In this document: one piece after another, positions 1-38,029 of the stretch
How positions within the stretch are numbered: position 1 is the first letter of the stretch
Layout: the number at the start of each line of letters is the position of its first letter
The notes under the pieces: model-generated
Told to the model about the DNA's origin: nothing
Seen by the model: the letters and a program-made list of their open reading frames with translations, nothing else
Database searches by the model: none
Translations under genes and position numbers: made by a program
Source of the DNA: Candidatus Rokuibacteriota bacterium
GTDB lineage: Bacteria; Methylomirabilota; Methylomirabilia; Rokubacteriales; CSP1-6
Direction: 5' to 3'
DNA: 38,029 nt
Assembly: GCA_003220595.1 (NCBI GenBank)
Contig: QHSZ01000024.1
Coordinates: 1 to 38,029 of the forward strand

Positions 1-228
1 CAGGCGGCTCAGCAGGAGTCGACGCCTGAGCTGGACGCGCCGGTGACGAACGGCACTGCGCCGCCGGTGGAGAGCGGCACCGCCGCGCCAGTGGAGAACG
101 GCGCCCCGGTTCGACAGCCTGCGACGAGCCGCCGCGAACGCTGGGCGCCCCAGAGATCCCACAGCTCGGCCGACCACGCACGACCCACGCTGTTCCCGCG
201 GATGGCAAAGAAGTTCCTCTCGCGGTAG
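1..228 (+). CDS. possible C-terminal end of a protein cut by the window edge
   Basis: Frame 1 is open from the first base to a TAG stop at 226-228 (75 codons). The translation starts with a Pro/Ala/Glu/Val-rich stretch containing three near-repeats of an eight-residue unit (PVTNGTAP, PVESGTAA, PVENGAP). It ends in a basic tail closing with MAKKFLSR. This looks like the disordered C-terminus of a longer protein. A GTG at 43 could give a 61-aa product, but I see no ribosome-binding site for it. No domain is recognisable. An open frame this long is not rare at this G+C, so the call rests on the repeat pattern and on its position before a promoter-like gap. Confidence 0.3.
   Translation, partial: QAAQQESTPELDAPVTNGTAPPVESGTAAPVENGAPVRQPATSRRERWAPQRSHSSADHARPTLFPRMAKKFLSR
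40..108 (+). repeat. three degenerate 24-base tandem units
   Basis: In frame 1 the units 40-63, 64-87 and 88-108 encode PVTNGTAP, PVESGTAA and PVENGAP. The third unit is one codon short. They form the low-complexity part of the truncated frame at the window's left edge. Confidence 0.4.
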
Positions 229-253
229 ATCCCCGAAGCACGCGCGCTGGGCG

Positions 254-282
254 TTGACACGTCGGGCGCCTCGCTCCACAAC
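254..282 (+). promoter_or_regulatory. sigma70-like promoter, probably giving a leaderless mRNA
   Basis: A perfect TTGACA (254-259) is followed after 17 bases by CACAAC (277-282), which matches three of six -10 positions. The ATG at 291 lies eight bases after this -10, where transcription would be expected to start. No Shine-Dalgarno precedes it, so the message is probably leaderless or nearly so. Confidence 0.45.
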
Positions 283-290
283 ATACGCCC

Positions 291-1568
291 ATGACCCTTC
301 CGCACGTCGTGATCGTGGGCGGCGGGTTCGGTGGGCTCTACGCCGCGCGCGCGCTGGCCGGCCAGCCCGTGCGGGTCACCCTGCTCGACCGGCGTAACCA
401 CCATCTCTTTCAGCCCCTGCTCTACCAGGTGGCCACGGCCGCCCTGAACCCCTCCGATATCGCGGCCCCGCTCCGGTCCGTCCTGCGCCGGGCGACCAAC
501 GTCACGGTCCTCCTCGCGAGCGTCGAACGGGTGGATCTGGCCAGCCGCCGGGTCGTGCTCGAGCGCGGCGAGATCGGCTACGACGGGCTCGTCCTCGCGG
601 CGGGGGCCAGCCACTCCTACTTTGGCCACGACGACTGGGAGGTGTTCGCCCCGGGGCTCAAGACCCTCGAGGACGCGCTGGAGATCCGCCGCCGCGTGCT
701 GCTAGCCTACGAGGCGGCCGAGCGCGAGCGCGACGGCGCCGAGCAGCGGGCGCTCCTCACATTCGTGGTCATCGGCGGCGGTCCCACCGGCGTCGAGCTG
801 GCGGGCGCCCTCGGCGAGATCTCGCGCCAGACGATCGCCCGCGACTTCCGTCTCATCGATCCGACCAAGGCCCGCATCATCCTGCTCGAAGGCGGGCCGC
901 GCATCCTGCCCACCTTCCCCGAGTCGCTGTCGCGGAGCGCCGAGGACGCGCTCCGGCGTATCGGCGTCGAGGTCCGCACCAGCGCCAGCGTCACGCGGGT
1001 GACGGCGGACGCGGTGTGGCTCGGCGGCGAGCAGATCCGAGCCCGCACCGTGCTCTGGGCGGCCGGGGTGGCCGCCGCACCCCTGGCCCGGACGCTCGGG
1101 GCGCCACTCGACCACGCAGGTCGCGTGCTCGTCGAGCCCGACCTCTCGGTCCCGGGTCATCCCGAGGCCTTCGCCATCGGCGATATGTGCGCGTTCCTGC
1201 ATCAGACGGGCGCGCCGCTGCCGGGCGTCGCGCCGGTGGCCATCCAGCAGGGGCGTGCGGTCGCTGACAACGTGCTGCGGCGGCTCCGCGGTCAGCCGAC
1301 CCGCTCGTTTCGCTACCGGGACAAGGGCAGCCTGGCGACCATCGGGCGGGCGGCGGCGGTCGCGGTCGTGGGACGGTTCAGGCTCTCCGGGCTGCTCGCG
1401 TGGCTCGCCTGGCTGCTCGTGCACATCGTGTTCCTGATCGGCTTCCGCAACCGCCTCCTGGTGCTCTTCGAGTGGGCGTGGGCCTACATCACCTGGCACC
1501 GCGGCGCCAGGCTGATCACCGGACCATGGCGAGGCCGCGGCTCGGGACTCAGTCCCGGCGGCCCGTGA
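291..1568 (+). CDS. ndh: type II NADH dehydrogenase-like FAD/NAD(P)-binding oxidoreductase
   Basis: A 425-aa single-subunit flavoprotein of the NDH-2 family. These enzymes pass electrons from NADH to membrane quinone without pumping protons. The N-terminus carries the FAD Rossmann motif (VIVGGGFGG, residues 8-15) and the family segment RRNHHLFQPLLYQVA. A second dinucleotide motif for NAD(P)H (VVIGGGPTGVELAGAL) sits at about 159-174. The AIGD motif that closes the FAD site and a PVAIQQGRAVADN stretch follow towards the C-terminus. The last 70 residues contain a strongly hydrophobic segment (GLLAWLAWLLVHIVFLIGF), as in NDH-2 proteins that dock on the membrane. Its last 20 bases overlap the convergent Bax-inhibitor gene. 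No other respiratory gene is nearby. The length is normal for the family; the alternative, a related ferredoxin/nitrite-reductase-type flavoprotein, is less likely given the membrane anchor. Confidence 0.9.
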   Translation: MTLPHVVIVGGGFGGLYAARALAGQPVRVTLLDRRNHHLFQPLLYQVATAALNPSDIAAPLRSVLRRATNVTVLLASVERVDLASRRVVLERGEIGYDGLVLAAGASHSYFGHDDWEVFAPGLKTLEDALEIRRRVLLAYEAAERERDGAEQRALLTFVVIGGGPTGVELAGALGEISRQTIARDFRLIDPTKARIILLEGGPRILPTFPESLSRSAEDALRRIGVEVRTSASVTRVTADAVWLGGEQIRARTVLWAAGVAAAPLARTLGAPLDHAGRVLVEPDLSVPGHPEAFAIGDMCAFLHQTGAPLPGVAPVAIQQGRAVADNVLRRLRGQPTRSFRYRDKGSLATIGRAAAVAVVGRFRLSGLLAWLAWLLVHIVFLIGFRNRLLVLFEWAWAYITWHRGARLITGPWRGRGSGLSPGGP

Positions 1569-2238
1569 AACGCAGCAGCATCAGGAAGAGGTTGACGAAG
1601 TCGAGATACAGCGAAAGCGCCCCGACGATGGCATAGCTCCCCGCCTGCCCCTCCGCCAGCGCCAGCGCCATTTGCCGGAGCCGCTGCGCGTCCCACGCCG
1701 TGAGGCCGGTGAAGACGATCACGCCCACCACCGAGATCAGGAACTGCAGCGCGTCGCTGTGCCAGAAGATCCCGACGATCGACGCGAGGATGAGCCCCAC
1801 GAGGCCCATCATGAAAAACTGGCCGGCGCCGGCCAGGCTGCGCTTCGTCGTCGAGCCGAAGAGTGCGAGCGCGCCGAACATGCCGGCCGTGACCACGAAG
1901 GTCGTCGCCACCGACTCGCCGGTGTAGGCGAGCAGGACGACGGAGAGCGTGACGCCGTTGAGCGCCGAGTAGAGGGCGAAGAGCCCGGCCGCCCGGCCGG
2001 GATCGAGACGGGCGGCGCGAGCGGAGAGATAGAAGACCAGCCCCAGCTCCGACATCACCAGACCGAAAAACACGAGGCGGTTCAGCACGAGCACCCGGAG
2101 AATCTCCGGTGAGGAGGCGACGGCGAAGGCCACGCTCGCCGTGAGCCCGAGGCCGATGGCCATCCACCCGTAGACCTTCCAGAGGAAGGCCGAAACCCGC
2201 TCAGCCGCCTGTCCCGAGCTTGCCGTCCACGCGTCCAT
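1549..2238 (-). CDS. Bax inhibitor-1 / YccA family membrane protein
   Basis: A 229-aa protein with about seven hydrophobic segments spread over almost its whole length, the typical architecture of the BI-1/YccA/YbhL family of pH-sensitive ion-leak proteins. Family-like features include the loop with LTAWDAQRLRQMA and the C-terminal acidic/aromatic segment ALSLYLDFVNLFLMLLRF. The frame is open further upstream, but the ATG at 2238 is chosen because AGGAGA lies at a good distance (2245-2250) and the hydrophobic core follows soon after. A TACAAT box at 2257-2262 could serve as its -10. The gene is convergent with, and overlaps by 20 bases, the NDH-2 gene. Bacterial members have been linked to calcium leak and membrane quality control; the role here is unknown. 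Confidence 0.88.
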   Translation of the reverse strand: MDAWTASSGQAAERVSAFLWKVYGWMAIGLGLTASVAFAVASSPEILRVLVLNRLVFFGLVMSELGLVFYLSARAARLDPGRAAGLFALYSALNGVTLSVVLLAYTGESVATTFVVTAGMFGALALFGSTTKRSLAGAGQFFMMGLVGLILASIVGIFWHSDALQFLISVVGVIVFTGLTAWDAQRLRQMALALAEGQAGSYAIVGALSLYLDFVNLFLMLLRFTGRRD

Positions 2239-2256
2239 TGATAGTCTCCTGACTCG

Positions 2257-2262
2257 ATTGTA
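2257..2262 (-). promoter_or_regulatory. -10-like TACAAT upstream of the BI-1 family gene
   Basis: Read on the minus strand the hexamer is TACAAT, five of six matches to TATAAT. It lies just upstream of an AGGAGA ribosome-binding site and the ATG at 2238. No convincing -35 is seen at 16-18 bases. It shares a 76-bp intergenic region with the promoter of the divergent CoA-transferase gene. Confidence 0.3.
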
Positions 2263-2277
2263 CGCCGAGCCCCGCGC

Positions 2278-2306
2278 TTGAAGCGCGTTCGGGCGCGGTA
2301 TAGCAT
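2278..2306 (+). promoter_or_regulatory. promoter of the CoA-transferase gene, likely leaderless
   Basis: TTGAAG (2278-2283) and TAGCAT (2301-2306) are 17 bases apart, each matching four or more consensus positions. The GTG start at 2315 follows eight bases after the -10 with no Shine-Dalgarno, so transcription probably begins at or next to the start codon. Confidence 0.4.
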
Positions 2307-2314
2307 CCATCGAT

Positions 2315-3499
2315 GTGACCGACGTTCTCGCGGGGATCCGCGTCCTCGACTTCGGGCGCTACATCGCCGGGCCGTACTGCGCCGCGCTCCTGGCCGATCT
2401 CGGCGCCGACGTCATCCGCGTCGAGCGGCGAGGCGGCGGCGAGGACCGCTGGGTCGCGCCGGTCGGCACGGACGGCGTGGGCGCCCTCTACCTGGTCATG
2501 AACCGCAACAAGCGCGCGATGACGCTCGATCCCGCCTCTCCCGAGGGCCGCCTGATCGTGCGGAAGCTCGTGGCCACCGCCGATATCGTCGTCGCCAACC
2601 TGCCGCCCGACGTGCTGCGCTCGCTCGCGCTGGATCTCGAGAGCCTCCGCCGCGTGAAGCCGGACATCATCCTCACCACGGTCACGGCCTTCGGCGCCGG
2701 GGGCCCGTGGAGTCACAAGCACGGCTTCGACGGCATCGGGCAGGCGATGTGCGGCTCGGCCTACCTCACGGGGACGCCCGAGCAGCCGATGCGCGCCGCG
2801 GTCGCCTGGGTCGATTGCGGCACGGCCTCGCTCGCGGCCTTCGGCACGCTGGCGGCGCTCCTCGCGCGAGCGAAGACGGGCCGCGGCCAGAAGGTCGAGG
2901 GCGCCCTGCTACGGACCGCGCTCGCCTTCAACAACTCGACGCTCGTCGAGCAACAGGTGCGCCGGACGAATCGCCTGGCGAGCCTCAACCGGGGCCAGAC
3001 GTCCGCGCCCTCCGACCTCTTTCGGACGAAGGACGGCTGGATCATCGCCTACGCGATCGGGCAGCCGATGTTCGCCCGGTGGGCGACGCTGATGGGCGAG
3101 GACTCCTGGCTCACCGATCCGCGGTTCAAGGACGACGAGGCTCGGGGCCAGCACGCGGAGATCATCTCCAAGCGGATGGCGGACTGGACCGCGCAGCGCA
3201 CGACCGCCGAGGCCCTCGCCGAGCTCGAGGCCGCGAAGGTCCCGGCGGGTCCGCTCTACTCGCCGCAGCAGGCGCTGGAGGATCCGCACATCCGGGCCGC
3301 TGCGCTTCTCACCGACACGGACTATCCCGGGCTACCCCGCGCGGCGCCGCTGGCCCCGACACCGATCGATCTCGACGAGACGCCGGGACGCTTCCGCCAC
3401 CGAGCGCCCTTGCTCTCTGAGCACACGGACGCGATCCTCGCCGAGCTCGGTTACCGGCCGGGGGAAATCGCGGAGCTGCGCGCCAAGGGCGTGATCTGA
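2315..3499 (+). CDS. CaiB/BaiF family class III CoA-transferase
   Basis: A 394-aa protein of the CaiB/BaiF family, which moves coenzyme A between carboxylic acids through an aspartyl-CoA thioester and an interlocked-ring dimer. The N-terminus has the family opening LAGIRVLDFGRYIAGPYCA, then DLGADVIRVE and LYLVMNRNKRAMTLD. The expected catalytic aspartate is in AWVDCGTASLAAF (Asp167), matching Asp169 of formyl-CoA transferase. The C-terminal part carries the usual PRFKDDEARGQHAEII and VPAGPLYSPQQALEDPHI elements. The start is GTG, as the family alignment requires it and a -10 lies just upstream. It is convergent with the ThDP-enzyme operon (15-base gap) and has no pathway partner beside it, so the acid substrate cannot be named. 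Frc, CaiB, succinyl-CoA:acid and mesaconyl transferases are all possible. Confidence 0.9.
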   Translation: MTDVLAGIRVLDFGRYIAGPYCAALLADLGADVIRVERRGGGEDRWVAPVGTDGVGALYLVMNRNKRAMTLDPASPEGRLIVRKLVATADIVVANLPPDVLRSLALDLESLRRVKPDIILTTVTAFGAGGPWSHKHGFDGIGQAMCGSAYLTGTPEQPMRAAVAWVDCGTASLAAFGTLAALLARAKTGRGQKVEGALLRTALAFNNSTLVEQQVRRTNRLASLNRGQTSAPSDLFRTKDGWIIAYAIGQPMFARWATLMGEDSWLTDPRFKDDEARGQHAEIISKRMADWTAQRTTAEALAELEAAKVPAGPLYSPQQALEDPHIRAAALLTDTDYPGLPRAAPLAPTPIDLDETPGRFRHRAPLLSEHTDAILAELGYRPGEIAELRAKGVI

Positions 3500-3514
3500 A
3501 CGCCGAGCCTGGCC

Positions 3515-5107
3515 TCAGGACTCGGCGAGGCGGTCGTTCTCGCGATAGTCCACCGGGCAGTCGATCAGCACGGGCCCCGTCGCCCGGAGCGCGCCCTCGA
3601 GGGCAGGCCGCAGCTCCTTGGCGGCATCGATCCGGACACCTTCGCAGCCGAACGCGCGCGCCAGGGCGACGAAGTCCGGGTTGCCGAAGTCGACCCCGGC
3701 CGTTCGCCCGAACTGCCGCGCCTGCTTCCAGCGGATCACCCCATAGCCGTCGTCGCGGAAGATCAGCACCACGAAGGCCAGCCCCAGCCGGACCGCCGTC
3801 TCGAGCTCCTGGACGTTCATCAGGAAGCCCCCGTCGCCGGTGACCGCCACCACGCGGCGCTCCGGCAGTGCCAGCTTCGCCGCGATCGCGCCGGGTAGCC
3901 CGATGCCCATGGCCGCGAACCCGTTGGAGATGATCACCGTGTTCGGCACGCGGGCCCTGAAGCGCTTCGCCACCCAGAGCTTGTGCGCGCCGACGTCCGA
4001 GATCACGAGATCGTCGGGCGCCAGCGCCGACTCGAGATCGGCGATGATGCGCTGGGGCAGGAGGGGAAAGCTGTCGTCGAAGCGACGCGGGTCGTCGGGC
4101 GGGCGGCCGGGCGGGACCCGCTCGGGGCGGACCGCCACCAGCGGCGCGAGCAGCTCGAGGGCCTCGCGCACGTCGGCCACGACCTCGACCGCCGGCTGGT
4201 AGCGGGCGTCGACCTCGGCCGCCGTGAAGTCGACGTGGACGATCTCGAGCCGGCCCGACTCATTCCACTTGGCCGGACCGTATTCCACCGGATCGTAGCC
4301 CACCGCGATCACGAGGTCCGCGCTCGTGAAGCCGAGGCGGGCGGGATCGTCCGAGGCCAGGCCGACGGTGGTCTTCGCGAGCGGGTGATCGGGCGAGATG
4401 GCCCCCTTCGCCATGAACGTGGTCACCACCGGCATCTGCGCCCGCTCGGCGAGCGCCGTCAGCTCCTTGGACGCCAGGCCGCGGATGACACCGTTGCCGG
4501 CGAGAATCAGCGGACGCTTCGCCTGATTGATGATGTCCGCCGCGCGCGCGAGCGAGGGTCGATCGGGCGACGGCCGGCGGGGGCGGTCGGCGGCGAGCGG
4601 CTCGCCCTCGGCGGGCTCCTGCGCGACGTCCTCGGGCAGCTCGAGATGGCACGCCCCGGGCTTCTCTTCCTGGGCGCGCTTGAACGCCTTGCGCACGGCC
4701 TCGGCGACCACCGCGCCCGTCTCGATGCGCGCGTTCCACTTCGTGAACGGCCTGAACACGTCGACGATGTCGACGTACTGGTGCGACTCCTTGTGGAGCA
4801 GGTGCCGCGCGAGCTGGCCCGTGATCGCCACGACCGGCGCACGGTCGAGGTTCGCATCGGCCAGGCCGGTCGCGAGGTTCGTGGCGCCAGGCCCGAGCGT
4901 GGCCAGGCACACGCCCGCGCGACCGGTCAGACGACCCCAGACGTCCGCCATGAACGCCGCCGCCTGCTCGTGCCGGACCGGAACGAACGTGATGGCCGAG
5001 CGGGCGAGCGCGTCGTTGACGTCCAGCGTCTCCTCGCCGGGCACGCCGAAGACGTAGCGCACGCCCTCGCGCTCCAGGCAGCGGACCAGCAGCTCGGCTC
5101 CGGTCAT
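3515..5107 (-). CDS. acetolactate synthase-like thiamine diphosphate enzyme
   Basis: A 530-aa ThDP-dependent enzyme of the acetolactate synthase / glyoxylate carboligase / oxalyl-CoA decarboxylase superfamily. The N-terminal Pyr domain holds the cofactor-activating glutamate in VRHEQAAAFMAD (Glu47) and the stretch TLGPGATNLATGLADA. The central domain (about 185-330) has the NQAKRPLILAGNGV segment. The C-terminal PP domain has the ThDP/Mg motif GDGGFLMNVQELETA (from 424; Asn431) and DDGYGVIRWKQ. The start chosen is the ATG at 5107, two bases after the upstream aldehyde dehydrogenase stop, suggesting translational coupling. No IlvN regulatory subunit gene is nearby, which argues against a purely biosynthetic enzyme. 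Pairing with a semialdehyde dehydrogenase suggests a decarboxylase or carboligase whose aldehyde is oxidised by the neighbour; the substrate is not predictable. Confidence 0.85.
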   Translation of the reverse strand: MTGAELLVRCLEREGVRYVFGVPGEETLDVNDALARSAITFVPVRHEQAAAFMADVWGRLTGRAGVCLATLGPGATNLATGLADANLDRAPVVAITGQLARHLLHKESHQYVDIVDVFRPFTKWNARIETGAVVAEAVRKAFKRAQEEKPGACHLELPEDVAQEPAEGEPLAADRPRRPSPDRPSLARAADIINQAKRPLILAGNGVIRGLASKELTALAERAQMPVVTTFMAKGAISPDHPLAKTTVGLASDDPARLGFTSADLVIAVGYDPVEYGPAKWNESGRLEIVHVDFTAAEVDARYQPAVEVVADVREALELLAPLVAVRPERVPPGRPPDDPRRFDDSFPLLPQRIIADLESALAPDDLVISDVGAHKLWVAKRFRARVPNTVIISNGFAAMGIGLPGAIAAKLALPERRVVAVTGDGGFLMNVQELETAVRLGLAFVVLIFRDDGYGVIRWKQARQFGRTAGVDFGNPDFVALARAFGCEGVRIDAAKELRPALEGALRATGPVLIDCPVDYRENDRLAES

Positions 5108-5109
5108 CG

Positions 5110-6474
5110 CTACGCGATCCAGACCGACTTGATGTTGACGAACTCGCGGATGCCGTACTCGGAGAGCTCTCGTCCGTAGCCCGAGCGCTTGATGCCGCCG
5201 AAGGGCAGCCGCGGGTCCGACTTCACGACGCCGTTCACGAACACGGCGCCGGCCTCGAGCCGCGCCGCCAGGCGCTCGGCGCGCGCGCGGTCCTGCGTCC
5301 ACAGCGAGGCGCCGAGCCCGAAGACCGAATCGTTGGCGAGGCGCACGGCATCGGCCTCGTCCTTGGCGCGGATGACGGCGGCGACGGGCCCGAAGGTCTC
5401 CTCGTCGAAGGCCGGCATCCCCTTGTCCACGGCCGCGAGCAGGGTCGGCGGATAGAAGGCCCCCTTGCCGGCCGGGATCTCGCCGCCCAGCAGAAGCTTG
5501 GCCCCGCGCTTGACCGACTCCTGGACCTGCTGGTGGAGCGAGTCCCTGAGGTCCACGCGCGCCTGCGGCCCCACCTGCGTCTCGCGCACCAGGGGGTCGC
5601 CCATGCGGCGGGAGCGGAGCTCGTCGAGGAACCGCGCGAGGAACGTGTCGGCCACGGGCTCGACGGCGATGAAGCGCTTGGCGGCGATGCAGCTCTGGCC
5701 GCTGTTGATGAGCCGCGCGTCGGCCGCGGTCCGGGCGGCGGCGGCGAGATCGGCGTCCGCCAGCACGATGAAGGGATCGCTGCCGCCGAGCTCGAGCACG
5801 GTCTTTTTCAGCGCGCGACCCGCCTGCTCCGCGACGGCGCTCCCGGCGCGCTCACTGCCCGTCAGCGTCACGGCGACGACGCGCGGATCCGCGACGAGCG
5901 CGGCGACCGCCGACGATCCGACGAGCACGGTGGAGAAGAGTCCGCGCGGGAAGCCCGCCTCGCGGAAGACCTCCTCGATCAGCAGCGCGCACCGCGGCAC
6001 GTTGGAGGCGTGCTTGAGGACGCCGGCATTGCCGGCCATCAGGGCGGGCGCGGCGAAGCGGAACACCTGCCAGAAGGGGAAGTTCCACGGCATCACGGCG
6101 AGCACGGGCCCGAGCGGGTCGAAGCGCACGTAGCTCCGCGAGGCGTCCGTCTCGCGCGGTTGCTCGGCCAGCAGGGCCTCGGCGTGATCCGCGTAGTACT
6201 CGCAGACCCACGCGCACTTGTCCGCCTCCGCCTCACCCTGGACGATCGGCTTGCCCATCTCGAGGGTCATGGCGCGCGCGTACTCGGCCCTGCGCTTTTT
6301 TAGGACCTGCCCGGCCTCGCGCATCCTCTGCGCCCGCCTGGCGAAGGGGACCTCGCGCCACTGGAGGAACGCCGCGTGCGCCTCCCCGAGCATGCGATCC
6401 ACCTCCGGGCCAGGGGTCTCGTCGAAGCGTTCGAGGATCTCGCCGGTCGCGGGATTGATCGACTGAATGCTCAT
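5110..6474 (-). CDS. NAD(P)-dependent succinate-semialdehyde dehydrogenase family protein
   Basis: A 454-aa aldehyde dehydrogenase. It opens with SIQSINPATGEILERFDETP, typical of the short succinate-semialdehyde dehydrogenase group. The oxyanion-hole asparagine lies in PWNFPFWQVFR (about 129-139). The general base is Glu228 in LELGGSDPF and the nucleophile is Cys262 in NSGQSCIAAKRF. The C-terminal PFGGIKRSGYGRELSEYGIREFVN is the expected signature. All catalytic residues are present and the length is normal for the subgroup. The ATG overlaps the stop of the upstream 105-aa gene (ATGA), and the ThDP enzyme follows after two bases, so the three are almost certainly co-transcribed. Oxidation of succinate semialdehyde to succinate is the family default; another short aliphatic aldehyde made by the ThDP enzyme is equally possible. 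Confidence 0.88.
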   Translation of the reverse strand: MSIQSINPATGEILERFDETPGPEVDRMLGEAHAAFLQWREVPFARRAQRMREAGQVLKKRRAEYARAMTLEMGKPIVQGEAEADKCAWVCEYYADHAEALLAEQPRETDASRSYVRFDPLGPVLAVMPWNFPFWQVFRFAAPALMAGNAGVLKHASNVPRCALLIEEVFREAGFPRGLFSTVLVGSSAVAALVADPRVVAVTLTGSERAGSAVAEQAGRALKKTVLELGGSDPFIVLADADLAAAARTAADARLINSGQSCIAAKRFIAVEPVADTFLARFLDELRSRRMGDPLVRETQVGPQARVDLRDSLHQQVQESVKRGAKLLLGGEIPAGKGAFYPPTLLAAVDKGMPAFDEETFGPVAAVIRAKDEADAVRLANDSVFGLGASLWTQDRARAERLAARLEAGAVFVNGVVKSDPRLPFGGIKRSGYGRELSEYGIREFVNIKSVWIA

Positions 6475-6788
6475 GGACTCCTCCTCATCGGCACCTGGCT
6501 CACGAACGCGCTGACGGCGGGATCCGAATAGACGCCATAGGCGTCGACCAGGGTCCCGCGGAGGCCGCCGTCGGCTTCGATGGCGTACACGACCGACATG
6601 TCGTCCGGGTCAGAGACGCCCTCGAAGCGGCGGACCTCTCGGATGACGACTTCGTCGGGCCGAAATGCCTTCTGCGTCTTGGCGGCGCGAAGCTCGTTCC
6701 CGACCACCGCCAGGCTCTCGGTGAAGCCGCGCCGCGTGAGCTCGTCGATCGCGCTCGCGAGCGTCTGCGAGTCTGGCTCGGCTGCCAT
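6471..6788 (-). CDS. conserved 105-aa protein of unknown function
   Basis: A small soluble protein with an N-terminal helix (TLASAIDELTRRGFTESL) and a conserved core containing FRPDEVVIREVRRFEG, SDPDDMSVVYAIE and GTLVDAYGVYSD. The same core (RFEG, NPDD, VVYAI, LVDAYG) occurs in a widespread small family often labelled phosphoribosylpyrophosphate synthetase in databases. That label looks wrong: the protein is one third the size of PRPP synthetase and lacks its nucleotide and PPi loops. Its stop overlaps the dehydrogenase start by four bases, which fixes it as a real gene of this operon. The ATG at 6788 is chosen over longer open frame upstream because the conserved helix starts there and an AGCAGG sequence precedes it. 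No catalytic residues can be named. Confidence 0.75.
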   Translation of the reverse strand: MAAEPDSQTLASAIDELTRRGFTESLAVVGNELRAAKTQKAFRPDEVVIREVRRFEGVSDPDDMSVVYAIEADGGLRGTLVDAYGVYSDPAVSAFVSQVPMRRSP

Positions 6789-6832
6789 GCGGTCCTGCTC
6801 TACCGCGGGCGCGGGCGGCGGGCGCCGATCGC

Positions 6833-7312
6833 TCAGCGGCCCACGGCGGCGCGGATGCTCCGGTAGTGCTCGTCGATGTGATTGATCAGGATCGCGCGGA
6901 CGATCTGCTCGACGCTCATCGGCGGCATCCCCGTCAGCACGGTGCCGCTCTTCGCGACCTCGGCGTCGCTGAGCCCGCGCACGAGCGCCGCCGTGGCCGC
7001 CGCGTTCTTCGTGTGGAGGGCGAGGGTCTCCGCCTTCGTGCAGGTGGAATGCTCCTTGGCGTGCTTGGCGTTCATCGCGTGGAGCATGTCCATCGTGAAG
7101 GGCGGTGTCGCCTGCCCGGCGGCGACGGTCTTGATCATGCCGGCGATGCCCTCGAGGCTCCCGGCGACGTGGTGCGCGACGACACCCACCGACCACTTCT
7201 CCTCCGACGTCGTCTTCTTCCAGTCGGCGTCGCTCAGCTTCCCCAGGAGCGTTGCCGCTTCCTGAGCCTTCGCCTCGAACTGCTTGGCCAGCGCTTCGCC
7301 TTTGGCTCCCAT
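6833..7312 (-). CDS. DinB-fold four-helix protein
   Basis: A 159-aa protein of the DinB / YfiT metal-binding superfamily. The predicted helices carry the expected histidine positions: His47-His48 in SVGVVAHHVAGSLEG and the HxxxH pair His145/His149 in INHIDEHYRSIR. In relatives these bind a divalent metal and the fold serves thiol transferases (bacillithiol, mycothiol) and maleylpyruvate isomerases. AGGAGG lies five bases before the ATG. It sits 22 bases after the sulfite-oxidase-like gene and 44 bases before the 105-aa gene, so it belongs to the same run. A 30-residue insert (TMDMLHAMNAKHAKEHSTCT) between helices is His-rich and somewhat unusual. The biochemical role is unknown. Confidence 0.8.
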   Translation of the reverse strand: MGAKGEALAKQFEAKAQEAATLLGKLSDADWKKTTSEEKWSVGVVAHHVAGSLEGIAGMIKTVAAGQATPPFTMDMLHAMNAKHAKEHSTCTKAETLALHTKNAAATAALVRGLSDAEVAKSGTVLTGMPPMSVEQIVRAILINHIDEHYRSIRAAVGR

Positions 7313-7334
7313 AGGACCCTCCTTGTGGGGTTGC

Positions 7335-8492
7335 TCAGCTCACCTTCACGGGGTGCGGCACCGGCACGTTGTAGCCGTAGCCCTGGGCGTTCCATGGGAT
7401 GCTGGCCGGCTGGGTGTTCCCTTGCTCGTCGGTCGCCCGAGTCAAGATCACGTGGTCGCCCTGGCGGGCGTCCCACTCGAAGTCCCACCGGACCCAGGCG
7501 CGCGCGATGTTCGGCTCGCGCAACGCGGCGGGCGCCCACGTGGTCCCCCGGTCGAGGCTCCATTCCACCCGGGCGATCCGGCCGACCGGCGACCAGGCGA
7601 AGCCGCGCACGCGCTGCCGGCCTGCCGTGAGCGTCGCGCCCCACGGCAGCGCCACCGCGCTCTTGAGCGTCTGCTGTCTCAAGACCACCTTGCTCGGATA
7701 GTCGGGCCCGTCCAGCACGTAGGTCTTCGTCGTGGTCGGCACGTCGATCGTGCTGTCCCGCACTTCGATACGCCCCACCCACTTGACGCTGCTGATCCCG
7801 ACCCAGCCCGGAACGATCGCGCGCACCGGGAAGCCGTGGTCCGGGGGCACGGGCTCCCCATTCATCGCGTACGCCAGCAGCGTGTCGTCCTCGAGCGCCT
7901 TCGCGAGGGACATCGGCCGGTTCACCTTCACCGAGTCGAGACCTTCCACCAGCACGTTCAGGATGTCGCGCGGCGTGTCCCGCCGGACCCGGGCCAGCTC
8001 GAGCACCGCCCCGAGGGGGACGCCCGTCCACTCCGCCACGCCGATCCCGCCGAGCCGCCACTGCGTTCCCGAGGCCACCTTGCCCATGAGCTCCTTGAAG
8101 AACCCGCGTCCGTTGCCGGCGCACTCGACGAAGGAGATGACGGAGCGCGAGGGCAGGCGCAGGAGGTCGTCGAAGCCGAGCTCGGCGGGGCGCTCGACGC
8201 CGTTGCCCTCGACGCGCAAGCGCCACGTGCGGGCGTCGAGACTCGGCGGCGTCGCGTGATGGCGGATGAAGAAGTGGCTGGCCGGCGTCAGGTAGCCCGG
8301 GAGCGTCTCCAGCCGGGTCTCCTGATTGATCCCGTGGTCGATGAAGATGTCGGCCGGCACGGGCTTGACGTGGAACTTCTGGGCCTGCGCCGGCGCCTGG
8401 GCAAGGGCGTCGCGGCGCGCCGCCAGGGCCGCCGCCGCGGCGGCGCTGCCTGCCAGAAATTGCCGCCGGCTGACGACGTGACGCCGCGCCAT
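7335..8492 (-). CDS. Tat-exported sulfite oxidase-family molybdopterin oxidoreductase
   Basis: A 385-aa periplasmic Mo-cofactor enzyme. The N-terminus is a twin-arginine signal (VSRRQFLAGSAAAAAALAA) ending near residue 32, so the enzyme is folded with cofactor before export. The Mo-ligating cysteine is Cys124 in SFVECAGNGRGFF, the sulfite-oxidase-family signature, and PVRAIVPGWVGISSVKW is the expected substrate-pocket region. The C-terminal immunoglobulin-like dimerisation domain ends with TRATDEQGNTQP and WNAQGYGYN. The length fits bacterial SorA/SoxC-type enzymes. No cytochrome c (SorB) gene is adjacent, so the electron acceptor is encoded elsewhere or differs. AGGAGG lies five bases before the ATG. 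SoxC or a related sulfoxide reductase-like enzyme are alternatives. Confidence 0.88.
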   Translation of the reverse strand: MARRHVVSRRQFLAGSAAAAAALAARRDALAQAPAQAQKFHVKPVPADIFIDHGINQETRLETLPGYLTPASHFFIRHHATPPSLDARTWRLRVEGNGVERPAELGFDDLLRLPSRSVISFVECAGNGRGFFKELMGKVASGTQWRLGGIGVAEWTGVPLGAVLELARVRRDTPRDILNVLVEGLDSVKVNRPMSLAKALEDDTLLAYAMNGEPVPPDHGFPVRAIVPGWVGISSVKWVGRIEVRDSTIDVPTTTKTYVLDGPDYPSKVVLRQQTLKSAVALPWGATLTAGRQRVRGFAWSPVGRIARVEWSLDRGTTWAPAALREPNIARAWVRWDFEWDARQGDHVILTRATDEQGNTQPASIPWNAQGYGYNVPVPHPVKVS

Positions 8493-8550
8493 GATGGCCT
8501 CCTTCAGACTGAGACACTACCGCGAACCGACACGCATGGCCACCGTCGCG

Positions 8551-9423
8551 TCACTCGTCGCGCGGCTCCCGGCGGATGAACGTGCCGGTCCGAAGGTCCG
8601 CCAGCGTCTGCTCGATTTCCGCGCGCGTGTTCATCACGAACGGCCCATAGCGCGCGATCGGCTCGTGCAGGGGCCGAGCCGCCGCGAGGAGAAACCGCCC
8701 GCCGCCTGGGCCGGCGGACGCCTCCACGACGTCGCCCTCACCGAAGACGATCAGGGCGGGCGCATGCGTGGGGCTCTGCTCGGGCCCGAAGCGAACGTCA
8801 CCCTGGTCGACGTACGCGAACGCGGTGTGGCCCCGGGGCACCGTCTCGCGGAACGTGCTGCCGGGTGGCAGCGTCACGTCAATGACCTTCGGCGCCACGG
8901 CCAGGCCTTCGACCGGCCCCACGAGCCGGCCGTCCGCCGCCTCGCCGGCGATGACCCGGATCCTCGCCCCTTCGTCCGTCACCGTCTCCACGAGCTGAGC
9001 CGCCTGCAGATCGCGATACTTCGGCCGGCCCATCTTTTCGCGCGCGGGCAAATTGAGCCACAGCTGGAGCCCGGCGATCCCCTCGGGGCGCACCTGCGGC
9101 ATTTCCTCGTGGAGGATGCCGCTTCCCGACGTCATCCACTGGATGTCGCCGCCTCCGATCGTCCCGCGGTGCCCCAGCGAGTCGCCGTGGCGCACCTCCC
9201 CCTTGCGGACGATCGTCACGGTCTCGATGCCTCGATGGGGGTGATACGGGAACCCGGCCTCGTAGTCGGCGGGATCGACCGACTCGAAGTGGTCGAGGAG
9301 CAGGAAGGGGTCGAGGTGGTCGAGCTTTCGAGTCCCGATGCTCCGCCGGAGATGAACGCCGGCGCCCTCGACGACCGGCTCGGGCGTGACGACCTGGACC
9401 ACGGGGCGCGCGGACTGGCTCAT
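8551..9423 (-). CDS. pirin family bicupin protein
   Basis: A 290-aa pirin. The N-terminal cupin has all four metal ligands of the family: His61 and His63 in YHPHRGIETVTIV, and His105 and Glu107 in SGSGILHEEMP (human pirin His56, His58, His101, Glu103). A second, degenerate cupin covers about residues 175-275. Bacterial pirins with intact ligands can show quercetin 2,3-dioxygenase activity or regulate central-carbon enzymes by binding. The ATG at 9423 is preceded by AGGAGGT at a seven-base spacing; the longer open frame upstream is ignored. The sulfite-oxidase-like gene starts 58 bases downstream on the same strand, so pirin is probably first in that transcription unit. Confidence 0.9.
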   Translation of the reverse strand: MSQSARPVVQVVTPEPVVEGAGVHLRRSIGTRKLDHLDPFLLLDHFESVDPADYEAGFPYHPHRGIETVTIVRKGEVRHGDSLGHRGTIGGGDIQWMTSGSGILHEEMPQVRPEGIAGLQLWLNLPAREKMGRPKYRDLQAAQLVETVTDEGARIRVIAGEAADGRLVGPVEGLAVAPKVIDVTLPPGSTFRETVPRGHTAFAYVDQGDVRFGPEQSPTHAPALIVFGEGDVVEASAGPGGGRFLLAAARPLHEPIARYGPFVMNTRAEIEQTLADLRTGTFIRREPRDE

Positions 9424-9573
9424 GCGGTGGACCTCCTTCGCCAGGGGCACCATAGTGGATGCGGAGTTCCCCCGCAACGGTTGCATCACGACTTCCCGGC
9501 GGCACCCTCGATGAGCGACGACTGGAAGGCGGCGATGAAGGGCGAGCCGGCCTTTTGAGCGCGCGGCGCCTGC

Positions 9574-9858
9574 TTAGCGCCGGACCAGCGCCCAGCCGAG
9601 CGTCCGGAGGTCCCGGGCGACACCACACCGGCGTCGGTCGGCGCGGCGCCGCTCGGCCTCCGCGAGTGCGTGGCGGGGCTGACGCCGTTGCCCCAGGCGT
9701 CGGTCGAGGATGACGTCCACGGTTTCGCTGCCGAAGACGATCTCGCTGCCGAACACATGCCGGAAATACGTGCATCGGTTCGGTTTCTCGCGAGAGACGA
9801 TGATCATCACACCTGCCACGAACGCCTCCGAGACCGTCCCCCAGGATCCATGCCCCAT
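9574..9858 (-). CDS. small conserved-looking basic protein of unknown function
   Basis: A frame of up to 94 aa. From Met18 it reads [20 protein letters not shown], then [17 protein letters not shown] and a block of RRADRR-like residues, ending [10 protein letters not shown]. The order (short hydrophobic strand, tyrosine/phenylalanine helix, VILDRR, then Arg clusters) recalls small proteins common in uncultivated high-GC soil bacteria, sometimes fused to response-regulator-like domains. This is recollection, not a match I can verify. Two starts are possible: ATG 9858 with GGGAG upstream, or ATG 9807, which would begin at the conserved strand. It lies alone between lon and pirin on the same strand. 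Confidence 0.5.
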
Positions 9859-9874
9859 GCAGTAAGCTCTCCCA

Positions 9875-9900
9875 GGGATTTCCGGAATTCGGCAAATCCC
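9875..9900. other. inverted repeat between lon and the small gene
   Basis: GGGATTT (9875-9881) and AAATCCC (9894-9900) pair perfectly, and CCG/CGG inside extends the stem with one unpaired C, leaving a GAATT loop. There is no T-run on either side, so it is not a standard intrinsic terminator. It lies downstream of lon and immediately upstream of the small minus-strand gene. Confidence 0.4.
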
Positions 9901-9958
9901 TTCAAACGCTCGAGGGGAAAACCCGATGTCAGGCGGGTCCCGAGCGGGGTGACGCGCC

Positions 9959-12415
9959 TCAGCGGGCCGCCGGGTCGACCGCAGCCCGGGAGGGTGTCAG
10001 GGCGTGCTGGAGGACTTCGCTCGCATCGTCGACGAAGATGAAGCGCAGCTGCTTTCGGAGCTCCTCCGGCACGTCCTCGATGTCCCGCTCGTTCCGCCTC
10101 GGCAGGATCACGGAGCGGATCCCGGCCCGGTGCGCCGCCAGGACCTTCTCCTTGATCCCGCCGACGGGCAGCACCTTGCCGCGGAGCGTGATCTCGCCGG
10201 TCATGGCCGCCTCGCCCCGCACCGGCCGCCGCGTGGCGAGCGAGGCCAGCGCCGTCATGATGGTCACGCCGGCCGACGGCCCATCTTTCGGGATCGCCCC
10301 GGCCGGCACGTGCACGTGGATCGTCTTGCCTTCGAACAGCCTCGGATCGATATCGAGCGCCTCCGCGTTGGACCACACGTACGAGACCGCGGCCTGAGCG
10401 CTCTCGCGCATGACGTCTCCGAGCATCCCGGTGAGCAGGAGACGCTCCTCGGTGCTGGGCATCATGCTGACCTCCACGAACAGGACGTCGCCGCCGGTCG
10501 GCGTCCAGGCCAGTCCCGTGGCGACGCCCGGACGCGTGGTCCGCTCGGCGACGTCGTCGAAGAACCGCGGCCGGCCGAGGTACTCGACGAGGTTCTCGGC
10601 GGTGATCAGCACCGACTCGCGCTGTCCCTCGGCGAGCCGCCGGGCCATCTTCCGGGCGACCGTGGCGATCTCCCGCTCGAGGCTCCGCACGCCGGCCTCG
10701 CGCGTGTGCCCCCTCACGATCTGGCGGATGGCGTCCGGCTCGAAGGAGAGCTCCTCCTTGGCGAGGCCATGGGCCGCGAGCTGCTTGGGGATCAGATACT
10801 CCCTGGCGATTCCGACCTTTTCCTCGTCCGTATACCCCGAGAGCGTCAGGATCTCCATCCGATCGCGCAGGGGCCCGGGAATGGTGTCGAGCGTGTTGGC
10901 GGTGGCGATGAACAGGACCTGCGACAGGTCGAACGACACCCCCAGGTAGTTGTCGACGAAGGTATGATTCTGGGCCGGGTCGAGCACCTCGAGCAGCGCG
11001 GAGGACGGATCACCTCGCCAGTCCGCGCCGATCTTGTCGATCTCGTCGAGCATGAACACGGGGTCGCGCGTCTCGGCCCGCCGGAGGCCCTGGATGATGC
11101 GGCCGGGCATCGCGCCGATGTAGGTCCGGCGGTGGCCGCGGATCTCGGCCTCGTCACGCACGCCGCCGAGCGACATGCGGACGAAGCGCCGGCCGAGGGC
11201 GCGAGCGATGCTCTGGCCGAGGCTGGTCTTGCCGACGCCGGGGGGCCCGACGAAGCAGAGGATCGGCTCCCGCGCGGGACTGTCGCCCGTCACGTGCGGC
11301 GGCTCGGCAGGCACCGGCGCCCCGGCGGCACCGGGCTGGCCCGTCCTTCCGTCGCGCTCCTGCCGGAGCTTCTTGACGGCCAGGTACTCGAGGATCCGGT
11401 CCTTGATCTTCTCGAGGTCGTAGTGGTCCTCGTCCAGGACCTGGCGGGCCCGGCGGATGTCGATGGTCCCACCGCTCAGCTTGCTCCACGGCAGGCTCGC
11501 CATCGATTCGAGATACGCGACGATCATGCCGTGCTCCGGTGAGGACGCCGGGATCCCCGCGAGCCGGCTCAGCTCACGCTCCGTCTCGCGCCGCGCCTCC
11601 TCGGGCAGGCGGGCCTCCTCGATCCGGCGCCGGAGCTCCGCCACCTGATTGTCGCCCCCTTCCGTCTCTCCGAGCTCGCGTTGGATGGATCGGAGCTGCT
11701 CGCGCAGGTAGAACTCGCGCTGCTGCTTGGACAGCCGCTCCTCGGTGTCGGTCGTGATCTTTCGGCCCAGCTCGCGCACGGCGAGCTCGCGCTGCAACAA
11801 GTCGACCAGTCGCCGGAGCTTGGCCGTGACCGAATCCAGCTCGAGGAGCTCCTGCCGCGCGGCCATGTCGAGCGCAACCACCGACGCGATGAAGTAGGCC
11901 ACGTGGCGGGGATCGGTGACGTTCTCGGTCGCGACCGCCAGCTCGTCGGGGAGGTCGGGGGACACCTCCACGAGCCGGCGGAAGATGTCGACCACCGCAC
12001 GCCGGAGAGCGTCCACCTCCGTCGCCTGGACGATCTGCTCGCGAGCCACCTCGATCCGCGCCACCAGATACGGCTCGGTCCCGACCCAGTCCAGCAGGCG
12101 GATCCGTTCGATCCCCTGGACCATCAGGCGCATGCTGCCGTCCGGCACCCGAGCGAGCTGGTGGATCACGCCGACGGTGCCCATCCGATGGAGGTCCGCG
12201 GGCGTGGCCGGCTCCACCTTCGGATCTCGCTGCGCGACCAGCGCCAGAAGCCGGTTGCCGCGCATCACGTCGTCGACGAGCCGCACCGAGCGCGGCTGTC
12301 CCACGGCGAGCGGGACCGCCGTCAGCGGGAACACGATGGCCTCCCGGAGGGGCAGGACCGGGAGCGCATCGGGAATGACGAAGTCGCCGGGACTACCACC
12401 AGGTTGAACGGCCAT
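9959..12415 (-). CDS. lon: ATP-dependent protease Lon
   Basis: An 818-aa Lon protease, the cytoplasmic AAA+ machine that unfolds and degrades damaged and regulatory proteins. The N-terminal substrate-binding domain starts with [19 protein letters not shown]. The ATPase module has Walker A GPPGVGKT (390-397), Walker [12 protein letters not shown] and sensor sequence [12 protein letters not shown]. The C-terminal protease domain has catalytic Ser714 in PKDGPSAG and Lys757 in [11 protein letters not shown] short Gly/Pro/Ala-rich insert (about 361-383) before Walker A is longer than in E. coli Lon. The ATG overlaps the hsp20 stop by one base (TGATG), so translation of the two is coupled. I see no CIRCE element or obvious HspR site upstream of the pair. 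Confidence 0.97.
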
Positions 12416-12828
12416 CAGCGGGTCTCGGCACGCTTGGGGAGCGTGATGCGGAGCAGGCCACGCTCGTAGCGCGCCTGGACCCGCTCGGGGTCGACCGGAG
12501 CCGGCAACGGCAGCACCACCTCGAACGGGCCCTGGCGGATGCCGGCCGAATGGTACGTGGCCCCCTCGTCACACGAGGGAAGCTGGCGGCGCCCTTCGAC
12601 GAGCACCACGTCATCGAAGAGCTGGACCTCGAAGTCGTCTTCGTCGACACCGGCCAGGTCGACGGCCATCTCGATCGTCGTCGCCGTCTCGTACGTGTCC
12701 GCGTCGGGCCGCCAACGCGTCTGCACGAGCAGGCGCAGGCGCTCGGTCTGCCAGATGTCGCCGAACGGCCACGGCTGGTCCGAGGGAACCACCACCGCGT
12801 ACCGGTAACTCAAGCGTCGGTAGCGCAT
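12415..12828 (-). CDS. Hsp20 / alpha-crystallin small heat shock protein
   Basis: A 137-aa small heat-shock chaperone that holds unfolding proteins for later refolding or proteolysis. The alpha-crystallin domain spans about 43-134, with the first strand ETATTIEMAVDLAGVDEDDFEVQL and the conserved closing strand RYERGLLRITLPKR, a GLLRI variant of the usual A-x-x-x-G-v-L motif. There is no C-terminal IXI tail beyond the domain, so assembly into large oligomers may differ from IbpA. The N-terminus is short and aromatic-rich (RYRRLSYRYAVVV). It is the first gene of an operon with lon and shares a base with the lon start. A sigma70-like promoter lies just upstream. Confidence 0.9.
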   Translation of the reverse strand: MRYRRLSYRYAVVVPSDQPWPFGDIWQTERLRLLVQTRWRPDADTYETATTIEMAVDLAGVDEDDFEVQLFDDVVLVEGRRQLPSCDEGATYHSAGIRQGPFEVVLPLPAPVDPERVQARYERGLLRITLPKRAETR

Positions 12829-12848
12829 GCCTGTTCCTGGGTGGCCTG

Positions 12849-12877
12849 ATTGTGCGCCCCGCCTGTGCCCCGGTCAA
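12849..12877 (-). promoter_or_regulatory. sigma70-like promoter of hsp20-lon
   Basis: On the minus strand TTGACC (12877-12872) and CACAAT (12854-12849) are separated by exactly 17 bases, matching five and four consensus positions. The predicted start at about 12842 leaves a short leader before the hsp20 ATG at 12828. The -35 overlaps the stop codon of the upstream cyclase gene. Confidence 0.5.
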
Positions 12878-13911
12878 TCCAGCGACCGATGCGAGAGCGC
12901 GTACGCGGCCACGCGGGCCTCCTTCCCCCTGATCGCGAGGTCGCCGCAGTGCTTCACCTCGACGCCCAGCGGAAGCGCGAGCCGGTCCAGCAATGCACCG
13001 GAGGCCACCAGGTCGAGGCCCATTCGCTTGGCGTACTCCTCGAGGCGCGCGGCCGTGTTGAGGATGTCCCCGACGAAGACGATCTGTTGCCTGAGGTCGC
13101 CCAGCTCGCCGGCGGTCACGGTGCCGCCATGGAGCCCGCCGCGAAAGCGGGGCACGACCCCGAAGTCGTGCTCGTACCGGCTCCGGCCGCGCTCGACGGC
13201 GGCCCGGATCGCGAAAAAGCATCGGACGCAGTTGGCCGCGCGGGCGCCCGTCTCGATCGGCCAGGTGATCACGATCTCGTCCCCCGCGTACTGATAGATG
13301 TCCCCCTCCGCCTCGAGCACCGGCTCCGTCAAGTCGTCGACGAAGCGGCGGAGCAGCTCGAAGTATCCGGCGCTGCCCAGTCGCTCCGCGAGCTGTGTGG
13401 AGCCCTCGAGGTCGAGGAAGAGAAAGATGCGCTCCTCCGCCTTCGGTCGGTGGTAGACGCCGGCCGCGAAATAGCCCAGGACGTTCGCGCCAATCATGCG
13501 GTTCATCTGGAGGATGAACTGGATCGCGAGCGCGAACACGGCGAAGAACGGTACGGCATAGGTCAGGTGGGCGTCGGTGAAGCTCGTGACGAAGCGCCGT
13601 GGCTCGCCGCTCGTGATCACCTGCCCGGCGGCGCGGCCCACGAGGAACAGCGTGAGCACGATCGCGCTACTGAGCGCCAGATCCGTCCAGAATCCGAGCC
13701 CTCGGAACCACGTGCGCAGCGCGCCGTCGCGGACGGACATCAGGTAACCGGCCACGAGCAGCGGGATGATGACGCCGTCGACCAGGCCCTGGATCGCCGA
13801 CTTGAGGGATGCCTCACTGGTCAGGACATTGAAGACGGGCGTGATCACACACACCACGAGCACGATCGCCGCGAGCTGCCGCCTGCGGATCCGTGAGCGC
13901 GCCGTTCCCAC
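12874..13911 (-). CDS. membrane-anchored class III adenylate/guanylate cyclase
   Basis: A 345-aa protein with four N-terminal membrane segments (about 12-30, 40-58, 78-98, 116-135) followed by a cytoplasmic class III cyclase domain. Both metal-binding aspartates are present: Asp167 in FLDLEGSTQLAERLG and Asp211 in YQYAGDEIVITW. The transition-state pair Asn285 and Arg289 is in GDILNTAARLEEYA. The two residues that normally select the purine are non-canonical, with Gln207 where adenylate cyclases have Lys and Val278 where they have Asp. The product could therefore be cAMP, cGMP or something else. The GTG at 13911 is the best start: it leaves room for the first helix and a TATGCT box lies nine bases upstream with no Shine-Dalgarno. 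It is divergent from the TRAP operon. Confidence 0.85.
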   Translation of the reverse strand: MGTARSRIRRRQLAAIVLVVCVITPVFNVLTSEASLKSAIQGLVDGVIIPLLVAGYLMSVRDGALRTWFRGLGFWTDLALSSAIVLTLFLVGRAAGQVITSGEPRRFVTSFTDAHLTYAVPFFAVFALAIQFILQMNRMIGANVLGYFAAGVYHRPKAEERIFLFLDLEGSTQLAERLGSAGYFELLRRFVDDLTEPVLEAEGDIYQYAGDEIVITWPIETGARAANCVRCFFAIRAAVERGRSRYEHDFGVVPRFRGGLHGGTVTAGELGDLRQQIVFVGDILNTAARLEEYAKRMGLDLVASGALLDRLALPLGVEVKHCGDLAIRGKEARVAAYALSHRSLD

Positions 13912-13920
13912 GTCGCGGCC

Positions 13921-13926
13921 AGCATA
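13921..13926 (-). promoter_or_regulatory. -10-like TATGCT for the cyclase gene
   Basis: On the minus strand the hexamer is TATGCT, ending nine bases before the GTG start at 13911. This fits a leaderless or near-leaderless message. No good -35 is present. Confidence 0.25.
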
Positions 13927-14028
13927 GCCCCGCCCGCGCGCGGTGCGCCAGCATTCGAACTTGCGCTTCGCGCACACGGTTGACACGAGGCGCCCGCCTG
14001 TGCAGCTTATCCGTACCCTGGAGGAACC

Positions 14029-15057
14029 ATGAAAACGACGCTGACCTGGAGCACGCTCGCGCTGGTCCTGCTGGCCCTCGTCGCGGGCGGCACCGCCCTC
14101 GGGCCACCGCCCGCGGGCGCCCAGCCGAGGCCGGTGGTGTGGAACCTGCCGACGGTCGCGGCCCCGAGCTACTTCCACACCGTCAACTACAACGCGCTCG
14201 CCGCCAAGGTGAAGGAGAAGTCGGGGGGGCGGATGGAGATCCGCATACACCCGGCCTCGTCGCTCTATCCCTCGGCCGAGCTGCTCCCCGCGGTCCTGGA
14301 CGGGCGCACCGAGCTCGGCACCGTCCTCGCGTCGTACCTCACCGACGTCCTCCTCGAGATCGGCCCGCTGGAGCTGCCCTTCATGACCGGGAGCGTGGGG
14401 GAACACAAGAAGGCGGCGCTGCAGCTTCGCCCCTTCTACTCGGAGCGGTTCGCGCGGCGGGGTCTCAGGCTCCTCTCGATCCATGCGTGGCCGTCGCAGC
14501 AGATTTTCTCCACCGTGCCCATCCGCAGCGTCGCGGACTGGAAGGGCAAGAAGATCCGCGTGTACGGCGCCGACTCCGCCAACATCGCGCGCCTGCTCGG
14601 CGCTGCCCCGGTCAACATCAATTTCGGCGAGGTGTACTCGGCCCTCGAGAAGCGGACCGTGGACGGGGCGATGACCTCCGCCACCAACGCCGAGCCGATG
14701 AAGTTCTTCGAGGTCGCCAAGTACCTCGACTACTGGTACCTCGCCGGGGCCGCCATGGAGTGGCTGGTGGCGAACCAGAAGGCGTGGGACGCCCTCCCCA
14801 AGGACCTGCAGCACATCGTGCTCGACGCGATGAAGGAGACGAACCTCGAGGAGAAGGAGTGGCAGGACGCCAGCGACGCGGACGAGCGGGCGCGCAAGCG
14901 CCTGCCCGAGCTCGGCATGACGGTCGTCGATCCTCCCAAGGAGGAGATCGAGAAGGCACGCAAGATCGCCCAGGGCGCCTGGGACATCTGGCTCCAGCGC
15001 ACGGGTGCCGACGGCAAGCGCGCGCTCGAGCTCGCCCTCAAGGCCCTGGGGCGGTGA
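14029..15057 (+). CDS. dctP: TRAP transporter substrate-binding protein DctP family
   Basis: A 342-aa periplasmic binding protein of a tripartite ATP-independent transporter, which imports organic anions using a sodium or proton gradient. It has a Sec signal peptide (KTTLTWSTLALVLLALVAGG, cleaved near AGAQ at 33). The mature protein has the family segments VKEKSGGRMEIRIHPASSL, ELPFM and WKGKKIRVYGADSANIARLLGAAPVNI. It also has the stretch FGEVYSALEKRTVDGAM, where the family's carboxylate-binding arginine region lies. GGAGG precedes the ATG by six bases. A TTGACA at 13980-13985 is a possible -35, but its -10 (GCTTAT, 19-base spacing) is poor. DctQ and DctM follow with four-base overlaps. The ligand is unknown. 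Confidence 0.93.
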   Translation: MKTTLTWSTLALVLLALVAGGTALGPPPAGAQPRPVVWNLPTVAAPSYFHTVNYNALAAKVKEKSGGRMEIRIHPASSLYPSAELLPAVLDGRTELGTVLASYLTDVLLEIGPLELPFMTGSVGEHKKAALQLRPFYSERFARRGLRLLSIHAWPSQQIFSTVPIRSVADWKGKKIRVYGADSANIARLLGAAPVNINFGEVYSALEKRTVDGAMTSATNAEPMKFFEVAKYLDYWYLAGAAMEWLVANQKAWDALPKDLQHIVLDAMKETNLEEKEWQDASDADERARKRLPELGMTVVDPPKEEIEKARKIAQGAWDIWLQRTGADGKRALELALKALGR

Positions 15058-15563
15058 TCGGCCGCGCGGCCGGCGTGGCGTCGCTCCTCGCGGGCTTCGC
15101 CACGCTCGCCATCGTCCTTCTCATCTCATGGGACGTCATCATGCGGTCCTTCTTCGACCGACCGCAGCTCTTCGTGGACGAGGTGGCGAGCTTTCTCGAA
15201 GTGCTCGTGATCTTCGGCGGCGCCGCCTCCACCTTCCGCGCGGGAGGGCACGTGCGCGTCGACCTGATCACGGGGCTTCTGCCGCGGTCGGCCCGGGCCT
15301 CATTGCGGGTGGTCACGCTCACGCTCGCGGTGGCCTTCCTCACCGTCGTCATCTGGGTGACCACGCAGTCCGCACTCACGGCCTTTCGCTACGGCCGCGT
15401 CTCGGCGGTCATGCTGTATCCGCTCTGGGCGCCGATGCTCGTCATTCCCGCCGGCCTGGCCCTCATGGCGTTCACGATGCTCGCCGCGCTGGTCTGGCAG
15501 GTGAGGACGGCCCTCGGCCCTCGAGCCGCCCGCGACGAAGTGGCGCAGCAGAGCGACGCGTGA
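15054..15563 (+). CDS. dctQ: TRAP transporter small membrane subunit DctQ
   Basis: A 169-aa membrane protein with four hydrophobic helices, the standard size and topology of DctQ, which scaffolds the large permease. The family residues around SWDVIMRSFFDRPQLFVDEVASFL and the RAGGHVRVDL motif are clear. The GTG start overlaps the dctP stop (GTGA), and its own stop overlaps the next GTG, so all three TRAP genes are translationally coupled. Confidence 0.92.
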   Translation: MIGRAAGVASLLAGFATLAIVLLISWDVIMRSFFDRPQLFVDEVASFLEVLVIFGGAASTFRAGGHVRVDLITGLLPRSARASLRVVTLTLAVAFLTVVIWVTTQSALTAFRYGRVSAVMLYPLWAPMLVIPAGLALMAFTMLAALVWQVRTALGPRAARDEVAQQSDA

Positions 15564-16873
15564 GCGAGTCCGCTCTCGGCGGCGTGCTCGTCGGGCTGAT
15601 GTTTGTCCTGTTCGCCGCCGGCGTCGAGGTGTCGATCGCGCTCGGGGTCGTGGGCATGCTGGGTCTCCTCTGGCTCAAGGGGTTCACCATCGGCCTCGGT
15701 GTGGTGGGCTCGATCGCCTGGTCGAACGCGTCGAGCTTCTCGTTCATCGCGGTGCCGCTCTTCGTGTTCATGAGCGGCATCCTCCTGCACTCGGGCATCG
15801 GCAAGGGGCTCTACACGGCGGTGGCGCGCTGGGTGTCGTTCCTCCCCGGCGGGCTCGCGGTGGCCAGCATCTTCTCGTGCGCGATCTTCGCGGCGATCTC
15901 CGGGTCGAGCGTGGCGACCGCCGCCACGATCGGGCTGATCGCGATCCCGGAGATGGAGCGGCGCGGCTACGCGCGGCGCCTGATCTTCGGCTCCCTGGCC
16001 GCGGGTGGGACGCTCGGCATCCTGATCCCGCCTTCGATTCCCATGATCATCTACGGCGTGATGACGGAGACGTCCATCGGCCATCTCTACGCGGCGGGGA
16101 TCGTGCCGGGGGTGGTCCTCGCCCTGCTCTTCGCCGGCTTCGTCGTCGGCTACGCCGTGCTCTGGCCGGACGCGGCGCCGCGCGTCGCCGAGGACCGGGG
16201 CGGCCTCCTGGACAAGCTGCGGTCGATCTACGAGGTGGCGCCGGTCGCGCTCCTGATCGTGGTGGTGCTCGGCTCGATGTACGCCGGGATCGTCACGCCG
16301 ACGGAGGCGGCGGCGCTCGGCTCGCTGGCGAGCCTGCTCCTGGCCGCCGCGTTCCGCCGCCTCACGTGGCGCACGCTCCGCGACGCCTTCCAGGCCACGA
16401 TCCGCACGACGTCGATGGTGATGCTCATCATCATCTTCGCGTCGATCTTCTCCCACGTCATCGCGCTCATTGGCGCCCCCAAGGCGCTCTTCGGCCTGGT
16501 GACCGGCCTCGGGCTGCCGCGGTGGGCGTTCTTCGCGGCGCTCTTCGCCGTCCTTCTCGTCATCGCCTACGCCCTCGAGGAGCTGTCGGTGATGATCATC
16601 ATCTTGCCGATCCTCTTTCCCCTCGTCACCGGGCTCGGCTTCGAGCCCGTCTGGTTCGGCATCATCATGGTGTTGTGGCTGGAGATCGGCCTCATCACAC
16701 CACCGGTCGGCCTGAACCTCTTCGTCATCCAGAACCTCATGCCGGGCACGACGGCACGGGACGTCACGCTCGGGACGACGCCCTATGTCGTCCTGATGGT
16801 GGCGCTGGTGGCGCTGCTCTTCGTGTTTCCCGAGCTCGCGCTGTGGCTGCCGCGGCACACGGCACCGCGGTAG
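15560..16873 (+). CDS. dctM: TRAP transporter large permease DctM
   Basis: A 437-aa integral membrane protein with about 12 hydrophobic segments. It contains the DctM signatures: AVPLFVFMSGILLHSGIGK, the AISGSSVATAATIG loop and GTLGILIPPSIPMIIYGVMT. The C-terminal half repeats the pattern with ITPPVGLNLFVIQNL. It forms the transport channel with DctQ and receives ligand from DctP. The GTG start overlaps the dctQ stop by four bases. Last gene of the TRAP operon; the peptide-type ABC operon starts about 60 bases downstream with its own promoter element. Confidence 0.94.
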   Translation: MSESALGGVLVGLMFVLFAAGVEVSIALGVVGMLGLLWLKGFTIGLGVVGSIAWSNASSFSFIAVPLFVFMSGILLHSGIGKGLYTAVARWVSFLPGGLAVASIFSCAIFAAISGSSVATAATIGLIAIPEMERRGYARRLIFGSLAAGGTLGILIPPSIPMIIYGVMTETSIGHLYAAGIVPGVVLALLFAGFVVGYAVLWPDAAPRVAEDRGGLLDKLRSIYEVAPVALLIVVVLGSMYAGIVTPTEAAALGSLASLLLAAAFRRLTWRTLRDAFQATIRTTSMVMLIIIFASIFSHVIALIGAPKALFGLVTGLGLPRWAFFAALFAVLLVIAYALEELSVMIIILPILFPLVTGLGFEPVWFGIIMVLWLEIGLITPPVGLNLFVIQNLMPGTTARDVTLGTTPYVVLMVALVALLFVFPELALWLPRHTAPR

Positions 16874-16882
16874 TGTGATAAT
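16874..16882 (+). promoter_or_regulatory. extended -10 promoter for the peptide-type ABC operon
   Basis: TGTGATAAT carries an extended -10 (TGn followed by GATAAT, five of six matches). At the 17-base position the -35 (GGCACA) is weak, as is common with extended -10 sites. The predicted start leaves about 47 bases of leader with AGGAGG at 16922-16927 before the ATG at 16936. Confidence 0.45.
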
Positions 16883-16935
16883 GGGCCGTTCCGACGCGTC
16901 CCGAACGCCGTGCGTGCTCTTAGGAGGTGCATCCC

Positions 16936-18537
16936 ATGCGGCTCGCCACGTTCACGTCCCTGGTCGCTCTCGCCTTGCTGGGCGCCGTCGCCCCGGCGCC
17001 GGCTCAAACATTCGTCTTCGGGGCTCAGGGTGAGCCGGTCCAGTTCGATCCCGCGGTCATCACCGACGGGATCTCCTCGCGCATCACGCGGCAGGTCTTC
17101 GACGGCCTCGTGAAGTACAAGGGCGCGACCACCGAGGTCGAGGGAGCACTGGCCGAGAAGTGGGAGGTCTCTCCCGATGGCCGCGTGTGGACGTTCCGGC
17201 TCCGCCCCAACGTGAAGTTCCACGACGGCACGCCGCTCGACGCCGCCGCGGTCGTCTGGAACTTCGAGCGGTGGTGGAAGGCGAGTCACCCCCAGCACGA
17301 CAACCAGGTCAAGGCCGGCCAGACCTTCGAGTACTGGGAGGCGCAGTTCGGCGGTTTCGACGACCAGTCGATCGTCAGCGCCGTGGAGGCCGTCGGCTCC
17401 CATACCGTGCGCGTCACCCTGAAGGAGCCGCAGGCACCCTTCCTCGCGAATCTGGCGATGTTCGTCTTCGACATCGCCAGCCCCAAAGCGGTGGAGCGCT
17501 GGGGCACCGACTTCGGCAAGCACCCCGTGGGCACCGGCGCCTACCGGTTCGTGGAGTGGAAGCCCAACCAGGAGGTCATCCTCGAGGCGAACCCCGATTT
17601 CTGGGGCCCGAAGGCCAAGGTCAAGCGCGTGGTCGTGCGCAACATCAAGGACAACTCGCAGCGGCTGGGCGCGCTCAAGGCCGGCGAGATCCACGGCATG
17701 GAAGGCCTCAACCCCGACGACGTCGCGGTGGTCAAGGGCGACGCGAACCTCCAGCTCCTCCTGCGCCCGACGAACACGACGGGGTACATCGCCTTCAACT
17801 ACAAGGTGAAGGAGTTCCAGGACAAGCGTGTCCGCCAGGCCTTCGCCCACGCCATCAACAAGCGAGCGATCGTGGACGCCCTCTACGGAGGCACCGGCAT
17901 GGTGGCCTCGCAGTTCCAGCCGCCGGCGCTCTGGGGCTACAACCGCGAGCTCAAGGACTTCGAGTACAGCCCGAGCAAGGCGCAGGCGCTCCTGCGCGAG
18001 GCCGGGCGGGGGCAGGGGCTGTCGGAGATCACGTGGGACGACGGCAAGAAGGAGCCGCTGATCTTCTGGTACATGTCGCGCTCGCGCCCGTACTTCCCGA
18101 ACCCCAAGGAGATCGCCGAGGCGATGGCCGCCGATCTGGCCAAGGCCGGGATCAAGACGCAGCTGCAGACGACCGAGTGGGCGGTGTACCTGGACAAGCG
18201 CAAGAACGGGCAGGTGCCGCTCTACATGCTCGGCTGGACCGGGGACAACGGCGATCCCGACAACTTCCTCTGCTACTTCTTCTGCCAGCCCGGGGCCGCG
18301 CGCGAGGGGTTCTACACCAACAAACCCCTGGCCGACGTGCTCCTGCGCGCCCAGAAGCTCACGACCCTGGCCGACCGGGCCAAGCTCTACCGGCAGGCCG
18401 AGCAGATGCTGCACGACGACGTGGGACGGCTCTTCATCGCCAACAATCAACCGCCCCTGGCCTTCGCCAAGCGCGTGAGGGGCTACGTGCCGCACCCGAC
18501 GGGGTCGGAGTACTTCAACACGGTCGAGCTGCAGTAG
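16936..18537 (+). CDS. ABC transporter substrate-binding protein, peptide/nickel (family 5) type
   Basis: A 533-aa extracellular solute-binding protein of family 5 (DppA/OppA type). The signal peptide RLATFTSLVALALLGAVAPAPAQ is cleaved near residue 23, with no lipobox cysteine. Family landmarks include GEPVQFDPAVITDG, LRPNVKFHDGTPLDAAAVVWNF, HPVGTGAYRFVEWKPNQEV and, near the C-terminus, GWTGDNGDPDNFLCYFFCQPG with a cysteine pair. The ATG at 16936 is chosen over the in-frame GTG at 16927 because AGGAGG lies eight bases before it and the GTG overlaps that site. Two permeases follow. The ligand may be a di- or oligopeptide, but this family also binds nickel chelates, glutathione, sugars and opines. 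Confidence 0.93.
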   Translation: MRLATFTSLVALALLGAVAPAPAQTFVFGAQGEPVQFDPAVITDGISSRITRQVFDGLVKYKGATTEVEGALAEKWEVSPDGRVWTFRLRPNVKFHDGTPLDAAAVVWNFERWWKASHPQHDNQVKAGQTFEYWEAQFGGFDDQSIVSAVEAVGSHTVRVTLKEPQAPFLANLAMFVFDIASPKAVERWGTDFGKHPVGTGAYRFVEWKPNQEVILEANPDFWGPKAKVKRVVVRNIKDNSQRLGALKAGEIHGMEGLNPDDVAVVKGDANLQLLLRPTNTTGYIAFNYKVKEFQDKRVRQAFAHAINKRAIVDALYGGTGMVASQFQPPALWGYNRELKDFEYSPSKAQALLREAGRGQGLSEITWDDGKKEPLIFWYMSRSRPYFPNPKEIAEAMAADLAKAGIKTQLQTTEWAVYLDKRKNGQVPLYMLGWTGDNGDPDNFLCYFFCQPGAAREGFYTNKPLADVLLRAQKLTTLADRAKLYRQAEQMLHDDVGRLFIANNQPPLAFAKRVRGYVPHPTGSEYFNTVELQ

Positions 18538-18565
18538 CACGGAGCGTGCCGAGGAGGATGCCGCG

Positions 18566-19570
18566 GTGAGGCGCTACGCGATCCGGCGCAGCCTCACGGT
18601 CGTCCCCGTCCTCCTCGGCGTCTCCGTCCTCGTCTTCAGCTTCGTCCACATGATCCCGGGCGACCCGGCGCTGACGATGCTCGGCGAGCGGGCGACACCG
18701 GAGAAGGTCGCGGAGGTCCGCGCCCGGCTCGGGCTCGACCGCCCGATCTGGCAGCAGTACGTCCTCTACTTCGGCCACGTCCTCCACGGCGATCTCGGCG
18801 TGTCCGTGGTCCGGGGCGATCCCGTCACCACCGACCTGCTCCGGCGCTTTCCCGCGACCGTCGAGCTGGCCCTCGCGGCCATCGTGCTCGCCATCACGAT
18901 CGGTATTCCCATCGGCATCGGCTCCGCGGTCTGGCGGAACTCGCTGCTGGACAGTCTCGCGCGCCTGGGCGCGCTCACCGGGGTGTCGATGCCGATCTTC
19001 TGGCTCGGCCTCATGCTGGCGTGGTTCTTCGGGGTGCAGCTGCGCGTGCTACCGACGGGCTTCCGTCTCGACAGCGGGACCACGTTCGTCCCGTGGACGA
19101 ACTTCGTCATGCTCGACGCGACGCTGCAGGGAGACTGGTCGGCCCTGGCCGACGCGCTCCGCCACCTGGTCCTCCCCGCGCTGGCGCTGGCGACCATACC
19201 CCTCGCGATCATCGCCAGGATGACTCGCGCCAGCATGCTCGACGTGCTGTCGCGTGAGTACATTCGCACCGCGGAAGCGAAGGGGCTCTCGCGGCAGGCG
19301 GTCATCCTGAGACATGCCCTCCGGAACGCTCTCCTCCCCGTGCTCACGGTGATCGGGCTGCAGGTCGGGCACCTCCTCGCCGGCGCCATCCTCACCGAGA
19401 CGATCTTCTCGTGGCCGGGCATCGGCCTCTGGGTCTACGAGTCCATCGAGTCGCGCGACTACGCGATCGTGCAGGGCGCGAGCCTGTTCATCGCCGCCAT
19501 CGTCGTCGTGGTGAACCTCGTGACCGACCTGCTCTACGCCGCGGTCGATCCGCGCATCAAGTACGAATGA
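18566..19570 (+). CDS. dppB: ABC transporter permease, DppB family
   Basis: A 334-aa inner-membrane permease with about six helices and the DppB-type N-terminus RRYAIRRSLTVVPVLLGVSVLVFS, followed by the HMIPGDPA motif. The cytoplasmic coupling loop for the ATPase is EYIRTAEAKGLSRQAVILRHALRNALLPVLT. The family ending ILTETIFSWPGIGLWVYESIESRDYAIVQG is intact. The start is GTG with GAGGAGG upstream. It overlaps the next permease by four bases (ATGA). No gene for the two cognate ATPases is present in the window. Confidence 0.94.
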   Translation: MRRYAIRRSLTVVPVLLGVSVLVFSFVHMIPGDPALTMLGERATPEKVAEVRARLGLDRPIWQQYVLYFGHVLHGDLGVSVVRGDPVTTDLLRRFPATVELALAAIVLAITIGIPIGIGSAVWRNSLLDSLARLGALTGVSMPIFWLGLMLAWFFGVQLRVLPTGFRLDSGTTFVPWTNFVMLDATLQGDWSALADALRHLVLPALALATIPLAIIARMTRASMLDVLSREYIRTAEAKGLSRQAVILRHALRNALLPVLTVIGLQVGHLLAGAILTETIFSWPGIGLWVYESIESRDYAIVQGASLFIAAIVVVVNLVTDLLYAAVDPRIKYE

Positions 19571-20469
19571 CGACGCTCGAAGCCGCCCTGGGTCGTCACG
19601 TGGTGGTGACCGGCCACGGCGCGAGCCCGGCCGCCGCCGCCTGGCGCCGGCTCGTGGCGAGCCCGGCGGCTCGAGCGGGGCTCGTCATCGTCGTCGCCGT
19701 CCTGCTCGTCGCGATCGTCACGCCCGCCGTCCACGTCTACGACGCCAGCACCGACGCCGACCTCACGCTGCGCCTCAAGCCCCCCACGGGGGCGCACCCG
19801 TTCGGCACCGACAGCCTCGGCCGCGACATCCTCGTCCGCGTCCTGCATGCGACGCGGGTGTCGCTCGGCCTCGCGCTGAGCGCCGTCGCGCTGGCGATGG
19901 CGATCGGCTCGGCGCTCGGGTTCCTCGCGGGCTACTTCCGGGGGCACGTCGACCTGGCGCTGATGTTCTGCATGGATATCCTGCTCGCCTTTCCGGCCAC
20001 GCTCTTGGCCATCGCGATCGTGGCCATGATCGGCCCCGGCCTGCGGAACTCGCTGTTCGCCATCAGCCTGGTGTCGGTGCCCGTCTACGCGCGCCTGAGC
20101 CGCGGCGCGGCGCTGGCCCTGCGCGAGCAGGAGTTCGTGCTGGCCGCGCAGGGGCTCGGCTGCAGCGCCGCGCGCGTGCTGCTGAGCCACATCGTGCCCA
20201 ACAGCCTGCCCCCCCTGATCGTGCAGACGACGCTCTCCATCGCCTTCGCCATTCTGGAGGGCGCGGCGCTCGGCTTCCTCGGGCTCGGCGCCCAGCCGCC
20301 CGCGCCCGAGTGGGGCGCCATGCTCGCCGACTCGTACAAGTTCTTCACCAGCGGCGCCTGGTGGGTGTTCTTCTTTCCGGGCGCGGCCATCATGCTCTCG
20401 GTGCTCGGCTTCAATCTGCTCGGCGACGGACTGCGCGACGCCCTCGATCCCCGTCTGGGGCGCGAGTGA
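19567..20469 (+). CDS. dppC: ABC transporter permease, DppC family
   Basis: A 300-aa permease partner of DppB. The N-terminal helix follows the WRRLVASPAARAGLVIVV segment, and the periplasmic motif HPFGTDSLGRDILVRVLHATRVSL is diagnostic of DppC. The EAA-type coupling loop is EFVLAAQGLGCSAARVLLSHIVPN. The C-terminus ends with GFNLLGDGLRDALDPRL, also diagnostic. The operon stops here, 23 bases from the end of the convergent DinB-fold gene, with no DppD or DppF. The heterodimeric permease presumably borrows ATPases encoded elsewhere. Confidence 0.94.
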   Translation: MTTLEAALGRHVVVTGHGASPAAAAWRRLVASPAARAGLVIVVAVLLVAIVTPAVHVYDASTDADLTLRLKPPTGAHPFGTDSLGRDILVRVLHATRVSLGLALSAVALAMAIGSALGFLAGYFRGHVDLALMFCMDILLAFPATLLAIAIVAMIGPGLRNSLFAISLVSVPVYARLSRGAALALREQEFVLAAQGLGCSAARVLLSHIVPNSLPPLIVQTTLSIAFAILEGAALGFLGLGAQPPAPEWGAMLADSYKFFTSGAWWVFFFPGAAIMLSVLGFNLLGDGLRDALDPRLGRE

Positions 20470-20492
20470 GCCTTCGGCTGCGGCGCTGAGAC

Positions 20493-21032
20493 TCAGGGCG
20501 AGGCGTAGGGGATGGGCCCCGCGTAGTCGGTGTGGAGCGGCGCCCATCGGCTGGCCCAGGAGCGCGCCAAGGTCCCGGCGAGCTGGTGGAGATGCAGTCT
20601 GTCGTGGGTCACCCACGCGGCCAGGAGGTCGAGGCCAGACAGCCGCCCGCCGTCGGGACGCTCGGCCGAGGCGAGCAATCGGGCGGGTACGGCCGTGGCA
20701 AGCCACCCGACGCTCGCCGCGCGGCGGGCATGGAAGGCCGCCAGCGCTTCCCGCGTGTCCGCCTCCCGGTAGCGGCGTTCGATGGCCGAGCGCTCGGGGT
20801 CGATCCGGGCGAACCGCGCGCCGCCGTTCAAGATCACACCGACTCGGGCGGCGAAGTCCTCCGTCTCTTCGTCTCGCAGGTGGCAAACGATTTCCACGGG
20901 CGACCACTCGGCGGGCGCCGGGCGTGAGCGCCAGGTGGCCTCGTCCAGCTCGCCCACCAGCAGGTCGAGCAGCCCGGGGAAGCGCGCCAGCTGTTGGGAC
21001 ACCTCGCTCAGCAGAGCGCTGGCATCAGTCAT
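20493..21032 (-). CDS. DinB-fold protein, last gene of the Liv operon
   Basis: A 179-aa protein of the DinB superfamily with the expected metal-site histidines: one in PVEIVCHLRDEE (about residue 51) and the cluster VTHDRLHLHQLAGTL (about 140-154). A cysteine (VCHLRD) precedes the first histidine. The ATG at 21032 lies inside the livM coding end and the two genes overlap by eight bases, so this protein is translated from the Liv message. A metal-dependent transferase or hydrolase acting on the imported compound is possible but not shown. It shares little sequence with the other DinB-fold gene at 6833-7312 beyond the histidine pattern. Confidence 0.85.
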   Translation of the reverse strand: MTDASALLSEVSQQLARFPGLLDLLVGELDEATWRSRPAPAEWSPVEIVCHLRDEETEDFAARVGVILNGGARFARIDPERSAIERRYREADTREALAAFHARRAASVGWLATAVPARLLASAERPDGGRLSGLDLLAAWVTHDRLHLHQLAGTLARSWASRWAPLHTDYAGPIPYASP

Positions 21033-21978
21033 CGCTGCTCTCCTTGCGCTCGAAGCTCAGCAACCCCTGGGGCCGGAACACCATCAGCACCATCAGCATG
21101 AGCCCGAAGGCGAGCAGCCGGTAGCGCTGCAAGTCGCGGAACACCTCTGGGAGCGACACGAGCAACGCGGCCCCGGCGACGACGCCGAGCAGGTTGCCCA
21201 TCCCGCCCACGATCACCATGGCCAGGATGTTGATGGACTCGGTGAAGAGGAAGTTCTCGGGGAACACCGAGCGCTGCCAGGACGCGAGAAAGCTGCCGCC
21301 GATTCCCGCGAAGGAGGCCCCGATGGCGAACGCCTGGAGCTTCGCCACCGTGGTGTTGATGCCCATCGCCCGCGCGGCCAGCTCGTCCTCGCGGATCGCC
21401 TGCCAGGCCCATCCGATCCGCGAGTGGCGGAGGCGCGCCGAGGCCAGCAGCGTCAGGCCGAGGGCGGCCAGGAACAGATAGTAGTAGTGCGTGTTGGTGG
21501 AGAGAGCGAAGCCGGCGACGGCGGGCGGATCGATGCCCACGATCCCGCTCGGGCCCCCGGTGATGTTGACGGGCCGGTCGAGATTGATGAGGAGGAGGTA
21601 CGTGATCTCACCGAACCCCAGCGTGACGATCGCGAGGTAGTCCCCCGCGAGGCGGAGCGTCGGCGCGCCGATCAGGATCCCCGAGCCGGCCGTGAGGAGG
21701 ATCACGATCGGCAGGGTTACCAGAAATGGCAGGTGCAGGCCGAAGTGCGCGGAGGCCAGGAACGTGTAGAGGTAGGAGCCGATGCCGAAGAACGCCACGT
21801 AGCCGAGGTCGAGGAGGCCGGCGAAGCCGACGACGATGTTGAGCCCGAGGGCGAGCGTGGCGTAGAGGCAGATGCGCGCCATCACGCCGATCCAGTAGTC
21901 ATTGGGCGCCGCGAGCGGCGCGACCAGGGCCACGAGGCCGAGGACCGCCGCCCACCGCGGGAAGCCCGGCTGCGCCAC
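21025..21978 (-). CDS. livM: branched-chain amino acid-type ABC permease LivM
   Basis: A 317-aa permease with eight or more hydrophobic segments. The LivM signatures are ATLALGLNIVVGFAGLLDLGYVAFFGIGSYLY, TLRLAGDYLAIVTLGFGEI and the coupling segment WAWQAIREDELAARAMGINTT. The C-terminus has NILAMVIVGGMGNLLGVVAGA and MVFRPQGLLS. One base separates it from livH upstream, and its stop codon lies inside the next gene's start region. The import ligand may be a branched-chain amino acid, but Liv systems in this type of genome often handle amides, urea or aromatic acids. Confidence 0.95.
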   Translation of the reverse strand: MAQPGFPRWAAVLGLVALVAPLAAPNDYWIGVMARICLYATLALGLNIVVGFAGLLDLGYVAFFGIGSYLYTFLASAHFGLHLPFLVTLPIVILLTAGSGILIGAPTLRLAGDYLAIVTLGFGEITYLLLINLDRPVNITGGPSGIVGIDPPAVAGFALSTNTHYYYLFLAALGLTLLASARLRHSRIGWAWQAIREDELAARAMGINTTVAKLQAFAIGASFAGIGGSFLASWQRSVFPENFLFTESINILAMVIVGGMGNLLGVVAGAALLVSLPEVFRDLQRYRLLAFGLMLMVLMVFRPQGLLSFERKESSDD

Positions 21979-21979
21979 G

Positions 21980-22921
<942 letters not shown>

Positions 22922-22925
22922 GCCG

Positions 22926-23631
<706 letters not shown>

Positions 23632-23639
<8 letters not shown>

Positions 23640-24414
23640 GACCCGCCTGCCGCCCGAGGTAGGCCTCCAGGACGGCCGGGCTCCGCCGCACCTCCTCGAA
23701 GCTCCCCTCGGCGATCTTGGTCCCGTGGTCGAGCGCCGCGACGCGGTCGCAGATCCCGCGGACGACTCCCATGTCGTGCTCGATCACGAGGATCGTGACG
23801 CCGCGCTCGCGGATCCGCTTGATGTCGCGCATCAGCTCGCGCGTCTCGGTGGGGTTCATGCCGGCGGCGGGCTCGTCGAGGAGCAGGAGCCGCGGCTCGG
23901 CGGCGAGCGCGCGGGCGATCTCGAGCCGCCGGCGGTTGGCGTAGGAGAGGGTCCACGCTGGCCGGGACGCGCGGGGGAGGAGGCGGTCTCCGAAGAGCGA
24001 GAGCAGCCCGCCCGCGCGCGCCTCGGCGCGCCGGCGCTCCTCGAGCGAGCGGCGCGTGCCCAGCAGAATGCTCGCGATCCCGGACCGGGTCCGGCAGTGC
24101 AGGCCGACCAGCACGTTTTCCAGGACCGTCATGTGATTGAAGAGCCGCTGGTTCTGGAACGTGCGGGCGATGCCGAGCGCCGTGATGCGGTGGGGGGCGA
24201 GGCCGACGAGCTCCCGCCGGCCGTCGTCGAAGCGGATCCGGCCGGCCGTCGCCGGGTGGAGGCCCGTGATCAGGTTGAAGAGAGTCGTCTTCCCCGAGCC
24301 GTTGGGGCCGATGAGGCCGACGATCTCGCCCTCATCGACCCGGAGCGCCAGATCCTGCACGGCCCGGAGACCGCCGAAGTCCTTCGTCAGGCCTTCGGTC
24401 TCGAGGAGCGCCAT
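23632..24414 (-). CDS. livG: ABC transporter ATPase LivG
   Basis: A 260-aa ATPase partner of LivF. Walker A is GPNGSGKTT (36-44). Walker B is RLLLLDEPAAGMNPTE and the switch histidine is in LVIEHDMGVVRGICDRV. The signature motif is LSYANRRRLEIARAL, where most LivG proteins have LSYGQQR; the Gly-Gln to Ala-Asn change in the ATP-contacting signature is worth noting. The frame is open for a long way upstream, but ATG 24414 is the proper start because homology begins there and the livK stop is only 26 bases away. Confidence 0.95.
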
Positions 24415-24440
24415 CCTCCAGCGCCGTCCCGCGAGCCCTC

Positions 24441-25589
24441 CTACTTCACCGTGATCTGCTTCACCTGCTCGAAGCCGGACCCCTTCACCCGGTAGAAGTA
24501 GATCACGCCGCCGGCCACGTCGCCCTTGTCGTCGAACGAGATGGGCACACCGAGGATGCCCTTGTAGCTCTTCGTGGCGCGGACGGCGTCGCGCACCGCG
24601 GCCCGGTCGGCCTTGCCGACCTTCTTGATCGATTCCAGGATGATGTTGGCGGCCTCGTAGGCGAGCGGGCCGTAGGAGCTGACCGGCCCGTACTTGGCTT
24701 CGAAGGCCTTCGTGAAGGCGGTGGCGGCCGCGATCTTCTTGAGATCGGGCACGAGGAAGCTCACGTAGTTCCCCTCGGCGGCGCCGCCCGAGGCCTGGAC
24801 GTAGTCCACCGGCTCGAACTGCCCGTCGGGCCCGATCATCCGCACGTTCAGGCCGACGTCGGGGAGCTGCTTGGCGACGAGCGCGGCGTCGGGCGCCCAC
24901 AGGCTCGCGTAGATCACGCTGACGTCCTTGGGCACGGTGGCCAGGATCGCGCGGAAGTCCTTGTCGCCCGAGCGGATGACGTAGCGGATCGGCTGGGCGC
25001 CGAGCTCCTTGGCCTTCTTCTCGACCTCGTCGGCCACGCCCTTGGGACCCGTCGTGCCGTCGTCGAAGACGGCGATCTTCTTCGCCTTGAGGTCCTGGAC
25101 GGCGAAGATCGCGCCGGCCGGGCCCTGGGCGTCGTCCCGCGCGCAGACCCGGTTCGTGTTCTTGAGCCCGCGATCGGTCACCTTCGGGTTGGTGCAGCCG
25201 GGGCTGATCAGGACCAGATTGACCCGGTCGAGCACGTCCGAGACCGGAATGCACGTGACGCTGGTGATCCCCCACACCGCGCCGAGCACGGCCGCGTCCG
25301 CCGCGACCTTCTCGGCGGCGGCGACGCTTACTTGAGGATTCCCCTGGTCGTCGGCTTCGAGGACCTCGATCTTTTTGCCGAGGACGCCGCCCTTCTTGTT
25401 CCACTCCTCGGCGGCGAGCTTGACGGCGTTGGCCACTTCCTGTCCCTGCTTGGCGAGCTGGCCGGTGAGCGGGACGCCGGCCGCGATCTTCACGACCTGC
25501 TGCGCCTCGACGGCGGGCGCGGCGGCCACCAGCGCGAGCGCGACCGCTCCCGCCCACACACGCCTCTCGATCGATGTCATGCGAGCCAT
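24441..25589 (-). CDS. livK: ABC transporter substrate-binding protein LivK/LivJ family
   Basis: A 382-aa periplasmic binding protein of the leucine/isoleucine/valine type I fold (peripla_BP_6). The signal peptide covers RRVWAGAVALALVAAAPAVEA and is cleaved before QQVVKIAAGVPLTG. Family features are AAEEWNKKGGVLGKKIEVL, DDQGNPQVSVAAAEKV and, in the second lobe, GPLAYEAANIILESIKK. A short segment with two cysteines (SVTCIPVSDVL and SPGCTNP) marks the binding cleft region. ATG 25589 is preceded by GGAGGAG at a good distance. First gene of livKGFHM plus the DinB-fold gene. A promoter with 17-base spacing lies upstream. Confidence 0.95.
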   Translation of the reverse strand: MARMTSIERRVWAGAVALALVAAAPAVEAQQVVKIAAGVPLTGQLAKQGQEVANAVKLAAEEWNKKGGVLGKKIEVLEADDQGNPQVSVAAAEKVAADAAVLGAVWGITSVTCIPVSDVLDRVNLVLISPGCTNPKVTDRGLKNTNRVCARDDAQGPAGAIFAVQDLKAKKIAVFDDGTTGPKGVADEVEKKAKELGAQPIRYVIRSGDKDFRAILATVPKDVSVIYASLWAPDAALVAKQLPDVGLNVRMIGPDGQFEPVDYVQASGGAAEGNYVSFLVPDLKKIAAATAFTKAFEAKYGPVSSYGPLAYEAANIILESIKKVGKADRAAVRDAVRATKSYKGILGVPISFDDKGDVAGGVIYFYRVKGSGFEQVKQITVK

Positions 25590-25628
25590 ACGCTCCTCCT
25601 CCGAAGCTCGGGGATGTGACCAGGCGCA

Positions 25629-25657
25629 ACTATGGTGGAGCGTTCGCGCGCCGTCAA
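25629..25657 (-). promoter_or_regulatory. promoter of the liv operon
   Basis: On the minus strand TTGACG (25657-25652) and CATAGT (25634-25629) are exactly 17 bases apart, matching five and four consensus positions. The predicted start is near 25622, leaving a leader of about 33 bases that contains the GGAGGAG ribosome-binding site of livK. Confidence 0.55.
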
Positions 25658-25669
25658 GGGGCGCGCGCC

Positions 25670-25699
25670 TTGACAACGATCGCGACCGGGGCCGATACT
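25670..25699 (+). promoter_or_regulatory. promoter of the sugar-type ABC operon
   Basis: A perfect TTGACA (25670-25675) and GATACT (25694-25699, four of six) are 18 bases apart. The predicted start near 25706 is followed at once by AGGAGG (25711-25716) and the ATG at 25724. Its -35 lies 12 bases from the -35 of the divergent liv promoter. Confidence 0.6.
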
Positions 25700-25723
25700 C
25701 CCGCCACACGAGGAGGAACAGTC

Positions 25724-27070
25724 ATGCGAGACGCACGCCTCAGCCGGCGCACGTTCCTGGCAGGAGCCGTCGGCAGCTCGGCACTGTTCGCGCTCGCCGG
25801 CCCGGCCGCGCCCGCCGTGAAGAAGGGCACGAGCCTGCGGCTCTGGATCCTCAAGACGTACGTCGAGCCGACCAACAAGGCCATCGAGGCGAGTGCCTCG
25901 CGGTGGGCGCAGAAGCACGGCGCGACGGTCACCGTGGAGTACTTCACGTTCGAGGACATGCAGACGAAGTACGTCGCGGCGATCGAGAACAAGAACACGC
26001 CGGACGTCGGCCAGCTGGAGACGGGGGCTCCGGCGCGCTTCGCCGGGATGGGGCAGCTCCTCGACCTCACGGGCTTCGCCCGCCAGGTGGAGGGCGAGGT
26101 CGGCCGGGCGCCCGCCAACGTGGCGCCGGTGACGGTCATCGACGGCAAGACGTATGCCCTACCCTGGTACATCATGCCCGCGTTCTGGTACGTCTGGCGT
26201 GACGTGTTCGACAAGCACAAGGTCAAGCTGCCCAGCACGTTCGAGGACGCCAAGAAGGCGGCGGAGGCGCTCAACCGGCCGCCCGACTTCTACGGCCTGG
26301 GCCAGAGCTGGAACCGGACCGCGGACGGCTACGGCGTGATGCAGAGCCTCATGTACTCCCACGGCGTCGGCTGGACGACCAAGGACGGCAAGTACCAGTC
26401 GATCAAGACGCCGAAGATGCAGCAGGTCATGAAGTGGGCGACGGACATCTACAAGGAAGGCATCCAGCCCGCCGACACGCTGTCCTGGACCGGCTCGCAG
26501 AACAACGAGAACTTCATCGCGAAGAAGATCGCCCAGACCTCGAACGGCCCGAGCATCACCTTCGCGCTCGAGAACGCGCTGGCCAAGGCGGGGGACGCCA
26601 CGGAGCGCAAGAAGCGCGAGGAGGCGCTCGCCAACCATCAGGCACTCCCCCACCCCGGCGGGCCCGACGGGCGCCGGATGTGGGGGCTCGCGCTGAGCTT
26701 CGGCATCTTCAAGAACGCCCGGGACCCCGAGGCGGCGATGAGCCTCATCGCCCATCTCCTGTCACCCGAGGAGACGCTGGCCGTGATGCGGGAGTCCCAC
26801 GGGCAGTTCACGCCGGTGCTGGACAAGGCGCGCGCGGCGACGAAGGAGTACTTCGAGAAGAACGAGAACTACCGGACCTTCGGCCGGGCGGCCGAGTGGT
26901 TCGTGGGGACGGGCTGGCCCGGGCCCGTGACGGCGGCCGCGGCCGAGGTGCAGGCGAGCAACGTGCTCACCGACGCCCCGGCCAAGGTGATCATCGACAA
27001 GTGGTCGGCAGACCAAGCCATCGACTGGGCCGACAAGAAGATCAAAGAGATCTACGCGACACTCGGGTGA
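25724..27070 (+). CDS. Tat-exported ABC substrate-binding protein, family 1 (sugar type)
   Basis: A 448-aa extracellular solute-binding protein of the family-1 (MalE/UgpB) type. The N-terminus LSRRTFLAGAVGSSALFALAG is a twin-arginine signal, so it is exported folded, which is common for this family in these organisms. The mature part has the family segments FTFEDMQTKYVAAIENKNTPDVGQ, YALPWYIMPAFWYVWRDVF and PEAAMSLIAHLLSPEETLAVM. AGGAGG precedes the ATG by seven bases. Two MalF/MalG-type permeases follow with four-base overlaps. The family binds sugars, polyols and glycerol-3-phosphate, but also polyamines and other small solutes. Position next to N-heterocycle-type enzymes leaves the ligand open. 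Confidence 0.92.
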   Translation: MRDARLSRRTFLAGAVGSSALFALAGPAAPAVKKGTSLRLWILKTYVEPTNKAIEASASRWAQKHGATVTVEYFTFEDMQTKYVAAIENKNTPDVGQLETGAPARFAGMGQLLDLTGFARQVEGEVGRAPANVAPVTVIDGKTYALPWYIMPAFWYVWRDVFDKHKVKLPSTFEDAKKAAEALNRPPDFYGLGQSWNRTADGYGVMQSLMYSHGVGWTTKDGKYQSIKTPKMQQVMKWATDIYKEGIQPADTLSWTGSQNNENFIAKKIAQTSNGPSITFALENALAKAGDATERKKREEALANHQALPHPGGPDGRRMWGLALSFGIFKNARDPEAAMSLIAHLLSPEETLAVMRESHGQFTPVLDKARAATKEYFEKNENYRTFGRAAEWFVGTGWPGPVTAAAAEVQASNVLTDAPAKVIIDKWSADQAIDWADKKIKEIYATLG

Positions 27071-27954
27071 GGCCGGCGCGCGCGCGGGACAGCGGCACGG
27101 CGCTGCTCTTCCTGTCGCCGCTCTTCGTCCTCGTGGTCGGCCTCATCGTCTATCCGTTCTGCCGGGCGATCTGGCTGTCCTTCACGGACAAGCTCGTCGG
27201 CTACCCCGAGCGCTTCGTCGGTCTGCGGAACTACCTCTACCTCCTCCACGACGACGGCTTCCACGCGGTCGTCCGCAACAGCCTGGTCTTCACGGTCGCC
27301 TCCGTCGGTCTCAAAGTCCTCACGGGGCTGGCGATGGCGCTCGTCCTGAACGTCACCTGGCGATGGCGGAACTTCTTCCGCGGCCTTTTCCTGCTGCCCT
27401 GGATCACCTCCACCGTGATCATCGCCCTCACCTGGCGGTGGATGTTCGACTCCTTCCCGGGCCGCGGCTTCTTCAACAGCGTGCTGATGGACCTCGGGCT
27501 GCTCAGGAGCCCGATGGCCGTCATGGCGACCGCCGGGGGCGCCATGTTCGCCGTCGTCGTCGCCAACTGGTGGCGGGGCTTCCCGTTCTTCGGCGTGTCG
27601 TACCTCGCGGCGATGCAGAGCATCCCGCTGGAGCTCTACGAGGCGGCCTCGATCGACGGCGCGAGCATGTGGCGCCGGTTCTGGCACGTCACCCTGCCGG
27701 GGGTGAAGCACGTCGTGATCGTCACCGTGCTGCTCTCCTTCATCTGGACGATCAACGACTTCAACATCGTCTACGTGATGACCCGCGGCGGGCCGGGGAC
27801 GGCGACGCAGGTCTTCGCCACCTACTCCTACGAGGTGGCCTTCAATCAGCTGCGCTGGGCCCGCGGCGTGACGGTCTCGATCTTCCTCGTGCCTCTCCTG
27901 GTCGCCGGTATCGCGCTGCTCAGCCGCTACCTGCTGCGCCAGGAGAACGCATGA
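27067..27954 (+). CDS. ABC sugar-type permease, MalF/UgpA family
   Basis: A 295-aa inner-membrane permease with six hydrophobic segments. It starts with GTG overlapping the binding-protein stop (GTGA). The family features are FLSPLFVLVVGLIVYPFCRAIWLSF near the N-terminus and the ATPase-coupling EAA loop IPLELYEAASIDGASMWRRFWHVTLP. The region INDFNIVYVMTRGGPGTATQV is typical of UgpA/MalF-type proteins. Open frame extends far upstream inside the binding-protein gene, but that is a shadow reading frame. Confidence 0.94.
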   Translation: MRPARARDSGTALLFLSPLFVLVVGLIVYPFCRAIWLSFTDKLVGYPERFVGLRNYLYLLHDDGFHAVVRNSLVFTVASVGLKVLTGLAMALVLNVTWRWRNFFRGLFLLPWITSTVIIALTWRWMFDSFPGRGFFNSVLMDLGLLRSPMAVMATAGGAMFAVVVANWWRGFPFFGVSYLAAMQSIPLELYEAASIDGASMWRRFWHVTLPGVKHVVIVTVLLSFIWTINDFNIVYVMTRGGPGTATQVFATYSYEVAFNQLRWARGVTVSIFLVPLLVAGIALLSRYLLRQENA

Positions 27955-28772
27955 CGGCCGCGCGGGCCTTCGCCGTGGTCGGCCTCGTCGCCTTCGCGCT
28001 CGTGGTCCTGGTGCCGTTCTGGTGGATCGCGAACATGTCGTTCAAGACCTACGAGCAGGTCCAGTTCGCGACCAGCATCTATGTCCCGCGGCCGTTCACG
28101 TGGGCCAACTACACCGCGCTCTGGCTCGACACGCGCTTCCCCCTCTGGCTGCGCAACAGCCTGGTCACGGCGGTCGCGGTGACGGCGCTCACGACCGTCA
28201 TGGCGAGCCTCGGCGGCTACGCCATCGCGCGCCTGCGCTTCCCCGGCCGCGGGTTCGTCGCCAGCCTGATCCTGGTCCTCTACCTGGTGCCGCCCGCGCT
28301 GCTCTTCATCCCGCTCTACCGCGTGCTGGCCGAGCTGGGAGCGACGAACACCCTCGCGTCGCTGATCCTCTCGTACCCGACATTCACGGTGCCCTTCTGC
28401 ACGTGGCTGCTGATCGGCTTCTTCAAGGCGTTGCCGCACGAGCTCGAGGAGGCGGCGCTGGTCGACGGGGCGGGGCGCACGGCGGCGCTCGTCCGGGTGC
28501 TGCTGCCGCTGGCCGCGCCGGGGATCGTGGCCTCGGCCATCTTCGCCTTCACGCTCTCCTGGAACGAGTTCCTCTACGCGCTGGTCTTCATCCAGGACGA
28601 GACGGCGCTCACGGTGCCGGTGGGCCTGAACCTTCTGATCTACGGCGACGTGTTCTCCTGGGGCCAGCTGATGGCGGCCTCCGTCATCACGACGGTCCCC
28701 GTCGTCGCGCTCTACGTCTTCATCCAGCGCTGGATGGTGGAGGGCCTCGCCGCCGGCTCGGTCAAGGGTTGA
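27951..28772 (+). CDS. ABC sugar-type permease, MalG/UgpE family
   Basis: A 273-aa permease partner with six hydrophobic segments and the MalG-type features PFWWIANMSFKTYEQV, LGGYAIARLRFPGRG and LYLVPPALLFIPLYRVLAELG. The EAA loop is LPHELEEAALVDGAGRTAALVRVLLPLAAPG, and the ending QRWMVEGLAAGSVKG is diagnostic. The ATG overlaps the preceding stop (ATGA). Its last 11 bases overlap the end of the convergent dioxygenase gene. No MalK/UgpC-type ATPase follows. Confidence 0.94.
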   Translation: MTAARAFAVVGLVAFALVVLVPFWWIANMSFKTYEQVQFATSIYVPRPFTWANYTALWLDTRFPLWLRNSLVTAVAVTALTTVMASLGGYAIARLRFPGRGFVASLILVLYLVPPALLFIPLYRVLAELGATNTLASLILSYPTFTVPFCTWLLIGFFKALPHELEEAALVDGAGRTAALVRVLLPLAAPGIVASAIFAFTLSWNEFLYALVFIQDETALTVPVGLNLLIYGDVFSWGQLMAASVITTVPVVALYVFIQRWMVEGLAAGSVKG

Positions 28773-29640
28773 CCTCCGCGTGGCTCTGCAGCTCGTAGAT
28801 GGACGTGTAGCCGCGGCCGAAGTCGGGCGGGAGCGGCAGCTCGCCGGCGGTCCGGCGCACGGCGCGCGGCGCCTTCCCCCGCACCAGCGCGCCGAAGAGC
28901 GGCGAGCCGGTCGCGTCGGGCACCAGCTGCACGGCGTCGGCGGCGCTATAGGCGTTGATCAGGAGCCGCCGCTCGGTCGCCGAGGCGTTCGGCGCCGACC
29001 AGTGCACGAGCCGGTAGTGATGGATGGTGATGCCGCCGGCCGGCATGGCCAGCAGGCGGGCGGCGCGCACATCGAGCCGCTCGATGTCCTCGCGGCGCAT
29101 GCAGCCCACGAACCGGTCCTCGCCGTCGAAGTGGGTGTGGATCGGCCCGCGGTGGCTGCCGGGCAGGACGCTCAGCGCCCCGTTCTCCGCGGTCGCGTCG
29201 TCGAGCAGCAGACCGACGGCCAGGACATCGTCGTTGGAGTGGGGGTAGAAGGCGGCGTCCTGATGGAACTCGACGGGCGCGCCGATGCGGCTGCTCTTGA
29301 GGTTCAGCTTGCTGTGGTTGAACTTGATCGCGGGACCGATCAGCTCGGTGACGATGTCCGGGATGGGCGATTCGAACGCCACCCAGCGGTAGAGCGGATC
29401 GTGGTCCGCCGGGTTCTTGATCCGGCGCAGGACGGGAGCGTCCGCGGTGTGGCGCGGATCCAGGTCGAAGACGCCGTCGCCGCGCGAGAGCCGGCGCGAG
29501 CGCTCGACGAAGGCGTCCGTCACCCGGCGCAGCGCCTGCACGTCCGCCATGTCGATCACGCGCGGCAGGACGAGATAGCCGTCCGCGTGATAGCCGGCAA
29601 GCTGCTCCTCGGTGAGATACCGTCCCGTGGTCGTCGCCAT
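28762..29640 (-). CDS. phytanoyl-CoA dioxygenase (PhyH) family 2-oxoglutarate/Fe(II) oxygenase
   Basis: A 292-aa non-heme iron oxygenase of the PhyH family. The iron-binding His126 and Asp128 are in VEFHQDAAFYPHSN, the distal ligand is His213 in HHYRLVHWSAPNAS, and the 2-oxoglutarate-binding arginine is Arg224 or Arg225 in ERRLLINAY. The N-terminal helix begins TEEQLAGYHADGYLVLPRVI, as in the family. PhyH proteins hydroxylate many substrates, including acyl-CoAs, betaines, ectoine and phosphonates. The gene ends within the sugar-type permease and is divergent from the Mo-hydroxylase gene (56 bases between starts), so it may act on the imported solute or on a heterocycle ring substituent. No clear Shine-Dalgarno is visible. 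Confidence 0.88.
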   Translation of the reverse strand: MATTTGRYLTEEQLAGYHADGYLVLPRVIDMADVQALRRVTDAFVERSRRLSRGDGVFDLDPRHTADAPVLRRIKNPADHDPLYRWVAFESPIPDIVTELIGPAIKFNHSKLNLKSSRIGAPVEFHQDAAFYPHSNDDVLAVGLLLDDATAENGALSVLPGSHRGPIHTHFDGEDRFVGCMRREDIERLDVRAARLLAMPAGGITIHHYRLVHWSAPNASATERRLLINAYSAADAVQLVPDATGSPLFGALVRGKAPRAVRRTAGELPLPPDFGRGYTSIYELQSHAEVNP

Positions 29641-29679
29641 GCCCCGATCATATCAGCGAACTCCCGCGGCGTCCGCGCA

Positions 29680-29688
29680 TGCTAGTAT
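29680..29688 (+). promoter_or_regulatory. extended -10 element for the Mo-hydroxylase gene
   Basis: TGCTAGTAT is an extended -10 (TGn plus TAGTAT, four of six matches). The GTG at 29697 follows eight bases after the hexamer, fitting a leaderless message. The ATG at 29679 overlaps this promoter element and so would not be transcribed from it. Confidence 0.4.
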
Positions 29689-29696
29689 CGGCCACC

Positions 29697-32084
29697 GTGT
29701 CCGGCTTCGGGGCTCGTATTCCCCGCAACGAGGACCCGCGGCTGCTGCGCGGGCTCGGCTGCTACGTCGACGACGTGAACCCCCCGGGCTTGCTGCACGG
29801 CGCGGTGCTCAGGAGCGCGCACGCCCACGCGCGGCTCGTGGCGGTCGACGCCTCGCGCGCCCGGGCCCTGCCGGGCGTGGCGTTGGTGCTGACGGGCGCC
29901 GACCTCGGTCCGGTCAACCAACCGACGCCCCTGCTGATCCCCCACCCGGCGTTGACCCACCCGCGGACGGCGCGCCCGCTGGCCGTGGACGAGGTCCGCT
30001 ACGTCGGCGAGCCCGTGGCACTCGTCGTCGCCAAGGATCGCTACGCGGCCGAGGACGCGCTGGACGCCATCGACGTGACGTGGGAGCCGCTGCCCGCCGT
30101 GGCGAGCCTGGAGGCGGCGCTGGCCGACGGAGCCCCACGCGTGCACGCGGACGTGCCCGGCAACCGTGCCGGCCGCCTGGCCCAGCGCACGGGCGACCCC
30201 GACGCCGCCTTCGCCCGGCCCACCCGCGTGCTGCGCGAGCAGCTCTGGATCGAGCGGAGCTGCGGCTGCCCGCTCGAGGGCCGGGGCGTGGTCGCCGACT
30301 TCGACGCCCGCACGCGGAGGCTCCGTGTCTGGGACTCGACCCAGGCGCCGCTGCCCATCAAGAATGGGCTGGCCCGGATCTTCGGCCTGCCGGAGTTCAA
30401 CGTGGAGGTCGTCGCGCCCGACGTGGGCGGAGGCTTTGGCACCAAGATCATGCTCTTCTACCCGGAGGAGATCCTGGTGCCGTACGCGGCGATCCGCCTC
30501 GGCCGGCCGGTCAAGTGGACGGAGGACCGGCGCGAGCACCTGATCGCCGCCAACCAGGAACGCGGCCAGCGCCACGACGTCGAGGTCGCCGTCGACGGCG
30601 ACGGACGGATCCTCGCGCTGCGCGACCGCTTCGTCCACGACGCCGGCGCCTATACACCGTATGGCCTCGTCGTCCCCCTCATCACGTCGACGCAGCTCCC
30701 CGGGCCTTACCGGCTCCGTAACTACGCGGTCGAGTTCGAGGCGGTCTACACCAACACGGCGGTGGTCACGCCCTACCGCGGCGCCGGCCGGCCGCACGGC
30801 GCCTTCGTCATGGAGCGGGTCATCAGCCTCATCGCCCGGGAACTGAGGCTCGAGCCGGTCGAGGTGCGACGCCGTAACCTGATCCAGCCTCACGAGATGC
30901 CCTGGGATGTCGGCCTCACGTTCCAGGACGGTGGCCCGACGCGCTACGACAGCGGTGACTACCCGCGCGGGCTCGAGCTGGCGCTCGAGCGGATCGGCTA
31001 CGCGGCCTTCCGCAAGCGGCAGGCCGAGGCGCACCGCGACGGTCGCCACCTCGGTCTCGGCGTCGCGTGTTACGTCGAAGGGACGGGGATCGGCCCGTAC
31101 GAGGGCGCCCACGTGCGGGTCGAGCCGAGCGGTCACGTCTTCGTCGCCACCGGCGTCACGACCCAGGGCCAGGGCCACCCGACGACCTTCGCCCAGATCG
31201 CCGCCGCGGTCCTCGGCTGCGATCCGGCCGCCGTCACGGTCGTCACCGGCGACACCAGCCGCTTCAACTGGGGCGCGGGGACCTTCGCGAGCCGCGCGCT
31301 GGTGACGAGCGGCAACGCGGTGGCGGCCGCGGCGCGGAAGGTGCGGGACAAGGCGCTGAGGCTGGCCGCCGAGCTCCTGGAGGTGGCGCCCGAGGATCTC
31401 GAGCTGGCCGACGGCGTCGCGCGGGTCCGCGGCGCGCCCGACCGGGCGTTGACGCTGGGGGCGCTGGCGACGGTCGCGAACCCGATCCGCTACGCCTACG
31501 GCAACGAGACGGCCGAGGCCGCGCTCCGGCTCGTCAAGCCGCGAGCGGGCGCCGTGCTCGGGCCCGGCGAGGAGCCCGGGCTGGAAGCGCGCGGCTACTA
31601 CGCGCCGCCCCAGGCCACGTTCGCCAGCGGCTGCCATGCCGCCATCGTGGAGGTCGACCCACCCACCGGCGATCTCCGGATCCTCCGCTACGTGGTCCAG
31701 CACGACTGCGGCACATTGATCAATCCGACCATCGTGGAGGGACAGATCTACGGCGGGGTAGCCCAGGGCATCGGCGGGGCGTTCTACGAGCGGATCGTCT
31801 ACGACGCGACCGGTCAGCCGCTCACCACCAGCTTCATGGACTTCCTGATGCCCACCGCGATGGAGGTGCCGGAGATCGAGATCGTCCACACCGAGACGCC
31901 CTCACCGCTCAACCCTCTCGGCGTGAAGGGGGTCGGGGAGGCGGGAGCGATCCCGGTCCCGGCGCTGATCGCCGAGGCCGTCGACGACGCCCTCGCGCCC
32001 TTCGGCGTCCGCGTGCGCGAAATGCCGCTGAGCCCGGCTCGGATCACCGAGCTGATCGGCGCGGCTGGCGCGGCGGGCCGCTGA
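29697..32084 (+). CDS. xanthine dehydrogenase / CoxL-family molybdenum hydroxylase large subunit
   Basis: A 795-aa molybdopterin-binding subunit of the xanthine oxidase / carbon-monoxide dehydrogenase family. These enzymes hydroxylate ring or aldehyde carbons with water-derived oxygen. The N-terminal a/b hammerhead domain starts SGFGARIPRNEDPRLLRG and includes VRYVGEPVALVVA. The Mo-binding domains contain APDVGGGFGTK (about 240-250), PYRGAGR (359-365), GVTTQGQGHPTTFAQIAA and the active-site glutamate in VGEAGAIPVP (Glu748). PYRGAGR matches the form-II CoxL motif (AYRGAGR), not the CO-specific AYRCSFR, so CO oxidation is unlikely. The start is set at GTG 29697, not ATG 29679: the latter lies in the -10, and relatives begin at this point. 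The iron-sulfur and FAD subunits are not encoded nearby. The ring-opening amidohydrolase follows after 24 bases. Confidence 0.92.
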   Translation: MSGFGARIPRNEDPRLLRGLGCYVDDVNPPGLLHGAVLRSAHAHARLVAVDASRARALPGVALVLTGADLGPVNQPTPLLIPHPALTHPRTARPLAVDEVRYVGEPVALVVAKDRYAAEDALDAIDVTWEPLPAVASLEAALADGAPRVHADVPGNRAGRLAQRTGDPDAAFARPTRVLREQLWIERSCGCPLEGRGVVADFDARTRRLRVWDSTQAPLPIKNGLARIFGLPEFNVEVVAPDVGGGFGTKIMLFYPEEILVPYAAIRLGRPVKWTEDRREHLIAANQERGQRHDVEVAVDGDGRILALRDRFVHDAGAYTPYGLVVPLITSTQLPGPYRLRNYAVEFEAVYTNTAVVTPYRGAGRPHGAFVMERVISLIARELRLEPVEVRRRNLIQPHEMPWDVGLTFQDGGPTRYDSGDYPRGLELALERIGYAAFRKRQAEAHRDGRHLGLGVACYVEGTGIGPYEGAHVRVEPSGHVFVATGVTTQGQGHPTTFAQIAAAVLGCDPAAVTVVTGDTSRFNWGAGTFASRALVTSGNAVAAAARKVRDKALRLAAELLEVAPEDLELADGVARVRGAPDRALTLGALATVANPIRYAYGNETAEAALRLVKPRAGAVLGPGEEPGLEARGYYAPPQATFASGCHAAIVEVDPPTGDLRILRYVVQHDCGTLINPTIVEGQIYGGVAQGIGGAFYERIVYDATGQPLTTSFMDFLMPTAMEVPEIEIVHTETPSPLNPLGVKGVGEAGAIPVPALIAEAVDDALAPFGVRVREMPLSPARITELIGAAGAAGR

Positions 32085-32108
32085 GGGCGCTCACGGAGGA
32101 CAGCGACT

Positions 32109-33209
32109 ATGCATGCGCAAGCCTTCAAGGTAGGGATGCGGGCTCCCGACGACGTGAGCGCGGCTGCCGAGCTGCTGGATCGGAACGCGTTCCAGGCCGA
32201 TCACGTCGTGGCCGTTCTGGGCAAGACCGAGGGCAACGGGGCCGTCAACGACTACACTCGGGCGCTGGCCACGCTCTCGTTTCAGCACCTCCTGGCCAAG
32301 CGGGGGAGCCGGTCGCTGGAGGCCATCGCCCGGCGGGTGCCCATCATCTGGTCGGGCGGCACGGAAGGCCTCATGAGCCCCCACGCGACGATCTTCACCC
32401 GTGAACCCGACCGCGGGAGGCCGACCGGCCAGAAGCGCTTCGCGGTCGGCACCGCCTACACGCGCGACCTGCTCCCCGAGGAGTTCGGGATCGCGGTCCA
32501 CGCCCAGGTGGCCGCCGAGGGCGTCCGGGCGGCGATCAAGGACGCCGGGATCGCGTCGGCCGAGGACCTGCACTTCATCCAGATCAAGACGGGCGCGCTC
32601 ACCACGGAACGCATCGCCCAGGCGCGGAGCCGGGGCCGGCCGGTGGTGACGACGGACACCTACAAGTCGATGGCCTACGCGCGCGCGGTGGCCGCCCTCG
32701 GCATCGGCGTGGCGACCGGCGAGATCGCCGCGCACACGGTCGTCGACGACGTCATCGGGCGCGATTTCTCGATCGCCTCCAACGTCGCCTCGACGTCGTC
32801 GGGCGTCGAGCTGATGAACTGCGAGGTCATCGTCCTCGGCAACTCGGCCGCGTCCACCAGCGATCTCGTCATCGCTCACGCCGTCATGCGCGACGCCATC
32901 GATGCCGTGGCCGTGCGCGAGGCGCTCCGCCGGGCCGGGCTGGCCGTCGAGTGCGAGCTGGCCGAGCGCGACCGCGAGCGGCTCGTCAACGTCTTCGCCA
33001 AGTGCGAGCCGGACCCATCGGGCGCCACGCGCGGCCGGCGCCACGTGATGTTCGAGGACGGCGACATCAACTACACCCGCCACATCCGGGGGGTCGTCAA
33101 CGCCGTCATCGCCGCGGTGACCGGCGACACCATGTGCTACGTGTCGGCCGGCGCCGAGCACCAGGGACCGCCCGGCGGGGGAGTGGTCGCGGTTCTGGCT
33201 CGCGCCTGA
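32109..33209 (+). CDS. ring-opening amidohydrolase (barbiturase / cyanuric acid hydrolase family)
   Basis: A 366-aa member of the barbiturase/AtzD family, which hydrolytically opens six-membered cyclic amides (barbiturate to ureidomalonate, cyanurate to carboxybiuret). The fold is three repeated units around one active site, each giving a Lys and a Ser. All three pairs are visible: Lys39 in VLGKTEGNG with Ser82 in IIWSGGTEGLMSPHATIF; Lys160 in IQIKTGAL with Ser230/Ser231 in ASTSSGVEL; Lys298 in FAKCEP with Ser346 in YVSAGAEHQGPPGG. The length is normal. GGAGGA lies before the ATG and the Mo-hydroxylase stop is 24 bases upstream. With an oxidising partner, a barbiturase-like role in oxidative pyrimidine breakdown is more likely than cyanurate hydrolysis, but specificity cannot be read from sequence. 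Confidence 0.92.
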   Translation: MHAQAFKVGMRAPDDVSAAAELLDRNAFQADHVVAVLGKTEGNGAVNDYTRALATLSFQHLLAKRGSRSLEAIARRVPIIWSGGTEGLMSPHATIFTREPDRGRPTGQKRFAVGTAYTRDLLPEEFGIAVHAQVAAEGVRAAIKDAGIASAEDLHFIQIKTGALTTERIAQARSRGRPVVTTDTYKSMAYARAVAALGIGVATGEIAAHTVVDDVIGRDFSIASNVASTSSGVELMNCEVIVLGNSAASTSDLVIAHAVMRDAIDAVAVREALRRAGLAVECELAERDRERLVNVFAKCEPDPSGATRGRRHVMFEDGDINYTRHIRGVVNAVIAAVTGDTMCYVSAGAEHQGPPGGGVVAVLARA

Positions 33210-33215
33210 TTACGG

Positions 33216-34244
33216 TCACGCCGAGATCATCTTCTTCTCGACGCCGACGCCGGCGGCGAGCGCGCGCTCGTACTCGAGGGGTACCGTCGCCGAATCTTGT
33301 AAGGCGATCCCCGTGGAGTCGAAGACGGTGATCTGCGAGGCCGACGTCCGGCCCGGCTTGCGCCCCACGATCACCTCGCCGATCTCGCCCGCGATATCGC
33401 CCTCGGTGATGAGACCCTGCGTGAGCGGCACGTTGATCTCGCCGTCCGTCCGGCACTGGCGGATGTCGTCGACGAAGATGCGGGCGCCCTGGAGGATCCG
33501 CGGATCGAGCTCCTGGTCGCCGCCCTTGTCGGCGCCCAGCGCGGCGATATGCGTTCCCGGCTCGATCCAGTCGGCCATGACGATGGGGCCGCGGGCCGGC
33601 GTCACCGTCACCACCACGTCGACGCCCCGCACGACGGCCTCGAGGTCGAGCGAGGCACGGATCTCGAAGCCGGGGTACTTCGGTTGCTGTGACGCCACGA
33701 ACTGGTCGAGCGTCGCCCGCGAGCGGCTCCAGACGCGCACGTCCTTCCACGCAAAGACCTCGTTGCAGGTCGCCAGCGCGCCTTCGGCCATGTGGCCGGC
33801 GCCGACGATCGCGAGCGTCGTCGAGTCGGGGCGCGCCATCCACTTGGCGGACACGGCGGCGGCGGCGCCCGTGCGCATGACGGTGTGATAGCTGCCGTCA
33901 CAGATCGCGAGCGGGAAGCCGGTCTCCGGGTGGGTGTAGATGAGAATCGAGAAGACGGTCGGCAGGTCGAAGCGCGCCCGGTTCTGCTCGCGGATCGAGA
34001 CCCACTTGCAGGCGGCCGCCTCGGGCTCCTCGATATAGGAGGGCATCGCCTCCCACTCGCCCGGGTACTTGGCGAGCACGATGTGCCCTTTCGGCTCCAT
34101 CACGAAGCGGCCCTCGCCGTGCATCCGGTAGGCCTGCTCGACGCACGCGAGGTACTCGGCCGGGGTGAGGAGCCCCATCATGTCGGTGCGGCTCAGGATC
34201 AACGTCTTCCGATTTCGCCAGCTCGCCGCGTGATTCGCCATCAC
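33216..34244 (-). CDS. ornithine cyclodeaminase / mu-crystallin family protein
   Basis: A 342-aa NAD(P)-dependent protein of the ornithine cyclodeaminase family, which includes cyclodeaminases, ketimine reductases and alanine dehydrogenases. It has the substrate-binding region with Lys80 (ACKWVSIREQN) and Arg124 in VMRTGAAAAVSAKWMA. The Rossmann motif is IVGAGHMAEGALA (147-159), followed by VRVWSRSR. The catalytic-loop region near GTHIAALGADKGGDQELD matches the family, with Asp present in GADKGGDQELD as in cyclodeaminases. The C-terminus has VFDSTGIALQDSATV. The start could be Met1 (34244) or Met2 (34241). It is 16 bases downstream of the hydantoinase gene and convergent with the amidohydrolase (six-base gap). 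Possible roles are imine reduction or deamination of an amino-acid-like breakdown product. Confidence 0.87.
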   Translation of the reverse strand: MMANHAASWRNRKTLILSRTDMMGLLTPAEYLACVEQAYRMHGEGRFVMEPKGHIVLAKYPGEWEAMPSYIEEPEAAACKWVSIREQNRARFDLPTVFSILIYTHPETGFPLAICDGSYHTVMRTGAAAAVSAKWMARPDSTTLAIVGAGHMAEGALATCNEVFAWKDVRVWSRSRATLDQFVASQQPKYPGFEIRASLDLEAVVRGVDVVVTVTPARGPIVMADWIEPGTHIAALGADKGGDQELDPRILQGARIFVDDIRQCRTDGEINVPLTQGLITEGDIAGEIGEVIVGRKPGRTSASQITVFDSTGIALQDSATVPLEYERALAAGVGVEKKMISA

Positions 34245-34260
34245 GTCCCTCCCCCGCGGA

Positions 34261-35667
34261 TCAGATCTTCCCGGACACGCCGCGCCGCAGGAACTCGCCC
34301 ATGCCTTCCTTGCCGAGCCACTCGGGGCCGTCGACGATCAGCTGGCCGCGCAGGAAGACTCGCTTGACCCGCCCCGTGACCGCACGGCCCTCGAACATCG
34401 TGTAGTCGACCCGACTGTGACCCTCCGCGGATCGGATGGTCCAGGTTTCGTCGGGATCGAACAGGACGATGTCCGCATCCGAGCCGACGGCGATCGTGCC
34501 CTTCCGGGGAAACAGGCCGAAGAGCCGGGCGGGGGCGGTCGAGGTCAGCTCGACGAAGCGGTTCAGCGAGAGCCCCTGCCGCTTGACCCCGCCGTCGAAG
34601 ATCAGCGGCAGGCGCGTCTCCACGCCCGGCGCGCCGTTGGGGATCTTGCTGAAGTCGTTCCGGCCCTGCTGCTTGGAGAACTTCAGACCGTATGGCTGCT
34701 CGTTGAAGCAGAACGGGCAGTGGTCGGTCGAGATCACCTGGAGGTCGTCGGTCTTGAGGCCGCGCCACAGCGCCTCTTGGTGGGCGGGGGTCCGGAGGGG
34801 CGGCGTCATGACGTACTTGGCCCCGTCGAAGCCCGGGCGCTCGTAGTCGGCGGCGGTCAGGAACAGATAGTGTGGGCAGGTCTCGGCATACACCGGGAGC
34901 CCCTGGTCGCGCGCCTGCGTCACGGCCGACAGCGCCTCGGCAGCCGAGAGGTGGACGACGTAGAGGGGCGTGGCGGCAAGTTCCGCCAGCCGGATCGCCC
35001 GGTGGGTGGCCTCGCCTTCCATCGAGGAAGGCCGCGTCAGCGCATGATACTTCGGCGCCGTGTCGCCCCGAGCCACCGCTTCTTCGACCAGCACCTGGAT
35101 GACGGGGCCGTTCTCGGCGTGGACGCAGATCATCGCGCCGCCGGCCGCGGCCACTCGCATGGCCCTGAACAGCGCGCCGTCGTCCACCATCAGCACCCCC
35201 GGATAGGCGGTGAACAGCTTGAAGCTGGTCACGCCTTCCCGGATGAGCGCGGTCATGTCGCCGAGCGTCTCGCGGTTGACGTCGAGGACGATCATGTGGG
35301 CGCCGACGTCGACGCAGGCGCTCTCCGCCCGCCGGCGCCAGTTCTCCAGACCCGGCCGCAGCCGCTCGCCGCGAGTCTGGTTGGCGAAGTCGACCACGGT
35401 CGTGGTGCCGCCGAAGGCCGCCGCCTTCGTCCCCGTACCGAAGGTGTCGACCGTGCGGGCCGCGCCGAAATCCCAATCCAGATGGGTATGCACGTCGACG
35501 CCCCCGGGGAGGACGAGCAGGCCCCGCGCGTCGTACACCTGCGCGTGCTCGGCCGCCGGGAGGTCCTGCCCGATCATGCGCACACGGTCGCCCTCGATGA
35601 GGATGTCGGCGGTGTAGTCGTCGACCGCGGTGACGATCCGGCCGTTCTTGATCAGCGTCGATGCCAT
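34261..35667 (-). CDS. dihydropyrimidinase / D-hydantoinase family cyclic amidohydrolase
   Basis: A 468-aa zinc amidohydrolase that opens cyclic imides and hydantoins. All metal ligands of the binuclear site are present: His60 and His62 in GGVDVHTHLDW, carboxylated Lys150 in TSFKLFTAYPG, His183 in CVHAENG, His239 in VVHLSAAEA and Asp315 in STDHCPFC. Tyr155, which contacts the substrate in hydantoinases, is also present. The start at ATG 35667 is preceded by GGAGG and lies ten bases after the CobW gene; the longer open frame upstream has no matching N-terminus. Dihydropyrimidines, hydantoins or other cyclic ureides are plausible. In this operon it could act on a ring left after reduction, or on a product of the oxidised pathway. 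Confidence 0.92.
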   Translation of the reverse strand: MASTLIKNGRIVTAVDDYTADILIEGDRVRMIGQDLPAAEHAQVYDARGLLVLPGGVDVHTHLDWDFGAARTVDTFGTGTKAAAFGGTTTVVDFANQTRGERLRPGLENWRRRAESACVDVGAHMIVLDVNRETLGDMTALIREGVTSFKLFTAYPGVLMVDDGALFRAMRVAAAGGAMICVHAENGPVIQVLVEEAVARGDTAPKYHALTRPSSMEGEATHRAIRLAELAATPLYVVHLSAAEALSAVTQARDQGLPVYAETCPHYLFLTAADYERPGFDGAKYVMTPPLRTPAHQEALWRGLKTDDLQVISTDHCPFCFNEQPYGLKFSKQQGRNDFSKIPNGAPGVETRLPLIFDGGVKRQGLSLNRFVELTSTAPARLFGLFPRKGTIAVGSDADIVLFDPDETWTIRSAEGHSRVDYTMFEGRAVTGRVKRVFLRGQLIVDGPEWLGKEGMGEFLRRGVSGKI

Positions 35668-35677
35668 CTGGGCCTCC

Positions 35678-36721
35678 TCACGCGACACGCTCGCCGACGG
35701 TAGCCAGCCGGTTGAAGGCGGCGAGCGAGCGTTCGATGACCTGGCGCGGTAGCTTCCGGACGATGAAGACCAGACGCGTGCCGCGGTCCGCCGTGGGCCA
35801 ACCGTCCAGGTGCACGGGCGGATGCACCAGATGCTGGACGCCATGGACGACCACCGGCGTGGGCACGCCGACCACGTGGAGGATTCCCTTCACTCTCAGG
35901 ATATCGTCGCCGTGGGCGTTGAGGAGCATCGTGAGCCAGATGCCGAACGCCGTCCAGTCCAGCGCACGGTCGACGGTCACGCTGAAGGCGTAGACGTCGC
36001 GGTCGTGGGGGCTGACCTGACCGGCGGCCGTCTCCGGCGGCGGCGTGCCCGGCGCCACCCCGAGCCAGCGCCAGGCGTCCTGCCGCGTGCCGGACGGATC
36101 GGCGGGATCGCCGATGAAGAGTTGCTCCGGCCCGATCGGATCGACCGCCGCTTCGAAGATCGGCGCGGCCGGGTTGATGCGGCGGCAGGCGGCTCGGAGC
36201 GCCTCCGCGTGCTCTCGCCCGGTGAGATCGGTCTTCGTCAGGACGACCCGGTCGGCGACGGCCACCTGCTTCACCGACTCGGGGTGCTGGGTCAGATGCG
36301 TCGCGCCGTTGACCGCGTCGACCGTCGTCACCACGTGGCCCACCCGGAAATGGTGCCGCAGCACGGGGTCGGCCATCAGCGTGAAGATGATCGGCGCCGG
36401 GTCCGCGAGCCCCGTCGTCTCGATGGCCAGGCGGTCGAATTTCGGGATTGTCCCCTGCTCGCGCTTGCCGTACAGGTCGCGGACGGCGGCGCTGAGGTCG
36501 TCGCGTAGGGCGCAGCAGACGCATCCGCTCGGCAGCACCACGGTCGTCTCGTCGACGTGGCGTAGCAGCAGATGATCCAGGCCGACCTCGCCGAGCTCGT
36601 TGACCAGCACGGCCGTGTTGGCGAGCTCGGGGGACGCGAGCAGCCGCCGGAGCAGCGTGGTCTTGCCGCTGCCCAGGAAGCCGGTGACGATGTTGACGGG
36701 GATGAGATCGGCGGCAGCCAT
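35678..36721 (-). CDS. CobW/G3E family GTPase, probable zinc metallochaperone
   Basis: A 347-aa G3E-family GTPase (CobW/YjiA/ZNG1 group). The P-loop is GFLGSGKTTL (14-23). The metal-binding CxCC is SGCVCCALRDDL (Cys67, Cys69, Cys70) and the guanine-specificity motif is TKTD in VVLTKTDLTG. Gln/Glu switch residues lie in NELGEVGLDH. The C-terminal CobW domain begins around 255. Members of this group deliver zinc or other metals to client enzymes. Here the clients may be the adjacent hydantoinase, the deacetylase-fold enzyme or the ring-opening enzyme. It lies 14 bases after the 107-aa gene and ten bases before the hydantoinase. A Shine-Dalgarno is not obvious, so coupling to the upstream gene may supply ribosomes. 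Confidence 0.9.
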   Translation of the reverse strand: MAAADLIPVNIVTGFLGSGKTTLLRRLLASPELANTAVLVNELGEVGLDHLLLRHVDETTVVLPSGCVCCALRDDLSAAVRDLYGKREQGTIPKFDRLAIETTGLADPAPIIFTLMADPVLRHHFRVGHVVTTVDAVNGATHLTQHPESVKQVAVADRVVLTKTDLTGREHAEALRAACRRINPAAPIFEAAVDPIGPEQLFIGDPADPSGTRQDAWRWLGVAPGTPPPETAAGQVSPHDRDVYAFSVTVDRALDWTAFGIWLTMLLNAHGDDILRVKGILHVVGVPTPVVVHGVQHLVHPPVHLDGWPTADRGTRLVFIVRKLPRQVIERSLAAFNRLATVGERVA

Positions 36722-36735
36722 AACGGCCGGGCCCG

Positions 36736-37059
36736 CTACTCGTGTTCGACGGCGGCGATCAGCGCGGGATCGAGCGGGTCGCACCGGCGCCGGCTCATCC
36801 GCTCCGCCACCGGCCACAGCGCGGCCAGGTGCTGGACGATCGCCGACCGCCCGGTCCGACTCCGGAGGACGAAGCAGGCGCCGTCCCAGTCGGCGAGCAT
36901 CAGGCCGTAATGCTTGAGCACCTTGTTGGCCAGCCTCACGCGGTGCAGCCGCTCCTGCCGCCGGGTCGATCCCACGGGCGGCACGCCGGACGGGCGATCC
37001 GGCCCGGCGGCATCGGTCCAGTGCGCCTCCGATCCGAGCACCCCGCACAATCCGCACAT
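36736..37059 (-). CDS. unrecognised 107-aa protein with N-terminal CGLC motif
   Basis: A small protein starting MCGLCGVLGSEAHWTD. It continues with an Arg/Lys-rich stretch (about 33-50), a YGLMLADWDGACFVLRSRTG segment and a closing helix with LAALWPVAERM and DPLDPALIAAV. Cysteines are at 2, 5, 62 and 93. The N-terminus resembles the MCGI opening of class II glutamine amidotransferases, but nothing else of that domain is present. A CxxC plus two further cysteines could form a metal site, which fits its place between the deacetylase-fold gene and the CobW GTPase. GGAG precedes the ATG, and spacings of 23 and 14 bases to its neighbours support a real, co-transcribed gene. I do not recognise the family with certainty; a metal-binding partner of the CobW protein is my guess. 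Confidence 0.6.
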   Translation of the reverse strand: MCGLCGVLGSEAHWTDAAGPDRPSGVPPVGSTRRQERLHRVRLANKVLKHYGLMLADWDGACFVLRSRTGRSAIVQHLAALWPVAERMSRRRCDPLDPALIAAVEHE

Positions 37060-37082
37060 CTCAGATCTCCGCGAGGGCCCGG

Positions 37083-37964
37083 TCACTTCGGGCGCCGGCT
37101 CCGCCTGGCGAAATCGTCGGCGATCTCGTCGAACGTCGCGAAGCGCACGCCCGGATGCCGGATGATGTGACCGTACAACCGCTCGAGCATCATCAGCACC
37201 TGCGGGCGACCGGAAACGTCTGGATGGATGGTCATCGGGAACACCGCATAGTCGTACTCGCGATAGACCCAGTCGAACTGGTCCCGCCAGATCTGCTCGA
37301 TGTCGTGGGGGTTGACGAAGCCGTGACTGTTCGGCGCCGCCTTGATGAACATCATCGGCGGCAGGTCGTCCAGGTACCAGCTGGCCGGGATCTCGATCAG
37401 CTCCGTCTCCCGCCCGCGCACCAGCGGCTTCATCCACGCGCTCGGAGGCTTGGCGTAGTCGATCTTGGTCCAGCTGTCCCCGACGCGGACGAAGTGCGGC
37501 TGGAAGTCGTGGTGCATCAGGCTGTGGTCGTACTTGAAGCCCCGCTTCAGCAGGAGCTCGTTGGTCACCGGGCTGAACTCCCACCAGGGCGCGACGTACC
37601 CGGCGGGGCGGTGGCCGGTCAGCTTTTGCGCCAGCTCGATGCACTTGTCGAGGACCGTCTCCTCCTGCTCGCGCGTCATCGCGATCGGGTTCTCGTGCGA
37701 GTAGCCGTGGATGCCGATCTCGTGCCCGGCGTCCACGACCATCCGGATCTGCTGCGGAAAGGTCTCCATCGAGTGGCCCGGGACGAACCAGGTGGTCTTG
37801 ATGCCGAAGCGTTCGAACAGCTTCACCAGCCGGGGCGTGCCGACTTCCCCCGAGAACATGCCGCGCGAGATGTCGAGCGGAGAGTCCTCGCCGCCGTAGG
37901 ACCCGAGCCAGCCCGCCACTGCATCCACATCGACGCCGAATGCGCACAGGATTTCCTTAGCCAT
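37083..37964 (-). CDS. polysaccharide deacetylase-fold protein, PuuE-like amidohydrolase
   Basis: A 293-aa NodB-homology-domain protein. Motif 1 is FGVDVDA (Asp12, Asp14) and motif 2 is [12 protein letters not shown] (His86, His90), with [15 protein letters not shown] between them. Motif 3 follows near [11 protein letters not shown], and the C-terminus has [16 protein letters not shown]. The HGYSH form is closer to the cofactor-independent allantoinase PuuE group and its relatives than to peptidoglycan deacetylases, and there is no signal peptide, so a cytoplasmic amide-hydrolysing role is likely. GGGAGA lies six bases before the ATG. It is the first gene of the minus-strand run with the 107-aa, CobW, hydantoinase and cyclodeaminase-family genes. 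Hydrolysis of a cyclic or linear ureide is inferred from context. Confidence 0.85.
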
Positions 37965-38000
37965 GGGATTCTCCCGATTGTTCGAATGTGGTCACACGCA

Positions 38001-38018
38001 GGGACCGGCCGAGGTCCC
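38001..38018. promoter_or_regulatory. perfect inverted repeat upstream of the deacetylase-led operon
   Basis: GGGACC (38001-38006) and GGTCCC (38013-38018) are perfect inverted copies separated by GGCCGA. It lies 37 bases upstream of the minus-strand operon's first ATG and just before GAGGAGG at the window's right end, which could be the ribosome-binding site of a divergent plus-strand gene outside the window. An operator for a dimeric regulator is possible. Confidence 0.3.
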
Positions 38019-38029
38019 CGGTGAGGAGG

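Follow-up and report, generated by a model that had tools for sequence, protein, structure and literature searches.

A conserved small CxxC protein encoded beside a CobW GTPase and an imidase is a candidate client-specific metal co-chaperone

Introduction

In a Candidatus Rokuibacteriota genome (contig QHSZ01000024.1; the whole 38,029-nt stretch that we analysed is called the window), a gene for a protein of 107 amino acids, here called CGLC, lies between a polysaccharide deacetylase-fold enzyme and a CobW GTPase, and the question that this locus raises is what such a small protein does between two such partners. A CxCC metal site is found in COG0523 proteins, whose clients are mostly unknown, and two sources treat the client and the metal of most of these GTPases as an open question (PMC2770081, PMC9164220). 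The genes of the window that bear on the question are as follows.

37083..37964, minus strand: cyclic-imide-hydrolase-like enzyme with a polysaccharide deacetylase fold, 293 aa, the probable client (below, the imidase)
36736..37059, minus strand: CGLC protein, 107 aa, of a family without characterisation, with an N-terminal MCxxCG-(x6)-HW and a C-terminal DPL motif
37045..37059, minus strand: CGLC codons 1-5 (MCGLC), the invariant N-terminal CxxC that follows straight after the start at 61 of 61 loci
35678..36721, minus strand: COG0523/CobW GTPase, 347 aa, with a GSGKT P-loop, a GCVCC metal motif and a CobW_C domain
34261..35667, minus strand: D-hydantoinase/dihydropyrimidinase (TIGR02033) of the same operon, for cyclic amide hydrolysis
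32109-33209, plus strand: AtzD/TrzD ring-opening amidohydrolase of the cyanuric acid hydrolase/barbiturase family (PF09663, 460 bits)

Gene prediction and family distribution

The CGLC ORF (MCGLCGVLGSEAHWTDAAGPDRPSGVPPVGSTRRQERLHRVRLANKVLKHYGLMLADWDGACFVLRSRTGRSAIVQHLAALWPVAERMSRRRCDPLDPALIAAVEHE; 107 codons, minus strand) opens with MCGLCG and encodes cysteines at positions 2, 5, 62 and 93. Its start lies 23 nt from the stop of the deacetylase-fold gene and its stop 14 nt from the CobW start, which bears out the tight placement described in the initial annotation, and the gap between CobW and the D-hydantoinase is 10 nt. Judged by its sequence, the ORF is a real gene and not a chance reading frame, since homologues were found in seven relatives among the related genomes (identity of 85% to 44%), dN/dS against the three nearest relatives was 0.32, 0.42 and 0.32, and third-position changes were in excess in the comparison with the nearest relatives.

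A homologue was also found in an alphaproteobacterial MAG, and 70 plasmid records gave matches, with hosts including Rhizobium, Shinella, Ensifer, Thioclava, Paraburkholderia, Klebsiella, Pantoea, Halomonas, Rubrobacter and others. Of 385 genomes from the class around the alphaproteobacterial MAG, 23 carried CGLC, as did 10 of 398 from the phylum of that MAG, and no relatives were found on the viral contigs searched. We studied 61 loci from several bacterial groups and counted conservation on 48 non-redundant sequences; one weak match (L009) was dropped because it lacks the CxxC. The earlier statement that the protein has no known domain held, as the window CGLC gave no match in Pfam or NCBIfam, neither of which has a model for the family, and none among PDB sequences, while 27 of its relatives gave scattered sub-threshold matches only in Pfam and NCBIfam. 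Public records carry these proteins as 'hypothetical protein' or without annotation. On these comparisons, CGLC is a widespread and conserved bacterial family that has never been named; no paper describing the CGLC-CobW-imidase gene set was found in the literature covered, which was partial, and an earlier mention is possible.

Invariant residues, start codon and predicted fold

C2, C5, W14, G70, W82, D94, P95 and L96 are invariant in the 48 non-redundant sequences, R37 and L48 are kept in 47, and H13 and N45 in 44. Among the four cysteines counted in the initial annotation, Cys2 and Cys5 thus stood, whereas Cys62 (1/48) and Cys93 (20/48) are not conserved, and a four-cysteine metal site was rejected on this ground. 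The middle residues of the CxxC vary (GL, SL, SA, AN, GV). Four sequences have Q, Y or R in place of H13, which leaves C2 and C5 alone as safe ligand candidates.

The start codon was taken immediately before Cys2 at all 61 loci (57 ATG, 3 GTG and 1 ATC), and many of these frames offer no other start upstream. Methionine aminopeptidase can remove the initiator methionine when a cysteine occupies position 2, and mature CGLC therefore probably begins with Cys. The ATC replaces ATG in a close relative (L005, 1501-1821, minus strand) with only two open codons upstream, and represents a weak start, decay or an assembly error. Two AlphaFold runs from a two-sequence input gave mean pLDDT values of 68 and 63; of the structure prediction proposed earlier for the protein alone, a shared helix near residues 31-51 stood, together with an undefined N-terminus, but the remaining fold differed between runs. 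A Foldseek search of the PDB with the first model returned no match.

Pairing with a CobW GTPase

The window CobW matches PF02492 (153 bits) and PF07683 (82 bits), with GSGKT at position 17 and GCVCC at position 66, and GCxCC is found in 49 of 50 CGLC-linked CobWs. The initial annotation asked whether homologues adjoin CobW, and they almost always do: a CobW gene follows CGLC on the same strand at 59 of the 61 loci, usually overlapping it (median gap of -1 nt), and at L059 it lies ~0.7 kb further downstream. The two loci without a nearby CobW (L047 and L049) are second copies with an imidase present, and both genomes have another CGLC copy with CobW. In rearranged operons (Klebsiella, Pantoea, Paraburkholderia aromaticivorans, Mesorhizobium) CGLC and CobW are together, with the imidase 3-5 kb off.

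The linked GTPases also stand apart from other CobWs. In a tree, a branch with 100/97 support divided them from nine other CobWs of the same class, and the 21 top-scoring CobWs of the 385 genomes all adjoin CGLC, with a few diverged linked CobWs scoring lower; by sequence, the CGLC-linked CobWs appear to be a separable GTPase subfamily. A diverged CGLC branch (MCSACGFPAAPGHWTEAG...) was seen at L018, L019, L020 and L064 with an equally diverged CobW branch, and from these parallel branches the pairing appears old. Pairwise CGLC distances correlate with those of CobW (r of 0.77, partial 0.70) and less with those of the imidase (0.45, partial 0.14), a pattern that favours CGLC-CobW contact but may reflect similar divergence rates alone. 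The gene pairing of a small metallochaperone partner, with a G3E GTPase and with a client, was found for CGLC.

Identity of the imidase and its co-occurrence with CGLC

The closest solved relative of the window imidase is HP0310 of H. pylori (3qbu; 509 bits over 292 residues), and its metal and catalytic residues, D12, D14, H86, H90 and H247, are kept at the positions they have in HP0310. HP0310 is inactive on polysaccharides and is thought to bind a small molecule; it forms a tetramer whose active site is buried (PMC3084791). HxnM, a fungal relative, acts on a cyclic imide by opening its ring and shares 64% identity with a cyclic imide hydrolase of P. putida, and by analogy with these homologues the window enzyme would likewise hydrolyse cyclic imides (PMC9304392). 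The 'polysaccharide deacetylase' genes beside CGLC and CobW, in the window and at L010-L029, are most likely ring-opening imide hydrolases, which would make this a widespread misannotation.

An imidase was present in the first stretch examined at 54 of the 61 CGLC loci and at four more on extension. In the 385 genomes (imidase threshold of E below 1e-60), 21 had an imidase and all 21 of these had CGLC (Fisher p about 1e-32, which is a guide only as shared ancestry is ignored); of the two CGLC genomes outside the 21, one has a diverged adjacent imidase, and in the other the locus sits on a short contig. Copy numbers match, with two-imidase genomes carrying two CGLC. In the window's phylum, CGLC occurred in 7 genomes, the imidase in 8 and both in 7 (p about 8e-10, again a guide that ignores ancestry). 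One genome of this phylum with an imidase and no CGLC (G031) had no CobW on its 11.4-kb contig, and plasmid imidases without CGLC (Rhodococcus erythropolis R138, Rouxiella, Variovorax, Halocatena) showed no CobW in the surrounding 6 kb where the records cover that distance. Since imidase loci that lack CGLC also lack CobW, the two appear to be gained or lost as a unit and the enzyme can stand alone; its occurrence in other lineages with neither gene indicates that the pair is not needed for catalysis itself. In Paraburkholderia largidicola (L017; AP028203.1, 8001-9340), CGLC and CobW occur with an annotated allantoinase, and no imidase was found within 8 kb, so that the pair may serve another client there.

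The AtzD/TrzD gene of the window has the hydantoinase and an ornithine-cyclodeaminase-like gene close by, which gives the region the look of a cluster for cyclic imide/ureide degradation. Many CGLC operons also contain an amidase or asparaginase, two SDRs and a transporter, and in some cases a hydantoinase. Together, the relatives of the imidase, the operon partners and the AtzD/TrzD gene point to cyclic imide or amide catabolism. One imidase-CGLC-CobW operon (L014; NZ_CP147633.1, 2753-10543) has an amidase, SDRs and an MFS transporter, and operons of this type are carried by Klebsiella pneumoniae plasmids, including those of clinical isolates, with IS elements close by.

A candidate metal co-chaperone and its alternatives

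We thus observed a family with invariant residues and a fixed start that is linked to CobW and the imidase, co-occurs with the imidase and is absent together with CobW. Three features suggest a client-specific metal co-chaperone: the pairing with CobW, the almost 1:1 correspondence with the imidase, and the invariant CxxC with its usual His13. With a probability of roughly 0.6, CGLC is a dedicated co-chaperone, or client adaptor, of one COG0523/CobW subfamily that metal-loads the imidase. A more specific version, which we put forward tentatively, is a COG0523 helper whose exposed C2, C5 and H13 form a metal hook that shuttles between CobW and client, as a counterpart of the HypA/HypB and UreE/UreG systems. 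For CGLC we infer metal binding, physical contacts, a direction of transfer and the identity of the metal. The initiator Met would be removed, and the N-terminal Cys, Cys5 and usually His13 would form the hook; CGLC would take a divalent metal from the GCxCC site of CobW, or present one to it, and would dock on the apo cyclic imide hydrolase encoded next door, whose Asp-His-His site would be loaded upon GTP hydrolysis by CobW. The metal-site partner or adaptor suggested in the initial annotation is partly supported overall, with strong support for its linkage (CobW at 59/61 loci, imidase with CGLC in 21/21 genomes of one class).

An unlikely alternative, though one that deserves weighing, is that CGLC serves the imidase as an accessory or regulatory subunit (a stabiliser, lid or substrate channel) and that CobW merely metallates one partner. 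The copy number of CGLC tracks that of the imidase, the second CGLC/imidase pairs of two genomes (L047 and L049) have no nearby CobW and would fit such a subunit equally well, and the buried active site of the HP0310 tetramer (PMC3084791) is consistent with it. Gene order and divergence, however, track CobW more than the imidase, like operons without CGLC and CobW in Rhodococcus and others argue that the enzyme stands alone, and HP0310 and HxnM are described without a subunit of this kind (PMC3084791, PMC9304392).

The link to CobW is the strongest that CGLC has (adjacency, joint absence, correlated divergence), and a protein interface is suggested by W82 and DPL, which are invariant and distant from the CxxC. 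Both would also be expected if CGLC regulated the GTPase cycle of CobW, as an exchange or activating factor or as a metal sensor, with no metal handed on; we consider this improbable, because the match of CGLC to imidase copy number would be left unexplained. It is very improbable that the CxxC, despite its variable middle residues, is a thioredoxin-like redox (disulfide) site that protects or activates the enzyme: the site of the imidase family is made of Asp and His and not of Cys (PMC3084791), the CxxC stands at the extreme N-terminus ahead of a stretch modelled with low confidence, and CGLC has no thioredoxin match. The resemblance to class II glutamine amidotransferases raised in the initial annotation did not survive, and a small enzyme of this type with Cys2 as N-terminal nucleophile can practically be dismissed, as the MCG(I/L) start shared with AsnB, GlmS and PurF and the invariant Cys2 straight after the start codon are followed by nothing alike past 8 residues (hhalign, 8 columns, 0.4% probability; no Pfam or PDB match), the protein has only 107 aa, the second Cys is invariant, and NGEIYN and HRGPD are absent.

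Discussion

The co-chaperone reading places CGLC beside known systems. HypB and UreG are G3E GTPases that work with the small metal-handling partners HypA and UreE, and the likeness to CGLC would be that of a small metal-handling partner and a G3E-family GTPase that metallate one enzyme (PMC9164220). CGLC, which starts MCxxC, nevertheless has no sequence match to HypA or UreE, and its GTPase belongs to COG0523, for which no such small partner is named in the literature covered. Identity with HypA was rejected: PF01155 was unmatched by the window CGLC (E up to 1) and by 27 relatives, a HypA family search in relatives gave sub-threshold matches only, and there was no PDB match. Nha3, the nitrile hydratase activator, is likewise a COG0523 GTPase for one metalloenzyme, in nitrile/amide metabolism, but it acts directly on the alpha subunit of the enzyme, with no CGLC-like protein mentioned (PMC9164220). 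ZNG1, another GTPase of COG0523, is dedicated to a single metallohydrolase client, MetAP1 (PMC10642216); direct delivery to the client has been proposed for it, whereas the CGLC system has a separate small protein. HP0310 (HpPgdA), the P. putida YZ-26 cyclic imide hydrolase and HxnM correspond to the window imidase, which shares the metal residues of HP0310, but were characterised without a CGLC or CobW partner.

The operon provides a probable COG0523 client in the cyclic imide hydrolase and a GTPase subfamily that can be told apart from the rest, and it adds CGLC as a small third component that the domain databases searched do not contain. It also corrects a common annotation, as these enzymes, recorded as "polysaccharide deacetylases", are most likely hydrolases that open imide rings. 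Because plasmids of culturable Rhizobium and other bacteria carry the operon, and it occurs in nature both with and without the GTPase and CGLC, its role is directly testable. Found almost always beside one kind of CobW and an imidase, CGLC is probably the missing helper that lets the CobW GTPase service the imidase.
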